Below, piece by piece: positions 1 to 64,000 of a DNA stretch of 64,000 nucleotides. Position 1 is the first letter of the stretch. Each line of letters begins with the position of its first letter. This DNA is from Comamonas sp. NLF-1-9 (GTDB taxonomy: Bacteria > Pseudomonadota > Gammaproteobacteria > Burkholderiales > Burkholderiaceae_C): positions 186,001 through 250,000 of the forward strand of contig NZ_CP078069.1 in the NCBI RefSeq assembly GCF_019195435.1, read 5' to 3'. The position numbers were made by a program, and so were the translations under genes. The notes beneath the pieces are model-generated. The model saw only the letters and a list, made by a program, of their open reading frames with translations. It was not told the DNA's origin and made no database searches.

Positions 1-656
1 TCGGCGTGCAGATCGCCGAGCTGCAGCAGCGCGGCGGCCAGGTGAGCGGCGTGCGCCTGGCGGGTGAGGCCGCCGAAGTGCTCACCGCCGACCGCTACGT
101 GCTCGCCCTGGGCAGCTACAGCCGCGCCATGGCGACGGGGCTGGGGCTCGATCTGCCGGTCTACCCCGTCAAGGGCTATTCGCTCACCATCCCGCTGGTC
201 GACGAGAGCCGGGCGCCGGTTTCTACCGTGATGGACGAAACCTACAAAGTGGCCATCACCCGCTTTGATGAGCGCATCCGCGTCGGCGGCATGGCCGAGC
301 TCGGCGGCTTTGACCTGCGCCTGAACCCGCAGCGCCGCGCCACGCTGGAGATGGTGACCAAGGGCTTGTTTGCCGGCGGCGGCGACCTGCCTGCGGCCAC
401 GTTCTGGACCGGCCTGCGCCCGATGACGCCGGACGGCACGCCCATCGTCGGCGCGACGCACTTGTCCAATCTGCTGCTGAACACCGGACACGGCACGCTG
501 GGCTGGACCATGGCGGCGGGCTCGGGCAAGCTGGTCGCCGACCTCACGCTGGGCCATACGCCCGACATCTCGACTTCTGGCCTGGGCGTCGACCGCTATG
601 GCAAGAATAGCGGCTCGCGCAATCCGGGCCTGGGCCACAAGCCGGTTCATGCCTGA
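1..656 (+). CDS. dadA: D-amino acid dehydrogenase small subunit, C-terminal part (5' end outside window)
   Basis: This is the last 217 or so codons of an FAD-dependent D-amino acid dehydrogenase, which deaminates D-amino acids (classically D-alanine) to the 2-oxo acid and passes electrons to the membrane quinone pool. The frame is open to the left edge, so the N-terminal FAD-binding Rossmann motif is not visible. The C-terminal family signature is clear: [14 protein letters not shown], then [20 protein letters not shown], which lines the flavin and substrate site in DadA-type oxidases. The reading frame ends with TGA at 654-656. The next gene is convergent, so nothing here shows an operon partner such as the racemase dadX. 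Confidence 0.9.
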
Positions 657-757
657 ATCTGCCTGGGCTCTAGCAGTGGCTTCAGGCACGAACGGCCTTC
701 GGCGGAACTTGCTCGCGCCGAGCTGAAACCGGTCGGCTTCGGTCTGCGGATGCGGCT

Positions 758-1951
758 TCAGTCGCCAAGCCCCAGCAGTTCGCTCGCCTGCGTCGCCGCC
801 ATCCATTCCTCGTTGGTCGGCTCCACGCCCACGATCACGCGGCTGGCGCCGCTTGCGATCACCGGGGCGTGAGCCGCATTGGCGGCGCCGTCCAGCTGCA
901 CGCCCAGCCAGGCCAGAGGCGCGCAGATGCGCGCGCGCAGCACGTCGTTGTGCTCGCCGATGCCGGCCGTGAAGACCAGCATGTCCAGGCCCCCGAGCAC
1001 GGCGGTGAGCGCGCCGATTTCGCGCACGATGCGGTGTACGTAAAGTGCAAGCGCCAGGCGCACGCGCTCGTTCGTCGTCTCCAGCGGCAGCAGCTCGCGC
1101 GGATCGGGCGAGACGCCCGAGACGCCCAGCAGGCCGCTGTCGTGGTAGAGCATCCGCGCCACTGCCTCGGTGCCCAGGCCTTGCTCTTGCATCAGATAGA
1201 TCACCGCGCCGGGGTCGATCGCGCCGCAGCGCGTGCCCATCATCAGGCCGTCCAGCGCGGAAAAGCCCATGGTGGTCGCCACGCTCTTGAGCCCGTGCAT
1301 CGCGCACAGGCTGGCGCCGCTGCCCAGGTGCGCCACGATGGTGCGCCCGCGCGCGGCCTCGCCGTGGCGCTCGGGCAGGGCGTGGGCCATGTAGTCGTAG
1401 GACAGGCCGTGAAAACCGTAGCGGCGCACGTCCGCCTGCCAGGCCGACCAGGGAAGGGCGAACATCTGCTCGACCTGCGCCGTGCTCTGGTGGAACGCGG
1501 TGTCAAAGCAGGCCACCTGCGCCACCGTGGGGTGCTGCGCCAGGATCAGGCTCATGGCCTTGAGCGGGAAGGGCTGGTGCAGCGGCGCCAGCGGAATCAG
1601 TGCGCGCAGCGCGTCGATCAGCGCCGCACTCACGCGTGTGGGCGCAAAGTAGCGCTGGCCGCCATGCACCACGCGGTGCACCACGGCTGCGAGTCGGCCC
1701 TGGCCGGCGATGTGCTGCTGGACGCGCTCCAGGATGAGCTCCAGCGCCGTGGTGTTGGGGTGCGTGGCGTCCAGCGCCACGGGCTGCGAGGGCGCGTCGC
1801 TCAGGTCGAGCACGGGCCGCGCCTGCCCTATGCCTTGCACCTTGCCGCCCCAGGCGGGCTGGCGCGGCAGTCGGCGCTGGCCGGCCTGGAACAGCGCGAA
1901 CTTGATGCTCGACGAGCCGCAATTGAGCGCCAGGATCCAGTCGGTGTTCAT
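758..1951 (-). CDS. ackA: Acetate kinase
   Basis: A 397-residue acetate/propionate kinase that interconverts acetate plus ATP and acetyl phosphate plus ADP in the cytoplasm. Every residue known to matter in the Methanosarcina enzyme has a counterpart: N in LNCGSSSIKF, R in VVHRVVHGG, H in PLAPLHQP, D in CFDTAFHQ, FH in YGFHGLSYD, R in GTRCGAIDPG and E in PTNEEW. The usual FHGTSH is FHGLSY here, a mild divergence that keeps the Phe-His pair. The start at 1951 is chosen because GGGAG lies 6 bases upstream; an in-frame ATG 18 bases earlier has no such site. It follows the phosphotransacetylase gene by 32 bases on the same strand, so the two probably form an acetate production or activation module. 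Confidence 0.93.
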   Translation of the reverse strand: MNTDWILALNCGSSSIKFALFQAGQRRLPRQPAWGGKVQGIGQARPVLDLSDAPSQPVALDATHPNTTALELILERVQQHIAGQGRLAAVVHRVVHGGQRYFAPTRVSAALIDALRALIPLAPLHQPFPLKAMSLILAQHPTVAQVACFDTAFHQSTAQVEQMFALPWSAWQADVRRYGFHGLSYDYMAHALPERHGEAARGRTIVAHLGSGASLCAMHGLKSVATTMGFSALDGLMMGTRCGAIDPGAVIYLMQEQGLGTEAVARMLYHDSGLLGVSGVSPDPRELLPLETTNERVRLALALYVHRIVREIGALTAVLGGLDMLVFTAGIGEHNDVLRARICAPLAWLGVQLDGAANAAHAPVIASGASRVIVGVEPTNEEWMAATQASELLGLGD

Positions 1952-1983
1952 CGGTATCTCCCTTGGCATGCAGGGGCGCTCGC

Positions 1984-2928
1984 TCAAGGCGGGGCGCTGC
2001 GCCAGCGCTCGGCCAGCAGCAGCGCAATGGCGCAAGAGGCCAGGCGCGTGGCGCGCGAGTCGGCGCGGCTGGTGAGCACCACGGGCACGCGCGCGCCCAT
2101 GACGATGCCCGCGCTCTGGGCCCCGCCGAGAAACTCCAGTTGCTTGGCCAGCATGTTGCCGCTCTCCAGGTCGGGCACGACCAGCACGTCGGCCTGCCCG
2201 GCCACGCGCGAGGCAATGCCCTTGACCTGCGCGGCCTGCGGCGAGACGGCGTTGTCGAAGGCCAGCGGCCCGTCGAGCACGCCGCCGCTGATCTGCCCGC
2301 GGTCGGCCATCTTGCACAGCGCGGCCGCGTCCAGCGTCGAGGGCATGCGCGGGTTCACCGTCTCTACCGCCGCAAGAATCGCGACCTTGGGCTTGCTCAC
2401 CCCGATCACCTGCGCCAGCGCGATCGCGTTGCGCACGATGTCGGCCTTGTCGTCGAGCGTGGGCGCGATGTTGATCGCCGCGTCGGTGATGATGAAGGGA
2501 CGCGGGTAGCTGGCGATCTGCATCAGGTAGCAATGCGACAGGCGCCGCTTGGTGCGCAGCCCGGCCTCGCTTGCGAGGATGGCGCCCAGGTATTCGTCGG
2601 TGTGCAGGCTGCCTTTCATCAGCGCCTGCACTTCCCCCTTGCCAGCGAGTTGCGCCGCACGCGCCGCGGCCGCATGGCTGTGCGGCACGTCGATGACTTC
2701 GCAGCCGGCCAGCTCCACGCCCGCCTTGCGCGCGGCGGCGCGCAGCTTGGCCTGGGGCGCGACCAGCACCGGGGTGATGAGCCCGGCCTCGCGGGCGTCC
2801 ATCGCGCCGCTCAGGCTCAGCGGGTCGCAGGGGTGTACTACCGCCATGCGCACCGGCCGTTTGCCGCGCACATCGGCAATCAGGCGGGCGATGCTGCTCT
2901 GTGGTGTGGCGGCTCGGCTGGTGGGCAT
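1984..2928 (-). CDS. pta: Short phosphotransacetylase (Pta/Ptb family)
   Basis: A protein of about 314 residues from the phosphate acetyl/butyryltransferase family, which interconverts acyl-CoA and acyl phosphate. Recognisable segments are MKGSLHTDEYLGAIL, the RRLSHCYLMQ stretch, ITDAAINIAPTLDDKADIV and the C-terminal SGNMLAKQLEFLGGAQSAGIVMG-type region, all typical of the short form lacking the N-terminal DRTGG domain of the E. coli enzyme. It lies directly upstream of acetate kinase on the same strand, which supports acetyl-CoA as the substrate, but sequence alone does not exclude butyryl-CoA. Two in-frame ATG starts exist (2928 and 2961) and neither has a strong ribosome binding site. I chose the inner one because the fold begins soon after it. 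Confidence 0.85.
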   Translation of the reverse strand: MPTSRAATPQSSIARLIADVRGKRPVRMAVVHPCDPLSLSGAMDAREAGLITPVLVAPQAKLRAAARKAGVELAGCEVIDVPHSHAAAARAAQLAGKGEVQALMKGSLHTDEYLGAILASEAGLRTKRRLSHCYLMQIASYPRPFIITDAAINIAPTLDDKADIVRNAIALAQVIGVSKPKVAILAAVETVNPRMPSTLDAAALCKMADRGQISGGVLDGPLAFDNAVSPQAAQVKGIASRVAGQADVLVVPDLESGNMLAKQLEFLGGAQSAGIVMGARVPVVLTSRADSRATRLASCAIALLLAERWRSAPP

Positions 2929-3007
2929 GGGGCGGCTCGTCGTTGCGGGCAAAGAGCGCATGGTATGCGAGGCGCACCCGGCCAGGTCGCGCAGGGCCGC
3001 CGACGTC

Positions 3008-3841
3008 TCAAGCGCGAAACAGCTGGTTGAGCTCGCGCCCCGGCGCCGCGCCCGCAAAGCCATCGAAGCGCCCGTGCTCGGCCAGCTCTTGCGCCGCACG
3101 CATGAAGCCGCCCCAGGCGGCACGCGCCAGGCCTCCACCCACGCTCACGCGGCGCACGCCCAGCTGCGCCATGTCGGCCATGGTGAAGTCGCTGGCGCCG
3201 CCGATCAGCACGTTCACCGGCTTGGGCGCGCAGGCCGCGACCACGGCGGCAATCTGCTCGCGCGTGTGCAGTGCCGGGGCGTAGAGGCAGTCGGCGCCGG
3301 CCTCGGAGTAGGCGCGCAGGCGGGCGATGGCGTCGTCGATGTCGGGGCGGCCGACGAAGAAATTTTCTGCGCGGCCGATCAGCATCACGTCCTGCCCGCT
3401 GGCGTCTATCGCCTTGCGTGCCGCGCGGATGCGCTCAGCCCCGAGCGCGATGTCAAAGAGCGGCGCGTCGGGCTTGCCGCTGGAGTCTTCGATGGAGACG
3501 CCAGCTATGCCGGTATCGATCGCCAAGCGCACGTGCCGTGCCACGTCCTCGGGCGCATCGGCAAAGCCCTTTTCGAAGTCGGCGTTCACCGGCAGCGCGG
3601 TTGCCGCGACCATCTCGCGCAGGTGGCCGAGCACCGCGTCCAGCGACATGCCGCCATCAAAGCTGCCGCGCGACCAGGCCCAGCCCGAGCTCGTCGTGGC
3701 CAGCGCCTTGAAGCCCAGGTGCGCCAGATAGCGCGCCGAACCCGGGTCCCAGGGGTTGGGCAGCGCGAAGCAGCCCGAGGCGTGCAACTGGCGAAACGCG
3801 GCGCGCCGCTGCCGGATTTGCTCGGCGGTGGGGATGGTCAT
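3008..3841 (-). CDS. Isocitrate lyase/phosphoenolpyruvate mutase family protein
   Basis: A 277-residue TIM-barrel protein of the PEP mutase/isocitrate lyase superfamily, whose members cleave or form C-C or P-C bonds next to a carboxylate. Visible family features are ALPNPWDPGSARYLA near the N terminus, the metal-site region VNADFEKGF, GVSIEDS, and LIGRAENF. The canonical KKCGH loop of true isocitrate lyase is absent, so it is not ICL itself. The exact substrate cannot be read from sequence (oxaloacetate or methylisocitrate-type lyases are possible). An AAGGAGA site 8 bases before the ATG at 3841 fixes the start. It precedes the pta-ackA pair on the same strand by about 80 bases and may be co-transcribed with it. 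Confidence 0.8.
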   Translation of the reverse strand: MTIPTAEQIRQRRAAFRQLHASGCFALPNPWDPGSARYLAHLGFKALATTSSGWAWSRGSFDGGMSLDAVLGHLREMVAATALPVNADFEKGFADAPEDVARHVRLAIDTGIAGVSIEDSSGKPDAPLFDIALGAERIRAARKAIDASGQDVMLIGRAENFFVGRPDIDDAIARLRAYSEAGADCLYAPALHTREQIAAVVAACAPKPVNVLIGGASDFTMADMAQLGVRRVSVGGGLARAAWGGFMRAAQELAEHGRFDGFAGAAPGRELNQLFRA

Positions 3842-3922
3842 GGCGTGGTCTCCTTTGCGCCATTGTGCGGCGCCGGCGCAACCCGCGTGGTCGTGTGGCG
3901 ATGGCGGCGCGACTATGCCCGC

Positions 3923-4408
3923 TCAGGCTTGCGCCGGCCAGGGCTCGTCGCCGTAAAGCTGGGCCGCGCGGATGCCGGTGGCAAGGCGTAGCAGCGGCAG
4001 CGGCGGGGGTTGCAGCGGCATGCGCAGGCGCTGGTAGCTCGCTTCGCTGGAAAGCTGCCAGGGGGCGGCATCGGCATTGTCGAAGGCAAAGAACACCTGC
4101 CGCGCGCCGGCCATGACGATGGCGGCCAGGCACATCGGGCAGGGGTGGCCGCTGGCGTAGACGTCGCAGCCGCGCAGCTGCGGCTCGCCCAGCGCGCGGG
4201 TGGCGGCGCGCAGCGCCTGCATTTCGGCGTGGGTGCTGGGGTCGTGCGTGCGGTGGATCTCGTTCACGCCGCTGGCCAGCGTCTGGCCGCCGCGTGCGAT
4301 CACGGCTCCAAAGGGCTGGCCGCCCTCCTGGCGGTTGCGCCGCGCCAGCTCCACGGCGTGGCGCAGCAGGGCGGTGTCGGTATCGGTGTGCGTGGGTGTA
4401 GGGCTCAT
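3923..4408 (-). CDS. Zinc-dependent nucleoside/guanine deaminase
   Basis: A 161-residue member of the cytidine/deoxycytidylate deaminase superfamily. The zinc and catalytic motifs are intact: THAEMQAL supplies the His ligand and the proton-shuttle Glu, and HPCPMCLAAI supplies the two Cys ligands. The pattern GGQPFGAVIA near residue 30 and the length fit the guanine deaminase/tRNA adenosine deaminase-like group acting on free bases or nucleosides better than TadA itself, which normally has a more basic C terminus. The likely role is purine salvage or catabolism in the cytoplasm. It is transcribed towards the PEP-mutase-like gene with about 80 bases between them, and it diverges from the flavodoxin-like gene at 4471. 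Confidence 0.82.
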   Translation of the reverse strand: MSPTPTHTDTDTALLRHAVELARRNRQEGGQPFGAVIARGGQTLASGVNEIHRTHDPSTHAEMQALRAATRALGEPQLRGCDVYASGHPCPMCLAAIVMAGARQVFFAFDNADAAPWQLSSEASYQRLRMPLQPPPLPLLRLATGIRAAQLYGDEPWPAQA

Positions 4409-4470
4409 GGCCGGTGTGTAGCAGATGCGCGCAGCGCTTTCAAGGCGGGCAATGCCGGCACAATCGCCGC

Positions 4471-4965
4471 ATGCTCAAATGCCTGCTCATGGTCTATCAC
4501 ACGCTCACCGGCGGCACGCTGCAAATGGTGCAGGCCGCGCGCGCGGGCGCCGAAGGTGAAGCCGAGCTAGAGGTGCGCATGCTGCAGGCCGCGCAGACCG
4601 GCGTGGACGAGGTGCTGGCCGCCGACGGCTATCTGTTTGCCACGCCGGAAAACCTGGCGAGCATGAGCGGCATGATGAAAGACTTTTTCGACCGGACCTA
4701 CTACGGCGTGCTCGAGCGCATTGCCGGGCGCCCCTATGCAGCCATGGTCTGCGCCGGCAGCGACGGCGCGGGCGCGGCGCGGCAGATTGCGCGCATTGCC
4801 ACGGGCTGGCGCCTCAAGGCCGTGGCCGAGCCGCTGATCGTCTGCACGCACGCGCAAAGCCCCGAGGCGATTCTCGCGCCCAAGCAGATCGCGCAGTCCG
4901 AGCGCGCGCGCTGCGCGGCCCTGGGCGAAGCGCTGGCCAGCGGACTGGCGCTGGGCGTGTTTTGA
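4471..4965 (+). CDS. Flavodoxin-like/NADPH-dependent FMN reductase family protein
   Basis: A 164-residue flavodoxin-fold protein. It opens with LLMVYHTLTGGTLQM, which matches the phosphate-binding loop for FMN, and carries the YLFATPENLASMSGMMKDFFDRTYY segment typical of WrbA/flavodoxin-like NADPH-dependent FMN reductases, where the flavin ring binds. It probably transfers electrons or reduces small molecules in the cytoplasm; the partner is not visible. The ATG at 4471 follows a short intergenic region shared with the divergent deaminase. The stop codon at 4963-4965 overlaps a possible TTG start of the next gene, so the following transferase gene is likely co-transcribed. Confidence 0.75.
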   Translation: MLKCLLMVYHTLTGGTLQMVQAARAGAEGEAELEVRMLQAAQTGVDEVLAADGYLFATPENLASMSGMMKDFFDRTYYGVLERIAGRPYAAMVCAGSDGAGAARQIARIATGWRLKAVAEPLIVCTHAQSPEAILAPKQIAQSERARCAALGEALASGLALGVF

Positions 4966-4982
4966 GCGGCCGGCACGCGCCG

Positions 4983-6677
4983 ATGTCGGCAGATTCTCCG
5001 GGGCACGGGGCAGGGCGGCCAGGCGGCGCGCGCCGCTGGCTCGTCGGCCCAATGTCCGCCCAGCGCGCGGCGCTGTATTTGAGCCTGTATCTGCTCCTGG
5101 CCGCCAACTGGCCGCTGTGGCTGGAGCTCGCGCGCATTGCCAGTGCACCGGCGGAGCTTGCGCGCCTGGTGCTCGGCATGGCGGGCCTCAGTATGGCCGC
5201 CACGCTGCTGGTGCTCGCGCCGCTGGCGTGGACGCGCGCGGCGCGCTGGCTCTGGCCGCTGGTGCTGCTGGTGGCCGCCATCGCGCAGTACTACATGCTG
5301 ATCTACAAGGTGGCGATGGACCCCGGCATGCTGGCCAACGTGCTGCAGACCGACGTGCGTGAGGCGCGCGACCTGCTCTCCTGGCGCATGCTGGCGGCGC
5401 TGGTGCTGGTTCTGCTGGTGCCTGGCCTGTGGCTTGCGCGCCTGCGCCTTGCGCCCGCGCCCTGGTGGCGCCAAGGGCTGGGCAATGGCTTGCTGCTGGT
5501 GCTGGCGCTGGCGCTGGCCGCGCTCAGCGTCGCCCTGGGTTCGCGCGACCTGGCGCCGCTGATGCGCAACCACACCGCGCTGCGCTATCTGATCAACCCG
5601 GCGGCACCGCTGTTTTCCACTGGCGTGGCCATCCATGAGCGCTGGTTCAGCCGCCCGCGCACGCTGGTGGGAATGAGCGATGGTGCGGCCCTGGGCGCGA
5701 GCTACGCGCCGGGGCAGCGGCCGCTGCTCTTCGTGCTGGTGGTGGGCGAGACGGCGCGCGCCGACCACTTTGCGCTCAACGGCTATGCGCGCGACACCAA
5801 CCCCGAGCTGGCGCGCCGCGAGGTGCTGAGCTGGCGCCAGGTGTTTGCCTGCGGCACCAGCACCTATGCGTCGCTGCCCTGCATGTTCTCGCCGCTGGGG
5901 CGCGAGGCCTTCATCGCGCGCAGCCAGGACTACGAGAACCTGCTGGACGTGGTCCAGGCTGCGGGCCTGGCGGTGCTGTGGCTGGACAACCAGGGCGGCT
6001 GCAAGGGTGTGTGCGAGCGCGTGCACTTTGCCGATGCGATCGATGGGCTGGATGCGCAGCAGCGCGCCCGCCTGTGCCAGGGCGGCGAATGCAGCGATGA
6101 AGCCATGCTTGCCGGGCTGGACACCCGCATCGCGGCGCTGCCAGAGGCGCAGCGCGCGCGCGGCGTACTGCTGGTGTTGCACCAGATGGGCAGCCACGGC
6201 CCGGCCTACTACAAGCGCTCGCGCCCCGAGGAAAAGCGCTTTGCGCCCGAATGCCGCACCGAGGTGCTCTCCGACTGCGACCATCAGGCGCTGATCAACA
6301 GCTACGACAACTCCATCGTCGCGACCGACGCCTTTCTCGCGCGCACGCTGGACTGGCTGCAGGCGCGCGAGCGCGAGAACGACACCGGCATGCTCTACCT
6401 CAGCGACCATGGCGAGTCGCTGGGCGAATACGGGCTGTTCCTGCACGGCATGCCCTACGGCATTGCGCCCGATGCGCAAAAGCACGTGCCCATGATCGGC
6501 TGGTTCAGCGCCCCTTTGCGCGCGCGCCTTGGGCTGTCGACCGATTGCCTGCGCGCCGGTCTGGACCAGCGGCTGACGCACGACTATCTCTACTCCAGCA
6601 TGCTCGGGGCGCTGGACCTGCGCTCGCCCAGCTACCAGCGCGCGCTCGATGTGCTGGCGCCGTGCCGCAGGCCTTGA
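4983..6677 (+). CDS. Phosphoethanolamine transferase, EptA/sulfatase family
   Basis: An inner-membrane protein of about 564 residues with hydrophobic helices in its first 200 residues followed by a periplasmic alkaline-phosphatase-fold domain. The catalytic features of EptA-type enzymes are present: VVGETARADHFALNGY (metal-binding Glu), the nucleophile region CGTSTYASLPCMFS with its Thr, and the metal-binding SDHGESLGE near the C terminus. The family transfers phosphoethanolamine from phosphatidylethanolamine to lipid A or a related surface glycan, which lowers negative charge and often gives polymyxin tolerance. The start is uncertain: TTG 4962, ATG 4983 and ATG 5052 are all in frame and none has a strong ribosome binding site. 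It directly follows the flavodoxin-like gene. Confidence 0.87.
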   Translation: MSADSPGHGAGRPGGARRWLVGPMSAQRAALYLSLYLLLAANWPLWLELARIASAPAELARLVLGMAGLSMAATLLVLAPLAWTRAARWLWPLVLLVAAIAQYYMLIYKVAMDPGMLANVLQTDVREARDLLSWRMLAALVLVLLVPGLWLARLRLAPAPWWRQGLGNGLLLVLALALAALSVALGSRDLAPLMRNHTALRYLINPAAPLFSTGVAIHERWFSRPRTLVGMSDGAALGASYAPGQRPLLFVLVVGETARADHFALNGYARDTNPELARREVLSWRQVFACGTSTYASLPCMFSPLGREAFIARSQDYENLLDVVQAAGLAVLWLDNQGGCKGVCERVHFADAIDGLDAQQRARLCQGGECSDEAMLAGLDTRIAALPEAQRARGVLLVLHQMGSHGPAYYKRSRPEEKRFAPECRTEVLSDCDHQALINSYDNSIVATDAFLARTLDWLQARERENDTGMLYLSDHGESLGEYGLFLHGMPYGIAPDAQKHVPMIGWFSAPLRARLGLSTDCLRAGLDQRLTHDYLYSSMLGALDLRSPSYQRALDVLAPCRRP

Positions 6678-6718
6678 TGCGCCGGTCTTGCGCCGCAGCA
6701 TGAGCGGTGCGCGCACAG

Positions 6719-6834
6719 CTCCTTCCCCCTTTGGGGGAAGGCGGGATGGGGGCGGCCGGATGCTGATCTATTGGTTGCGTTGCAGCGCGAACTTGCTGGC
6801 CCTCACCCCGGCCCTGCCCCAGAGGGGGAGGGAG
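6719..6834. repeat. REP-like inverted pair
   Basis: Two related GC-rich units face each other. The first (about 6719-6753) starts CTCCTTCCCCCTTTGGGGGA and runs into GGCGGGATGGGGGC. The second (about 6799-6834) reads CCCTCACCCCGGCCCTGCCC followed by CAGAGGGGGAGGGAG, which is close to the reverse complement of the first. Each unit holds its own small hairpin, and the pair is separated by about 45 bases. This layout matches REP doublets known from many proteobacteria. The pair sits between the 3' ends of two convergent genes, the usual place for such elements. Confidence 0.6.
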
Positions 6835-6854
6835 TCAGGGCGCACGGGGGTATT

Positions 6855-6908
6855 CAGGTCAAATACGGCCCAAACGCTTGTTGCACAAGCGCGAACAGCT
6901 ATGGATAC
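6855..6908 (+). repeat. Dispersed stem-loop repeat, copy 1
   Basis: This is a copy of the approximately 55-base dispersed element described in the findings. The segments in order are TCAAATACGGCCC, AAACGCTTG, a short loop, CAAGCGCGAAC and AGCTATGGATA. The two central arms (CGCTTG and CAAGCG) can form a hairpin. It lies between the convergent EptA-like and AhpD-like genes, next to the REP pair. Confidence 0.6.
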
Positions 6909-6925
6909 AGGAACGACGCAGAGGC

Positions 6926-7507
6926 TCAGGCCTTCTTCTCGCGCGGCAGGCGGCCCATCAGGTAGAACTCGGGGTTGGGCTCGATGTGGGCAAAGCTTGC
7001 CATGCGGTTGGACAGGCCGAAGAAGGCGCTGATCGCCGCGATGTCCCAGATGTCCTCGTCGTCAAAGCCGTGCGCATGCAGGCGTTCGAAGTCGGCCTCT
7101 TCGACCTCGGCCGAGCGCTGGCTGAGCTTGAGTGCGAAGTCCAGCATCGCGCGCTGGCGCGGCGTGATGTCGGCCTTGCGGTAGTTGGCCGCGACCTGGT
7201 CGCTCACGAGCGGCTGCTTTTCGTAGATGCGCAGCAGCGCGCCATGCGCCACCACGCAGTACAGGCACTGGTTGGCGCTGCTGGTAGCGACGACGATCAT
7301 CTCGCGCTCGCCCTTGGTGAGGCTGCCTTCCTCCTTGAGCATCAGCGCGTCGTGGTAGGCAAAGAAGGCGCGCCATTCGGCCGGGCGGCGCGCCAGCGCG
7401 AGAAAGACATTGGGGATGAAGCCGGCCTTTTCCTGCACTTCGAGGATGCGCGCGCGGATGTCCTCGGGCAAGCTGGCCAGTTCGGGTACGGGGTAGCGTC
7501 GTGTCAT
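6926..7507 (-). CDS. Peroxidase-related AhpD-family protein
   Basis: A 193-residue all-helical protein of the carboxymuconolactone decarboxylase/AhpD superfamily. The core is SSANQCLYCVVAHGALLR, in which the CxxC pair and the downstream His form the redox relay of alkylhydroperoxidase AhpD. The longer C-terminal part, with DDEDIWDIAAISAFFGLSNRMA, places it in the uncharacterised peroxidase-related subgroup. It probably removes organic hydroperoxides in the cytoplasm. Its ATG (7507-7505) overlaps the TGA of the upstream cyclopropane fatty acid synthase gene as ATGA, so the two are translationally coupled. The pairing suggests protection of modified membrane lipids, which is an inference. Confidence 0.82.
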   Translation of the reverse strand: MTRRYPVPELASLPEDIRARILEVQEKAGFIPNVFLALARRPAEWRAFFAYHDALMLKEEGSLTKGEREMIVVATSSANQCLYCVVAHGALLRIYEKQPLVSDQVAANYRKADITPRQRAMLDFALKLSQRSAEVEEADFERLHAHGFDDEDIWDIAAISAFFGLSNRMASFAHIEPNPEFYLMGRLPREKKA

Positions 7508-8805
7508 GGCTGTCTTCGCGGTGTCGCGCCCGCCTGGGGCGGGGCGTAGATGTATTCGCGGTTGAACGGGTACTGGCTCTGCGCGCCGGCGATCGGTCCG
7601 CTGTCGCGCTGGCCGTCGGGGCGGGTCATGAGAATCTGGTGCAGCGCCACCCAGCCCTGCTCGAAGCCCAGCGCGCAGCCCGCCAGATACAGGCGGTAGG
7701 CCCGCAGCACCTTGTCGCCGCGGTCTTCGCCGTGCTGCGCCACGAGGATTTCACGCGCGCGCGCGAGCTGCGCCTCCAGCGCGTCCGACCAGGCCCAGAG
7801 CGTGCGCGCGTAGTGCGGGCGGATGTTTTCCGTGTCCACCATCTCCAGGCCTGCGCGGGCAATCTCCTGCAGCGCCACGCTCACGTGCAGCAGCTCGCCG
7901 CCGGGGAAGATGTAGCGGTCGATGAACTCGCCCATGCCCGCGCCCAGCCCGGTGTTGTCCAGGCCGCCGGCGGTGATGCCGTGGTTCATCGCCAGGCCTC
8001 CGGGCTTGAGCAGGCGCTGCAGAGTGGAAAAGTAGGTAGGCATTTGCGCGCGGCCCACGTGCTCGAACATGCCGATGGAGGAGATCTTGTCGAAGGGCTC
8101 GTCCACCTGCAGCTCGCGGTAGTCCTGCAACAGCACGCGCACGCGCCCGCTCAGGCCGCGCTCTTCGATGCACTTTTGCACGTAGGCGTACTGGTTCTTG
8201 GACAGGGTGATGCCCGTGCCCTGCACGCCGTAGTGCTCGGCCGCCCACAGCAGCATGCCGCCCCAGCCCGAGCCCACGTCCAGAAAGCGCTCGCCTGGCT
8301 GCAGGCGCAGCTTGCGGCAGATGTGGTCGAGCTTGGCTTCCTGCGCCTGCGCGAGCGTCATGTCCGGCGTGCGGTAGTACGCACAGGAATACACGCGCCA
8401 GGGGTCGAGCCAGAGCGCGTAGAAATCGTCCGAGACGTCGTAGTGGAACTGGATGTTCTCGGCGTCCTTGGCCGTGGTGTGGCGCGCGCGCGAGACGTAC
8501 CAGACCAGGGCCTGGCGCCACCATGTGGTGTGTTCGTCGTTCACCGGGTCGCTCTGCAGCAGCGCCTGGGCCGCGAGCATCAGATCGCGCACGCTGCCTT
8601 CGAACTGCACCCGCCCTTCAACGATCTCCGCACCCACGGTGCCGATCGCGCCCGAAGCGAGCGCCGCCACGGCGGCGGGGTCGTGCAGGCTCAGGCGCAG
8701 CGCCGCGTTGGCAGAACCGAGGTGGTCACCGCCGGGCAGCACGATGCAGATGGGAATGGGCGACTTTTCCAGCCTGGCCTCAAGCGAGCCGTAGGGCGGC
8801 ATCAT
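7504..8805 (-). CDS. cfa: Cyclopropane-fatty-acyl-phospholipid synthase family methyltransferase
   Basis: A 433-residue SAM-dependent methyltransferase of the CFA synthase family, which adds a methylene bridge across double bonds of membrane phospholipid acyl chains. The SAM-binding motif FLDVGSGWGGMLLWAAEHYG, the following GITLSKNQ, the catalytic-loop region ISSIGMFEHVG and the NIQFHYDVSDDFYALWLDP stretch are all diagnostic. The start at 8805 (two ATG codons in a row) is supported by AAGGAGA 8 bases upstream. The stop overlaps the start of the AhpD-like gene by four bases. The length is slightly above the E. coli enzyme (382), with an extra N-terminal region. Confidence 0.9.
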   Translation of the reverse strand: MMPPYGSLEARLEKSPIPICIVLPGGDHLGSANAALRLSLHDPAAVAALASGAIGTVGAEIVEGRVQFEGSVRDLMLAAQALLQSDPVNDEHTTWWRQALVWYVSRARHTTAKDAENIQFHYDVSDDFYALWLDPWRVYSCAYYRTPDMTLAQAQEAKLDHICRKLRLQPGERFLDVGSGWGGMLLWAAEHYGVQGTGITLSKNQYAYVQKCIEERGLSGRVRVLLQDYRELQVDEPFDKISSIGMFEHVGRAQMPTYFSTLQRLLKPGGLAMNHGITAGGLDNTGLGAGMGEFIDRYIFPGGELLHVSVALQEIARAGLEMVDTENIRPHYARTLWAWSDALEAQLARAREILVAQHGEDRGDKVLRAYRLYLAGCALGFEQGWVALHQILMTRPDGQRDSGPIAGAQSQYPFNREYIYAPPQAGATPRRQP

Positions 8806-8983
8806 GGCGCAGTTCTCCTTCAATGCGAGCACAAAACCGGGAGAGGGTCTGCAAGACCCTCGCGCGCTGGCGACCACCGCAGGAAGTCGTGCAGACCCCC
8901 CGCGCATGGTCGCCTTGCCACTCGCAAATATAAAGGCATGCAGGCGCTTGCGTGCAAGCGCTGCGCGCCGCCCCCCGGCGGCG

Positions 8984-9021
8984 CAAAAGAAAAGGGCCGC
9001 CAGGCACAAGCCTGGCAGCCC
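8984..9021 (-). terminator. Rho-independent terminator after the small cytochrome c gene
   Basis: On the minus strand GGGCTGCCAGGC, a TTGT loop and GCCTGGCGGCCC form a 12-base stem with one mismatch, followed by a T-rich tail (TTTTCTTTT, plus-strand 8984-8993). It lies about 20 bases past the cytochrome stop. Confidence 0.8.
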
Positions 9022-9041
9022 TAGCACCGGCGCTTGCCGGA

Positions 9042-9353
9042 TCACTTCATCGACAGAATCCAGTCCACCAGCTGCTTGGCTTCGGCCTGGCTCACGTTCT
9101 TGTTGGCCGGCATGGGAATGGGGCCCCACACGCCCTTGCTGCCTTCGAGCACGGCCTTGATGAGCTGCGCCTCGGCGTCCTTCTGGCCGGCAAACTTCTT
9201 GGCCACGTCCTTGTAGGCCGGACCCACTACCTTCTTGTCCACCGCATGGCAGGACATGCAGTTCTTGGACTTGGCCAGCGCGGCGGCATCCTGCGCAAAA
9301 GCGGGTGCGGATGCGGCGAATGCGACGGTGAGGGCGATCAGGGCGGCTTTCAT
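9042..9353 (-). CDS. Small periplasmic class I cytochrome c (c5/c551 type)
   Basis: A 103-residue electron carrier. A signal peptide of about 20 residues ends in APAFA, followed by one haem-binding CMSCH motif (Cys32, Cys35, His36) and a late Met in WGPIPMPAN that would be the sixth haem ligand. Size and motif order match the c551/c552 cytochromes that shuttle electrons between the bc1 complex and terminal oxidases or nitrite reductases. It forms a single-gene unit with its own terminator. A functional link with nirS at 59.5 kb (cytochrome c551 is the classic donor to cd1 nitrite reductase) is possible but only inferred. Confidence 0.88.
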   Translation of the reverse strand: MKAALIALTVAFAASAPAFAQDAAALAKSKNCMSCHAVDKKVVGPAYKDVAKKFAGQKDAEAQLIKAVLEGSKGVWGPIPMPANKNVSQAEAKQLVDWILSMK

Positions 9354-9461
9354 GGTGTTTCCCTTCAGAAGGTTGGTGGAAATACGGGTTGGATAACGCT
9401 ATTCTAGTGACCGAGGTTGACTTGACCAGTTCATTTACCCATCTTTAACCCGAGGTAACTT

Positions 9462-9704
9462 GTGTACACACTGATTCTGGGCGTGCTGCTGGTGCTTCTC
9501 AAGTACCTGGAAATCGGGCCGGTGGCGGGCTGGTCCTGGTGGTGGGTCTTGTCGCCTTTTGCCGTCACCTTCGCCTGGTGGGTCTGGGCCGATGCCACCG
9601 GTTTCACCAAGCGCAAGGCCATGGAAAAGATGGATCAGCGCAAGCGCGAGCGCGTGCAGCGGCAGAAGGAATCCATGGGCATGGCGCCGCGTCGCCGGCG
9701 CTGA
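9462..9704 (+). CDS. Small Trp-rich membrane protein (TIGR04438 type)
   Basis: An 80-residue protein with two hydrophobic segments (residues about 3-20 and 25-44) holding the run WSWWWVLSPF and FAWWVW, then a highly basic tail with MDQRKRERVQRQKESM and a terminal RRRR. This is the small Trp-rich family found widely in Comamonadaceae and relatives; no function is known. It starts with GTG at 9462, supported by GAGG 6 bases upstream. It is transcribed divergently from the small cytochrome c gene. Confidence 0.8.
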   Translation: MYTLILGVLLVLLKYLEIGPVAGWSWWWVLSPFAVTFAWWVWADATGFTKRKAMEKMDQRKRERVQRQKESMGMAPRRRR

Positions 9705-9722
9705 GTGCCGGGGCGCGGCAGT

Positions 9723-11417
<1,695 letters not shown>

Positions 11418-11505
11418 GGCAGGGAGTGTGGGCGCACGGGCCGCAGGTTGCAGGACAGTGGCCCGAGTGTAGTGCCTGCCAACAGGCCTGCAGACTCTGC
11501 GGGGA

Positions 11506-11566
11506 TTTGAATCAAATAGGCCTCCAGCGCGTGCGGACAAAGCGCCGGTAGCTATTAAAAACATAG
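11506..11566 (+). repeat. Dispersed stem-loop repeat, copy 2
   Basis: This is the best full-length copy. It runs TTTGAATCAAATAGGCCTCC, then AGCGCGTGCGGACAAAGCGC and CGGTAGCTATTAAAAACATAG. It lies between the divergent ilvD and thioesterase genes, ending 8 bases before the thioesterase ribosome binding site. Confidence 0.7.
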
Positions 11567-11582
11567 TTTTTCCAGGAGAGCC

Positions 11583-12005
11583 ATGAGCGCAATGCACGAC
11601 AGGGTGGCGCGCAATTTCGCCGCCCAGGGCCTGATGAAAACGCTGGGCGCGCGGCTGGCGCGGGTGGACGACGGCGAGGTGCAGATCGAGATGCCCGCCA
11701 GCCCCGCGCTCAGCCAGCAGCTGGGCTATGCGCACGCGGGCGCGGTCACCAGCATCGTGGACAGCGCCTGCGGCTATGCGGCGCTGACGCGCGCGCCCGA
11801 GGGCTGCGACGTGGTCACGGCCGAATTCAAGGTCAACTTCCTGCGCCCGGCATTGGGCGAGCGCTTTGTCGCCGTGGGCAAGGTGGTGAGCGCGGGCAAG
11901 ACCATGGGCGTGTGCACCGGCGAGGTGCGCGCCTATCGCGAGGGCGCGCAGGAGTACAAGGTGGTCGCGCTGATGCAGGCCACCATGGTCTTCGTGCGGC
12001 CCTGA
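11583..12005 (+). CDS. PaaI-type hotdog-fold acyl-CoA thioesterase
   Basis: A 140-residue hotdog-fold protein of the PaaI/YbgC-like thioesterase group. The substrate-binding region [22 protein letters not shown] and the following [21 protein letters not shown] match the family; the Asp in IVDSACG is in the position of the catalytic acid. It probably hydrolyses acyl- or aryl-CoA esters in the cytoplasm; the substrate is unknown. An AGGAG site precedes the ATG. The gene is followed at 80 bases by 3-hydroxybutyrate dehydrogenase in the same direction. Confidence 0.8.
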
Positions 12006-12085
12006 GGCGCCGGCCTCGCGGCGCCGGCGCTTGACAAAACGCCCGATCGCCCCCATCTCATGGCGTGTTGATCAGGAGAAAAGCC

Positions 12086-12904
12086 ATGAGCGAAAAACAA
12101 ACCGTCCAAGCCACCACCACGCTGAGCCTCAAGGGCAAGACCGCCCTCGTCACCGGCGCCGCAAGCGGCCTGGGCAAGCGCATTGCCGAAGTCTTCGGCG
12201 AGGCCGGCGCCAATGTCGTGGTCGCCGACCTCAAGCAGGAACAAGCCCAGGCCACGGCCGACGAGATCGCCAGGAAGGGCGTCAAAACCATGGCCGTCGC
12301 CATGGACGTGACCGACGAGCAGGCGGTGGACGATGGCTTTGCAAAGGTGCAAAAGCAGTTGGGCGAGGTCGACATCCTGGTGAGCAATGCCGGCATCCAG
12401 ATCGTCGCGCCCATCCAGGATTTCAAATTCTCCGACTGGAAGAAGCTGCTCGCGGTGCACCTCGATGGCGGCTTCCTCACCTCGCGCGCCGCGGTGCGCC
12501 AGATGATCGCCTCGGGGCGCGGCGGCAGCATCATCTTCATGGGTTCGGTGCACTCCAAGGAAGCCTCCAAGCTCAAGAGCCCCTACGTCACCGCCAAGCA
12601 CGGCCTGGAAGGCCTGGCCAAGGTCATCGCCAAGGAAGGTGCGGCGCACAACATCCGCAGCAACGTGATCTGCCCCGGCTTCGTGCGCACGCCGCTGGTG
12701 GAAAAACAGATCCCCGAGCAGGCGCAGGAGCTGGGCATCAGCGAGGATGAGGTGATCAAGAACGTGATGCTCAAGGAAACGGTCGATGCCGAATTCACTA
12801 CCGTGGACGACGTCGCGCAGGCCGCGCTGACCTTCGCGAGCTGGCCAAGCAATGCGCTGACCGGCCAGTCGCTGGTCGTGAGCCACGGCTGGTTCATGCA
12901 GTAA
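12086..12904 (+). CDS. 3-hydroxybutyrate dehydrogenase (SDR family)
   Basis: A 272-residue short-chain dehydrogenase that oxidises D-3-hydroxybutyrate to acetoacetate with NAD, the step after polyhydroxybutyrate depolymerisation. Visible features are the TGAASGLG cofactor loop, SNAG, the catalytic Ser in GSVHSKEAS, and YVTAKHG with the Tyr and Lys. The [19 protein letters not shown] block is characteristic of the Burkholderiales 3-hydroxybutyrate dehydrogenase. I placed the start at 12086 because AGGAG precedes it; an in-frame ATG 21 bases upstream has none. A TTGACA hexamer at 12031 follows a GC-rich inverted repeat, but no good -10 box is seen. The phasin at 22.6 kb belongs to the same storage pathway. 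Confidence 0.88.
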
Positions 12905-12970
12905 TCCAGCGCCCATGGCGCGCGACCGGGGCAGGGCGGGCGGCGGGCGCGCTGCTGCACAATCGCCGCC

Positions 12971-13792
12971 ATGCTGATCTACCCCCGCATCGATCCGGTG
13001 GCCCTGCAGCTCGGGCCGCTGGCGATCCACTGGTATGGCCTGACCTATCTGGCCGCCTTCGGGCTGTTCCTGTGGCTGGGCAATTTGCGCCTCAGGCACC
13101 AGCCCTATGCGTCGATGCGCGGCGACGCGGCCTGGACGCGCAAGGACGTGGAAGACATGCTCTTCCTCGGGGTGCTCGGCGTGATCGTCGGCGGGCGCCT
13201 GGGCTACTGCCTGTTCTACAAGCCCGGCTATTACGCCAGCCATCCGCTGGAGATTTTTGCCGTCTGGAAGGGCGGCATGAGCTTTCACGGCGGCATGCTG
13301 GGCGTGGCGCTGGCGATGATCTGGTATGCGCACACACGCCGGCGCCCCTGGCTGCAAGTGATCGACTTCGTTGCGCCCTGCGTGCCCACGGGCCTGGCGG
13401 CAGGGCGCATAGGCAATTTCATCAATGGCGAGCTGTGGGGGCGCTTTGCCTCGCCCGATCTGCCCTGGGCCATGGTGTTTCCGCAAAGCGGCTCCATGCA
13501 GCCGCGCCATCCCTCGCAGATCTACCAGTTTTTGCTCGAAGGCCTGCTGCTCTTCGTGCTGCTGTGGCTCTACGCCCGGCGCCCGCGCAAGAGGGGCGAA
13601 GTGACGGCGGCCTTCCTCGTCGGCTACGGCGTGCTGCGCTTCACGGCCGAGTATTTTCGCGAGCCCGACGACTTCCTCGGTCTGCTGTCGCTCGGCCTGA
13701 GCATGGGGCAGTGGCTGTGCATCCCTATGGTGCTTGCGGGCGTGCTGCTGTGGCTGTGGGCGCAGCGGCAGGGGGCGGCGCATGGCGGGTGA
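12971..13792 (+). CDS. lgt: Prolipoprotein diacylglyceryl transferase
   Basis: A 273-residue inner-membrane enzyme that transfers diacylglycerol from phosphatidylglycerol to the lipobox cysteine of prolipoproteins. The sequence shows several membrane helices and the family motifs [30 protein letters not shown] (essential His), the Lgt signature [14 protein letters not shown] and [13 protein letters not shown]. The ATG at 12971 matches the family start. Its last 11 bases overlap the next gene, the enoyl-CoA hydratase, suggesting co-transcription without any obvious pathway link. Confidence 0.95.
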
Positions 13793-14603
13793 GATTGCAC
13801 TTGCGGCGGCAGATGCGCACGGCGTCCTGCGCGTCACGCTGCGCCACGGCGGGCGCCTGAACGCAATGACGCGCGCCATGTGGCGCGAGCTGCGCGCGGT
13901 GTTCGAGCGCATCCAGGCCGATGATGAGGCGCGCTGCGTGCTGCTGCAAGGCGAGGGCGAGGCGTTTTGCGCGGGCGGCGACATCTCCGAATACCCGGCG
14001 TTTCGCTTTGATGCGCAAACGCTGCGCGATTTTCACGAGGGCGAGGTCTGGGGCGGCCTCTCGGCGATGCTCGCGTGCGAGGTGCCCATCGTCGCGGTGA
14101 TACGCGGCCCCTGCATGGGCGCGGGCGTGGAGATCGCGAGCTGCTGCGACATCCGCCTGGCCGAGGCGGGCGCGCGCTTTGGCGCGCCGATCGCGCGCCT
14201 GGGCTTTCCCATGGCGCCGCGCGAGGCGCTGCTGGTTGCAAGCCGCCTGGGCGACGCGCTGGCGCGCCAGATGCTGCTCGCGGCCAGCAGCTTCGATGCG
14301 GCCGCGCTGCACGCGAGCGGTTTCCTGGCCGAGGTGCTCACGCCGCCAGAGCTGCACGACAAGGCCGAAAAACTGGCCCGCCAGATCGCCGCGCTGGCAC
14401 CGCAGGCGGCGCGGCTGAACAAGCGCGTGCTGCACTCGATTTTTGAAAGAAACATGGCTTTGGCGCTGGATGGACAAGCGTCAGCAGCTATGGTTTCAGG
14501 AGTTGAAGACGCTTACGCCTACGCGCCGAGCCGCGAGCACCGCGAAGGCATAGAGGCATTCCTCGCCAAGCGCAAACCCCGTTTTACGGACGACGTCCAT
14601 TGA
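13782..14603 (+). CDS. Enoyl-CoA hydratase/isomerase family protein
   Basis: A 273-residue crotonase-fold protein. The oxyanion-hole segments are present: [13 protein letters not shown] and [19 protein letters not shown]. The C-terminal [24 protein letters not shown] is typical of the family. The substrate cannot be fixed; a hydratase of beta-oxidation or a detoxifying role is likely. Between NKRVL and the SREHREG tail there are about 20 residues ([18 protein letters not shown], then VSG) that coincide with a copy of the dispersed stem-loop repeat, so the repeat seems to have been absorbed into the reading frame. The gene overlaps lgt by 11 bases. Confidence 0.85.
14440..14500 (+). repeat. 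Dispersed stem-loop repeat, copy 3, inside a coding sequence
   Basis: The segment reads TTTTTGAAAGAAACATGGCT, TTGGCGCTGGATGGACAAGC and GTCAGCAGCTATGGTTTC. It follows the order of the element: TTTGAA, ..GGCT.., GCGC, TGGACAAGCG and AGCAGCTATGG. It lies in frame within the 3' part of the enoyl-CoA hydratase gene. Divergence from the consensus suggests an old insertion. Confidence 0.55.
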
Positions 14604-14655
14604 AGCCGCCCCGGCAAATTCAAGCTGAAGCGGGCTGGATCCGCAGGAGTCTTTG

Positions 14656-16221
14656 ATGCAGTTCCCCTCGCAAAACCTCTACAGCGCCCTGCGCGCCGCC
14701 TTCCCCAAGAACCTGGACGCGACGGCGGTCTTTGCCAGCACGCCCGAGGGCGCGCCGCTGAACTACTCCTGGGCCGATCTGGAGCACGCCAGCGCGCGCA
14801 TCGCCAATCTGCTTGCATCGCTGCAACTGCCGTCCGCGAGCCGCATCGCGGTGCAGGTCGAAAAATCGGTCGAGGCCATGCTGCTGTACCTGGCGGTGCT
14901 GCGCGCGGGGCATGTGTTCTTGCCGCTGAATACCGCCTACCAGCAGGCCGAGATCGAATACTTCATCGGCAACGCCGAGCCCGCCGTCGTCGTCTGCACG
15001 CCGCAGAACTTCGGCTGGGTGTCAAGAATCGCGTTCAAGGCGGGCACGCACAGCGTCTTCACGCTGGGGCAAAACCGCGACGGCAGCCTGCTCGAGCGCG
15101 CCGCGCATTGCAGCGACCAGCACACGCCGGTGGCACGCGGCAAGGACGACCTGGCGGCCATCCTCTACACCAGCGGCACCACGGGGCGCAGCAAGGGCGC
15201 GATGCTCACGCACGGCAATCTGCTCTCCAACGCCCTGGTGCTCAAGGACTACTGGGGCTGGGAAAAAGACGACGTGCTGATCCACGCGCTGCCCATCTAC
15301 CACGCGCACGGCTTGTTCGTCGGCGTGCACGGCGCGCTGATCAATGGCAGCGCCATGGTCTGGTTCAACAAGTTCGATGCCAAGGCGACGATCGCCGCCT
15401 TTGCGCGCGCCACGGTCTTCATGGGCGTGCCCACGCTGTACGTGCGCATGCTGGCCGAGCCAAGCCTGACGCGCGCAGCGGCGGCGCACATGCGCCTCTT
15501 CATCTCCGGCTCGGCGCCGCTCCTGGTCGATACCTTTGCCGCCTGGCAAGAGCGCACCGGCCACACCATCCTGGAGCGCTACGGCATGAGCGAGACGGTG
15601 ATGCTGTGCTCCAACCCCTATGCGGCCGATGCACGCCATGCAGGCCAGAGCGAGCGCCGGGGCGGCACCGTCGGCTTTGCCCTGCCCGGCACCGAGCTGC
15701 GCGTGGTGAGCGAGGAGGGCGAGCTTTTGCCCGCGGGCGAGATCGGCAACATCGAGGTGCGCGGCCCCAACATCTTCAAGGGCTATTGGCAGATGCCCGA
15801 AAAGACCGCGCAGGAATTCGCCGAGGGCGGCTGGTTCAAGACCGGCGACGTCGGCCAGCAGGACGCGCGCGGCTACGTCACCATCGTCGGGCGCAGCAAG
15901 GACCTTTTCATCAGCGGCGGCTTCAACGTCTACCCGGCCGAGATCGAGAGCTTCATCAACGAGCTGCCCGGCGTGATGGAGAGCGCCGTGGTTGGCGTGG
16001 CGCATGCCGACTTTGGCGAGGTGGGCGTGGCCGTCGTCGTGCCGCGCGCCGGTGCCGCGCCGGACGCCGAAGCCATCATCGCCAAGCTGCGCGGGCAGCT
16101 CGCGCACTTCAAGGTGCCCAAGCGCTGCTTCATCGCCGCCGAGCTGCCGCGCAACAGCATGGGCAAGGTGCAAAAGAACCTGCTGCGCGAGCAATACCGT
16201 GATTTGTTCCTGAAAGCATAG
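14656..16221 (+). CDS. matB: Malonyl-CoA synthetase-like acyl-CoA ligase
   Basis: A 521-residue member of the ANL adenylate-forming family, which activates a carboxylic acid with ATP and then forms the CoA thioester. The P-loop ILYTSGTTGRSKGAMLTHGN, the A5 motif ERYGMSETVM, A7 KTGDVGQ and A8 GRSKDLFISGGFNVYPAEIE, plus the catalytic Lys in SMGKVQKNLLRE, are all present. Overall similarity and length fit MatB, which activates malonate or methylmalonate, but substrate choice within this family is hard to read, so the symbol is tentative. AGGAG lies 6 bases before the ATG. No malonate decarboxylase or transporter gene is adjacent. Confidence 0.8.
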   Translation: MQFPSQNLYSALRAAFPKNLDATAVFASTPEGAPLNYSWADLEHASARIANLLASLQLPSASRIAVQVEKSVEAMLLYLAVLRAGHVFLPLNTAYQQAEIEYFIGNAEPAVVVCTPQNFGWVSRIAFKAGTHSVFTLGQNRDGSLLERAAHCSDQHTPVARGKDDLAAILYTSGTTGRSKGAMLTHGNLLSNALVLKDYWGWEKDDVLIHALPIYHAHGLFVGVHGALINGSAMVWFNKFDAKATIAAFARATVFMGVPTLYVRMLAEPSLTRAAAAHMRLFISGSAPLLVDTFAAWQERTGHTILERYGMSETVMLCSNPYAADARHAGQSERRGGTVGFALPGTELRVVSEEGELLPAGEIGNIEVRGPNIFKGYWQMPEKTAQEFAEGGWFKTGDVGQQDARGYVTIVGRSKDLFISGGFNVYPAEIESFINELPGVMESAVVGVAHADFGEVGVAVVVPRAGAAPDAEAIIAKLRGQLAHFKVPKRCFIAAELPRNSMGKVQKNLLREQYRDLFLKA

Positions 16222-16258
16222 CTGCCAGCGCAATCGGGGCGGGCGCTTCGGCCTTGTT
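16217..16258 (-). repeat. Dispersed stem-loop repeat, copy 4 (reversed)
   Basis: This copy is in reverse orientation: CATAGCTGCCAGCGC, a loop, GGCGCTTCGGCC. Its ATAG supplies the TAG stop of the MatB-like gene. It fills the short gap between two convergent genes and could act as a transcriptional stop for both strands. Confidence 0.5.
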
Positions 16259-16702
16259 TCATCTGAGAACCAGCACCGGTATCTCGGCATGCGTGAGCAC
16301 GTTTTGCGTCTCGCTGCCCAGCAGCAGGCGCTTGACGCCGCGCCGCCCGTGCGAGGCCATGACGATCAGGTCGCAGCCATTCTTGCGCGCGGCCGCGAGG
16401 ATGGCCTCGGCTACCTGGTCGGAGCGCGGCGTCAGGGTCTTGACCATCACGCCTTCCTCGCTGCCGCGCTTCTTGACGCGGGCCAGCGCCGCCTGCGCCT
16501 CGTCGCGCCATTGTTCCTCGATCTGGCGGATCTGCTGCTCGTCCAGGGCCAGGCCGCCGTCGAAGAACTTGCGCGGATAGCGTGGCAGCACGCGCAGCGC
16601 CAGCACGCGCCCTCGGCTGAGGGCGGCCAGCTGCAGGCCGTGCTCCACTGCCTTGTCGGACAGGGGCGAGCCATCGGTGGCAATCAGGATGCGTTGGTAC
16701 AT
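16259..16702 (-). CDS. Universal stress protein (UspA family)
   Basis: A 147-residue single-domain universal stress protein. It shows the N-terminal ILIATDGSPLSDKAV, with the conserved Asp, and the C-terminal ATP-binding loop MASHGRRGVKRLLLGSETQN in the G-x2-G-x9-G-S pattern, so it probably binds ATP. Such proteins accumulate under starvation, oxygen or redox stress and support survival by poorly known means. It stands alone, convergent with the MatB-like gene and divergent from dsbB. Confidence 0.88.
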   Translation of the reverse strand: MYQRILIATDGSPLSDKAVEHGLQLAALSRGRVLALRVLPRYPRKFFDGGLALDEQQIRQIEEQWRDEAQAALARVKKRGSEEGVMVKTLTPRSDQVAEAILAAARKNGCDLIVMASHGRRGVKRLLLGSETQNVLTHAEIPVLVLR

Positions 16703-16851
16703 GGTCAGTGCTCCGGGTTGAACTCTCGGGCGCCGCGCCGCTCAGTACAGGCCAGGCGCCGGCGGTGCCCGAGAATACCCACACTGCGGGCCGGCGGACG
16801 GTCGGGTCGCGCCGCTTCCTGCCTGCGGCTTTTGCCAGAGAAAGAAAAAAC

Positions 16852-17364
16852 GTGCTCTTCAGCCTCATAGCTCAGACCCCGCGCCGCCTGTTGGCGCTCA
16901 TCAGCGCCGCCTGCCTGGCCATGCTGGCCTTTGGCATGTATCTACAGTACGGCCAGGGGCTCGAGCCCTGCCCGATGTGCATCGTGCAGCGCTATGCCTT
17001 GATCGCGGTAGCGGTCTTCACCGGCCTTGCAGCGGCCCGCGGCGGCACGCCCTGGCGCATGGTCTGGAGCCTGATGGCCCTGCTGGGCGCGGGCTTTGGC
17101 GCCTTCGTTGCGGCGCGCCAGAGCTGGCTGCAGTGGTATCCGCCCGAGGTCGCCACCTGCGGGCGCGACTTCTACGGCATCATCGAAAACTACGCGCTCA
17201 GCCGCGCCATTCCGATGATCTTTCGTGGCTCGGGCGACTGCACCGTGGTGGACTGGCGCTTTCTCGGCGGCTCCATCGCCAACTGGTCCTTCATCTGCTT
17301 CACGCTGTTTGGCCTGCTCCTGATCGCGCTGCTCGCGCGCAGCGTACGGGCACGCACCGCGTGA
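16852..17364 (+). CDS. dsbB: Disulfide bond formation protein B
   Basis: A 170-residue inner-membrane protein that reoxidises periplasmic DsbA and passes electrons to quinone. Four hydrophobic helices are visible. The first periplasmic loop carries GLEPCPMCIVQRYALI with the CxxC pair that faces the quinone. The second loop carries the pair in ATCGRDF and GSGDCTVVDW that exchanges with DsbA. The most likely start is GTG at 16852; an upstream in-frame ATG would add 48 residues with no membrane character. The leucine leader peptide for leuA begins 25 bases past the stop. Confidence 0.9.
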   Translation: MLFSLIAQTPRRLLALISAACLAMLAFGMYLQYGQGLEPCPMCIVQRYALIAVAVFTGLAAARGGTPWRMVWSLMALLGAGFGAFVAARQSWLQWYPPEVATCGRDFYGIIENYALSRAIPMIFRGSGDCTVVDWRFLGGSIANWSFICFTLFGLLLIALLARSVRARTA

Positions 17365-17389
17365 CTGCGCCTGTGCTACATTTGCGCGC

Positions 17390-17467
17390 ATGAATTCGCC
17401 TGCCACCCTGCCGACCCGCTCCGCCGCTGCGGCGCTGCTGCTGGCACTACTGGCGCTACTGCCATAG
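17390..17467 (+). CDS. leuL: leuA leader peptide
   Basis: A 25-codon open reading frame. It starts with [11 protein letters not shown] and ends with [12 protein letters not shown], then TAG. Eight of 25 residues are leucine and seven fall in nine consecutive codons, including two CTA codons, which should be rare in this GC-rich genome. It lies immediately upstream of an attenuator-type set of stems and then leuA. In gammaproteobacterial leu operons such a peptide senses charged leucyl-tRNA through ribosome stalling. No ribosome binding site is evident before the ATG, so translation might be leaderless. Confidence 0.85.
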
Positions 17468-17470
17468 CAA

Positions 17471-17548
17471 GCGGGCCGACGCGTTCACCGTTTTTTTCCA
17501 TCGATTCGAATCTCCCACGGCCCGCATGCTCCAGCAGCGGGCCGTTTT
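17471..17548 (+). promoter_or_regulatory. leuA transcription attenuator
   Basis: Three complementary segments follow the leucine leader peptide: GCGGGCCG (17471-17478), CGGCCCGC (17518-17525) and GCGGGCCG (17537-17544), the last followed by TTTTC. Segment 2 can pair with segment 3 to form an antiterminator, or 3 with 4 to form a terminator with an 11-base loop. Segments 2 and 4 are identical over 8 bases, the hallmark of mutually exclusive folding. Ribosome stalling at the Leu codons should favour the 2:3 pairing and transcription into leuA. Confidence 0.83.
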
Positions 17549-17583
17549 CATTCGTGTTGCTGGTGGCAAGGAGCAAAGAAACC

Positions 17584-19122
17584 ATGACCGACAAACTCAT
17601 CATCTTCGACACCACCTTGCGCGACGGCGAGCAGTCGCCCGGCGCCAGCATGACGCGCGACGAGAAGCTGCGCATCGCGCGCCAGCTCGAACGCCTGAAG
17701 GTGGACGTGATCGAAGCCGGTTTTGCCGCCAGCAGCAATGGCGACTTCGAATGCATCCAGGCGATTGCGCGCGCGGTGAAGGACTCCACCGTCTGCTCGC
17801 TGGCGCGCGCCAACGACCGCGACATCGCGCGCGCGGCCGAGGCGCTGGCGGACAGCCAGAACGCACGCATCCACCTGTTCATTGCCACCAGCCCGCTGCA
17901 TATGGAAAAGAAGCTGCGCATGACGCCCGAAGAGGTGTTGGAGCAGGCGCGTCTTTCCACCCGCTTTGCGCGCAATTTGCGCGACGACATCGAATTCAGC
18001 GCCGAGGACGGCTACCGCAGCGACATCGACTTCCTGGCGCGCGTGTGCGAGGCGGTGATCAAGGAAGGCGCGACGACGATCAACATCCCCGACACCGTGG
18101 GCTACGGCGTCCCCGAGCTCTACGGCAACTTCATCAAGACGCTGCGTGAAAAAGTGCCAGGCAGCGACAAGGCCGTCTGGAGCGTGCACTGCCACAACGA
18201 CCTGGGCATGGCGGTGGCCAACAGCCTGGCGGGCGTGAAGATTGGCGGCGCGCGCCAGGTGGAATGCACCATCAACGGCCTGGGCGAGCGCGCGGGCAAT
18301 TGCTCGCTCGAAGAAGTCGTCATGGCGGTGAAGACGCGCCGCGACTACTTTGGCCTGCAAGTGGGCATAGACACGACGCAAATCCTCGCGGCGAGCAAGC
18401 TCGTGAGCTCGACCACCGGCTTCGTGGTGCAGCCCAACAAGGCGGTGGTCGGCGCCAACGCCTTCGCCCACGCCAGCGGCATCCACCAGGACGGCGTGCT
18501 CAAGGCGCGCGACACCTACGAAATCATGCGCGCCGAGGACGTGGGCTGGTCGGCCAACAAGATCGTGCTGGGCAAGCTCTCCGGGCGCAACGCCTTCAAG
18601 CAGCGCCTGCAGGAGCTGGGCGTGGAGCTCGAATCCGAGGCCGAGACGCTGGCCGCGTTTTCCCGCTTCAAGGAGCTCGCGGACCGCAAGAGCGAGATCT
18701 TCGACGAGGACATCCTGGCGCTGGTCAACACCGGCACGCGCGTGGCCGAGCATGAGCAATACGGCTTCGTGTCGCTGTCGCAGCACAGCGAAACGGGCGA
18801 GCGTCCCAAGGCCGACATCGTCTTCACCGTGAGCGGCAAGGAGGTGCGCAGCAGCGCCGAGGGCAACGGCCCGGTGGATGCGTCGCTGCGCGCGATCGAG
18901 GCGCACGTCAAGAGCGGCGCAGAGATGACGCTGTACTCGGTGAACGCGATCAATGGCTCGACCGACGCCCAGGGCGAAGTCACGGTGCGCCTGCAAAGCG
19001 GCGGGCACGTGGTCAATGGCTCGGGCGCCGACCCGGACATCATCGTCGCATCGGCCAAGGCCTACCTGAGCGCGCTCAACCGCCTGCACCACGGCGGCGA
19101 CAGGGTGGCCGCCCAAGGCTGA
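17584..19122 (+). CDS. leuA: 2-isopropylmalate synthase
   Basis: A 512-residue enzyme that condenses acetyl-CoA with 2-oxoisovalerate, the first committed step of leucine synthesis. The catalytic TIM barrel shows [29 protein letters not shown] (metal His), [15 protein letters not shown] and [12 protein letters not shown]. The last 120 or so residues form the regulatory LeuA domain that binds leucine for feedback inhibition. AAGGAG lies upstream of the ATG at 17584. A leucine-rich leader peptide and attenuator precede it, so control is probably double: attenuation by leucyl-tRNA and feedback by leucine. A strong terminator follows, so it is transcribed alone. Confidence 0.96.
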
Positions 19123-19205
19123 AGGGGGTAGGGGGCAAGGCACCGCCTGGCCCCGATTCAGCGTTGGCCGGCTGGCCTGAGCGCTCCTAGAATGTTTTTA
19201 AGAAG

Positions 19206-19240
19206 GGCGCGCAAGATATTGTCCTTGCGCGCCTTTTTTT
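19206..19240 (+). terminator. Rho-independent terminator after leuA
   Basis: GGCGCGCAAG (19206-19215) pairs perfectly with CTTGCGCGCC (19224-19233) and is followed by seven T. It ends the leuA unit 84 bases after the stop. Confidence 0.92.
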
Positions 19241-19286
19241 GCGTATGTACACTTGCGCGCAGTTTTCTCGATTTCTGGAGTATTTC

Positions 19287-20378
19287 ATGCGTGCAAGCAC
19301 TCGCCCCGGCTCGCGTTGCCTGCAATGGTTGTCCGCCGCGCTGCTCGCCCTGGCGCTGACGGCGCCCGGGGCTCAGGCAGCCGGCAAGAAGGCGCCGGCC
19401 AAGAAGACCGTGGCCAGCAGCCAGGTCAAGCGCGCTCCCGCCAAGGCGACGGCGCACAAGGCCGCTCCCAAACGCAAGGCCCAGACTTCCGTCGCCCAGC
19501 GCAAGACGCGCGCGGCAAGCCGCAAGCACCATGTGGCGGCCGCGCCCGCTGTGTTGTCGGTCGGGCAGAAGATGGGCCTGCATGCCACCGCCGATCCGCT
19601 GGCGCTGGCCTCCAGCGTGGCGCTGGTGGTGGACCAGGATACGCACGAGGTCTTGCTAAGCAAGAACGACGAAGCGGTGCTGCCCATCGCCTCGCTCACC
19701 AAGCTGATGACCGGCCTGCTGATTTCCGAGGCCGAGCTGCCGATGGACACGCCGATCACCATCACCCAGGCCGATGTCGATACCGAGAAGGGCAGCCGCT
19801 CGCGCCTGGCGGTGGGCACGACGCTCACGCGCGGTGAACTGTTGCACCTGGCGCTGATGTCCAGCGAAAACCGCGCCGCCCATGCCCTGGGGCGCACCTA
19901 CCCCGGGGGGCTCGCGAACTTCGTGCAGCGCATGAACGCCAAGGCCGCGCAACTGGGCATGCACGACACGCACTATGTGGAGCCCACGGGGCTGTCGAGC
20001 CAGAACCGCTCCAGCGCGCGCGACCTGGCGCGGCTGGTGGGTGTGGCCTACGACGATGCGCTGCTGCGCGAGCTCACCACCTCGCCCGGCTACGAAGTGG
20101 AGGTGGGCAGCCGCACGCTGCAATACAACAACACCAACCGGCTGGTGAAGAGCCCGGCCTGGGACATTGGTCTGCAAAAGACCGGCTATATCTCCGAAGC
20201 CGGGCGCTGCCTGGTGATGCAGGCGGAGATCGCGGGGCGCAAGCTCATCATGGTGTTCCTCGACTCGGCCGGCAAATTCAGCCGCCTGGCCGATGCCGAG
20301 CGCGTGCGCTCCTGGCTGCAGGCCAGCCCGCGCCCGGCGGGCCACAAGGTGGCCAATTCGTTTGCAACCAATGGCTGA
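19287..20378 (+). CDS. pbpG: D-alanyl-D-alanine endopeptidase (PBP7/PbpG-like)
   Basis: A 363-residue periplasmic serine peptidase of the S11 family that cuts or trims peptidoglycan cross-links. A signal peptide of about 31 residues ends in AQA. It is followed by an unusual 50-residue Lys/Arg/Ala-rich linker (KKAPAKK, KRAPAKATAHK, PKRKAQ) that may bind the negatively charged wall. The penicillin-binding motifs are all present: SLTK in IASLTKLMTG, SEN in SSENRAAHALG, and KTG in LQKTGYISEAG. I chose ATG 19287 because GGAG precedes it and the signal peptide begins there. No C-terminal membrane anchor is seen, which favours PBP7 over PBP5. Confidence 0.9.
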   Translation: MRASTRPGSRCLQWLSAALLALALTAPGAQAAGKKAPAKKTVASSQVKRAPAKATAHKAAPKRKAQTSVAQRKTRAASRKHHVAAAPAVLSVGQKMGLHATADPLALASSVALVVDQDTHEVLLSKNDEAVLPIASLTKLMTGLLISEAELPMDTPITITQADVDTEKGSRSRLAVGTTLTRGELLHLALMSSENRAAHALGRTYPGGLANFVQRMNAKAAQLGMHDTHYVEPTGLSSQNRSSARDLARLVGVAYDDALLRELTTSPGYEVEVGSRTLQYNNTNRLVKSPAWDIGLQKTGYISEAGRCLVMQAEIAGRKLIMVFLDSAGKFSRLADAERVRSWLQASPRPAGHKVANSFATNG

Positions 20379-20401
20379 GCGCGCTGCACGCTGATCCATG
20401 T

Positions 20402-20424
20402 ACATGGCCCCCCGGGGGCCATGT
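20402..20424. terminator. Perfect inverted repeat between convergent genes
   Basis: An 11-base perfect inverted repeat (ACATGGCCCCC and its complement around one base) lies between the stops of the pbpG-like gene and the SDR gene. It would form a strong hairpin on either strand, but T runs are weak on both sides. A bidirectional terminator is likely. Confidence 0.6.
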
Positions 20425-20425
20425 G

Positions 20426-21184
20426 TCATTTCGGGGCCAGGCGGATCGCGCCGTCCAGGCGTATCACCTCGCCATTGAGCATGTCGTTTTCAAAGATGTG
20501 GCAGACCAGCTTGGCGTAGTCCTCGGGCGTGCCCAGGCGGCTCGGGAAGGGCACGCCTGCGGCCAGCGCATCCTGCACTTCCTTGGGCATGCCAAACAGC
20601 ATGGGCGTGCCGAAGATGCCCGGTGCTATCGTCATGTTGCGAATGCCGCTGCGCGCCAGGTCGCGCGCGATCGGCAGCGTCATGCCGACGACCCCGCCCT
20701 TGGATGCGGAATAGGCCGCCTGGCCGATCTGCCCGTCGTAGGCCGCGACGCTGGCGGTAGAGATGATGGCGCCGCGCTCGCCCGTGAGCTCGGCCTCGTT
20801 CCTGGCCATGGCCTCGGCCGCCAGGCGAATCATGTTGAAGCTGCCCACCAGGTTCACCGTGATGGTCTTGGTGAAGGTGGCCAGCTGGTGCGCCCCGTTC
20901 TTGCCTACGGTACGCTCGGCCGGTGCGATGCCGGCGCAGTTGACCAGACCCATGAGCTTGCCCAGCGCCGTCGCCTTGGCCACTACCGCCTGGCCGTCGG
21001 CTTCGCTGCTGACGTCGCAGCGCACGAAATGGCCCTTGATCTCGCGCGCGACCGCTTCGCCCTTGTCGGTCTGCATGTCTGCAATCACCACGGTGGCGCC
21101 GCGTGCGGCCAGCATGCGCGCCGTGCCCTCGCCCAGGCCCGAAGCGCCGCCCGTGACGATGAATACCTTGCCTTTGATGTCCAT
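20426..21184 (-). CDS. 3-hydroxyacyl-CoA dehydrogenase, SDR type (HSD17B10-like)
   Basis: A 252-residue short-chain dehydrogenase close to the type II 3-hydroxyacyl-CoA/2-methyl-3-hydroxybutyryl-CoA dehydrogenases. Motifs are [10 protein letters not shown] (NAD site), VNCAGIA, the catalytic Ser in [11 protein letters not shown] and YSASKGG. The tail with [10 protein letters not shown] and [15 protein letters not shown] is characteristic. The enzyme would oxidise 3-hydroxyacyl-CoA in fatty acid or isoleucine breakdown. Upstream lies a perfect 16-base palindrome of the kind bound by LiuR-type regulators of branched-chain amino acid degradation, which favours the isoleucine role. Confidence 0.87.
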
Positions 21185-21199
21185 GGGGTCCTCATGTAG

Positions 21200-21215
21200 T
21201 TGACGTTCACGTCAA
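21200..21215. promoter_or_regulatory. Candidate LiuR-type operator
   Basis: TTGACGTTCACGTCAA is a perfect inverted repeat (TTGACGT-TC-ACGTCAA) 15 bases before the SDR start codon. Symmetric ACGT half-sites of this spacing resemble the operator recalled for the MerR-family regulator LiuR. No regulator gene for it is in the window. Confidence 0.5.
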
Positions 21216-21230
21216 TTATCGCCGCGCGAT

Positions 21231-21255
21231 GAAAAAAGCCCGGCTAGGCCGGGCT
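21231..21255 (-). terminator. Rho-independent terminator after the iron-binding protein gene
   Basis: On the minus strand AGCCCGGC, a three-base loop and GCCGGGCT are followed by TTTTTT. It lies about 33 bases past the stop at 21288. Confidence 0.85.
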
Positions 21256-21287
21256 GCAAAACCTTGGATGGCAGAGCTGCTGGCGCT

Positions 21288-22355
21288 TCAGCGAAAACCG
21301 GCGCGGTCGAGCATCTGCTGCACGCGCGCCATGTTCTTGCCGACGACCGAGATGTGGATGGTTTCGGTCTTGAAGGGCTTGCCGCCGGTCATATCCTGCA
21401 GCGCGGTGTTGTCAAACTTCACCCCCTTGGCCGCGGGCCATTCGTTGTTGCCGTTGGCAAAGTAGTTCTGCGCCTCGGGGCTGGCCAGGTATTCGAGGAA
21501 CTTGATCGCGTTTTGCGGGTGCGGCGCATGGCGCGCCACCGCGCCGCCGGCGATGTTCACGTGCGTGCCCCAGGAATCCTGGTTGGGAAACACCGCAGCG
21601 ACCTTGGCGGCCACGGCCTGGTCCGCCGGCTTGTCCGAGCGCATCAGGCGCGCCAGGTAGTAGCTGTTGCTGACCGCGATCTCGCACTCGCCGGCGGCCA
21701 CCGCGCGGATCTGGTCGGTGTCGCCGCCCTTGGGCGGGCGCGCCATGTTGGCCACCACGCCTTTGAGCCAGGCTTCGGTTTTGGCTTCGCCCATGTGCTC
21801 GGCCAGGGTGCCGAACAGGCTCAGGTTGTAGGGGTGCGAGCCCGAGCGGATGCAGACCTTGCCCTTGTTCACCGGGTCGGCCAGCTTCTCGTAGCTGTCC
21901 ACGTCCTGCGCCTGCACCTTGTCCTTGGCGTAGACGATGATGCGCGCGCGTGTGGACAGGCCAAACCACTGGATGCCGCCGTCCGCGTCGGGCGTGGCGC
22001 GCAGGTTGGCGGGGATGAGCTCTTCGAGCAGCTTGGAGCGCACCGGCTTGAACAAGCCGTCCTGTTCGCCGCGGTAAAAGCGCGCGGCATCGACCAGCAG
22101 GATCACGTCGGCGGGCGAGGCGCTGCCCTCGGCCTTCAGGCGCGCCATGATGCCGGCGTCGTCGGCGTCGACGCGGTTGATCTTGATGCCGGTGGCCTTG
22201 GTGAAGCCCTCGTAGAGCATTTCGTCGGACGGATAGTGGCGCGCCGAATACAGGTTGAGCACCTGCTGCGACGCATCGGCCGCATCGGCGGCGCCTGCCG
22301 CGCCGCCCAGGGCGACGAGGCAGGCCGCCAGAAGGGTCTTGAGGGAGGAAATCAT
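21288..22355 (-). CDS. Ferric iron ABC transporter substrate-binding protein (FutA/FbpA type)
   Basis: A 355-residue periplasmic binding protein for Fe(III). A signal peptide of about 26 residues precedes VLNLYSARHYPSDEMLYEGF, the typical start of the mature FutA/FbpA fold. The iron-binding tyrosine pair is in SNSYYLARLM, and the ARAIIVYAKDKV-like hinge region (here TRARIIVYAKDK) is conserved. The permease and ATPase genes are not next to it. The start at 22355 gives a proper signal peptide. A Fur-box-like sequence lies about 43-61 bases upstream, so expression is likely iron-repressed. Confidence 0.88.
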   Translation of the reverse strand: MISSLKTLLAACLVALGGAAGAADAADASQQVLNLYSARHYPSDEMLYEGFTKATGIKINRVDADDAGIMARLKAEGSASPADVILLVDAARFYRGEQDGLFKPVRSKLLEELIPANLRATPDADGGIQWFGLSTRARIIVYAKDKVQAQDVDSYEKLADPVNKGKVCIRSGSHPYNLSLFGTLAEHMGEAKTEAWLKGVVANMARPPKGGDTDQIRAVAAGECEIAVSNSYYLARLMRSDKPADQAVAAKVAAVFPNQDSWGTHVNIAGGAVARHAPHPQNAIKFLEYLASPEAQNYFANGNNEWPAAKGVKFDNTALQDMTGGKPFKTETIHISVVGKNMARVQQMLDRAGFR

Positions 22356-22397
22356 GGGCTTGTGGTCGCTGAGGTTCTGAAAGCCCGAATCATAATT

Positions 22398-22416
22398 CAA
22401 ATGAGAATGGTTATCA
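22398..22416. promoter_or_regulatory. Fur box
   Basis: CAAATGAGAATGGTTATCA on the plus strand (TGATAACCATTCTCATTTG on the minus strand) closely matches the 19-base Fur consensus built from GATAAT hexamers. It sits in the promoter region of the iron-binding protein gene. Confidence 0.75.
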
Positions 22417-22445
22417 GTGCATTTGCACTCGGCTTGACCTGGCGC

Positions 22446-22474
22446 AAAAAAAAGCCCGGCATGAAGCCGGGCTT
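22446..22474 (-). terminator. Rho-independent terminator downstream of the phasin gene
   Basis: On the minus strand AAGCCCGGC and GCCGGGCTT form a 9-base stem around a five-base loop, followed by eight T (plus-strand 22446-22453). It lies about 135 bases after the phasin stop. Confidence 0.85.
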
Positions 22475-22560
22475 GAAGGGATCCAGAAATTGACATTTCG
22501 TGAGGATCCAAGGAGACAACCGAAACAGGTGGCTCGTTGCCAAGCCATGGTGGCGATTTT

Positions 22561-22574
22561 AAGGGTAAACCCTT
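22561..22574. promoter_or_regulatory. AAGGGTAAACCCTT palindrome
   Basis: AAGGGTAAACCCTT is an inverted repeat of AAGGGT and ACCCTT. Related palindromes occur at 31301-31318 and 59275-59288, each in an upstream region. Here it lies between the phasin stop and its terminator, about 205 bases before the iron-binding protein start. Confidence 0.4.
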
Positions 22575-22607
22575 GTCTCTATCAATCGCCCTGTTGTATT
22601 TGTGCGA

Positions 22608-23150
22608 TCAGCGCTTGCGGCCGGCAGCGGCCACCTTGCTGGCGCTGGTGCTCACGGCGTTGAAGTTGGCTTCGGCCATGTCGGTGGCTTGCTTGACGGC
22701 CTTTTGTACCGACTCGAAAGCGTTGTTCGCGGCCGACACGGCGCTCTTGAACACGGCCACCGAGGTCTCGGTGCCGGCAGGGGCGTTGCGCGCGGTGCTG
22801 TCCACGAAGTTGGTGAACGCACGCTGGGCTTCGTTGGCTTGCGCTTCGAAAGCACGGCCAAACGCGCTGCCGGTGCCGGCGGCGATGTCGTACAGATGAC
22901 GGCTGTAGGCCAGGGTCTTCTCGGCCAGGGGCTGGAACAGGCTGGCTTGCAGCGTCAGCAGCTCCTGGGCGTCCTTGGCGGACAGCACGGCCTGGGCGTG
23001 GGTGTTGGCTTCCGAGAGCGCGGCGCGCGAGGCGGTCACGTTCAGCTCGATCAGCCTTTCAACGCCTTCGAAGGCTTGGCTGGTCAGGCCGAACAGGGTT
23101 TCGAGGTTGGCCTTTTGGGCAGCCAGAATTTGTTCTTGCGGCAAAGACAT
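22608..23150 (-). CDS. phaP: Phasin family protein (polyhydroxyalkanoate granule)
   Basis: A 180-residue, almost entirely helical protein of the phasin family that coats polyhydroxyalkanoate granules. The N terminus [20 protein letters not shown] and the segment [20 protein letters not shown] are typical of the Burkholderiales phasin_2 domain. The rest is Ala-rich amphipathic helix. AGGAG precedes the ATG at 23150. Two near-identical palindromes upstream resemble binding sites of the granule-associated repressor PhaR. Together with the 3-hydroxybutyrate dehydrogenase at 12.1 kb it shows that the organism makes and uses PHB. Confidence 0.9.
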
Positions 23151-23215
23151 GGTGATACTCCTGATCAAAGATCCGCCTTGTGGGCGGGGGTTCATGGAAC
23201 TGCTCTGATCAACTT

Positions 23216-23291
23216 ATGTTGCAGTGCAGCATGACTCGAATTATAGGGATGCACAGCGCGATTGCAAGGCTTTTTTGTTGCAGTGCAACAT
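23216..23291. promoter_or_regulatory. Paired palindromes in the phasin promoter (PhaR-like sites)
   Basis: ATGTTGCAGTGCAGCAT (23216-23232) and TGTTGCAGTGCAACA (23276-23290) are two copies of one palindrome about 60 bases apart, 66-140 bases before the phasin start. TGC-rich repeats of this type are bound by PhaR in PHB producers; the assignment is inferred. Confidence 0.5.
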
Positions 23292-23369
23292 TTATTTGTT
23301 CCAAAGTGTTTTTCCGCTATCCGGGCGGCGCGCGGGACGCTTCCGGGCTGCTGGCACAATGAAGCACCC

Positions 23370-23837
23370 ATGGCAGCGTCCCTGAGCTCCCCGGCGCCTG
23401 AGCGCCCCGTCCCGCCCGCGCGCGGGGACTACCGCGTCTTTCGCTCCATCCCCACGCGCTGGAGCGACAACGACGTCTACGGTCACGTGAACAACGTCGT
23501 CTACTACAGCTGGTTCGACACGGCGGTGAACGCCTGGCTGATCGAGCGGGGGGTGCTGGACATCCATGGCGGCGACACCGTGGGTCTTGTCGTGCACACG
23601 CAGTGCCATTATTTTGCGCCGCTGGCCTTCCCGCAGACGGTGGAGGCCGGCCTGCGCGTGGTGCAGATCGGCCGCAGCAGCGTGCGCTACGAGCTGGCAC
23701 TGTTTGCCCAAGGGGCGCCGCTGGCAGCGGCTTGCGGGCATTTCGTCCATGTGTACGTGGGCCGCAGCGACCAGCGCCCACGGCCCTTGCCCCAGAAGCT
23801 GCGCCAGGCCTTGCAAGAGCTGTGCGCCGCGCACTGA
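23370..23837 (+). CDS. 4-hydroxybenzoyl-CoA thioesterase-type acyl-CoA thioesterase
   Basis: A 155-residue hotdog-fold thioesterase. The diagnostic segment is [22 protein letters not shown], with the catalytic Asp in the [11 protein letters not shown] block, followed by the [19 protein letters not shown] strand. It hydrolyses a short or aromatic acyl-CoA; the physiological substrate is unknown. The ATG at 23370 is the only reasonable start. The stop is 10 bases before pncB, so the two are probably one transcript. The gene is divergent from the phasin gene. Confidence 0.82.
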
Positions 23838-23847
23838 TGGAACAAGC

Positions 23848-25047
23848 ATGATCATCCACAGCCTGCTGGATACCGACCTGTACAAGTTCACCATGATGCA
23901 GGTGGTGTTGCACCACTTCCCCGGTGCGCAGGTGCAATACCGCTTCAAGTGCCGCACGCCCGGAATCGATCTGGCGCCCTGCGTGGACGAGATCCGCGCC
24001 GAGATCCGCGCGCTGTGCAGTCTGCGCTTCAGCGAGGAAGAGCTTGCCTACCTGGCCTCGATGCGCTTCATCAAGAGCGACTTCGTGGACTTCCTCGGGC
24101 TGTTTCGGCTCAATGAAAAGTACATCGATGTCACGCCCCTGCCCACGGGCGAGATCGACATCAGCATCGTCGGGCCCTGGTTGCACACCATCCTCTTCGA
24201 GATTCCGGTGCTCTCCATCGTCAACGAGGTGTATTTTCGCCAGCGCTACCCCGAGCCCGATTACGCCGAAGGGCGCCGGCGCCTGGCGACCAAGGTGGCG
24301 CAGCTGCACGGCCCGGGGCTGGAGGCGCTGAAGATCGCCGACTACGGCACGCGCAGGCGCTTTTCGCGCGTGTGGCACGAAGAGCTGCTGCGCACCCTGG
24401 CCGAGCGCCTGGGCGTGGAGGACAAGCGCCGGGGCCTGGGCGGCAAGCTCGCGGGCACGAGCAACGTGCTCTACGCGATGAAGCTGGGCATGACGCCGCT
24501 GGGCACCATGGCGCACGAATACCTGCAGGCCTGCCAGGCGCTGGGCCCGCGCCTGCGCGACACCCAGGTCTACGGCTTCGAGGTCTGGGCCAAGGAGTAC
24601 CGCGGCGACCTGGGCATTGCGCTGTCGGACGTCTACGGCATGAACGCCTTCCTGCGCGACTTCGACCTGTACTTTTGCAAGCTCTTCGATGGTGCGCGCC
24701 ACGACAGCGGCGACCCCTTTGCCTGGGGCGAGCGCATGCTGCAGCATTACCGAGACAACCGGGTCGATCCGCTGTCCAAGATACTCATCTTCAGCGACGG
24801 CCTGACGGTGCCGCGCATCATCGAGCTCTACCGGCGCTTTCACGGGCGCTGCCAACTGGCGTTTGGCATAGGCACCAACCTCACCAACGACCTGGGCTAC
24901 GAGCCGCTGCAGATCGTCATCAAGATGACGCGCTGCAACGGCCAGCCGGTGGCCAAGCTGTCGGACGCGCCGGGCAAGAACATGTGCGACGACGAGAAAT
25001 ACCTGGCCTATCTGCGCCAGGTGTTCAACATTCCCGGCCCGGCCTGA
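23848..25047 (+). CDS. pncB: Nicotinate phosphoribosyltransferase
   Basis: A 399-residue enzyme that joins nicotinate and PRPP, using ATP, to make nicotinate mononucleotide in NAD salvage. Length equals that of the E. coli enzyme. Clear family blocks are [20 protein letters not shown] at the N terminus, [22 protein letters not shown] (with the His that is phosphorylated), [32 protein letters not shown] and [13 protein letters not shown]. The start at 23848 gives the canonical N terminus. It follows the thioesterase gene by 10 bases and precedes the antiporter gene by 39. Confidence 0.95.
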
Positions 25048-25086
25048 GCCAGCGTGGGCGGGCAACAAGACAAGGAGAGACAAGCG

Positions 25087-26508
25087 ATGAGGTCGATGAG
25101 GGCAGGACGGGCGGCGGCCCTGGTCATGCTGGCGCTGGCGCCCATGGTGTGCGCGGCCGCCGAGGTGGACGGCGGCCAGCTTGCGGTCTGGTGGGGCGTG
25201 CCTTTTGCCGGCGTGCTGCTGTCGATAGCGCTGCTGCCGCTGCTCGCGCCGGTGCTCTGGCACCATCATTACGGCAAGATCACCGCGGCCTGGGCGCTGG
25301 CCTTCTTCATTCCGTTTGCGCTGCGCTTCGGCTGGGAGAGCGCGGGGCAGGGCCTGGTGCATGCGCTGGTGGCCGAGTACATCCCCTTCGTGATCCTGCT
25401 GACCGCGCTGTTCACCGTGGCCGGGGGCATCTACATCCGCGGCAACCTGCGCGGCACGCCGCTGCTGAACACCGGGATTCTGGCGGTGGGCGCGGTGCTG
25501 GCGAGCTTCATGGGCACGACCGGCGCGTCGATGCTGCTGATCCGCCCCTTGATCCGCGCCAACGACAACCGCCGGCATGTGGTGCATGTGGTGGTCTTTT
25601 TCATCTTCATCGTCTCCAACGCCGGCGGCTCGCTCACGCCGCTGGGCGATCCGCCGCTGTTTCTGGGCTTTCTGAAGGGCGTGAGCTTTTTCTGGACCGC
25701 CGAGCACGTGATCTTCGAGACCCTGTTCCTGGTGGGCGTGCTGCTGGCCTTGTTCTTCGCGCTGGACAGTTGGCTGTTTGCGCGCGCAGGCGAGCTCGAT
25801 CGCCCCGACCCGACGCCCGACGCGGCCGAGCCGGCGCTGGGCTTTGACGGCAAGATCAACTTCCTGCTGCTGCTGGTAATCGTCGCGCTGGTGCTGCTCA
25901 GCGGCGTCTGGAAGTCGCCCCTGCAATGGGACGTGGCCGGCACGCCGGTAGGCCTGCCCTCGCTGGTGCGCGATCTGGGCATGGTGGCGGTGACGCTGGC
26001 TTCGCTGGCGCTCACGCCGCACGCGGTGCATGAGGCCAACCAGTTCAGCTGGGGCCCGATGCAAGAGGTGGCCAAGCTGTTTGCCGGCATCTTCCTGACC
26101 ATCATTCCGGTGATCGCCATGCTGCGCGCCGGCGTTCAAGGCCCCTTCGGCCCCATCGTCGCGGCCGTCACCGGCGCCGACGGGCAGCCGATTCCGGCGA
26201 TGTATTTCTGGGCTTCGGGCATGCTCTCGTCGGTGCTGGACAACGCACCTACCTACCTGGTGTTCTTCAACACCGCCGGGGGCGACGCCGCGACGCTCAT
26301 GAGCACGCATGCGCAGACGCTGGCGGCGGTGTCCATAGGCTCGGTCTTCATGGGCGCGATCACCTACATCGGCAACGCGCCCAACCTCATGGTCAAGGCG
26401 ATCGCCGAAGACCGCGGCGTGAAGATGCCCAGCTTCTTCGGCTACATGCTCTGGTCGGTCGGCATCCTGGTGCCGTTGTTCATCGCCATCACCTGGATGT
26501 TTTTCTGA
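25087..26508 (+). CDS. Sodium:proton antiporter (ion transporter superfamily)
   Basis: A 473-residue inner-membrane transporter with about 12 hydrophobic segments and a short signal-like N terminus ending in VCAAA. Characteristic conserved blocks are FMGTTGASMLLIRPLIRAN, FIVSNAGGSLTPLGDPPLFLGF and the mirrored SSVLDNAPTYLVFF plus TYIGNAPNLMVKAI, as expected for the two re-entrant hairpins of NhaD/CitT-like antiporters. The family usually exchanges sodium for protons; substrate choice is not provable here. AAGGAG precedes the ATG. It is followed 17 bases later by the hydroxyacid dehydrogenase gene. Confidence 0.82.
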   Translation: MRSMRAGRAAALVMLALAPMVCAAAEVDGGQLAVWWGVPFAGVLLSIALLPLLAPVLWHHHYGKITAAWALAFFIPFALRFGWESAGQGLVHALVAEYIPFVILLTALFTVAGGIYIRGNLRGTPLLNTGILAVGAVLASFMGTTGASMLLIRPLIRANDNRRHVVHVVVFFIFIVSNAGGSLTPLGDPPLFLGFLKGVSFFWTAEHVIFETLFLVGVLLALFFALDSWLFARAGELDRPDPTPDAAEPALGFDGKINFLLLLVIVALVLLSGVWKSPLQWDVAGTPVGLPSLVRDLGMVAVTLASLALTPHAVHEANQFSWGPMQEVAKLFAGIFLTIIPVIAMLRAGVQGPFGPIVAAVTGADGQPIPAMYFWASGMLSSVLDNAPTYLVFFNTAGGDAATLMSTHAQTLAAVSIGSVFMGAITYIGNAPNLMVKAIAEDRGVKMPSFFGYMLWSVGILVPLFIAITWMFF

Positions 26509-26525
26509 GCGAGGGGGCAAAGCCC

Positions 26526-27491
26526 ATGTCCAAAGCGCAAGTGCTGGTTGCCTGTGTCGTCTTTCCCGAGGTGCTCGACGCGCTGCGTGCGCACTTCGAG
26601 GTGCAGGCGATCGGCGAGGGCGAGGTCTGGCACCAGCAGGACTTCGTGCAGCGCCTGGCGGGCAAGCAGGGCGCCTTCATCACCGGCGCGCACCGCATCG
26701 ACGCCCAGGCGCTGGCGGCGGCGTCCGAGCTGAAGATCGTCGCCAACATGTCCGCGGGCTACAACAACCTGGACGTGGCGGCGATGACGGCCGCGGGCGT
26801 GGTCGGCACCAATACGCCCGACGTGCTGACCGAAACCACGGCCGACTTCGGCTTTGCGCTGCTGATGGCCGCCGCGCGGCGCATGCTCGAGGCAGAGAAA
26901 TTCCTGCGCGCCGGGCGCTGGCAGCGCTGGCGCTACGACATGTTTGCCGGGCGCGACGTGCACGGCAGCACGCTGGGCATCCTTGGCATGGGCCGCATAG
27001 GCCAGGCCATCGCTCAGCGCGGCGCCTGGGGCTTTGGCATGGAGGTGCTCTACCACAACCGCCACCGGCTCGATGCGCGCACCGAAGAGCTGTGCAAGGC
27101 GCGCTACGTCGGCATGCAGGAGCTGCTGGCCGAGTCCGACCATCTGATGCTGGTGCTGCCCTACACCGCGCAGGCACACCACATCATCGGCGCGCCAGAG
27201 CTTGCGCGCATGAAGCCCACGGCCACGCTGGTGAACATCGGCCGCGGCGGCCTGGTCGATGAAGACGCGCTGGCGCGCGCGCTCGCGGACGGCCGTCTGG
27301 CGGCGGCCGGGCTGGACGTGTTTGAGGGCGAGCCTCGGGTGAACCCCGCGCTGCTCAAGCTGCCCAACGTGGTTCTGACCCCGCACATCGCCAGCGCCAC
27401 CGTGCCCACGCGTCGGGCCATGGCGCAACTGGCTGCGGACAACCTGATTTCCTTCTTCGCCGGCAGCGGCCCGCTGACACCGGTGAATTGA
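26526..27491 (+). CDS. D-2-hydroxyacid dehydrogenase (glyoxylate/hydroxypyruvate reductase type)
   Basis: A 321-residue NAD(P)-dependent dehydrogenase of the D-isomer 2-hydroxyacid family. The cofactor loop is LGILGMGRIGQAIAQR. The catalytic Arg lies in VNIGRGGLVDEDALARAL, the Glu in AGLDVFEGEP and the His in LTPHIASAT. The substrate-binding NMSAGYNNLDVAA matches GhrB/GyaR-like enzymes that reduce glyoxylate or hydroxypyruvate. It probably acts in the cytoplasm. A copy of the dispersed repeat begins 2 bases after the stop. Confidence 0.88.
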   Translation: MSKAQVLVACVVFPEVLDALRAHFEVQAIGEGEVWHQQDFVQRLAGKQGAFITGAHRIDAQALAAASELKIVANMSAGYNNLDVAAMTAAGVVGTNTPDVLTETTADFGFALLMAAARRMLEAEKFLRAGRWQRWRYDMFAGRDVHGSTLGILGMGRIGQAIAQRGAWGFGMEVLYHNRHRLDARTEELCKARYVGMQELLAESDHLMLVLPYTAQAHHIIGAPELARMKPTATLVNIGRGGLVDEDALARALADGRLAAAGLDVFEGEPRVNPALLKLPNVVLTPHIASATVPTRRAMAQLAADNLISFFAGSGPLTPVN

Positions 27492-27492
27492 G

Positions 27493-27549
27493 CATCAAAC
27501 AGGGCTCCAGCGCTTGCTCATCAAGCGCGACTAGCTATTGTTTTCGTAG
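27493..27549 (+). repeat. Dispersed stem-loop repeat, copy 5
   Basis: The segment reads CATCAAACAGGGCTCC, AGCGCTTGCTCATCAAGCGC and GACTAGCTATTGTTTTCGTAG. The arms GCGCTTG and CAAGCGC are perfect. It fills the whole gap between the hydroxyacid dehydrogenase gene and rmuC and ends 6 bases before the rmuC ATG, leaving no room for a conventional ribosome binding site. Confidence 0.7.
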
Positions 27550-27555
27550 TTGATC

Positions 27556-29175
27556 ATGGCTCTGGAATGGATTCTTGCCCTGGCGCTGCTGGCGCTGGTG
27601 CTCTTGCTCCTGGTGGCGCTGCTGCTGCGCCGCCCGCGCGTGGCGCTGCCGCCCGAGTGGCTCGAGCGCCTGCAGGCGCTGGAAGCGGCGGCGCAGGGCA
27701 CGCAGCTCGTGGTGGCGCGCAACGACGGTGCGCTCAGCGCCATGCGCGAGCAACTGCATGCCTTCAGCGAGGCCACGCGCGGCCTGCTCGACGAGCGCCT
27801 GGCCCAGGCGCGCGAGGAAGCCCGCGCCAGCCGGGGCGAGCTGCAGGCCGCCTTCAGCGCGCTGCAATCGCACCTGGAGCAACTGCTGGCGCAGGCGCGC
27901 GGCGAGCAGACGCAGGCGCTCGCGGCCTTTCGCAGCGAGTTGTCGGCCACGGTGCAGCAACTGGTGAGCGACAGCGCGCAGTCGCGCGAGGGCGTGGCCG
28001 CCAGCACCGAAGCCATGGCGCAGCGCATACAGCAGCGTTTTGACGCGCTCGCCGAGGTGCTGCGCGGCAGCTTTGATTCGCTCAAGGGCGATCTGCACGG
28101 GCAACTGGGCGCCAGCTCGGCCACGCTCAAGGAGCAACTGGGCAGCACCACGCAGGAGCTCACGCGCCAGCTCTCCGGCCTGGTCGCAAGCCACCAGCAG
28201 GGCGGCGAGGCGCTGCGCAATGCCTTGAACGAGCGCCTGGCCGCGATCCAGGGCGACAACGCCATGCGGCTGGAGGAAATGCGCCGCACCGTCGATGAGA
28301 AACTGCACGCCACGCTGGAGCGGCGCCTGGGCGAATCCTTCAAGCTCGTGAGTGAACGCCTGGAGCAGGTGCACAAGGGCCTGGGCGAGATGCAGACCCT
28401 GGCCGGCAGCGTGGGCGACCTCAAGCGCGTGATGACCAACGTCAAGGCGCGCGGCACCTGGGGCGAGTTGCAACTGGCCGCGATCATCGACAACGTGCTC
28501 ACCGCCGAGCAGTACGCGCGCAACGTCAAGACCGTGCCGGGCAGCGACGAGCTGGTCGAGTTCGCCATTCGCCTGCCGGGCCGGGGCCAGGACACGCCGG
28601 TGTGGCTGCCGGTCGACTCCAAATACCCGGTGGAGCACTACCAGCGCCTGCTCGATGCCCAGGACGCGGCCGACAAGGCGGCCATCGCGGCGGCGGGCAA
28701 TGCCTTCGAAACCTCGATCCGCTTCGAGGCCAGAAAGATCTCGGCCAAGTACGTGGCGCCGCCGCACACCACGGATTTCGCCATCCTCTACCTCTCGACC
28801 GAGGGCTTGTTTGCCGAGGTCATGCGCCGCCCCGGCCTGGTGGAGGCGGTGCAAAACGAGCTGCGCGTGATGATCACCGGCCCGGCCAACTTTGCCGCCA
28901 TGCTCTCGAGTCTGCAGATGGGCTTCAAGACGCTGGCAATCGAGCAGCGCTCGGCCGAGGTCTGGAGCGTGCTGGGGCAGGTCAAGACCGAGTTCGCCAA
29001 GTTTGGCGATGCGGTGGAAGCCACGCGCAAATCCATCGACGCGGCCGCGCGCAAGTTCGAGCAGGTGGACGTACGCACGCGCGCCATCCAGCGCCGGCTG
29101 CGCAGCGTGCAGGAGCTGCCGGCGCCGCCGTCGCCCGAGCCGCGCCTGCCCGACATGGACGACGAGCCCGCCTGA
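27556..29175 (+). CDS. rmuC: DNA recombination protein RmuC
   Basis: A 539-residue protein of the RmuC family, which limits inversions at short repeats and is thought to be nuclease-like. It has an N-terminal membrane helix (residues about 5-22), a long Gln/Ala/Glu-rich coiled coil to about residue 290, and the C-terminal RmuC core with GTWGELQLAAIIDNVL, WLPVDSKYPVEHYQRLLDA and FAILYLSTEGLFAEV. The Asp and Lys in VDSKYP are the conserved nuclease-like residues. The ATG at 27556 has no visible Shine-Dalgarno sequence; a dispersed repeat occupies the upstream gap. Confidence 0.9.
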   Translation: MALEWILALALLALVLLLLVALLLRRPRVALPPEWLERLQALEAAAQGTQLVVARNDGALSAMREQLHAFSEATRGLLDERLAQAREEARASRGELQAAFSALQSHLEQLLAQARGEQTQALAAFRSELSATVQQLVSDSAQSREGVAASTEAMAQRIQQRFDALAEVLRGSFDSLKGDLHGQLGASSATLKEQLGSTTQELTRQLSGLVASHQQGGEALRNALNERLAAIQGDNAMRLEEMRRTVDEKLHATLERRLGESFKLVSERLEQVHKGLGEMQTLAGSVGDLKRVMTNVKARGTWGELQLAAIIDNVLTAEQYARNVKTVPGSDELVEFAIRLPGRGQDTPVWLPVDSKYPVEHYQRLLDAQDAADKAAIAAAGNAFETSIRFEARKISAKYVAPPHTTDFAILYLSTEGLFAEVMRRPGLVEAVQNELRVMITGPANFAAMLSSLQMGFKTLAIEQRSAEVWSVLGQVKTEFAKFGDAVEATRKSIDAAARKFEQVDVRTRAIQRRLRSVQELPAPPSPEPRLPDMDDEPA

Positions 29176-29373
29176 AGCGCCCAAGAGGTGCCAGGCGAGG
29201 TCCCAGGGCAGCGCGGCAGAGCGCGTTTGTCCTACACGCCGTGGCGCGCCCGGCCTACGGCGCGCGCGGCGTGCGCGCTGCAGCATGGAGCGCAAGGCAA
29301 AGCTGCCCCGCGCTGGCGCACAGGGCGCGAGGCAGGCGCGCCGATCGAGACAGCCGCAACTTCGGAGGACAGC

Positions 29374-29562
29374 ATGCCCAGAGGTGACAAATCCGCCTAC
29401 ACCGACAAACAGAAACGCCAGGCCGAGCACATCGAGGACAGCTACGAAAAGCGCGGCGTGGACAGCGACGAGGCCGAACGCCGCGCCTGGGCCACGGTGA
29501 ACAAGCAGTCGGGCGGCGGCAAGAAGTCGGGCTCGGGGCGCAAGCACCACGGCGACAAGTGA
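29374..29562 (+). CDS. Small basic protein of the 'plasmid stabilisation' type
   Basis: A 62-residue hydrophilic protein with the conserved core KQKRQAEHIEDSYEKRGV and SDEAERRAWATVNKQSGGGK, ending in a Gly/Lys/Ser tail. Databases often label this small family plasmid stabilisation protein, but the name rests on weak evidence and the real function is unknown. It is chromosomal and widespread in proteobacteria. GGAGG 6 bases before the ATG makes a strong ribosome binding site. A hairpin follows directly at the stop. Confidence 0.75.
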   Translation: MPRGDKSAYTDKQKRQAEHIEDSYEKRGVDSDEAERRAWATVNKQSGGGKKSGSGRKHHGDK

Positions 29563-29586
29563 AAAAGGGGCGCAGTGCGCCCCTTT
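29562..29586. terminator. Bidirectional terminator
   Basis: AAAGGGGCGCA (29564-29574) and TGCGCCCCTTT (29576-29586) form a perfect 11-base stem between the small basic protein gene and the convergent fccB. On the minus strand it is followed by TTTTT, so it fits best as the fccB terminator while also serving the plus strand. Confidence 0.8.
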
Positions 29587-29608
29587 GCCACGTCCGAAGT
29601 CGCCGCGT

Positions 29609-30889
29609 TCAGGCCAGCGCGTCGGCCCAGATGTTGTTCGCCCAGGCAAGGGCAAAGCGCCCCTCGATTTCGGTCGGCGCGGCCGACAGACCGCCCGAGC
29701 CCTCCACGCTCAGCATGGTCTTCTTGGCCGCGTCGTAGCGGTGCACGCTGGCCACGTGCACCACGTCGCTCTCGCTCACGAAGCTGTAGCAGGTGTTGTT
29801 GTAGATCGGCAGATTGCCCGGCTGCCTGCCCGAGAGCAGCGCAACCACCGCGGCCGCCGCTACCTTACCGTGCTGGTTGGCCATGTGACCCGACTTGGGC
29901 ATCAACGGCGCGCTCTGGGTGCAATCGCCCAGCACGTGCACGCCCTTGGCCTGGATGTGTTCCATGCTCAGCCAGTCGACCTCGCACCAGCGCTTGTTGG
30001 CGGTGGCCAGGCCCGCCTTGACCACCACGTCGCCCGAGCGCATCGGCGGAATCACGTTGAGCACGTCGGCCTTGATGTCGTCGTTGAAGTCGAACTTCAG
30101 CGTCTTCGTGGCCACGTCCACGTCGGTGAGGCGGTGCTTGGGCCGGTAGTCGATGATGCCCTTGTAGCGCTCGGCCCACGCGGCCTTGAACAGCTTGCCC
30201 TTGGAGGTCACGTCGTCGTTGGCGTCCAGCACCAGCACCTTGGACCTGGGCTTGGCGTGCTTGAAGTAGTTGGCCACCTGGCAGGCGCGCTCGTAGGGGC
30301 CGGGCGGGCAGCGGTAGGGCGCGAGCGGAATGCTCATGGCAAACACGCCGCCGTCGGGCATGGCCTCGAGCTGCTGGCGCAGCGCCAGCGTCTGCGGACC
30401 GGCCTTCCAGGCATGCAGTACCTGGTCCTGCGCGCCGGCCTTGTTCATGCCGGGCAGTTGCTCCCACATGAAGTCGACGCCGGGTGAGAGAACCAGGCGG
30501 TCGTAGGCCAGGGTGCCCCCGCCAGCGAGCCTGACCTGGCGCGTGTCCAGGTCGATGCCGCTGACCCGGTCGCGCACCACTTTCACGCCATGGCGCGCGC
30601 TCAGGTTGTCGTAGGGCGTGGTGATGTCGGCCATGGTCTTGGTGCCGCCCAGCACCAGGTTGGAGATCGGGCAGGAGACGAAGGCCGCGTTCGGTTCGAC
30701 CAGCGTGACCTCGACCTTGCCCTCGGACCACATGCGGATGTACTTGGCCGCAGTGGCGCCGCCGTAGCCGCCGCCGACCACGACGACCTTGCCCCCTGCA
30801 GTACCGCCCACCGAGGCGCAGCCTGCCAGGCCCAGCGCGGAGACGGCCGAAACGGCCGAGCCGGCACGAATGAATTGACGACGATCCAT
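29609..30889 (-). CDS. fccB: Flavocytochrome c sulfide dehydrogenase, flavoprotein subunit
   Basis: A 426-residue periplasmic flavoprotein that oxidises sulfide and passes electrons to its cytochrome c subunit. The N terminus MDRRQFIRAG is a Tat signal; it is followed by LGLAGC, so the mature protein may also be a lipoprotein. KVVVVGGGYGGATAAKYI binds FAD. AAFVSCPISN holds the Cys that carries covalent FAD in Allochromatium. RCPPGPYERA and VLGDCTQSAPLMPKSG hold the two Cys of the active-site disulfide, the second shifted by one position. It lies 11 bases after fccA on the same strand with GGAGG before the ATG. Confidence 0.88.
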   Translation of the reverse strand: MDRRQFIRAGSAVSAVSALGLAGCASVGGTAGGKVVVVGGGYGGATAAKYIRMWSEGKVEVTLVEPNAAFVSCPISNLVLGGTKTMADITTPYDNLSARHGVKVVRDRVSGIDLDTRQVRLAGGGTLAYDRLVLSPGVDFMWEQLPGMNKAGAQDQVLHAWKAGPQTLALRQQLEAMPDGGVFAMSIPLAPYRCPPGPYERACQVANYFKHAKPRSKVLVLDANDDVTSKGKLFKAAWAERYKGIIDYRPKHRLTDVDVATKTLKFDFNDDIKADVLNVIPPMRSGDVVVKAGLATANKRWCEVDWLSMEHIQAKGVHVLGDCTQSAPLMPKSGHMANQHGKVAAAAVVALLSGRQPGNLPIYNNTCYSFVSESDVVHVASVHRYDAAKKTMLSVEGSGGLSAAPTEIEGRFALAWANNIWADALA

Positions 30890-30900
30890 GGTGTGCCTCC

Positions 30901-31209
30901 TCATTTCTTCTGCGCGGCGAAGTAGCCGGCGATGGCGCTCAGCTGCTCATCGGTATAGCCCTTGGCCAGCTGCTGCATGATGGTGGACGGCGCGCTGCCA
31001 TTCTTGTAGGCGAGCAGCTTGTCGGTCATGTCGGCCTGGTTTTTGCCGGCCAGCGGCGGCATGCCCTTGAGGGCGTGGCCGTCGGTGCCGTGGCAGTTGG
31101 CGCAGCCGGCGGCCCAGCTGCGCACCTGCAGCGGGTCGGACTGGGCCTGGGCAAGACCGGCGGTGGTCATGAGACCGACCGCAAGGGTGGCGAAAAGCAT
31201 TCTTTTCAT
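30901..31209 (-). CDS. fccA: Monohaem cytochrome c subunit of flavocytochrome c
   Basis: A 102-residue periplasmic class I cytochrome c. A signal peptide of about 22 residues ends in LAQAQ, followed by SWAAGCANCHGTDG with one CxxCH (Cys36, Cys39, His40). The distal ligand is probably the Met in STIMQQLAKGYT. The diheme FccA of purple sulfur bacteria is about twice as long, so this is the single-haem form seen in many betaproteobacteria. It is the first gene of the fccAB pair, with AGGAGG before the ATG. Together they probably detoxify sulfide or feed electrons from it to the respiratory chain. Confidence 0.85.
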   Translation of the reverse strand: MKRMLFATLAVGLMTTAGLAQAQSDPLQVRSWAAGCANCHGTDGHALKGMPPLAGKNQADMTDKLLAYKNGSAPSTIMQQLAKGYTDEQLSAIAGYFAAQKK

Positions 31210-31300
31210 GGTTTGGCGTCCTCCTGTGGACATTGGGGGGCGGAAAATCATTGGTACCCAGCGGGTGCGGGCATCGTAAGCCGGCGCTTATATGTGTCCT

Positions 31301-31318
31301 CCAAGGGTTTACCCTTGG
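31301..31318. promoter_or_regulatory. CCAAGGGTTTACCCTTGG palindrome upstream of fccAB
   Basis: CCAAGGGTTTACCCTTGG has seven-base perfect arms around TTTA. It lies about 92 bases upstream of the fccA start and 155 bases before the P450 start, in the divergent promoter region. It shares the AAGGGT/ACCCTT arms with sites at 22561 and 59275. It looks like a dimeric repressor or activator site. Confidence 0.45.
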
Positions 31319-31347
31319 TTCTTAGCCATTGATTTCATAAGCAAAAA

Positions 31348-31404
31348 CCCCGGCAGGCAATGGCCTTTGGTGCTGCATGGAGATGGTTTTTGTGCTTGCC
31401 GGGG
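31348..31404. repeat. Long inverted repeat between fccA and the P450 gene
   Basis: CCCCGGCAGGCA (31348-31359) is complementary to TGCTTGCCGGGG (31393-31404) with one G-T pair, around a 33-base loop. It could be a terminator-like structure or a protein site. No gene ends here, so its role is unclear. Confidence 0.4.
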
Positions 31405-31473
31405 GTGTGACATAGTCGGGTTTTCCCTTAAGGCGCCGCACGAGGCGTTTTTTTGAGTGCCGCTTTCAATGCC

Positions 31474-32646
31474 ATGACCGAATGTTCAAGCTCAGACTGG
31501 GATGTGCGCAGCGACGAGGTGCAGCGCAATCCGATGGCGGCATACGACCGCTTGCGCGAATCGCACGGCATGGCGCAATCGCAGGTGCTGCACACCTCGG
31601 TGTTTCGCCACGCCGACGTGCTGGCCGTGGTGCAGGACCACGCGCGCTTCAGCAGCGTGGTGTCTGCGCATGTGGCGGTGCCCAACGGCATGGATCCGCC
31701 CGAGCACACGCGCTACCGGCGCCTGATCGAGCCCTACTTCGCGCCCGAGCGGGTGGCCGCGATGCGCCCGCTCTACCAGCGCCTGGCGCAAGAACTGCTG
31801 GCCCAGACGCGCCAGACGCATGCAGGCCAGGCCTTCGACTTCATCGCCACCTGCGCCTTGCCCTATGCGGCACGCACGCAGTGTGCCTTCCTCGGCTGGC
31901 CGCTGGCGCTGGAGGGCGTGCTGTGCGACTGGATCGCCCAGCACCATGCGGCGGTGTTCGCGCAAGATCGAGCACGCCTGGCGCAGCTCGGCCAGGCCTT
32001 TGAAGCGCTGATCGAGCGTCTGCTCGACGAGCGCGACGCCGGCGCCGACGGCCCGCCGCGCGACGCGACCGAGGCGCTGATGCGCGAGCGCATCGATGGC
32101 CAGCCGCTGGCGCGCAGCGCCATAGCGAGCATCCTGCGCAACTGGACCGTGGGCGAGATCGGCACCATTGCCGCCTCCGTCGGCATCCTGGCCGACTGGC
32201 TGGCCCGCCACCCCGGGCTGCAGCAGCAACTGCGCGCCGAGCCCGCGCTGCAGGCCGAGGCGATCGAAGAGATCCTGCGTCTGCACGGGCCGCTTGCGGT
32301 GAACCGCCGCGTGGCGCGCTGCCCGGTGCACCTTGGCGGGCACGACTTTCAGGCCGGCGAGCGCGTCACCGTGCACTGGGGCGCGGCCAACCGCGACCCG
32401 CGCGTGTTCGAGGCGCCGGGGGAATTTCGCTTTGGCCGCGATCACGCGCGCAACCTGCTCTACGGCGCGGGCATCCATGTCTGCCCCGGCGCGCCACTGG
32501 CGCGGGCGCAACTGGCGCTGTGGCTGCAGGCCTTGCTCGGCGCCACCAGGCACTTGGCGCTGGCCCAGCCGCAGCAGCCGGCGCAGTACGCGCGCTACCC
32601 GGCCATGGGCTTCGAGCGCCTGGCGCTGGTGCTGGACTGGGCCTGA
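31474..32646 (+). CDS. Cytochrome P450
   Basis: A bacterial soluble P450 of about 390 residues. The haem loop is LLYGAGIHVCPGAPLARAQL with the Cys thiolate ligand, the K-helix ExxR is in IEEILRLHG, and the MDPPEHTRYRRLIEPYF block is typical. The I helix reads WTVGEIGTIAASVGI rather than the usual AGxDT, so oxygen activation may differ. No ferredoxin or reductase gene is nearby, and the substrate is unknown. An in-frame TTG at 31453 could extend it by seven residues. A T8 run after a small GGCG hairpin sits just upstream of the start and may weaken read-through. Confidence 0.85.
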   Translation: MTECSSSDWDVRSDEVQRNPMAAYDRLRESHGMAQSQVLHTSVFRHADVLAVVQDHARFSSVVSAHVAVPNGMDPPEHTRYRRLIEPYFAPERVAAMRPLYQRLAQELLAQTRQTHAGQAFDFIATCALPYAARTQCAFLGWPLALEGVLCDWIAQHHAAVFAQDRARLAQLGQAFEALIERLLDERDAGADGPPRDATEALMRERIDGQPLARSAIASILRNWTVGEIGTIAASVGILADWLARHPGLQQQLRAEPALQAEAIEEILRLHGPLAVNRRVARCPVHLGGHDFQAGERVTVHWGAANRDPRVFEAPGEFRFGRDHARNLLYGAGIHVCPGAPLARAQLALWLQALLGATRHLALAQPQQPAQYARYPAMGFERLALVLDWA

Positions 32647-32682
32647 GGCGCGGGCGCCGCCAGGGACTTGTTCAGCGTCGCC

Positions 32683-33546
32683 CTAGGCCGCGTAGAAGCT
32701 GCGGATGATCTCCCAGGCCTGCTGCGCGTCGTCGGTGACGTGAAACAGCCGCAGGTCTTCCTCGTGGATCGTGCCTTCTTCGACCAGCACGTCCAGGTGC
32801 AGCACGCGGCTCCAGAACTGCGAGCCGAAGAGCACGATGGGCACAGGCTTGGCCTTGCGCGTCTGCACCAGGGTCAGCACCTCGAACAATTCGTCGAGCG
32901 TGCCAAAACCCCCGGGGAAGACGACCAGTGCCTTGGCGCGCATCATGAAATGCATCTTGCGCAGCGCAAAGTAGTGGAACTTGAAGGCCAGTGAGGGTGT
33001 GATGAAGCGGTTGCAGCTTTGCTCGTGCGGCAGCGTGATGTTCAGCCCTATGCTGGGCGCGCCCACGTCGTGCGCGCCGCGGTTGGCCGCTTCCATGATG
33101 CCCGGGCCCCCGCCCGTGCAGATGGTCAGGCGCTCGGCCGGCGGGCGGCCTTGGCTGTATTCGGACACGTGGCGGGCAAACCGGCGTGCCTGCTCGTAGT
33201 AGTGCGAGCTCTTGAGTTTGCGCTCGGCCAGCGTGATCGCGCGCGCGTCGCCGCCGGCGCGCGCGGCATCGAGCTGCGCCTGCGCCTCCTCGGGCGCGAG
33301 CGTGCGCGCGCTGCCATAGACCACTACGGTGCTCTCGATCTCCTGGGCCGCCAGGTCCAGATCGGGCTTGAGCAGTTCAAGCTGAAAGCGGATGCCGCGC
33401 GTCTCGCGCCGCTGCAGGAACTCAGGGTCGATGAAGGCCAGTCGGTAGGCGTCGGGCTTGAGCGGGTCGCTGTCGAGCGGGCCGTGGTCCAGCTCGCCCC
33501 ACATCTGCATCAGGCGAGGGTCGCGAAGTTCGGTATTGGCGTCCAT
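32683..33546 (-). CDS. LOG family protein (cytokinin riboside 5'-monophosphate phosphoribohydrolase type)
   Basis: A 287-residue LOG-family protein with the signature motifs GGGPGIMEAANRGA and PGGFGTLDELFEVLTLVQT, the latter holding the PGGxGTxxE active site. Family members split nucleoside monophosphates into base and ribose 5-phosphate. The N-terminal 100 residues, longer than in compact LOG proteins, are typical of the larger type II/PpnN-like subgroup. It is convergent with the P450 gene. No clear ribosome binding site precedes the ATG at 33546. Confidence 0.83.
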   Translation of the reverse strand: MDANTELRDPRLMQMWGELDHGPLDSDPLKPDAYRLAFIDPEFLQRRETRGIRFQLELLKPDLDLAAQEIESTVVVYGSARTLAPEEAQAQLDAARAGGDARAITLAERKLKSSHYYEQARRFARHVSEYSQGRPPAERLTICTGGGPGIMEAANRGAHDVGAPSIGLNITLPHEQSCNRFITPSLAFKFHYFALRKMHFMMRAKALVVFPGGFGTLDELFEVLTLVQTRKAKPVPIVLFGSQFWSRVLHLDVLVEEGTIHEEDLRLFHVTDDAQQAWEIIRSFYAA

Positions 33547-33623
33547 GGTTTCATTATAAAAATCGGAGTCTTCCCATTATGCTGCCTGCGAAAGGCGCTA
33601 TTTTTATGGGAGTAATTGCGGCA

Positions 33624-34007
33624 TCATGCCGCCCTGAGCCAGGGCGTCAGGCTGTGCAGCCCCAGCCAGGTCATGGTGAGCGAGCCCGCCAGGTGGAGCA
33701 TGGCCGCCAGCAGCGCCAGGCCCAGCCGCCCTTGCATGAGCAGTGCCAGCACCTCGGCGGAGAAGGTGGAAAAAGTGGTGAGCGCGCCCAGAAAACCGGT
33801 CACCAGCGCCAGGCGCCAGAGCGGGTCGAGCTGCGGCAGCGCCTGCAGTGCGGCGATTGCCAGCCCCACCAGGTAGCCGCCCAGGAGGTTTGCCGCCAAC
33901 GTGCCCCAGGGCAGCAGCGCGCCCGGGGTGTTCAGCCACAGCCCCAGCGCCCAGCGCAGCAGCGCCCCGAAGCTGGCGCCCAGACAGATGGCGGCGGCGG
34001 AAAGCAT
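33624..34007 (-). CDS. crcB: Fluoride channel CrcB/Fluc
   Basis: A 127-residue four-helix membrane protein that exports fluoride as an antiparallel dimer. Conserved segments are GASFGALLRWALG near the N terminus, NLLGGYLVG (channel Asn) and GFLGALTTFSTFSAEV, which lines the pore and the sodium site. The start at 34007 gives the usual family length. It lies 17 bases after serB on the same strand, so it is probably expressed from the serB transcript. No fluoride riboswitch is visible in that gap. Confidence 0.9.
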   Translation of the reverse strand: MLSAAAICLGASFGALLRWALGLWLNTPGALLPWGTLAANLLGGYLVGLAIAALQALPQLDPLWRLALVTGFLGALTTFSTFSAEVLALLMQGRLGLALLAAMLHLAGSLTMTWLGLHSLTPWLRAA

Positions 34008-34024
34008 GCGCCGGCCCGCCCGCT

Positions 34025-34756
34025 TCAGGCACGCGCGGGTGCGAAGACTTCCAGCAGCCGGTCCAGCCCGCCCTGGTCGATTGCCACATTGGCGCGCGCG
34101 CGCACCGCGGGCTTGGCGTGCCAGGCCACGGACAGGCCGGCGGCTTCCATCATCTGCAGGTCGTTGGCGCCGTCGCCCATGGCCATGGTCTGCGCCGGGG
34201 CAATGCCCATGAGCGAAGCCAGCTCCAGCAGGGCGCGGCGTTTTTCCGCGCCGTCGCAAATGTCGCCCCAGACCTGGTCGACCATGCGGCCCGTCAGCCG
34301 CCCGCCGCGCAGCTCCAGCACGTTGGAGCGCGCAAAGCGCATGCCTAGACGCGCCTTCACCCGGTCGGCAAAAAAGCTGAAGCCGCCCGACACCAGCAGC
34401 GTGGCCACGCCGGCGCCGTGCAGCACCTGCATCAGGCGCTCGGCACCGGGGTTCAGCCGCAGGCGCTCGGTGTAGACGGCCTCCAGCTGCTCGACCGTGA
34501 CGCCCTCGAGCAGCGCCACGCGCTGGCGCAGGCTTTCCTTGTAGTCGCTGATCCGGCCCTGCATGGCCGCTTCGGTGATGGCAGCGACCTCGGCCTTGCG
34601 ACCGACGGCGGCGGCGATCTCGTCCACGCATTCGATGCCGATCAACGTCGAATCCATGTCGCAGGCCAGCAGTTGGTAGTCGGACAGGTGCAGCGGCGTG
34701 GTGATGCCCTGCACCACCAGGCCGGGCGCAATTTCGCGCGGGGTGTTGGTGTTCAT
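34025..34756 (-). CDS. serB: Phosphoserine phosphatase
   Basis: A 243-residue HAD-superfamily phosphatase that completes serine synthesis by removing phosphate from O-phosphoserine. The catalytic DMDSTLIGIECVDEIA (with the nucleophilic Asp), VSGGFSFFADRV, and GDGANDLQMMEAAGLSVAWHAKP are all standard. The N-terminal ACT-like part of the E. coli enzyme is reduced to about 30 residues. It starts 25 bases after the add stop and is followed by crcB at 17 bases. Confidence 0.92.
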   Translation of the reverse strand: MNTNTPREIAPGLVVQGITTPLHLSDYQLLACDMDSTLIGIECVDEIAAAVGRKAEVAAITEAAMQGRISDYKESLRQRVALLEGVTVEQLEAVYTERLRLNPGAERLMQVLHGAGVATLLVSGGFSFFADRVKARLGMRFARSNVLELRGGRLTGRMVDQVWGDICDGAEKRRALLELASLMGIAPAQTMAMGDGANDLQMMEAAGLSVAWHAKPAVRARANVAIDQGGLDRLLEVFAPARA

Positions 34757-34781
34757 GATGGGAGGAATTATCGGCCGCGCT

Positions 34782-35828
34782 TCAGTGCGCAAAGCGCTCG
34801 AACACCTCGCCCAGCTGGTCCATCCAGCGCGCCTTGGCGCTGGTCGGGGCAAAGCTTGCCTCGAAACTGTTGGCGGCCAGCTGCCAGGCGTGCGGCGCGC
34901 CCATGCCGGTCGCGGCAAAGACCTGGTGCAGGTTGTCGTTCAGATAGCCGCCAAAGTAGGCCGGGTCGTCCGAATTGGCCGTGGCTGCCAGGCCCGCGTC
35001 GAGCAGCGCCTTGAGATTGTGCTGGCGCAGGTCGGGGAAGACCTGCAGCTTCTGGTTGGACAGCGGGCAGACGGTGAGCGGTACGCGCTCGGCCGCCAGG
35101 CGCTGCATCAGCGCCTTGTCGTGCACCGCCTGCACGCCGTGGTCTATGCGCTCGGCATGCAACAGATCGAGCGCCTGCCAGATGTAGGCCGGCGGCCCTT
35201 CCTCGCCGGCGTGGGCGACGATGTGAAACCCGAGCTCGCGGCAGCGCGCGAACACGCGCTGGAATTTTTCCGGCGGGTGCCCGAGCTCGCTGGAATCGAG
35301 CCCCACGCCAATGAAGTGCTCGCGCAGCGGCAGCGCTTGCTCCAGGGTTTCAAAGGCCTCGCGCTCGCTCAGATGGCGCAGAAAGCTCAGGATCAGGCGG
35401 GCGCTGATGCCGTGGCGCTGCTGCGCCTCTTCGCAAGCGCGCGCCAGGCCGCGCACCACGCTGTCCATCGCCACGCCGCGCTCGGTGTGGGTCTGGGGGT
35501 CGAAGAAGATTTCCGCGTGCACTATGTTATCCATAGCTGCTCGCGCAAGATAGGCAAGCGCCATCTCGTAAAAATCCTCTTCGGTCTGGAGCACGCCCGC
35601 GCCCTGGTAGTACAGGTCGAGAAAGCTCTGCAAGTCGCTGAAGGCGTAGGCGCTGCGCAAATCCTGCACGCTGGCGTAGGGCAGGGCGATGCCATTGCGC
35701 CGCGCCAGCTCGAAGATCATTTCCGGCTCGAGCGAGCCCTCGATGTGGATGTGCAGCTCCGCCTTGGGCATGGCGGCAAGCAGCGCGTTCAGGCGTTCGG
35801 GGGCGATGCGGGGCAGGTTCTGGGGCAC
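34782..35828 (-). CDS. add: Adenosine/adenine deaminase
   Basis: A 348-residue zinc amidohydrolase that deaminates adenosine or adenine in purine salvage. Metal ligands are in [11 protein letters not shown] and [10 protein letters not shown]; the catalytic Glu follows in HAGEEG, then ERIDHGVQA and the metal Asp in [15 protein letters not shown]. The blocks [14 protein letters not shown] and [10 protein letters not shown] are more like the adenine deaminase subgroup (fungal Aah1 type) than true adenosine deaminase, so the substrate may be adenine. It appears to be first in an add-serB-crcB unit. Confidence 0.85.
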
Positions 35829-35930
35829 GTCGGGCTCCGTCGGCTAAAGACAGGTCTGAACATACCATCGGCGCGCTCCGGCTGACGCCCGGGCGCGGCG
35901 CGACGGCCAGCTTGAAGCAGCGCAAGCGGG

Positions 35931-35974
35931 CAAAAACGGGCAAGGGCCCCTGGCCGGATGGCGAGGAGCCCTTG
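35931..35974 (-). terminator. Terminator after tRNA-Pro
   Basis: On the minus strand CAAGGGCTCC (35974-35965) pairs with GGGGCCCTTG (35950-35941) with one wobble, and CCCG then TTTTT follows. It ends the long thrS-to-tRNA-Pro unit. Confidence 0.75.
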
Positions 35975-35981
35975 TCGTGAT

Positions 35982-36058
35982 TGGTCGGCGTGGCGGGATT
36001 CGAACTCGCGACCCCTTGCACCCCATGCAAGTGCGCTACCAGGCTGCGCTACACGCCG
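35982..36058 (-). tRNA. tRNA-Pro (GGG anticodon)
   Basis: On the minus strand a complete cloverleaf begins CGGCGTGTAGCGCAGCCTGG and ends with encoded CCA. The acceptor arms CGGCGTG and CACGCCG pair perfectly. The anticodon arm CTTGC-ATGGGGT-GCAAG places GGG at positions 34-36. The T loop is GTTCGAATC. It starts 25 bases after the MerR-family gene and likely belongs to the same transcript. Confidence 0.97.
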
Positions 36059-36083
36059 AAAGACGCAGATTGTAGCCTGCCTC

Positions 36084-36461
36084 TCAGGCCTCGGAGAGCA
36101 GGCTGCGAATTTCTTCGAGCTGCTGGCGCAGCTGCAGCGCGCTGAGCGGCGCCTGGGTGTCGGCCTGGCTTTGCAGCTGCAGTTCGTGCGCGGCGCTGCC
36201 CGCGCCCGAGAGCTCTTGCAGGCGATTGCGCGCGCCGCTGATGGTGAAGCCCTGCTCGTACAAGAGCTCGCGAATGCGGCGGATCATCAGAACCTCGTGG
36301 TGCTGGTAGTAGCGCCGGTTGCCGCGGCGCTTCATCGGGCGCAGCTGGGTGAATTCCTGTTCCCAGTAGCGCAGCACGTGCGCCTTGACCTTGCACAGGT
36401 CGGCCACTTCACCGATGGTGAAGTAGCGCTTGGCAGGTATCGGCGGCAGTTGCAGGCTCAT
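36084..36461 (-). CDS. MerR-family transcriptional regulator
   Basis: A 125-residue regulator with an N-terminal MerR helix-turn-helix: YFTIGEVADLCKVKAHVLRY, then WEQEF and RRYYQHHEV. The following helix is a dimerisation coil, and the C-terminal 40 residues lack Cys or other metal ligands, so it is not a metal sensor. This short MerR protein directly after ihfA is a fixed feature of the pheST-ihfA region in Betaproteobacteria; its targets are unknown. Start 36461 aligns with the conserved N terminus. Confidence 0.85.
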   Translation of the reverse strand: MSLQLPPIPAKRYFTIGEVADLCKVKAHVLRYWEQEFTQLRPMKRRGNRRYYQHHEVLMIRRIRELLYEQGFTISGARNRLQELSGAGSAAHELQLQSQADTQAPLSALQLRQQLEEIRSLLSEA

Positions 36462-36554
36462 GGCTATCCGGGCAGAAAGACGCGCAGCAAACCCGCAAGG
36501 GTACAGCAGACGCCCGGGTTCCTGCACGCGCGGGCGCCTTGGCGCCCGCACGTG

Positions 36555-36893
36555 TCATTTCTGCAGCTGTTCCTTGAGCTTGTTGCTGGCGTGAAAGGTG
36601 ACCACGCGGCGCGCTTCGATCGGGATGACTTCGCCGGTGCGCGGGTTGCGCCCCGGGCGCGGCGCCTTGGTGCGGATCTGGAAGTTGCCGAAGTTGGACA
36701 GCTTCACGTCTTCGCCGCGGCTCAGGCTCTGGACGATGAGGTCGAAGAAGGCGTCGACTATGTCCTTGGCTTCGCGCTTGTTCAGCCCGATCTGCTCGAA
36801 CAGCAGCTCGGCCAGGTGGGCCTTGGTGAGTGCCGGCGTTTCCAGGCTTTCGACGGCCAGCTCGATCTCGGGCGGGGCAGTGGGCGTGTTCAT
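36555..36893 (-). CDS. ihfA: Integration host factor subunit alpha
   Basis: A 112-residue DNA-bending protein, partner of IhfB. The core [32 protein letters not shown] and [21 protein letters not shown] holds the DNA-binding arm with the intercalating Pro. It carries about 18 extra N-terminal residues compared with the E. coli protein. Its ATG overlaps the pheT stop (ATGA), so it is translationally coupled to pheT, the same arrangement as in E. coli. Confidence 0.95.
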
Positions 36894-39319
36894 CGCAGTC
36901 GCGCTCCGGTGTGGTGGGCCAGTGCCTGCAGCACCTGCTGCACGGCGGTGTCGATGTCGGCATCGGTCAGCGTCGTCTGGCTGCTCTCCAGCGTCAGGCG
37001 GATGGCCAGGCTCTTTTCGTCCGCTGCGATGGCCGCGCCGGTGCTGCCGGGGTGCGGGCGAAACACGTCGAACAGCACGCACGAGCGCAGCAGCCCGCCC
37101 GGCAGCGCGCCGCGCGCCGCCTGCATGACTTGCGCGTGGCCGACGCTCTCCTTGACGACGATGGCGATGTCGCGCTCCACATGTTGCAGCCGGCCCACGG
37201 GGTGAAAGAGCGGCACCGGGTGCTCGCGCACCGCATCGAAATCGAGCTCGAAGAGCATGGGCGCGTGCGGCAGGCCCCAGCTCTGGCGCCAGCGCGGATG
37301 CAGCTCGCCCACATGGCCTATCGGCCGCCCGTCCAGCAGCACGCGCGCGCAGCGCCCCGGGTGCATGGCGGGGTGCTCCGCGGCCTCGAAGTCGGGCTGC
37401 AGTGCGCTGAGCAGCGCCTGCACGTCACCCTTGATGTCGAAGAAGTCGACCAGACGCTCCTTGCTGCCCCATTGCATCGGCACGCTGCTGCCGTAGGCGA
37501 GCGCGGCGATGCGCACCGGCTGGGCGTAGCCCTGCACGCTGGTGTCGCTGTCGGGCACAGTCGCGTCGCGCCGAAAGACGCGGCCGACCTCGAACACGCG
37601 CACGCGCGCGGCCTTGCGGTCCAGATTGGACTTGAGCACCTGCATGAGCGAGCCCAGCAGACTCGAGCGCATGACGCTCATCTGGCTGGCGATGGGGTTG
37701 AGCAGGCGAATCGGCGCGTCGTTGCCGGCGAGCTCCTGCTCCCAGCGCTCCTGCACGAAGCTGAAATTGATGGTTTCCTGGTAGCCCAGCGCGGCCATCT
37801 CGCGGCGCACCGCGTAGCGGCTGCGCCGGCTCTCGGGGCGCAGGCGCGGGGCGATGCGGCCCAGCGGCGCCTCGGTGGGCAGCTTCTGGTAGCCGATGAT
37901 GCGCGCCACCTCTTCGATCAGGTCTTCTTCCAGGCGCAGATCGAAGCGGTAGCTGGGCGGGGTGACTTCGATTACGCCCTCGCGCTGCTGCACCGCCAGG
38001 CCCAGGCGCTCGAGCGCATCCACGCACTGCGCCTGGCTGAGCGCCATGCCTGTGACCTTGCTCGCGCGCGCCACGCGCAGCAGGACCGGCGCGGGCGCGG
38101 GCAGCCGGGCGCGCTGGTCGTCGATCGGGCCGCAGACGGTCTCGGGCGTGCCGCAGATGGCCAGCACCAGCTCGGTGATGCGCTCGATGTGCTCCACGGT
38201 GTGCTCGGGGTCTACGCCGCGCTCGAAGCGATGGCCGGCGTCGGTCGAGAAGTTGAAGCGGCGCGAGCGCCCGGCAATCGCCTCGGGCCACCAGAACGCG
38301 GCTTCGATGAAGATGTCGCGCGTGGCATCGCCCACGGCCGTGGCCTCGCCGCCCATGATGCCGGCGAGCGACTCCAGCGTGCGCTCGTCGGCAATCACGC
38401 CGATGCTTTCATCCACGGTCACGGTATTTCCGTTGAGCAGCGCAAGGGTTTCACCCGCCTTGCCCCAGCGCACGGTGAGGCCGCCTTGGATCTTGTCCAG
38501 GTCGAAGATGTGCGAGGGCCGGCCCAGCTCGAACATCACGTAGTTGGAGATATCCACCAGCGGCGCCACGCTGCGCTGGCCGCAGCGCGCCAGGCGCTGC
38601 ACCATCCACTGCGGGGTTTGCGCGCGCGGGTTGACCCGGCGCACCACGCGGCCGGAAAAGCGCCCGCACAGATCGGGCGCCTCGATGCGCACCGGCAGGC
38701 GGTCGTCGATGGCGGTCGCGGCCTTGGAGAACTGCGGCGTTTTCAGCGGCGCGCCGGTGAGCGCCGAGAGCTCGCGCGCCACGCCGTAGACGCTGAGCGC
38801 ATGCCCGAGGTTGGGCGTGAGCTTGAGCGTGAAGAGCGTGTCGTCCAGTTGCAGGTGCTCGCGGATGTCCTGACCCAGCGGCGCGTCGGCAGCCAGTTCC
38901 AGCAGCCCGCCGTGGTCGTCGGACAGCTTGAGCTCGCGCGCCGAGCACAGCATGCCGTGGCTTTGCACCCCGCGCAGCTTGCCGACCTTGATGTGAAACG
39001 CCTTGCCGTCTTCGCCCGGCGGCAGCTCGGCGCCCACCAGGGCGCAGGGCACGCGAATGCCCACGCGAGCATTGGGTGCGCCGCAGACGATGCTGAGCAG
39101 CTGCGGCCCGCCCACGTCCACCTGGCACACGCGCAGGCGGTCGGCGTCGGGGTGCGGCTCGGCGGCCTTGATCTGGCCGACCACCACGCCGGAAAACGGC
39201 GGCGCGACGGGGCGGGTTTCTTCCACCTCCAGCCCGGCCATGGTCAGGGTGTCGGCCAGCGCCTGGGTGCTCAGCGGCGGATTGCAGAATTCGCGCAACC
39301 AGGATTCGGGGAATTGCAT
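36890..39319 (-). CDS. pheT: Phenylalanyl-tRNA synthetase beta subunit
   Basis: An 809-residue subunit that with PheS charges tRNA-Phe. It has the N-terminal tRNA-binding EMAP-like domain ([20 protein letters not shown]), the B3/B4 editing domain, the B5 domain with [19 protein letters not shown], and the C-terminal anticodon-binding B8 domain ([20 protein letters not shown]). Length is within the family range of about 795-815. The start gives the conserved N terminus [13 protein letters not shown] compound repeat lies between pheS and pheT; the stop overlaps ihfA. Confidence 0.96.
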
Positions 39320-39347
39320 GTTCGGGTACTCTGGGGTGCTCTGAAAC

Positions 39348-39428
39348 GAATAGCTGCCAGCGCCTTAATATCAACGATTTCAAACAAAAAACATCTTGAA
39401 ATCCAGTGCGGACGTGCGCTAGCAGCTC
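39348..39428. repeat. Dispersed stem-loop repeat, copies 6a and 6b (inverted pair)
   Basis: Two half-diverged copies lie back to back. GAATAGCTGCCAGCGCC to ATTTCAAA (39348-39382) is in reverse orientation. TTGAAATCCAGTGCGGACG followed by TGCGCTAGCAGCTCTCC (39396-39430) is in forward orientation. They fill the pheS-pheT gap and could fold as one large structure inside the operon mRNA. Confidence 0.55.
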
Positions 39429-39434
39429 TCCTTT

Positions 39435-40508
39435 TTACTGAAACTGCGACAGAAAGCGGATGTCTCCGTCAAAAAACAAGCGCAGGTCATTCACGCCGTA
39501 GCGCAGCATGGTCAGGCGGTCCGGCCCCATGCCAAAGGCAAAGCCGATGTAGCGCTCGGGGTCGAGCCCCATGTGGCGCACCACGTTGGGATGCACCTGG
39601 CCAGAGCCGGCCACTTCCAGCCAGCGTCCGGCAAGCGGCCCGGAAGGGAATTGGATGTCGATCTCGGCGCTGGGCTCGGTGAAGGGGAAGAAGCTGGGCC
39701 GAAAGCGCAGCACCAGATCGTCGTTTTCAAAAAACGTCTTGCAAAAGCCGGTAAAAATCGTCTTCAAGTCGGCAAAACTCACGTTCTCGCCCAGCCACAA
39801 GCCTTCGCACTGGTGGAACATCGGCGAATGCGTGGCGTCCGAATCGACACGGTAGGTGCGCCCCGGGGCGATCACGCGGATGTCGGGCAGGGAGCCGTCC
39901 CAGGGTTTGCCCGCACGCGGGTCGAACCCGGCCGCATGCTTGCGGATGTGCGCGTGGGCATAGCGCACCTGCATCGGGCTGGTGTGCGGGCGCAGGTTCA
40001 GCGGCAGGCCGTCGCTGCTTTTGCCGTCGATGTAGAAGGTGTCCTGCATCGAACGCGCTGGGTGGTTGGGCGGGTTGTTCAGCGAGGTGAAGCTGAACCA
40101 GTCGGTCTCGATCTCGGGGCCGTCGGCCACGTCAAAACCCATGGAGCCGAAGATGGCCTCGATGCGCTCCATGGTCAGCGTCACCGGGTGCAGGCTGCCC
40201 ACGCCGCGGGTGCGCCCCGGCAGGCTCACGTCCAGCGCCTCGGCTTTCAGATGGGTCTCAAGCTCGGCATCCTGCAGCGCCTGGCGGCGGGCGCCGAGCG
40301 CGGCCTCGATGGCCTGCTTGGCCGCGTTGATCGCCGCGCCGCGCGTGCGCTTTTCCTCGGGCGAGAGCTGGGCCATGCCCTTCATGAGCTCGGTCAGGCG
40401 CCCCGACTTGCCCAAGAACTGCGCCTTGGCGTTCTCCAGCTCGGCGGCCGTGGGGGCGGCGTTCAGTTGCTCTTGCGCGCTTGCAACCAGGGTGTCCAGA
40501 TCAGTCAT
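39435..40508 (-). CDS. pheS: Phenylalanyl-tRNA synthetase alpha subunit
   Basis: A 357-residue class II synthetase catalytic subunit. The N-terminal coiled coil binds tRNA. Motif 1 lies near [14 protein letters not shown], motif 2 near [15 protein letters not shown], and motif 3 is [20 protein letters not shown]. The Phe-pocket Ala/Gly context is normal. It lies 104 bases after rplT, separated by a terminator-like hairpin, so its level may be partly independent of the upstream ribosomal genes. Confidence 0.96.
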
Positions 40509-40520
40509 GAAAAACTCGGG

Positions 40521-40564
40521 CAGAAAGAAACGGGGGCCAGTGCCTTTTCAAGCCCTGGCCCCCG
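40521..40564 (-). terminator. Hairpin with weak U-tract between rplT and pheS
   Basis: On the minus strand CGGGGGCCAG (40564-40555) pairs perfectly with CTGGCCCCCG (40540-40531) around a 14-base loop, then TTTCTTTCTG follows. It is a plausible partial terminator or attenuator before pheS. I found no Phe-rich leader peptide, unlike E. coli pheM. A partial dispersed-repeat segment (TATCACAAAGATAGC) lies just upstream at about 40580-40600. Confidence 0.55.
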
Positions 40565-40612
40565 TGAGAGAAGCGTCGGCAGCTATCACAAAGATAGCAG
40601 CCGCGCAGGAAC

Positions 40613-40972
40613 TCAGGCCGCCAGCCTGGCCTTGACCTGCTCCACGATGCCGGCAAAGGCGGCTTCGTCGTGCACCGCGAGATCGGCCAGCATCTTGCGG
40701 TCGATCTCGATGGCGGCCTTCTTCAGGCCGTTGGTGAACTGGCTGTAGGTCAAGCCCTGGGCACGCACGGCGGCGTTGATGCGGGTGATCCACAGACGAC
40801 GGAAGACGCGCTTCTTGTTGCGGCGATCGCGGTAGGCGTACTGGCCCGCCTTCATCACCGCCTGCTTGGCGATGCGAAAGACGTTGCCGCGGCGACCACG
40901 GAAACCCTTGGCAAGGGCGAGAACCTTTTTATGACGGGCGCGGGCCGTCACACCACGTTTGACGCGAGGCAT
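40613..40972 (-). CDS. rplT: 50S ribosomal protein L20
   Basis: A 119-residue basic ribosomal protein that binds 23S rRNA early in assembly. The sequence [20 protein letters not shown] at the N terminus and the globular part with [20 protein letters not shown] are near-universal. AGGAG lies before the ATG at 40972. It follows rpmI by 27 bases. Confidence 0.98.
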
Positions 40973-40999
40973 GTGTTTACTCCTGGTTCGTCAAGTTGA

Positions 41000-41203
41000 T
41001 TACAGACCGGCCATGGGCATCATCCTGGCGATGGAGCCCATGTCACCGTCATGCACCGCCACCGTGCCACGCAACTGGCGCTTGTTCTTGGTGCTCTTCT
41101 TGGTCAGGATGTGGCGCTTGAACGCCTGGCCCCGCTTGACGGTGCCACCTGGACGAACGCGGAAACGCTTCTTCGCGCCGCTCTTGGTCTTCATTTTGGG
41201 CAT
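41000..41203 (-). CDS. rpmI: 50S ribosomal protein L35
   Basis: A 67-residue ribosomal protein with the canonical [20 protein letters not shown] start. I chose ATG 41203 because AAGGAG lies 7 bases upstream; an ATG six bases earlier would overlap that site. The gene is followed by rplT. Confidence 0.97.
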
Positions 41204-41379
41204 TTGCATGCTCCTTCTTCATTTGTGCTCGCGAGGCGTTTGCACACCGCTGTGCAAACTTGCAGGCCCCGAGCCACTTCTGAAACGTGCCGCCGCTTGC
41301 GCCGCAGCCCGTGCGGCAGCGCTCTCGCGCCGCCTGTTGGCGCGCCGGCAGTGCCGCCGCGCCACATCTTGCCTCTTGC

Positions 41380-41973
41380 CTACGCCGTGGTTGCGGCGTT
41401 GCTGCCCGCGCTCTTGGCGCTGGCTTGCTTCTTGCGCGCCGGCGCAATCATCATCACCATCTGGCGGCCTTCGAGCTTGGGAAACTGCTCCACCTGGATG
41501 GTGTCGGCCAGCTCGTCGCGCAGGCGGTTGAGCAGGGCCAGGCCCAGTTCCTGGTGGGTGATCTCGCGGCCGCGAAAGCGCAGCGTCACCTTCACCTTGT
41601 CGCCTTCGCCCAGAAAACGGCGGATGTTGCGCAGCTTGATGTTGTAGTCGCCTTCATCGGTACCGGGGCGGAACTTCACTTCCTTGATGTCGATGACGGT
41701 CTGCTTGGCCTTGGCCTCGGCCGCCTTCTTCTGCTCCTGGTACTTGAACTTGCCGTAATCCATCAGGCGGCAGACGGGCGGGTGGGCCGTGGCGGCAATC
41801 TCCACCAGATCCACGTCCAGATCGCCCGCCATGCGCAGGGCTTCCTGCAGGCTCACGATGCCTATGGCCTCATTGTCCGGTCCGGTCAGACGCACTTCAG
41901 GCGCCATGATTTCCCGGTTCAGCCGGTGCTTGCGCTCCTCGCGGTGACGGCGATCACGGTATTCAGTAGCGAT
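41380..41973 (-). CDS. infC: Translation initiation factor IF-3, with AUC start
   Basis: A 197-residue IF-3 that binds the 30S subunit and rejects non-canonical start codons. Conserved blocks include [46 protein letters not shown] and [20 protein letters not shown]. The reading frame has no ATG at the expected N terminus. The codon before [12 protein letters not shown] is ATC, with GAGGTGA five bases upstream. An in-frame GTG nine bases earlier lies inside that ribosome binding site and is unlikely to be used. E. coli infC uses AUU for autoregulation; AUC here would work in the same way. Confidence 0.93.
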
Positions 41974-41985
41974 GGTTTTCACCTC
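41971..41985 (-). promoter_or_regulatory. infC ribosome binding site and AUC start
   Basis: On the minus strand GAGGTGA (41985-41979), five bases of spacer and ATC (41973-41971) form an ideally spaced initiation region except for the start codon. A rare AUC/AUU start allows IF-3 to repress its own translation. Confidence 0.75.
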
Positions 41986-42063
41986 TGTTCAATTTGACTA
42001 CGAAAAGCGTAGCCGCTTGCGCACATGCGACGTGCACCAAAGCGTGGTTGCAACCACGAAGAA

Positions 42064-43983
42064 TCAGGCTTTGGAGGCGATGTCCCGTGCGATCCGTTCG
42101 ACGAAGGCGTCGAGAGACATCACGCCCAGGTCCACATTGCCCCGGGCACGTACCGCAACGCTGCCAGCGGCCTTTTCCTTGTCGCCCGCGACCAGGATAT
42201 AGGGCGGCTTTTGCAGCGCTTGCTCACGTATTTTATACGTAATCTTCTGGTTGCCCAGCGCCGTCACCACCCTAAGATCTTGATTCGGCAACGCTTTTTG
42301 CAGCTTTGCGGCAATTTCGCGACAGTAGTCGGCCTGTGCATCCGTGATGTTGAGCACCGCGACTTGCACCGGCGCGAGCCAGGCGGGCAGGGCGCCCGCG
42401 TGCTGCTCGATCAGGATGCCGATGAAGCGCTCCAGAGAGCCGACGATGGCGCGGTGCAGCATCACCGGGCGATGGCGCGCGCCGTCCTCGCCCACGTATT
42501 CGGCGTCCAGGCGCTCGGGCATGGAGAAGTCCACCTGGATCGTGCCGCACTGCCACTGGCGCCCGATGGCGTCCTTGAGCGTGTACTCGATCTTGGGGCC
42601 GTAGAACGCGCCTTCGCCGGGTGAGAGCTCGTAGTCGCAGCCTGTGGCCTTGAGACTCTCGATGAGCGCCGCCTCGGCCTTGTCCCAGACTTCGTCCGAG
42701 CCTATGCGCGCCTCGGGGCGCGTGGCGATCTTGTAGATGATGTCGTGGAAGCCGAAGTCCGCATACACCTTCTGCAGCACGCGCGTGAAGGCGAGCACCT
42801 CGTCCTGGATCTGGTCTTCGGTGCAGAAGACGTGGCCGTCGTCCTGCGTGAAGGCGCGCACGCGCATGATGCCGTGCAGGCCGCCTGTGGGCTCGTTCCT
42901 GTGGCAGGCGCCAAACTCGCCATAGCGCAGCGGCAGGTCGCGGTAGCTCTTCACGCCCTGCTTGAAGATCAGGATGTGGCCCGGGCAGTTCATCGGCTTG
43001 AGTGCGTATTCGCGCTTTTCCGACTCGGTCGTGAACATGTTTTCACGGTACTTGTCCCAGTGGCCCGTCTTTTCCCACAGGCCCTTGTCCAGGATCTGCG
43101 GCGCCTTGACCTCCTGGTAGCCGCTGTCGCGGTAGACGCGCCGCATGTACTGCTCCACCTGCTGCCAGATCGCCCAGCCGCGCGGGTGCCAGAACACCGT
43201 GCCCGGCGAATGCTCGTCGATGTGAAACAGGTCGAGCTCGCGCCCCAGGCGCCGGTGGTCGCGCTTTTCCGCTTCCTCCAGCATGCTGAGGTAGGTCTGC
43301 AGGTCTTCCTTGCTGGCCCAGGCCGTGCCGTAGATGCGTTGCAGCATCTCGTTGCGGTGGTCGCCGCGCCAGTAGGCGCCGGCCACCTTCATCAGCTTGA
43401 AGTGCTTGAGCTTGCCTGTGCTGGGCACGTGCGGGCCGCGGCACAGGTCCTCGAAGCTGCCCTCACGGTACAGGCTCACCTCCTCGCCCGCCGGGATGCT
43501 GGCGATGATCTCGGCCTTGTAGTGCTCGCCCAGGCCCCTGAAATATTCGACCGCGGCGTCGCGCGGCAGCACGCGGCGCACCACCGGCTCGTCCTTGGCG
43601 GCGAGTTCGGTCATGCGCTTTTCGATTGCAGCCAGGTCTTCCGGCGTGAACGGGCGCTTGTAGCTGAAGTCGTAATAGAAACCGTTTTCGATGACTGGGC
43701 CGATCGTCACCTGGGCGTCGGGGAACAGCTCCTTGACCGCATAGGCCAGCAGGTGGGCCGTGGAGTGGCGTATCACGTCCAGGCCCTCGGCGTCCTTGAT
43801 GGTGAGGATGGCCACTTGGCTGTCGGCGGCGATCGTGTAGGCCATGTCGACCACCTTGCCGTCGACCTTGCCGGCAATCGCGGCCCGCGCCAGAGCCGCG
43901 CCGATCGAGGCGGCGACTTCAGCGATGGTGACGGGCCCGGGAAACTGGCGCTGCGAACCGTCAGGTAGCGTGATCTGAACCAT
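42064..43983 (-). CDS. thrS: Threonyl-tRNA synthetase
   Basis: A 639-residue class II synthetase. It has an N-terminal TGS domain ([18 protein letters not shown]), the editing domain with [20 protein letters not shown], and the catalytic core with the zinc ligands in [18 protein letters not shown] and VMLHRAIVG. The C-terminal anticodon domain ends the protein. The ATG at 43983 follows GGGA at 8 bases and gives the usual N terminus. A Thr-rich leader peptide and attenuator precede it, and infC follows at about 90 bases, giving the widely conserved thrS-infC-rpmI-rplT order. Confidence 0.97.
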
Positions 43984-44022
43984 GGCGTGAGTCCCTTGCA
44001 TAGCGGTGGGTGATCAAGACAA

Positions 44023-44131
44023 CAAAAAGCGCGGAACAAGGTCCGCGCTTCTGGTGGGAAAGAGAAAGGCTTTCGGGCAGGCGCGAACCATCAGCCCAGC
44101 GGGCCGGTTTCCTTTGCGGTGGTAGTTCGCG
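44023..44131 (-). promoter_or_regulatory. thrS transcription attenuator (four-segment)
   Basis: On the minus strand four segments can pair in competing ways. Segment 1 is CGCGAAC (44131-44125, inside the leader peptide). Segment 2 is GGTTCGCGC (44089-44081). Segment 3 is GCGCGGACC (44048-44040), within AAGCGCGGA. Segment 4 is TCCGCGCTT (44035-44027), followed by TTTTTG. Pair 1:2 has 7 bases, the antiterminator 2:3 has 9 with one G-U, and the terminator 3:4 has 9 with a six-base loop. This is the layout of a classic amino acid attenuator. Confidence 0.8.
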
Positions 44132-44138
44132 GTGTCAT
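44091..44138 (-). CDS. thrS leader peptide (Thr-rich)
   Basis: A 15-codon open reading frame encoding MTPRTTTAKETGPLG, with five Thr codons (ACA, ACT, ACC, ACC, ACC), three in a row. It lies 68 bases downstream of the decarboxylase stop and 108 bases before thrS. Its Thr run sits on attenuator segment 1. AAAGG lies 11 bases upstream. An in-frame ATG 48 bases earlier (44186) could extend it to 31 residues, but a TAAAAT hexamer at 44190-44185 may be the -10 box, which would exclude that start. The role as a sensor of charged Thr-tRNA is inferred. Confidence 0.75.
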   Translation of the reverse strand: MTPRTTTAKETGPLG

Positions 44139-44205
44139 AACCGGGTATGCCTTTCTTGCCCTTGCTGTCTCGATGAAGCTGTCCATTTTAACGCCAAGGG
44201 CAAAT

Positions 44206-46482
44206 TCAGGCGACGCAGTCCGCAAAATAATGCATGGTGCCGTCTTCGTCCTTGAGCTCCACCAGGCCATGGATGTCGGTATCGAAGCCGGGGCACAGGC
44301 GCGAGAACTCGCGCGCGAACTTGAGGTAGTCCACGATCTTGCGGTTGAACACCTCGCCCGGAATGAGCAGAGGTATGCCCGGCGGATAAGGCGTGATCAG
44401 GCTGGTGGTGATGCGCCCTTCAAGGTCGTCGATGGCCACGCGCTCAGTCTTGCGCGCGGCGATGTGCGCAAAAGCGTCGCTCGGCTTCATCGCCGGGGTC
44501 AGCGGCGACAGGTACATCTCGGTGGTCAGGCGCGCCACGTTGTAGCGCGCATACAGCTCGTGCACGTGCTGGCACAAGTCCTTCAGGCCCATGTGCTCGT
44601 AGCGCCGCTGCTGTTGGCTGAACTCGGGCAGGATGCGCCACATCGGCTGGTTCTTCTCGTAGTCGTCCTTGAACTGCTGCAAGGCGGTGAGCATGGTGTT
44701 CCAGCGGCCCTTGGTGATGCCGATGGTGAACATGATGAAGAAGCTGTAGAGCCCGGTCTTTTCCACCACCACGCCGTGCTCGGCCAGGTATTTGGTGACG
44801 ATGCTCGCCGGAATGCCCATCTTGTGGAACTTGCCGTCCAGGTCCAGGCCGGGCGTGACGATGGTGGACTTGATCGGGTCGAGCATGTTGAAGCCGTCGG
44901 CCAGGTTGCCAAAGCCGTGCCACTTGCTGCCGTTCTTCTTGCTCTTGCCGTCGCTGCGGATGATCCAGTCGTCGGCCCGGCCTATGCCTTCTTCGGCGAT
45001 CTTCTCCGGCCCCCAGACCTTGAACCACCAGTCGTCGGCGCCGAATTCCTCTTCCACCTTGCGCATCGCGCGGCGGAAGTTCAGCGCTTCGAGGATGGAC
45101 TCTTCCACCAGCGCGGTGCCGCCCGGCGGCTCCATCATGGCCGCGGCCACGTCGCAGCTCGCGATGATGCTGTACTGCGGCGAGGTGGAGGTGTGCATCA
45201 GGTAGGCCTCGTTGAACAGGTGCCAGTCCAGCTTGGTGCTCTGGCTGTCTTGCACCAGTACGTGGCTCGCCTGGCTGATGCCGGCGAGCAGCTTGTGTAT
45301 CGACTGGGTCGAATACACCACCGACTGCTTGGGCCGTGCGCGCTTCTTGCCCATCGCGTGGTAGCTGCCATAGAAGGGGTGAAAAGCCGCATGCGGCAGC
45401 CAGGCCTCGTCAAAGTGCAGGTTGTCCACATAGCCGTCGAGCATCTGCTTGATGGTCTCGGTGTTGTAGAGCACGCCGTCGTAGGTGGACTGGGTGAGCG
45501 TGAGGATGCGCGGGCGCACCTTCTTCGGGTCGACGCCCTTGAGCAAGGGGTTGGCGCGGATCTTGGCCTCGATGGTGGCCGGCTCGAACTCGGACTTGGG
45601 GATGGGCCCGATGATGCCGAAGTGGTTGCGCGTGGGCTTGAGGAACACCGGTATCGCACCCGTCATGATGATGGAGTGCAGGATGGATTTGTGGCAGTTG
45701 CGGTCCACCACCACCACGTCGCCGGGCGCGACCGTATGGTGCCAGACGATCTTGTTGCTCGTCGAGGTGCCATTGGTCACGAAGAAGCAGTGGTCGGCGT
45801 TGAAGATGCGCGCGGCATTGCGTTCGCTCTCGCCGATCGCGCCGTTGTGGTCCAGCAGCTGGCCCAGCTCTTCCACCGCGTTGCACACGTCGGCGCGCAG
45901 CATGTTCTCGCCGTAGAACTGGTGGTACATCTGGCCTATCGGGCTCTTGAGAAAAGCCACGCCGCCCGAATGGCCCGGGCAGTGCCAGGAATACGAGCCG
46001 TCCTCGGCATAGTCGAGCAGCGCCTTGAAGAACGGCGGCTGAATGCCTTCCAGGTAGCCCTTGGCCTCGCGGATGATGTGCTTGGCCACGAATTCCGGCG
46101 TGTCCTCGAACATGTGGATGAAGCCATGCAGCTCGCGCAGGATGTCGTTGGGCAGGTGCCGGCTGGTGCGGGTTTCGCCGTAGATGTAGATCGGCACGTC
46201 GGCGTTCTTGCGCCGCACCTCCTCGATGAAGGCGCGCAGGCTGTGGATGATCGGGTCCTGCCCCGAGCCCAGCGTGATTTCCTCGTCGTCGATCGACAGG
46301 ATGAAGGCGCTGGCGCGGCTTTGCTGCTGGGCAAACTGCGTCAGGTCGCCGTAGCTCGTGACGCCAAGCACCTCGAAGCCTTCCGCTTCGATGGCCTGCG
46401 CCAACGCGCGTATGCCCAGGCCCGAGGTGTTGTCGGAACGGTAGTCCTCGTCGATGATGACAATCGGAAAGCGAAATTTCAT
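44206..46482 (-). CDS. Inducible-type arginine/lysine/ornithine decarboxylase
   Basis: A 758-residue PLP enzyme of the fold-type I basic amino acid decarboxylases. It begins with the receiver-like wing domain (FPIVIIDEDYRSDNTSGLGI), then the PLP core with HCPGHSGGVAFLKSPIGQ, FVTNGTSTSNKIV, DEAWLPHAAFHPFYG and the Schiff-base Lys in STQSIHKLLAG. A large C-terminal domain completes the AdiA/CadA/SpeF-like architecture. It consumes a proton per decarboxylation and so serves acid resistance or polyamine synthesis; arginine is the likely substrate from length, but this is not certain. No antiporter gene is adjacent. The thrS leader begins just after its stop. Confidence 0.88.
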   Translation of the reverse strand: MKFRFPIVIIDEDYRSDNTSGLGIRALAQAIEAEGFEVLGVTSYGDLTQFAQQQSRASAFILSIDDEEITLGSGQDPIIHSLRAFIEEVRRKNADVPIYIYGETRTSRHLPNDILRELHGFIHMFEDTPEFVAKHIIREAKGYLEGIQPPFFKALLDYAEDGSYSWHCPGHSGGVAFLKSPIGQMYHQFYGENMLRADVCNAVEELGQLLDHNGAIGESERNAARIFNADHCFFVTNGTSTSNKIVWHHTVAPGDVVVVDRNCHKSILHSIIMTGAIPVFLKPTRNHFGIIGPIPKSEFEPATIEAKIRANPLLKGVDPKKVRPRILTLTQSTYDGVLYNTETIKQMLDGYVDNLHFDEAWLPHAAFHPFYGSYHAMGKKRARPKQSVVYSTQSIHKLLAGISQASHVLVQDSQSTKLDWHLFNEAYLMHTSTSPQYSIIASCDVAAAMMEPPGGTALVEESILEALNFRRAMRKVEEEFGADDWWFKVWGPEKIAEEGIGRADDWIIRSDGKSKKNGSKWHGFGNLADGFNMLDPIKSTIVTPGLDLDGKFHKMGIPASIVTKYLAEHGVVVEKTGLYSFFIMFTIGITKGRWNTMLTALQQFKDDYEKNQPMWRILPEFSQQQRRYEHMGLKDLCQHVHELYARYNVARLTTEMYLSPLTPAMKPSDAFAHIAARKTERVAIDDLEGRITTSLITPYPPGIPLLIPGEVFNRKIVDYLKFAREFSRLCPGFDTDIHGLVELKDEDGTMHYFADCVA

Positions 46483-46629
46483 GGGCCGGCTCCGGCGTGC
46501 GCGCAATGACAAAATGGCGCGAAGTGTAGGTAAAAAGCCAGCTTGCCAAGACCGCTGGCGGGCGGTTCAAGGACAATGCGTATGCACCCCGCCACACCCA
46601 TACCCTAACGCGAAACAGGAGGCTTTGCC

Positions 46630-47061
46630 ATGGAACTCAGTGCTGCAAGCTTGTGGTGGCTGGCCACGGGGGTCGTGGTGATCGTCGAGCTGCTCAGTGG
46701 CACGTTGTATTTGCTGATGCTTGCGCTGGGCCTGGCAGCGGGCGCCGTGGCTGCGCATCTGGGCCTGGGCGGCGTGGCTCAGATCGTCGCCGGCGCCGTG
46801 GTGGGCTCGGGCGCGGTGTTTGCCGCATACTGGCTCAAGCGCCATCGACCCGGCGACCCGCCGGCCCGGGCCGACCGCGCGGTCAACCTCGACGTGGGCG
46901 AGCGCGTGCGCATCGACGCCTGGGCCGAGGACGGAACCGCTGTGGTGAAATACCGCGGCGCCAACTGGACGGCGGTGCACCGGCCCGGCGTGCAGGCGCT
47001 GCCCGGCATGTACCGCGTCGTCGAGCTGGTGGGCAACCGCCTGATGGTGGAGCCTGTTTGA
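46630..47061 (+). CDS. NfeD-like membrane protein
   Basis: A 143-residue protein with an N-terminal hydrophobic region (about residues 8-65, two or three helices) and a C-terminal OB-fold typical of the short NfeD family (DVGERVRIDAWAEDGTAVVKYRGANW). Such proteins pair with an SPFH protein encoded next to them, as here, and are thought to act in membrane-domain organisation or quality control. AGGAGG before the ATG is a strong ribosome binding site. Confidence 0.85.
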   Translation: MELSAASLWWLATGVVVIVELLSGTLYLLMLALGLAAGAVAAHLGLGGVAQIVAGAVVGSGAVFAAYWLKRHRPGDPPARADRAVNLDVGERVRIDAWAEDGTAVVKYRGANWTAVHRPGVQALPGMYRVVELVGNRLMVEPV

Positions 47062-47112
47062 ATGCAGCAGGCCTTGGGGCCTGCAGGATTTGCAACCTGG
47101 GTGGGAGTCGTC

Positions 47113-48030
47113 ATGGAAGTTGCCATTGCCATATTCATCATCGCGGTGATCTTCATCGTGCGGGCGGTCAAGATCGTGCCCCAGCAGAACGCCTGGGTGG
47201 TCGAGCGCCTGGGCAAATACGCGGGTACCCTGGCCCCGGGGCCGAAATTCATCATCCCCTTCATCGACCGCGTGGCCTACAAGCACAGCCTGAAGGAGAT
47301 TCCGCTGGATGTGCCCAGCCAGGTCTGCATCACGCGCGACAACACGCAGCTGCAGGTGGACGGCATCCTGTACTTCCAGGTGACCGACCCGATGCGCGCC
47401 AGCTACGGATCGAGCAACTACGTCGTTGCCGTCACGCAGCTGGCCCAGACCACGCTGCGCAGCGTCATCGGCAAGCTGGAGCTGGACAAGACCTTCGAGG
47501 AGCGCAACATGATCAACGCCCAGGTGGTGGACGCCATCGATCAGGCGGCGCTCAACTGGGGCGTGAAGGTCTTGCGCTACGAAATCAAGGACCTCACGCC
47601 GCCGGCTGAAATCCTGCGCGCGATGCAGGCGCAGATCACCGCAGAGCGGGAAAAGCGCGCGGTCATCGCTACCTCCGAGGGCAAGCGCCAGGAGGAAATC
47701 AACCTGGCCGAAGGGCAGAAGCAGGCCGCCATCGCCAGGTCCGAAGGGGAAAAACAGGCGCAGATCAACAACGCCGAAGGCGAGGCGGCCGCCATCACGG
47801 CCGTTGCCGCGGCCACTGCCGACGCCATTGAGCGCGTGGCCGCCGCCATCCGCCAGCCGGCGGGCGATCAGGCGGTGCAGCTCAAGGTGGCAGAAAAGGC
47901 GGTCGATGCCTACAGCCGGGTGGCCTCGGACGCCACCACCACGCTGGTCGTGCCGAGCAACATGACGGAGGTGTCGGCCTTGATCACCTCAGCCATGAAG
48001 ATGGTGCAGACGGGGCAGCGCCCGGCCTGA
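47113..48030 (+). CDS. SPFH/stomatin-like membrane protein (QmcA type)
   Basis: A 305-residue band-7 protein. One N-terminal membrane helix (about residues 2-20) is followed by the SPFH domain with VVERLGKYAGTLAPGPKFII and AVTQLAQTTLRSVIGKLELD, then a charged coiled coil (AEREKRAVIATSEGKRQEE) and a C-terminal tail. Members form large ring cages in the inner membrane and modulate proteases such as FtsH. GGGAG before ATG 47113 supports this start over 47062. It follows the NfeD-like gene by 51 bases and forms the conserved NfeD-stomatin pair. Confidence 0.9.
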   Translation: MEVAIAIFIIAVIFIVRAVKIVPQQNAWVVERLGKYAGTLAPGPKFIIPFIDRVAYKHSLKEIPLDVPSQVCITRDNTQLQVDGILYFQVTDPMRASYGSSNYVVAVTQLAQTTLRSVIGKLELDKTFEERNMINAQVVDAIDQAALNWGVKVLRYEIKDLTPPAEILRAMQAQITAEREKRAVIATSEGKRQEEINLAEGQKQAAIARSEGEKQAQINNAEGEAAAITAVAAATADAIERVAAAIRQPAGDQAVQLKVAEKAVDAYSRVASDATTTLVVPSNMTEVSALITSAMKMVQTGQRPA

Positions 48031-48072
48031 GTCAGCGGCGCGCAGACACTCGCCGCGCTGCGGGACGCACGC

Positions 48073-48639
48073 ATGTTCTTCACCATCCCCACGCTGCTGA
48101 CCTGGGCGCGCATCGTCGCCATTCCGCTGATCGTCGGCGTGTATTACCTGCCGCTGGAGATGGTGCTGCGCAACCAGGTGGCGACGGCGCTGTTCGTGGT
48201 GTTTGCCGCCACCGACTGGTTCGACGGCTATCTCGCGCGCAAGCTCAACCAGACCTCGGCCTTTGGCGCGTTTCTGGATCCGGTGGCGGACAAGTTCCTG
48301 GTCAGCGCCTCCCTGCTGGTGCTGGTGCACCTGGCTCGGGTGGACGTGTTCGTCGCGCTCATCATCATCGGGCGCGAGATCGCCATCAGCGCGCTGCGTG
48401 AGTGGATGGCGCATCTGGGGGCGAGCAAGAGCGTAGCGGTGCACATGCTGGGCAAGGTCAAGACGGCGGTGCAGATGATCGCGATCCCGTTTCTGCTCTT
48501 TGATGCACCGGTAGCCGGTGTGCTGGACACGGGCGTCTGGGGCAAATGGCTGATCTGGCTGGCGGCCGTGCTCACCATCTGGTCCATGGTCTATTACCTG
48601 CAGCGCGCCTTGCCCGAGATCCGGGCGCGCACCCGCTGA
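48073..48639 (+). CDS. pgsA: CDP-diacylglycerol-glycerol-3-phosphate 3-phosphatidyltransferase
   Basis: A 188-residue inner-membrane enzyme that makes phosphatidylglycerol phosphate. The CDP-alcohol phosphotransferase signature is present as DWFDGYLARKLN and FGAFLDPVADK (D-G-x2-A-R-x8-G-x3-D-x3-D). Hydrophobic helices flank it. Phosphatidylglycerol made here is the substrate of Lgt encoded at 13.0 kb. The ATG at 48073 is about 40 bases past the SPFH stop, so it may share its transcript. Confidence 0.93.
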   Translation: MFFTIPTLLTWARIVAIPLIVGVYYLPLEMVLRNQVATALFVVFAATDWFDGYLARKLNQTSAFGAFLDPVADKFLVSASLLVLVHLARVDVFVALIIIGREIAISALREWMAHLGASKSVAVHMLGKVKTAVQMIAIPFLLFDAPVAGVLDTGVWGKWLIWLAAVLTIWSMVYYLQRALPEIRARTR

Positions 48640-48719
48640 AGCCCAGGCGGCAGGCGCGGCGGGAAGGCGAGGGCAAATGCGACTAGAATTTGCCCGGTCA
48701 CCAAGCGGGTTCAGACGGA

Positions 48720-48748
48720 TTGACACCCGAAAAGGCGACGGTTTTAAT
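48720..48748 (+). promoter_or_regulatory. Sigma-70 promoter for the HU gene
   Basis: TTGACA (48720-48725), a 17-base spacer and TTTAAT (48743-48748) make an almost consensus promoter about 125 bases before the HU start codon. Confidence 0.7.
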
Positions 48749-48872
48749 GTACGCGGCTGCCATGGCCGACATGCGTTTTCCCCTGTGGGCGCCGGCGCCT
48801 GGTCTGGAGCCGGCGGGCAGGCGCGAACCCGAATCACGACCCACCACTACCCTTTTTCAAGAGAGGCATCTT

Positions 48873-49145
48873 GTGAACAAGACCGAATTGATCGAGCACA
48901 TTGCAAACCATGCTGATATCTCCAAGGCCGCCGCAACGCGTGCACTGGAGTCCACCATCGATGCGGTCAAGAAGACCCTGAAGAAGGGCGGCACGGTGTC
49001 GCTCGTCGGTTTCGGTACGTTTGCGGTTGGCAAGCGCGCGGCGCGCACGGGACGCAACCCGCGCACCGGCGCCAGCATCAAGATCAAGGCGGCCAAGGTG
49101 CCCAAGTTCCGTCCGGGCAAGGCCTTGAAAGACGCCTTGAACTGA
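48873..49145 (+). CDS. hupB: HU family DNA-binding protein
   Basis: A 90-residue histone-like protein that binds DNA as a dimer and shapes the nucleoid. The sequence has [40 protein letters not shown] and [10 protein letters not shown], all canonical; the arm Pro in RNPRTG is present. It starts with GTG at 48873, supported by GAGAGG 6 bases upstream. tRNA-Val follows the stop at 18 bases and is probably co-transcribed. The 5' untranslated region is about 120 bases from the predicted promoter. Confidence 0.95.
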
Positions 49146-49163
49146 CCGGCGGTTGATGAATCA

Positions 49164-49239
49164 GGGTGCTTAGCTCAGTTGGTAGAGCGGCGCCTTTACA
49201 CGGCGTAGGTCGGCGGTTCGAGACCGTCAGCACCCACCA
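49164..49239 (+). tRNA. tRNA-Val (TAC anticodon)
   Basis: A complete cloverleaf starts GGGTGCTTAGCTCAGTTGG and ends with encoded ACCA. The acceptor arm GGGTGCT pairs with AGCACCC. The anticodon loop TTTACAC places TAC at positions 34-36. The T loop is GTTCGAGAC. Confidence 0.97.
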
Positions 49240-49250
49240 TTCACAACGCG

Positions 49251-49278
49251 AAGGCGAACGTCGAGTTCGCCTTTTGTT
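49251..49278 (+). terminator. Terminator after tRNA-Val
   Basis: AAGGCGAAC (49251-49259) pairs perfectly with GTTCGCCTT (49265-49273), followed by TTGTTTT. It ends the HU/tRNA-Val unit. Confidence 0.88.
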
Positions 49279-49302
49279 TTGTCGCTCGAGAGTACCCAGT
49301 CC

Positions 49303-51222
49303 ATGTTCGAAGCCATACGCAAGCATTCCAAGATCGTCATGGGGATCTTGTTTTTGCTCATCATCCCTTCCTTTGTGCTGTTTGGCATCGACGGCAACTA
49401 CTTCGGCGAGAAAAGTCCTGCAGTGGCGAGCGTCGACGGCAAGCCCATCACCCAGGCCGAATGGGACAACGCCCACCGCAACGAGAGCGACCGGCTGCGC
49501 GCGCAGCAGCCCGGGCTGGACGGCAAACTGCTCGACTCGCCGCAGGCGCGCTACGCCACGCTCGAGCGCATGGTGCGCGACCGGGTGCTCGCCGCAGCCG
49601 CGCAGCACATGCATCTGGCCGTCAGCGACGCCCAGCTGGCGCGCGAACTGCAGGCCATCCCGGCGATCGCCCAACTGCGCAAGCCCGATGGCAAGCTGGA
49701 CGTCGACGCCTACCGGGCGCTGGTCGGCGCCCAGGGGCTGACGCCCGAAGGCTTCGAGATGCAGATGCGCAGCGACTTGTCCGTCGCTCAGGTGCTGGGC
49801 GGGGTGGTCTCCACCAGCTTCGTCAGTCCGGCCGAAAGCGAGCTGGGCATGCAGGCGCTGCTGCAGCGGCGCGAAGTGCAGATTGCGCGCTTTGATGCGC
49901 AAAAGTACGCCTCCGAAGTCAAGGTGGACGATGCCGCGCTGCAAGCCTATTACCAAGCCCATACCGCGCAGTTTCGCCAGGCCGAGGAAGCCAGCATCGA
50001 GTACGTCGTGCTGGACATGGACGCGATCAAGGCCGGCATCACGGTCAACGAGGACGACCTGCGCACCTACTACAAGGAAAACCAGGACCGGTTGGCGGGC
50101 AAGGAAGAGCGCCGCGCCAGCCATATCCTGATCAACGCGCCCAAGGATGCGCCCGCTGCCGAGCGCGAGGCGGCGCGCAAGAAGGCCGAGAGCCTGCTGG
50201 CCGAGGTTCGCAAGGACCCGGCGCGCTTTGCCGCGATCGCCAAGGAAAGCTCCCAGGACCCGGGCTCTGCAGCCCAGGGGGGCGACCTGGGATATTTTGC
50301 ACGCGGCGCCATGGTCAAGCCGTTTGAAGATGCGGTGTTCTCCATGCACAAGGGCGACATCAGCGACCTCGTCGAGACCGATTTCGGCTACCACATCATC
50401 GAGCTGACGGACGTCAAGCCGCCCAAGATACCCAGCTTTGAAGAGGCGCGCCCGGCGCTCGAGGCAGAGCTGCGCCAGCAACAGGCGCAGCGCAAGTTCG
50501 CCGAAGTGGCCGAAGCCTTTTCCAACATCGTCTATGAGCAGCCCGACAGCCTGCAACCGGTAGCCGACAAGCTGCATCTGAAGGTGCAAACCGCCTCCGG
50601 CCTTGCGCGCACGCCCGCCCCCGGTGCCCAGGGCGTGCTGGCCAACGCGCGCTTCCTCGACGCCTTGTTTGCGCCCGAGTCGCTGCAGAGCAAGCGCAAC
50701 ACCGAGGCGGTGGACGTAGGCAGCAACGAATTGGCAGCGGGCCGCATCATCTCCTACCAGCCGGCGCAGACCCTCCCGTACGAGCAGGCCAAGGACCGCG
50801 TTCGCGCCGCCTATGTCGCTGCCAAGTCGGCAGAGCTGGCCACCGCCGAGGGCGAGGCCAAGCTGGCCGCCTGGCGCGAGCAGCCCGCGAGCGCCAGCGG
50901 GCTGGCTGCGGCAATCACCATTGCCCGCGACCAGCCGGCCGGCCAGCCCGCCGCGCTGGTGGACGCAGTACTGCGCGCATCCGCCGACACGCTGCCCGTC
51001 TGGGTCGGCGTAGGGCTGGGCGAGCAGGGCTATGCCGTGGTCAAGATCGAACGCATCGTGCCCCGCGAAGAGGCCGATGCCCAGCAGCAAGCCCTGGCCC
51101 AGCAATACCTGCAAGCCTGGACCCAGGCCGAAGCGTTGGCGTACTACGAGCTGCTCAAGCAGCGCTACAAGGTGCAGATCAAGGTCCCGCGCCCCGCGGC
51201 CGAGGCCGCGGAGGAAGACTGA
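49303..51222 (+). CDS. ppiD: Peptidyl-prolyl cis-trans isomerase D
   Basis: A 639-residue periplasmic folding factor anchored in the inner membrane by one N-terminal helix ([19 protein letters not shown]). It has SurA-like chaperone regions on both sides of a parvulin domain ([14 protein letters not shown] to [19 protein letters not shown]), with the catalytic-domain signature [20 protein letters not shown]. It interacts with the Sec translocon and assists newly exported proteins. The ATG at 49303 gives the standard [11 protein letters not shown] start. The ribosome binding site is weak. It lies between two tRNA genes but has its own unit. Confidence 0.93.
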
Positions 51223-51251
51223 GCGCGCGGGGGACCACGGGAATTACCGCC

Positions 51252-51257
51252 TATAAT
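51252..51257 (+). promoter_or_regulatory. -10 box for tRNA-His
   Basis: TATAAT at 51252-51257 lies 11 bases before the tRNA. The -35 region at the expected spacing is GC-rich and poor. Confidence 0.55.
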
Positions 51258-51268
51258 CACGCGCTTTG

Positions 51269-51344
51269 GTGGCTGTAGCTCAGTTGGTAGAGTCCAGGAT
51301 TGTGATTCCTGTTGTCGTGGGTTCGAGCCCCATCAGCCACCCCA
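51269..51344 (+). tRNA. tRNA-His (GTG anticodon)
   Basis: A complete cloverleaf starts GTGGCTGTAGCTCAGTTGG and ends with encoded CCA. The preceding G at 51268 would be the extra G-1 of histidine tRNA, facing C73. The anticodon arm CAGGA-TTGTGAT-TCCTG places GTG at 34-36. Confidence 0.97.
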
Positions 51345-51358
51345 GATAAACAAAAGAA

Positions 51359-51389
51359 ACCCCGCTATGTAAAAAGTAGCGGGGTTTTT
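51359..51389 (+). terminator. Terminator after tRNA-His
   Basis: ACCCCGCTA (51359-51367) pairs with TAGCGGGGT (51377-51385), followed by a TTTT run. It ends the tRNA-His unit. Confidence 0.88.
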
Positions 51390-51596
51390 CTTTGCGTGTC
51401 GTTTTTAGGCAATCTGTAGCTTGGCTGCCGCCCTTCGGGGCCTGCCGCAACACCTGCCGGCCTCATTCGGCATCGGGATACCAGTTTCCCGGCTTCATGG
51501 GACGAGCCTATTGCAAGCTGACAACCAGCTCGGGCGAAGCTTTGCGCTGTCGCGCGGGACGCTGCGAAGGATCGCGCCGGAGATTCACGGTTTTCG
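51390..51596. other. Gene-free stretch at the edge of the higBA patch
   Basis: This stretch holds no gene, tRNA or strong hairpin that I can support. Two short overlapping open frames on the plus strand have no recognisable protein. No duplicate of the tRNA-His 3' end was found in it. Confidence 0.4.
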
Positions 51597-51908
51597 TCAG
51601 CTCATCGCCGGCGCGGGGCGAACGTGCATCGGGTTTGTCTTGAACCGCTGCGCGGCCTGCCACACGTCGTAGGCGCTTTGCTGTGCCAGCCACGCGCGGG
51701 CATCGCCGCCACGGGCAGCGCCGAGCCAAGCCTCAAGGCGCAAGGCCATGTCCGGCGAGATTGCTGCGCGGCCGTTGAGTACCCGGGACAAGGCCACGCG
51801 GGAAACGTCAAGCTGCCGGGCAGCCTCGGTCACGGTCAAGCCCAGCGCGGGCAGCACGTCATCGCGCAGCGTCAGGCCGGGGTGCGGCGGGTTGAACATC
51901 GCATTCAT
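51597..51908 (-). CDS. higA: HigA family antitoxin
   Basis: A 103-residue antitoxin of the HigA/VapI group. It begins PPHPGLTLRDDVLPALGLTV and contains an XRE helix-turn-helix (TEAARQLDVSRVALSRVLNG, then RAAISPDMALRLE), the standard layout of the family. AAGGAG lies 7 bases before the ATG. It follows the toxin gene by 12 bases on the same strand (toxin first, as in other higBA modules). HigA usually neutralises HigB and represses their common promoter. Confidence 0.93.
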   Translation of the reverse strand: MNAMFNPPHPGLTLRDDVLPALGLTVTEAARQLDVSRVALSRVLNGRAAISPDMALRLEAWLGAARGGDARAWLAQQSAYDVWQAAQRFKTNPMHVRPAPAMS

Positions 51909-51920
51909 GGCGGCGCTCCT

Positions 51921-52199
51921 TCAGTGGTAGTCCATGTAGTCAACCAGCACCGCATGCACACCCTCAAAGGCAAACACCATGCGCCAATTGCCGTTGACCG
52001 AAACGGCCCAATGCCCTTCAAGACCACCGCGCAGTGGGTGCAAGCCCCAGCCGGGAAGATTCATGTCCTGGGGCGCCTGGGCGCTATCGAGCCGTGCCAG
52101 TTGCCGTGCAAGCTTTGCGGCGTGGGCGGCTTGAATGCCTGCCTTGCTGCCGCGCTCGAAAAAGGCTTGCAGGCCCTTGTGCCGAAACGACTGGATCAC
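51921..52199 (-). CDS. higB: HigB-type toxin (RelE/ParE superfamily)
   Basis: A 92-residue toxin of the HigB/RelE fold. The family pattern is visible: IQSFRHKGLQAFFERG at the N terminus, KLARQLARLDSAQ, DMNLPGWGLHPLRGGLEGHW, and WRMVFAFEGVHAVLVDYMDYH at the C terminus. HigB proteins cleave mRNA on the ribosome. The start is GTG (52199). An inverted repeat lies 12 bases upstream and may be the HigA operator. Confidence 0.93.
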   Translation of the reverse strand: MIQSFRHKGLQAFFERGSKAGIQAAHAAKLARQLARLDSAQAPQDMNLPGWGLHPLRGGLEGHWAVSVNGNWRMVFAFEGVHAVLVDYMDYH

Positions 52200-52210
52200 G
52201 CCGTTACTGT

Positions 52211-52223
52211 ATCGCGTAGCGAT
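52211..52223. promoter_or_regulatory. Candidate HigA operator
   Basis: ATCGCGTAGCGAT is an inverted repeat (ATCGC-GTA-GCGAT) directly upstream of the higB start. It overlaps TACAGT (minus strand), a weak -10-like hexamer. Autorepression by HigA at such sites is usual. Confidence 0.45.
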
Positions 52224-52349
52224 TCAGGATGCAACCGCGGCGCGCAGCTTGCGCTGCTCCTTGCTGGCGTCGAACTGCGCCCGGGCCTGTTCCGGAATCC
52301 ATGCCTCGAACTTTTCATGCTGCAGGCGCAGCAGCCCGCGCGGGCGTAC
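52224..52349 (-). pseudogene. Remnant of an unidentified gene (C-terminal fragment)
   Basis: The last 41 codons before a TGA at 52224 read like real protein (RLQHEKFEAWIPEQARAQFD, then ASKEQRKLRAAVAS): charged, amphipathic and unlike the Arg/Ala-rich shadow frames common in this genome. Upstream the frame degrades into such low-quality sequence and no start or domain is recognisable. I take it as the tail of a gene lost when the higBA patch was inserted or rearranged. The identity is unknown, and a chance frame cannot be excluded. Confidence 0.3.
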
Positions 52350-52492
52350 GCGGCGGTGTTTTCGGCGGTGGCGTTGTGCTTGTGGCTGCCGGGCCGAGCC
52401 TGCAACATCCATTGGCCGTCTACGACGCCTTGCTGACGATGAGGGGCCGACTTTGCGCTGCCGGGATGCAGCCTCCTGGCAGGCTGCCCTTG

Positions 52493-53308
52493 TCACGTGC
52501 GGCCGATGTGCTGCAGGTTGAGCAAGGCCGCCTCGATCGCTGCGGCTGTGGTGCGCGGTTGCTCCATTGGAAAGAGGTGGCTGCCGTCCAGCATCATGAT
52601 GCGCCCGCGGGTGATTTTCTGCGTCAGGCCCAGGCCGACCTGGCGCATCTCGTGTGAGCCGCGGGCGCCGATGAAGGCGGCCGGGCACTGCAGCGGGTGG
52701 CGGCGCAGGAGCTGTTCCAGATTGTGCGGGACGGTGTTGTAGATCTGCGTCTCCACGTCGCGGTCAAAGCTCAGTGCGCAGCCTGTGTCGGTGTCGGTGA
52801 GGCCGGCGGCTACGTAGTCGTGCAGTACCGCGCTGTCCCATTGGGCAAAGGCCTTCTTGCGCTGGAAGTGGGCGAGCGCTTCCTCGCGGCTCGGCCAGCT
52901 CTTGCGCCGTGCGCGGCTGATCCGCCCGGGGGTGAGGGCGCCTATGGCCTGAACCTGTTTGGCAACGCCGACGGCGCCCGCTTTCCAGCCGCCGACCAGG
53001 GGTGAATCTAGCAGCAGCACGCCGCGCGCCAGGTCCGGATGGCGCGCTGCCGCCATCAGGCTGAGGTAGCCGCCAAGCGAGTGCCCGACGAGGTAGGCGC
53101 GCTCGCCGCTTTGCTGCTGCAGCGCCGCTGCGTGGTCGGCCAGCTGCTGCACCAGATGGGGCCAGTTGCTCGTGACCGGGTAGCGCGGGTCGTGGCCGTA
53201 GCGCTCGACCGCACTGAGCCGAAAGCCGCGTTCGCGCAGATGGCCAAACAGGATGCGGTAGGTGCCCGCCGGAAAGCTGTTGGCGTGCGAGAAGACGATC
53301 TGGGTCAT
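52493..53308 (-). CDS. Alpha/beta hydrolase
   Basis: A 271-residue alpha/beta hydrolase. The nucleophile elbow is VGHSLGGYLSLMAA with the Ser; the Asp lies downstream and the catalytic His is probably in MLDGSHLFPMEQP. The N terminus TQIVFSHANSFPAGTYR carries the oxyanion-loop HANSFP. The substrate is unknown; esterase or lipase-like hydrolase is the safest name. The ATG at 53308 lies about 40 bases after the mltD stop on the same strand. Confidence 0.82.
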   Translation of the reverse strand: MTQIVFSHANSFPAGTYRILFGHLRERGFRLSAVERYGHDPRYPVTSNWPHLVQQLADHAAALQQQSGERAYLVGHSLGGYLSLMAAARHPDLARGVLLLDSPLVGGWKAGAVGVAKQVQAIGALTPGRISRARRKSWPSREEALAHFQRKKAFAQWDSAVLHDYVAAGLTDTDTGCALSFDRDVETQIYNTVPHNLEQLLRRHPLQCPAAFIGARGSHEMRQVGLGLTQKITRGRIMMLDGSHLFPMEQPRTTAAAIEAALLNLQHIGRT

Positions 53309-53349
53309 GGCGAGCAGGGGGCGGCGCCCGGGTCTGGCGACGGCGCCGC

Positions 53350-54876
53350 TCAGCGCGCCTTGCGCTTGGGCGTGGCCGCACGCGCGGGACGCGCTGCGCC
53401 CTTGTGGGAAGGGCTGGCCTGGCGGCGGCTGGCCGCGGCCGGGCGCGCGGCGGCGCGTTTGCCGGGCTTGGCATGGGAGGGCGCCGCAGCGCGCACCGGC
53501 AGGTAGAGCACGACGGTTTCGCCGGGCTTGAAATGGCTGGTGGTCTTGAGGTCGTTCCAGTTGGCCACGTCGCCGGGGTTGACGTGGAAGCGCCGGGCGA
53601 TGCTGGCCACGGTGTCCTTCTTGCCGGCGCGCACGGTGCTGCGCCGGATGGTGCTCTCGGGCGCGAGCGCGATCTGCCCGTTGTCGGCGATGCTGCCCGC
53701 GACGTCGGCCAGAGTTTCGGCAGAGCGCGGCACCATGAGCGCCGAGCCCGCCTTGATCATCATGCGCGGCGGGATGCCGTTGATGGTGCGCAGGTCCGCC
53801 TCGCTCATGCCGGTGCGCCGTGCGGCGGAGGCCACGCTCATCGTGGCCGGCGCGGTCCATACCGTCCAGCTGGCGAGCTGCCCTTCGTTGGACTGCTGAA
53901 AATTGCGCCGGAAGGCCTGCGCGCTGTCCCAGGGCAGCAGAACCTGCGGCACGCCGGCGGCCAGGATGACCGGGCGGTGCAGCGAAGGATTGAGCGCGCG
54001 AAAATCCGCTTCGCTGATGCCGGCCAGGCGCGCGACCAGCGCCACGTCGATGTCGCGCGTAATCTCGACGACGTCGAAATACGGGTGATTGCCTATGGCC
54101 GGCAGCTCGATGCCGTAGTGCTGAGGCTGTGCGACGATGTTCTTCACAGCCTGCAGCTTGGGCACGTACAGACGCGTTTCCGCCGGCAGACCGAGTTCGC
54201 CGTAGCTCGTGCCCAGGCCCGCCTTTTCATTGCGCGCGATGGCGCGGGCCACATTGCCCTCACCCCAGTTGTAGGCGGCCAGCGCCAGGTGCCAGTCGCC
54301 AAACATGCCGTAGAGCTTTTGCAGATAGTCCAGCGCCGCGCGGGTGGAGGCGAGCACGTCGCGCCGGTCGTCGCGAAAGGCGTTCTGCTTGAGGTCGAAA
54401 TAGCTGCCTGTGGCCGGCATGAACTGCCACATGCCGGCGGCCTTGGCGCTGGAGACGGCCTGCGGGTTGAATGCGCTCTCGATGTAGGGCAACAGCGCAA
54501 GTTCCGCCGGCATGCTGCGCCGCTCCAGCTCTTCAACGATGTGAAACAGGTATTTGCTCGAGCGCTCGGCCATGCGCTGGATGTAGTCGGGGCGGGTGGC
54601 GTACCACTGCTCGCGCTCGAGCACCAGATCGCCCGTGAGGTCGGGCATGGAAAAGCCCCGGCGGATGCGCTCCCACAGGTCGGCCGGCGCGTCCACGCGC
54701 GCCACGCCCAGGTAGGCTGCCTGCGCGGAGGTGATGGACTGCAGCGGCGCGCTCGGGTACAGCGGTGTGCGCTCGGCGGTGCTGCTCGGGGTGTCGGCTT
54801 CGGTATCGCCGGGAACGCTTGCACACCCGGCCAGGGCAAGCAGGCAGATGGCGGCCAGCAGGCGCAAGAAGTTCAT
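53350..54876 (-). CDS. mltD: Membrane-bound lytic murein transglycosylase D
   Basis: A 508-residue lipoprotein that cuts peptidoglycan between MurNAc and GlcNAc with formation of 1,6-anhydro ends. The signal peptide ends in the lipobox LAGC. The SLT domain holds the catalytic Glu in LLPYIESAFNPQAVSSAKA and continues with GMWQFMPATG, ALAAYNWGEGN. Two LysM-like repeats follow at about residues 330-440, then a basic Ala/Pro/Lys-rich tail. Its ATG overlaps the gloB stop (ATGA), so translation is coupled. Lgt at 13.0 kb would lipidate it. Confidence 0.92.
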   Translation of the reverse strand: MNFLRLLAAICLLALAGCASVPGDTEADTPSSTAERTPLYPSAPLQSITSAQAAYLGVARVDAPADLWERIRRGFSMPDLTGDLVLEREQWYATRPDYIQRMAERSSKYLFHIVEELERRSMPAELALLPYIESAFNPQAVSSAKAAGMWQFMPATGSYFDLKQNAFRDDRRDVLASTRAALDYLQKLYGMFGDWHLALAAYNWGEGNVARAIARNEKAGLGTSYGELGLPAETRLYVPKLQAVKNIVAQPQHYGIELPAIGNHPYFDVVEITRDIDVALVARLAGISEADFRALNPSLHRPVILAAGVPQVLLPWDSAQAFRRNFQQSNEGQLASWTVWTAPATMSVASAARRTGMSEADLRTINGIPPRMMIKAGSALMVPRSAETLADVAGSIADNGQIALAPESTIRRSTVRAGKKDTVASIARRFHVNPGDVANWNDLKTTSHFKPGETVVLYLPVRAAAPSHAKPGKRAAARPAAASRRQASPSHKGAARPARAATPKRKAR

Positions 54877-55649
54877 CGGAAATCGTTCTTCCATTGGCGC
54901 AGGCTTGCCAGCACGGCAACCGGGTCCTGCGGATCGGTGCCGGGCGCGTGCGCCTGGGCGGCCTGGCGCACCGCGGCTTCGGCGGTGCGCACAAAGGGGT
55001 TGATCGCGCGCTCGATGGCGATGGTCGAGGGCAGCGTGGGCAGCCCCGCCTCGCGCAGTTGCCGGCAGTGGGCCAGGTAGTCGGCCAGCGCGCGGTTGTC
55101 CGGCTCGACCGCCTGGGCAAACGCGAGGTTGGCCAGGGTGTACTCATGGGCGCAGCACACCCGGGTGTCGCCAGGCAGCGCGGCCAGGCGGCTGAGCGAG
55201 GCGTGCATCTGCGCCGGCGTGCCTTCAAACAGCCGCCCGCACCCGCCGGAAAACAGGGTGTCGCCGCAAAACAGCACCGGCGCGCCGTCCAGGCTGGCGC
55301 AGTAGTAGGCGATGTGTCCGGCGGTATGGCCGGGCACGTCCAGCACCGCTAAGCTCAGGCCCAGCGCCTGCAGCCGCTCGCCGTCGCGCAGCGCGGTGAA
55401 GGGCTCGGGGATGGCTTCGCGCGTCGGGCCGAAGACCTGGGCGCCCCAGTGAGCGCGCAGCTCGGCGACGCCGCCGGTGTGGTCGCCGTGGTGGTGGGTG
55501 ACTAGAATCGTGCGCAATGACAATCGCATGCTGCGCAGCGCCTGCTCCACCGGCGCTGCATCGCCCGGATCGACCACCAGGGCGTCACGCCCATCGTGCA
55601 CCATCCAGATGTAGTTGTCGGAGAAAGCGGGCAGTGGCAGCAGTTTCAT
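54873..55649 (-). CDS. gloB: Hydroxyacylglutathione hydrolase (glyoxalase II)
   Basis: A 258-residue metallo-beta-lactamase-fold enzyme that hydrolyses S-lactoylglutathione in methylglyoxal detoxification. The binuclear metal site is VTHHHGDHTGGV, with further ligands in DVPGHTAGHIAYY, FCGDTLFSGGCGRLFEG and CCAHEYTLANL. The C-terminal helical domain is of usual length. The ATG at 55649 gives the canonical [15 protein letters not shown] start. Its start codon shares two bases with the divergent methyltransferase start. A TATAAT box ends only 10 bases upstream, so the mRNA may be leaderless. Confidence 0.94.
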   Translation of the reverse strand: MKLLPLPAFSDNYIWMVHDGRDALVVDPGDAAPVEQALRSMRLSLRTILVTHHHGDHTGGVAELRAHWGAQVFGPTREAIPEPFTALRDGERLQALGLSLAVLDVPGHTAGHIAYYCASLDGAPVLFCGDTLFSGGCGRLFEGTPAQMHASLSRLAALPGDTRVCCAHEYTLANLAFAQAVEPDNRALADYLAHCRQLREAGLPTLPSTIAIERAINPFVRTAEAAVRQAAQAHAPGTDPQDPVAVLASLRQWKNDFR

Positions 55650-56448
55650 GAGCGGCAAAATTATAGGTTTCAGCGATTGGCTTGGTTCCCCCGCAGGGCG
55701 CTATCTGCTGCAGTGGCAGCAGGAGCGCCACGACGAGCTGGTGGCCGACCTCTTCGGCTACCATGCGCTGCAGCTGGGCATGCCGCAACTGCAAGGCCTG
55801 CGCGCCAACCGCATGCAGCACCGCTGGCTGGCGCTGGCCGCGGGCGATGCCGGGCAGCAAGACGGAGCGATCGCGCCTTCCCTGCGGGCCGACGCGGTGC
55901 AACTGCCGTTCGAGCAGGCCAGCCTCGACCTGGTGCTGATGCCGCACACCCTGGAACTCAGTGTGAGCCCGCATGCGGCGCTGCGTGAAGCAGCGCGGGT
56001 GCTGGTGCCCGAAGGGCGCCTGATCGTCAGCGGCCTCAATCCCTGGAGTCTGTGGGGCGCGCGGCAAAGGCGCATGCAATGGTATAGGCGTCTGGGCGCG
56101 CGCGGGCCGCTGTTCGTGCCCGAGCTGGAAGAGTTCTTTTCGCCCTGGCGCCTGGGCGACTGGATGCGCCTGCTCGATCTGGAGGTGGAATCGGTCAGCC
56201 TGGGCTGCTTTCGGCCCAGCTTTCAAAGCGCCCGCTGGCTGCAGCGCATGGCCTGGATGGACCGCCTGGGCCCGCACGGCTGGTCTCTGCTCGGCGCCGC
56301 CTACGTGATGGTTGCGGTCAAGCGTGTGCTCGGTGTGCGGCTGCTGGAGCCCGCCTGGCGCGCGGCCCCGGCGGCCGCCAAAGCGGTGCCGCTGGCGCGC
56401 TTTGAGGCTGCCGGGCGCAGCGGCGAGGGCATGGGTGGCCCGCGATGA
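55648..56448 (+). CDS. Class I SAM-dependent methyltransferase
   Basis: A 266-residue methyltransferase of the type found between gloB and rnhA in many Betaproteobacteria. Its SAM-binding region is less sharp than usual: [21 protein letters not shown] corresponds to motifs II and III, with [23 protein letters not shown] typical of the family. The substrate is unknown. The start is uncertain. The ATG at 55648-55650 shares its first two bases with the gloB start codon on the opposite strand (palindromic CATG) and has no ribosome binding site. The stop overlaps rnhA (ATGA), so the two are coupled. Confidence 0.78.
55660..55665 (-). promoter_or_regulatory. -10 box for gloB
   Basis: TATAAT on the minus strand (55665-55660) ends 10 bases before the gloB ATG. 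A transcript from it would start only a few bases before the start codon. No good -35 hexamer is seen at normal spacing. Confidence 0.45.
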
Positions 56449-56894
56449 GCGAGCGCGTGCAGATCTATACCGATGGTGCTTGCAAGGGCAACCCCGGCCC
56501 CGGCGGCTGGGGCGCGCTGCTGCGCTATGGCGGCACCGAAAAAGAACTGTGCGGCGGCGAGCGGCTGACGACTAACAACCGCATGGAGCTGATGGCGGTG
56601 ATCGAGGCGCTCTCCGCGCTGCGCCGCCCTTGCAGCGCCGACATCCATGTGGACAGTCAGTACGTGCGCCAGGGCATCACCCAGTGGATACATGGCTGGA
56701 AGAAGAAGGGCTGGCGCACCGCCGCGGGCCAGCCGGTGAAGAACGTCGAACTCTGGCAGCGCCTGGACGCGCTGGCCCATGGCGCGGGCCATGAGCTGAG
56801 CTGGCACTGGGTCAAGGGGCATGCGGGCGACCCGGGCAACGAGCGCGCCGACGCCCTGGCCAACCGCGGCGTGCAGCAGGCGCTGCAGGCATGA
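56445..56894 (+). CDS. rnhA: Ribonuclease HI
   Basis: A 149-residue enzyme that cleaves RNA in RNA-DNA hybrids. The catalytic Asp-Glu-Asp-Asp set is visible: Asp in [19 protein letters not shown], Glu in [13 protein letters not shown], Asp in IHVDSQYV and Asp in NERADALAN. Length matches the E. coli enzyme (155). Its ATG overlaps the methyltransferase stop, the conserved order gloB / methyltransferase / rnhA (gloB divergent). Confidence 0.96.
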
Positions 56895-56913
56895 GCGCCG
56901 GCAAAGCGTGGAC

Positions 56914-56962
56914 TATCAAAAAAGATAGCTTGTAGCGCACGCCTAGCAAGCGTTTGAGCCGT
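56914..56962 (-). repeat. Dispersed stem-loop repeat, copy 7 (reversed)
   Basis: On the minus strand the copy reads AACGGCTCAAACGCTTGCTA, GGCGTGCGCTACAAGCTATC and TTTTTTGATAG. It lies between the convergent rnhA and TonB receptor genes and may end both transcripts. Confidence 0.6.
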
Positions 56963-56987
56963 TTTTTGCTCTTGTTCACTTTCCGGC

Positions 56988-59237
56988 TCAGAAATCCTTG
57001 ACCAGCGACACCCGCAGGCTGCGCCCCGGCTGGGTGTAGGCATCGAGCACCGCCGAGCTCGCCGACTGGCCGTACACGTCCGACCAGAGCCAGTACTTGC
57101 GGTTGGTCAAGTTGTGGATCGCCAGGTTGAGCCGCGTGTCCTTGGCCAGGCGCCATTGCCCGCCCACGTCCAGCGTGGTGAAGGAGGGCGTCGCGAACTG
57201 CAGATCAGGCTTGGAGTTGAAGATGGCGCTGTTGTCGATGTCGCCCGGCTTCTTGGCCTGGCGGTATCTGAGATTGGCCCACAGCGACCAGGGTGCGGTG
57301 TCGTAGCGCACGCCCAGCGTGGCCTGGGCCGGGTCCACTGAATTGAGCGGCCGGCCGGTTTCACGGTTCTTGCCGCGCGCCATGCCCCAGGAGAAGCTGC
57401 TCGACAGGCGCCCCTGGCCCAGTACGCCCCAGTCGTAGCTGCCCTTGAGCTCGAAGCCGTGGATGCGCGCGCGCCCTACGTTCACCGACTGGAAGTAGCG
57501 GGTGTTGCCCACTTCCTTGATGAATTCCGCGTCCACGATGAGGTTGGAGTAGTCGTTGACGAAGGCGGTCGCATCCAGCTTCAGGCGCTCGTATCGGGCG
57601 CGCGCGCCGATCTCCAGGCCGCGGCTGCGCTCGGGCTGCAGATTGGGGTTGGGCTGGATCACCACGCGCGAGCCCGGCACCACGACCTCGAAGTGGTCGT
57701 TGAGCTGGCCGGGTTCGGGCGCGCGCAGGCCTTGCGAGTATTGGCCGAACAGGCTCCATTCGGAGCTGGCGCGCCAGAGCACGCCCAGCTTGGGCAGCAC
57801 GGCCGCCTTGGACAGCGACTTGCCCGGCTGCGCCGCCGGCGGATAAAAGCCGCTCTGGCTGGTCACGTCGATGGCAAAGTGGTCTATGCGCAGGCCGGGT
57901 GTGAAGGTCCAGTCGCCCCAGACGGTTTCATCCTGCAGGTACAGCGCGCTGGTGCTCTCGCGGGTGTCGGGAAAGCGCTTGAGCGGGAACACGTCGGGCG
58001 GCAGCGGCGCCAGGCCGTCGTAGAGGTTGCTGATGTCGTTGCGGGTGTATTCGGCGCCATAGGCCAGGCGGTGGCTCCAGTCGCCCGCGCGCAGCACCTT
58101 CTCGGCCTGCAGGCCCAGCTGCCACAGGCGTTCCTGGTAGCGGTTGTCGCGCACGCGGTGCACGCCGCTGTGGAGGTCGCTCGTGCCCACGCGGCGCGAC
58201 TTGCCCTGCTGCGCCGCGACGATGGTGCGCAGCTGGTCGGCCCAGCCGCTGGCGATGTCGTAGCGCGCGTCCCAGGTCAGGCGATCGCGCGTGGCGTCGT
58301 AGCGCGAGCTCTCGCTGAGCACGTCGCCCGGTTTGCTGGGCACGGGCGTGCGGCTGGACAGCAAAGCCACGTCCGAGTCGCGGCCCACGTGCTCGAAGCC
58401 GAGCACATGGCGCTGGCCGCCGCCGGGGCTGATCACCACCTTGGCCAGCAGCGCCTGGTCGCCGTCGTTCTGCGGGTTGGCGCTGGTGCGCCGGCTGTCG
58501 GGCGCGTCGTTGTCGCCCATGGTCTTTTGTGCGTGGGCGCGGCGTACCTGGGCGCTCAGCATCCACTGCACGCTCTCGCTCGCCTTGCCGGCCAGCGTGC
58601 CGGCCAGCAGCTTGCCGTCGTCCTCGCTGCCGTACTGCGCGGCAACGCGCCCGCCTAGGGTCCGGTCCTCGCCCAGGAAGTCCTGCGGGTCGAGTGTCAC
58701 GAAGTTGACCACGCCGGCCAGGCCGTCCGAACCATAGAGCGCCGAGGCCGGACCGCGCAGCAGTTCGATGCGCTTGAACAGCTCCAGCGAGAGGTATTCG
58801 CGATCGAAGATGGCCGAGCGCGAGACGTAGCTGCGCGGCATGCGTATGCCGTCTACCGTCATCAAGACGCGGTTGCCGCCGATGCCGCGGATGTTGATGC
58901 CGGTATTGCCGTCGCGCGCAAAGGCCGATGAAGAGGCGCCTACGGCCAGGCGCGCCGGCGCGGTGCGCACCGAGGTGTTGGGCAAGTCTTGCAGGGCGTC
59001 GCGCAGGCTCTGGCTTTGCTGCTCTTCGAGCTGCTCGGCGGTGATCACGTCGATGGACTGTGGCAAATCATCCACAGCCTGCTCCTGCATCGAGCCGCTG
59101 ACGACCATGGAGGGGAGCGGGGCGCTGGCAGTGCTCTGGGCCAGTGCGGGGCTGGCGAGCGTGCAGGCAAGCACGCTGGTGAGCGCCAGAAGGTGCAGAC
59201 GCAGTGGCGGCCGGGAGGGGCGGGGCTGGGGTTTCAT
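56988..59237 (-). CDS. TonB-dependent receptor, haem/haemoglobin type
   Basis: A 749-residue outer-membrane receptor. A signal peptide of about 33 residues ends in ALAQ, followed by a TonB-box-like MVVSGS, the plug domain with GINIRGIGGNRVLMTVDGIR and a 22-strand barrel that ends in the outer-membrane-type Phe (VSLVKDF). The GNRVLMTVDGIRMPRSYV and LLRGPASALYGSDGLAGVVN blocks place it with the haem, haemoglobin and transferrin receptors. It takes up haem or another iron source. It is divergent from nirS; several AAGG-type palindromes lie between them. I see no Fur box upstream. Confidence 0.88.
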   Translation of the reverse strand: MKPQPRPSRPPLRLHLLALTSVLACTLASPALAQSTASAPLPSMVVSGSMQEQAVDDLPQSIDVITAEQLEEQQSQSLRDALQDLPNTSVRTAPARLAVGASSSAFARDGNTGINIRGIGGNRVLMTVDGIRMPRSYVSRSAIFDREYLSLELFKRIELLRGPASALYGSDGLAGVVNFVTLDPQDFLGEDRTLGGRVAAQYGSEDDGKLLAGTLAGKASESVQWMLSAQVRRAHAQKTMGDNDAPDSRRTSANPQNDGDQALLAKVVISPGGGQRHVLGFEHVGRDSDVALLSSRTPVPSKPGDVLSESSRYDATRDRLTWDARYDIASGWADQLRTIVAAQQGKSRRVGTSDLHSGVHRVRDNRYQERLWQLGLQAEKVLRAGDWSHRLAYGAEYTRNDISNLYDGLAPLPPDVFPLKRFPDTRESTSALYLQDETVWGDWTFTPGLRIDHFAIDVTSQSGFYPPAAQPGKSLSKAAVLPKLGVLWRASSEWSLFGQYSQGLRAPEPGQLNDHFEVVVPGSRVVIQPNPNLQPERSRGLEIGARARYERLKLDATAFVNDYSNLIVDAEFIKEVGNTRYFQSVNVGRARIHGFELKGSYDWGVLGQGRLSSSFSWGMARGKNRETGRPLNSVDPAQATLGVRYDTAPWSLWANLRYRQAKKPGDIDNSAIFNSKPDLQFATPSFTTLDVGGQWRLAKDTRLNLAIHNLTNRKYWLWSDVYGQSASSAVLDAYTQPGRSLRVSLVKDF

Positions 59238-59274
59238 GGTGCGGCGAGGGAGTGAGAATCGGGGGAAAGGATTC

Positions 59275-59358
59275 AGGGGTAAACCCTAACATCAACCGCG
59301 GGTTGTCCAAAGGTATCACCCTTGCAGCTATAGGCAGAATTTTTTGGTATACCTTTTG
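59275..59358. promoter_or_regulatory. Cluster of three related palindromes between the TonB receptor and nirS
   Basis: AGGGGTAAACCCTA (59275-59288), AAAGGTATCACCCTT (59309-59323) and TTTGGTATACCTTTT (59344-59358) share an (A)AGG-T-A-ACC(C)TT plan and are spaced about 35 bases apart. They sit between the divergent starts at 59237 and 59476. Equal spacing near three to four helical turns suggests cooperative binding by one regulator. No TTGAT-N4-ATCAA (FNR/DNR) site is seen. Confidence 0.45.
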
Positions 59359-59385
59359 AAGTAGTTTGGCAAACCATACGGATAA

Positions 59386-61197
<1,812 letters not shown>

Positions 61198-61239
61198 ACG
61201 CGTGGCCTGCGGCGCAGGCCGCAGCCCTCAAGCACTCTG

Positions 61240-61266
61240 AAGGCCGGCAGCGATGCCGGCCTTTTT
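61240..61266 (+). terminator. Terminator after nirS
   Basis: AAGGCCGGC (61240-61248) pairs with GCCGGCCTT (61255-61263), followed by a T run. nirS is therefore a single-gene transcript. Confidence 0.9.
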
Positions 61267-61348
61267 GCTGCTGGCGCGCAGCAGGCAGCGCCGGGCGCCT
61301 TGAATGCAAGCGCCGCACGGGCACGCCTGCCGGCTCGCCCGGCGCGTG

Positions 61349-61978
61349 CTATTTGGTGCCGAAGATGCGGTCGCCCGCGTCGCCCAGGCCGGGCAGGATG
61401 TAGCCGTGCTCGTTGAGCTGGCGGTCGATGGCCGAGGTATAGATCGGCACGTCCGGATGCGCCGCCTGCAGCGTGGCGATGCCTTCAGGCGCGGCCAGCA
61501 GGCAGACGAACTTGATCGAGCGCGGCCCGGTCTGCTTCAGGCGCGTGAGCGCGGCGCTGGCGGAGTTGCCGGTGGCAAGCATGGGGTCGACGACGATCAC
61601 GTCGCGCTCCTTCATGCCCGAGGGCATCTTGAAGTAGTACTCCACTGCCTGCAGCGTGGCCGGGTCGCGGTACAGGCCGATGTGGCCTACGCGCGCGCCG
61701 GGCACGACGTCGAGCATGCCGTCAAGAAAGCCGTTGCCCGCGCGCAGGATGGACACCAGCACCAGCTTCTTGCCGTCGATCACCTTGCCGGTGGTGGTCT
61801 CCAGCGGCGTTTCGATCTCGATGTCCGACAGCGGCATGTCGCGCGTGACTTCGTAGGCCATCAGGGTGGCGAGCTCGCCCAGCAGGCGGCGAAAGCTGTT
61901 GGTGCTGGCGTCCTTGCGGCGCATCAGCGTGAGTTTGTGCTGCACCAGCGGGTGATCGATGACGTGGATGTTGCTCAT
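61349..61978 (-). CDS. upp: Uracil phosphoribosyltransferase
   Basis: A 209-residue enzyme that makes UMP from uracil and PRPP. It has the canonical start [20 protein letters not shown], the PRPP loop [12 protein letters not shown] and the uracil-binding [17 protein letters not shown] end. Length matches E. coli Upp (208). The ATG lies 14 bases after the threonine dehydratase stop, so they are probably co-transcribed although functionally unrelated. Confidence 0.96.
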
Positions 61979-61992
61979 GAAGAGAATCAAGC

Positions 61993-62967
61993 TCAGTCGG
62001 AAAGGAAACGGGCGTAGCGCGACAAGTCCACGTTGCCGCCGCTGATGACCACGCCCACGCGCTTGCCGTGCAGGTCCACCACGCCGCTTTGCGCGCCGGC
62101 AAAGGCGAGCGCCCCGGTGGGCTCGGCCACCAGCTTCATGCGCTGGGCCAGAAAGCGCAGCGCCTCCAGCATCTGCGGGTCCGATGCCGACAGGATCTGC
62201 GGCTGTACCTGGCGAATGATCTCGAAGGCGGTCGGCGCGAGCGCCGGCGTCTGCGCCGCGTCGGCGATGGTGCGCGGGTGCGCGACGCTGACAATCTGCC
62301 CTTCGGCCAGCGATCGGCTGGCGTGGCCGGCCGCTTCGGGCTGCACGCCGAACACCTCGCAGTCGCTGGCGGCGGCGCGCACCGCCAGCAGGCTGCCGGC
62401 AAGCAGGCCGCCGCCGCCCACGGGCACGAAGAGGTAGTCGAGCCTGGGCACCTGTTGCAGCAGCTCCAGCGCCGCCGTGCCGTGGCCGGCAATGACGGCC
62501 GGATGGTCCGAGGGCGGCACGATGCTCAGGCCGCGCTCCTGCGCCAGCCGTCGGCTCAGCGCCTCGCGGTCTTCGTGCTCGCGCTGGTAGGTCACCACTT
62601 GCGCGCCATAGCCGCGGGTGGCGGCAAGCTTGGCGGCGCTGGCGTCCTCGGGCATGACAATGAGCGCCTCGGTATCGTGCAGGCTTGCGGCCAGAGCCAC
62701 CGCCTGCGCATGGTTGCCCGACGAGTAGGCCAGCACGCCCTTGCTGCGCCGCTGCTGCTCGAGTTGCGCCAGCGCGCAATAGGCGCCGCGAAACTTGAAG
62801 GAGCCGGTGCGCTGCAGGTTCTCGCACTTGAAGTACAGCGCGGCGCCGAACAGCCGGTCTATGGTGGTGGAGCGCAGCACCGGCGTGGGGTGTGCCACGC
62901 CCTCGAGCAGGCGGGCGGCGGCCAGGACATCGGCGGGAGTGGGCAGGGGCGTGGCGGGCGTGGGCAT
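61993..62967 (-). CDS. Threonine/serine dehydratase (PLP-dependent)
   Basis: A 324-residue fold-type II PLP enzyme that deaminates threonine to 2-oxobutyrate, or serine to pyruvate. The Schiff-base Lys is in GSFKFRGAY, the SGNHAQA loop binds the substrate carboxylate, and GGGGLLAG holds the phosphate. There is no C-terminal ACT domain, so it resembles the catabolic (TdcB) type, or a serine racemase/hydroxyaspartate dehydratase, rather than biosynthetic IlvA. The ATG at 62967 is preferred over an in-frame TTG ten codons earlier that lies within the dispersed repeat. Confidence 0.86.
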
Positions 62968-62986
62968 GGTCTCAAGGCCTTGCAGA

Positions 62987-63044
62987 TTTTGAATCAAAAC
63001 CGGCTCCAGCGCCCGTGGATAAAGCGCTGGCAGCTATGAAAACA
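62987..63044 (+). repeat. Dispersed stem-loop repeat, copy 8
   Basis: The copy reads TTTGAATCAAAACCGGCTCC, AGCGCCCGTGGATAAAGCGC and TGGCAGCTATGAAAACAG. It is a well-conserved copy just upstream of the threonine dehydratase gene on the opposite strand orientation. Confidence 0.7.
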
Positions 63045-63123
63045 GGGTGGTGCCAGGTTTTGCGCTCCATTGGTGAATTCTGTCAAACGGGCCAAGGTCT
63101 CGTTCGTCCTTAGATCGCGGGGC

Positions 63124-64000
63124 TCAGCGGCGTTTGCCGCCGGTCAGGCTGCCCAGCGCGCCGCGCAGCAGCTCGCGCCCCATGCGCCGGGCTTCGCCCT
63201 TGATGACGCTTTGCACCAGGCCGTCGTACTGCCCGCCGCGCGGGCCGGTGCGGCCAAACAGGGCTTCCTTGACCATGGTGCCTATGCCGTCGAACATGCC
63301 GCCGCCCTGGGCCGGAGCAGGCGCGGCCGCGCCGGCGCCAGGGGAGGCGGACGCAGTGGCCTGGGCGCCGCGCGCGGCCAGCATCTCGTAGGCCGACTCG
63401 CGGTCTACCGGCGTGTCGTAGCTGCCGGCGACGAGCGAACTGGCGATCAGCGCCTGGCGCTGCTCGGGCGTGATCGGCCCGAGCTGGCTGCCCGGCGGCA
63501 GCACGTAGACGCGCTCGGTCTCGCTCGGGCGCCCCTTGGCGTCCAGCAGGCTCACCAGCGCCTCGCCCACGGCCAGCTCGGTGATCGCGGCCTCGATATC
63601 GAGCCCCGCCTTGGGCCGCATGGTGCTGGCCGTGGCCTTGACGGCCTTCTGGTCGCGCGGGGTGAAGGCGCGCAGCGCGTGCTGCACGCGGTTGCCCAGT
63701 TGCGCGAGCACGGTGTCGGGAATGTCGATCGGGTTTTGCGTCGCAAAGTACACGCCCACGCCCTTGGAGCGCACCAGGCGCACGACGAGCTCGATGCGTT
63801 CGACCAGCACCTTGGGCGCGTCGGCAAACAGCAGGTGGGCCTCGTCGAAGAAGAAGACGAGCTTGGGTTTTTCCGGGTCGCCGATCTCGGGCAGGCGCTC
63901 GAACAGCTCGGAGAGCAGCCACAGCAGAAAGCTCGCGTACAGGCGCGGCGCGTTCATCAGGCGGTCGGCGGTGAGGATGTTGACCACGCCCCGGCCGCCC
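63124..64000 (-). CDS. HerA-like helicase/ATPase, C-terminal part (5' end outside window)
   Basis: The last 292 or so codons of a DUF853-type HerA/FtsK-like ATPase. The Walker B region is [17 protein letters not shown], followed by the arginine-finger-like region with [25 protein letters not shown]. The C-terminal part holds the Ala/Pro-rich linker and [21 protein letters not shown] typical of the family. The Walker A part lies beyond the right edge. Such ATPases are thought to act on DNA ends or in DNA transport; the cellular role of this subgroup is not established. It is on the same strand as the dehydratase with about 155 bases between them. Confidence 0.85.

What the first reader, a model, noticed from the sequence alone, without database searches (positions are those of the whole stretch)
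44023..44138. Thr-rich leader peptide and complete four-segment attenuator upstream of thrS
A 15-codon ORF, MTPRTTTAKETGPLG, with five Thr codons lies between the decarboxylase gene and thrS. Behind it four segments can fold in the classic alternative way: 1:2 (7 bp), antiterminator 2:3 (9 bp, one G-U) and terminator 3:4 (9 bp plus TTTTT). Segment 1 lies under the Thr codons ACT ACC ACC, so a ribosome stalled for lack of Thr-tRNA would free segment 2. E. coli thrS is controlled at translation instead, by ThrS binding an operator that mimics tRNA. Here the whole thrS-infC-rpmI-rplT-pheST-ihfA unit could respond to threonyl-tRNA by transcription attenuation. I know of no description of this arrangement.
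Basis: partly seen in the sequence, partly recalled or inferred. Interest (0 to 1): 0.87.

Follow-up and report, generated by a model that had tools for sequence, protein, structure and literature searches.

The report
Threonine leader attenuator before thrS
Upstream of the threonyl-tRNA synthetase gene in this bacterium and many relatives lies a conserved tiny threonine-containing reading frame followed by a transcription terminator, which most likely lets the cell make more of the enzyme when charged threonine tRNA runs short; the switch is of a classic kind.

Summary
Minus strand 44138-44091 encodes MTPRTTTAKETGPLG; pairings 1:2, 2:3 and 3:4 exist, and an intrinsic terminator ends about 40 nt before thrS. 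It is conserved: 78 of 108 thrS upstream regions match the leader's 18-base start at 16 or more positions, the other 30 at 12 or fewer; 46 of 399 genomes sampled from the order, in eight families, carry it with 0-1 mismatch. After codon 5, Thr is 239 of 1034 residues in frame, 13 and 36 of 917 out of frame. Simulated ribosome positions fit an attenuator, modestly. Best reading: ribosome-mediated transcription attenuation of thrS by Thr-tRNA shortage. Corrections: the invariant part is the 17-nt head GTTATGACACCGCGAAC (MTPRT), not the Thr run; 20 of 117 leaders have only its two Thr. Stem 1:2 shows no covariation; an inner hairpin does. A Thr leader before thrS was proposed in Streptomyces lividans (PMC8079986), so this is a new member of a known kind. 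No response to threonine was measured. Why the head is frozen is unexplained.

The parts
44185..44190 (-). TAAAAT, likely -10 box of the leader promoter
   Evidence: Read; a TANNNT box with 5 or more of 6 matches to TATAAT lies 38-66 nt before the leader start in 60 of 118 leaders tested, against 13 of 118 after shuffling. The consensus promoter scan found no site here.
44149..44156 (-). AGAAAGGC: Shine-Dalgarno of the leader ORF and 5' arm of the outer stem
   Evidence: Fold; as a group this pairing is stronger than shuffles (mean -12.35 against -11.61 to -10.60 kcal/mol, 113 leaders; p <= 0.05 in 21 of 113 singly).
44125..44141 (-). Invariant head GTTATGACACCGCGAAC (-3 to +14 of the leader)
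   Evidence: Each column 95-100% conserved in 119 leaders (the set was picked by similarity to this stretch). Of the part ATGACACCGCGAAC the own genome has one exact copy; two one-mismatch copies look like chance.
44091..44138 (-). Leader ORF MTPRTTTAKETGPLG and TGA stop
   Evidence: homologues.
44125..44131 (-). Segment 1, CGCGAAC
   Evidence: Pairs with segment 2 in the fold; 98% of cells paired in 35 relatives but no covariation.
44092..44106 (-). Inner hairpin that takes in part of the stop codon
   Evidence: Five of six pairs change on both sides among 35 relatives, 85.7% of cells paired.
44081..44089 (-). Segment 2, GGTTCGCGC (antiterminator 5' arm)
   Evidence: Pairs with segment 3; group mean -13.15 against -11.39 to -10.77 kcal/mol in shuffles, 117 leaders.
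44063..44070 (-). GCCTTTCT, anti-Shine-Dalgarno arm of the outer stem
44040..44048 (-). Segment 3, GCGCGGACC (5' arm of the terminator, 3' arm of the antiterminator)
44024..44037 (-). Segment 4 and T run of the intrinsic terminator
   Evidence: a terminator by my rule in 117 of 119 leaders.
42064..44001 (-). thrS; start probably ATG 43983 (MVQITLPDG), else ATG 44001
   Evidence: tRNA-synt_2b, TGS, tRNA_SAD, HGTP_anticodon.

Best explanation
It is a ribosome-mediated transcription attenuator of thrS. Transcription starts near 44178 (inferred from the -10 box). A ribosome loads on the leader. If Thr-tRNA is short it pauses at Thr5-Thr7, covers segment 1, and segment 2 pairs with segment 3, so the terminator cannot form and thrS is transcribed (inferred). 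If Thr-tRNA is ample it reaches the stop codon, one nucleotide before segment 2, covers segment 2, and 3:4 terminates (inferred). With no ribosome, the outer stem hides the Shine-Dalgarno and 1:2 forms, again leaving the terminator free (predicted fold). Shown here: the ORF, the segments, the conservation, the in-frame Thr enrichment and the fit of the geometry. Not shown: translation of the leader, termination, or any response to threonine.
For: 78 of 108 thrS loci carry the leader head. A terminator is present in 117 of 119 leaders, its T run 18-178 nt (median 40) before thrS and at most 40 nt in 60 of 117, leaving little room for another promoter there. Thr after codon 5: 23.1% in frame, 1.4% and 3.9% out of frame; codon 6 is Thr in 81 of 119 with all four Thr codons used. 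Covariation of one 2:3 pair across clades. Stall minus stop 0.183 against 0.055-0.117 in 15 shuffled sets; free state 0.384 against 0.60-0.65 when the 5' part is shuffled, lower than its controls in 85 of 117 loci. The fixed codons are rare: ACA 2.9% and ACT 3.6% of Thr codons, CGA 0.9% of Arg codons in six neighbouring genes. In loci L167 and L168 both arms of the terminator stem differ from their relatives' and still pair.
Against: Per-locus tests are weak: 2:3 at p <= 0.05 in 21 of 84 and 1:2 in 3 of 84; stall-minus-stop in 23 of 117, the window not among them (about 0.17). After clustering of relatives the simulated effect is positive in 32, 26 or 31 of 45 clusters by footprint, and the free-state effect negative in 27 of 45. 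Stem 1:2 has no covariation, 2:3 within Comamonadaceae-type leaders only one double-changed pair, in two sequences; the outer 2:3 pairs q2 and q3 show none. The negative control pairing also just passes its shuffles (-6.69 against -6.68 to -6.15). 20 of 117 leaders have only two Thr. Five loci (L038, named Limnohabitans, L039, L051, L052, L056) have the hairpin without the leader. No promoter by the consensus scan.
Confidence: 0.73

Rival explanations
1. The leader senses general translation capacity rather than Thr-tRNA: the frozen head with rare codons ACA, CGA and ACT makes the first ribosome slow, and the operon (thrS, infC, rpmI, rplT, pheST) is adjusted to ribosome or initiation-factor supply. 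The Thr run is a lineage-specific extra.
For: The widest invariant is the MTPRT head; 20 of 117 leaders have no other Thr; Arg codon 4 is CGA in 113 of 119 although CGA is 2.8% of Arg codons in 76 thrS genes; the genes downstream are translation genes.
Against: Thr is strongly enriched beyond the head in frame and interchanges among its four codons at codon 6, which points to threonine itself.
Confidence: 0.1
2. The hairpin is an old tRNA-Val terminator or a 5' stabilising hairpin with constant partial read-through; the short ORF does not regulate it.
For: 14 of 28 thrS upstream stretches from the wider order hold a tRNA-Val(GAC) gene, some followed by a similar hairpin and no Thr leader that I could see; five loci have the hairpin alone.
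Against: It does not explain the in-frame Thr enrichment, the conserved start or the pairing excesses.
Confidence: 0.1
3. ThrS represses its own leader by binding the frozen head (as E. coli ThrS binds a tRNA-like operator), acting on translation of the leader or on termination.
For: The head is conserved base by base, wobble positions included, which codon sensing alone does not require. E. coli ThrS autoregulation is established (recalled; ThrS is named as a self-regulating RNA-binding protein in PMC2965389, passage seen).
Against: A GGT(TATGAC)ACC hairpin in the head is broken in the 12 of 119 that have C at -4; no anticodon-arm-like structure was recognised by eye; in the window about 40 nt lie between terminator and thrS, and the E. 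coli region looks different.
Confidence: 0.07

Closest known systems
Streptomyces lividans thrL-thrS leader (PMC8079986, passages seen)
   Same: A short Thr-containing leader ORF upstream of thrS, proposed as attenuator from RNA-seq.
   Different: MKRVRPFLETTPGFVPAR with two Thr, leaderless transcript, one hairpin and no U-rich run; no similarity to MTPRT by eye; another phylum.
E. coli pheST attenuator (pheM leader recalled; pheST named as an example in PMC1262725, passage seen)
   Same: Classic ribosome-mediated attenuation of a synthetase operon in the same gene cluster.
   Different: Senses Phe and lies before pheST; here the leader is before thrS, and by eye no Phe-rich leader was seen before pheS in the window.
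E. coli thrS operator (recalled)
   Same: Controls the same gene.
   Different: Translational repression by ThrS on a tRNA-like operator; no Thr-rich ORF with terminator in the 196 nt before E. coli thrS (by eye).
E. coli thrABC attenuator (thrL; recalled)
   Same: A Thr codon run in a leader peptide before an intrinsic terminator.
   Different: A longer Thr/Ile leader before a biosynthetic operon; the window's only Rfam matches are three tRNAs.
Streptomyces leuS and trpS attenuators (PMC1262725, passages seen)
   Same: Leader-peptide attenuators predicted before synthetase genes.
   Different: Other amino acids and phylum.

Membership tests
Ribosome-mediated transcription attenuators (trp/his/pheST type) | Short leader ORF with codons for the amino acid of the controlled operon | tested here: met
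   Five Thr of 15 codons in the window; 239 of 1034 Thr after codon 5 in frame against 13 and 36 of 917 out of frame. 20 of 117 leaders have only the two Thr of MTPRT.
Ribosome-mediated transcription attenuators (trp/his/pheST type) | Intrinsic terminator between leader and first gene | tested here: met
   present by my rule in 117 of 119 leaders.
Ribosome-mediated transcription attenuators (trp/his/pheST type) | Antiterminator 2:3 that excludes the terminator | tested here: met
   Present in the window (segment 3 pairs with 2 or 4). Group excess over shuffles and one covarying pair across clades; weak within Comamonadaceae-type leaders.
Ribosome-mediated transcription attenuators (trp/his/pheST type) | Protector stem 1:2 | tested here: inconclusive
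   Pairs in 98% of cells but without covariation; group excess over shuffles; free-state effect in 27 of 45 clusters.
Ribosome-mediated transcription attenuators (trp/his/pheST type) | Read-through rises when the amino acid is limiting, through leader translation | not testable with these tools
   Needs a reporter or RNA-seq.
T-box riboswitches | Match to the T-box covariance model | tested here: not met
   The window's only Rfam matches at gathering threshold are three tRNAs.
E. coli type ThrS operator | tRNA-like RNA bound by ThrS over the thrS ribosome binding site | tested here: inconclusive
   About 40 nt between terminator and thrS; no similar structure recognised by eye; binding not testable.

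The most novel reading that the evidence does not exclude
The leader has two inputs: Thr codons read by the ribosome, and a 17-nt head, frozen across eight families of the order in a sample of 399 genomes, that is itself recognised (by ThrS, a translation factor or the initiating ribosome) and sets whether and how fast the first ribosome starts. This would be a hybrid of codon-sensing attenuation and sequence-specific leader recognition for a translation-machinery operon.
Probability: 0.17. Interest if true: 0.75.

Novelty: new member of a known kind. Interest (0 to 1): 0.52.

Why it matters
If it works as proposed, this order has a transcriptional solution to thrS control where E. coli uses translational repression, and at least the first gene of a translation-factor operon is under a tRNA-charging sensor. 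The element has no Rfam match and could be annotated by its head. The fetched loci form a natural series, from full leaders to hairpin-only loci, for asking how attenuators arise and decay. The frozen head with rare codons is a clear, testable puzzle.

Tried and rejected
Per-locus shuffle tests of the pairings were weak in GC-rich sequence, so group tests with a negative control and clustering of relatives were added. A start-codon hairpin GGT(TATGAC)ACC was considered for the frozen head and set aside: 12 of 119 break it. Two near-copies of the head elsewhere in the genome were read and look like chance. Outside the order, 3 of 365 sampled genomes of the class have a one-mismatch copy and none an exact one, fewer than the reversed-pattern control (9 genomes). 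Papers: ten searches; in the listings and the passages I opened (PMC4833913, PMC2965389, PMC10272879, PMC9045368, PMC1262725, PMC8079986) I saw no thrS leader in Burkholderiales. Lopatovskaya, Seliverstov and Lyubetsky 2010 (Mol Biol 44:128), on attenuation of synthetase operons, and Vitreschak et al. 2004 were seen only as citations and may contain it.

Rows dropped: L010 and L072 failed the start search, and three loci had less than 340 nt upstream (L059, L090, L092); the 110 loci are those with ThrS nearest to the window's. L031 and L070 repeat L005 and L023. One search used 59 of 84 leaders (no CGCG anchor in 25). Alignment A1 took 35 of 37 group-A leaders (L018, L185 left out), A2 11 of 17 group-C leaders. 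By my rule L025 and L055 lacked a terminator. The 119-leader set was picked by similarity to the head (at least 14 of 17), so its invariance is partly built in; it leaves out MTPRT leaders read (L114, L116, L123, L141) because those stretches end too soon, and L117, L188, L190 and L191. One search is the count not picked by leader.

Full report
What is there. On the minus strand the decarboxylase gene ends at 44206 and thrS begins at 43983 or 44001. Between them lie a -10-like TAAAAT (44190-44185), a Shine-Dalgarno AAAGG (44154-44150), a 15-codon ORF with its stop (44138-44091) and an intrinsic terminator. Folded whole, the leader also has an inner hairpin that takes in part of the stop codon and an outer stem between the Shine-Dalgarno and GCCTTTCT before the terminator. 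The downstream genes are thrS, infC, rpmI, rplT, pheS, pheT and an IHF/HU-family gene (rpmI by eye).

Is it more than chance? Upstream regions of thrS were oriented for 108 of 110 fetched loci. Seventy-eight match the 18-mer GGTTATGACACCGCGAAC at 16 or more positions, 72 of them exactly; the other 30 at 12 or fewer. In 399 genomes sampled from the order, 31 hold it exactly and 15 with one mismatch (families f1, f3, f8, f10, f32, f35, f39, f47). Of 30 loci taken from that search, the window's own included, 28 have thrS within about 300 nt downstream; the two others are two-mismatch hits. Of 20 more places my rule found thrS in 17. Outside the order it is at chance level. Named carriers include Comamonas, Delftia, Acidovorax, Rhodoferax, Hydrogenophaga, Roseateles, Methylibium, Herbaspirillum, Massilia and Undibacterium loci (titles, scores), which is why I call the order Burkholderiales.

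What is selected. In 119 leaders positions -3 to +14 are 95-100% conserved, wobble bases of codons 2-4 included (selection caveat in Tried and rejected). Codon 6 is Thr in 81 of 119, spread over ACG 31, ACA 23, ACC 22 and ACT 5, so there the amino acid is kept and the wobble is free. Thr makes up 239 of 1034 residues after codon 5 in frame, but 13 and 36 of 917 in the other frames. Two levels of selection are therefore visible: base by base in the head, by residue in the Thr run. Ninety-seven of 117 leaders have three or more Thr, 20 only the two of MTPRT. The frozen codons ACA, CGA and ACT (ACT in 105 of 119, ACG in 14) are rare ones.

Do the stems hold? On 117 leaders (113 for the outer stem) the native group means are stronger than each of 40 shuffled sets for 2:3 (-13.15 against a shuffled mean of -11.11 kcal/mol), 1:2 (-15.21 against -13.66) and the outer stem (-12.35 against -11.12). 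A negative control pairing differs much less (-6.69 against -6.42), though it too just passes its 40 sets. Across clades the second pair outside the CGCG core of 2:3 is T:A in 22, G:C in 14, G:T in 6 and unpaired in 17 of 59; the pairs q2 and q3 on the other side show no excess (permutation ignores relatedness). In 35 Comamonadaceae-type leaders the inner hairpin covaries well (five of six pairs with changes on both sides), 1:2 not at all (five of seven pairs never vary) and 2:3 by one pair in two sequences. So the terminator and, more weakly, the antiterminator are supported; 1:2 is plausible but unproved.

Does the geometry work? With the RNA ended before segment 4, segment 3 is paired upstream at 0.71 when a ribosome waits at codon 5, 0.53 when it sits at the stop and 0.38 with no ribosome (means of 117; window 0.80, 0.62 and 0.39, not significant alone). 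Stall exceeds stop by more than 0.3 in 31 of 117 and the reverse holds in 1. Shuffled controls reach 0.055-0.117 for stall minus stop against 0.183, and 0.60-0.65 for the free state when the 5' part is shuffled. After clustering into 45 groups the first effect is positive in 32, 26 or 31 of 45 by footprint, the second negative in 27 of 45. This is the order of states expected of a classic attenuator, but the effect is modest and the model is thermodynamic only.

Wider picture. In 14 of 28 upstream stretches from 25 families of the order, a tRNA-Val(GAC) gene lies before thrS in the same direction. Some of these carry other short leaders with an Arg-Thr pair (L124 MQRTSTKTITYLG, L126 MTLRTCTKH, L127 MGFRTCMPDSMHRF); L137, without the tRNA in the stretch, has MQLNRTTTTS; others have only a terminator-like hairpin as far as I could see. 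Achromobacter loci have MFFPLARTTTRNFRPMSR or near variants, Bordetella sp. LUAb4 MSPNYARTTTSSPR. Five loci (one named Limnohabitans) have promoter-like TAAAAT and hairpin but no leader. In Cupriavidus metallidurans a mapped start listed for thrS is assigned to RNA gene Rmet_R0015, which I take to be an upstream tRNA, and infC, rpmI and ihfA have listed starts of their own (PMC9045368, table passages seen); control of the whole unit is thus uncertain.

What is known. Attenuation of synthetase operons by leader peptides is known for pheST and predicted for leuS and trpS (PMC1262725, passages). A Thr leader before thrS was proposed in S. lividans (PMC8079986, passages). I saw none described in Burkholderiales (searches and limits in Tried and rejected); the most relevant survey (Lopatovskaya et al. 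2010) could not be read. Verdict: a real, widely conserved, probably functional attenuator; a new member of a known kind, with a frozen 17-nt head as the open question.

Noticed in passing
window 40563-40532 (minus strand): A perfect 9-bp hairpin GGGGGCCAG...CTGGCCCCC followed by GTTTCTTTC lies between rplT and pheS, a possible internal terminator; no Phe-rich leader ORF seen by eye.
   Followed up: no
L038, L039, L051, L052, L056: These thrS loci (L038 named Limnohabitans) lack the leader ORF but have TAAAAT and a terminator-like hairpin ending 14-26 nt before thrS.
   Followed up: partly
L117, L118, L120, L122, L124-L127, L129, L130, L132, L133, L136, L138: tRNA-Val(GAC) upstream of thrS in 14 of 28 stretches from the wider order, in the same direction: a long-lived linkage.
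   Followed up: partly
L011, L012, L018, L022, L044, L067, L078, L152, L156: By eye, a GCTAT/GCTAC...AAATT-type palindromic repeat sits between segment 2 and the terminator in some leaders, perhaps a mobile repeat.
   Followed up: no
L117, L171, L189, L190, L191: A variant head with CTG for CGA gives MTPLT instead of MTPRT, so Arg4 is not essential.
   Followed up: no
Cupriavidus metallidurans (PMC9045368): Separate transcription starts are listed for infC, rpmI and ihfA, so the thrS attenuator may not govern the whole operon.
   Followed up: partly
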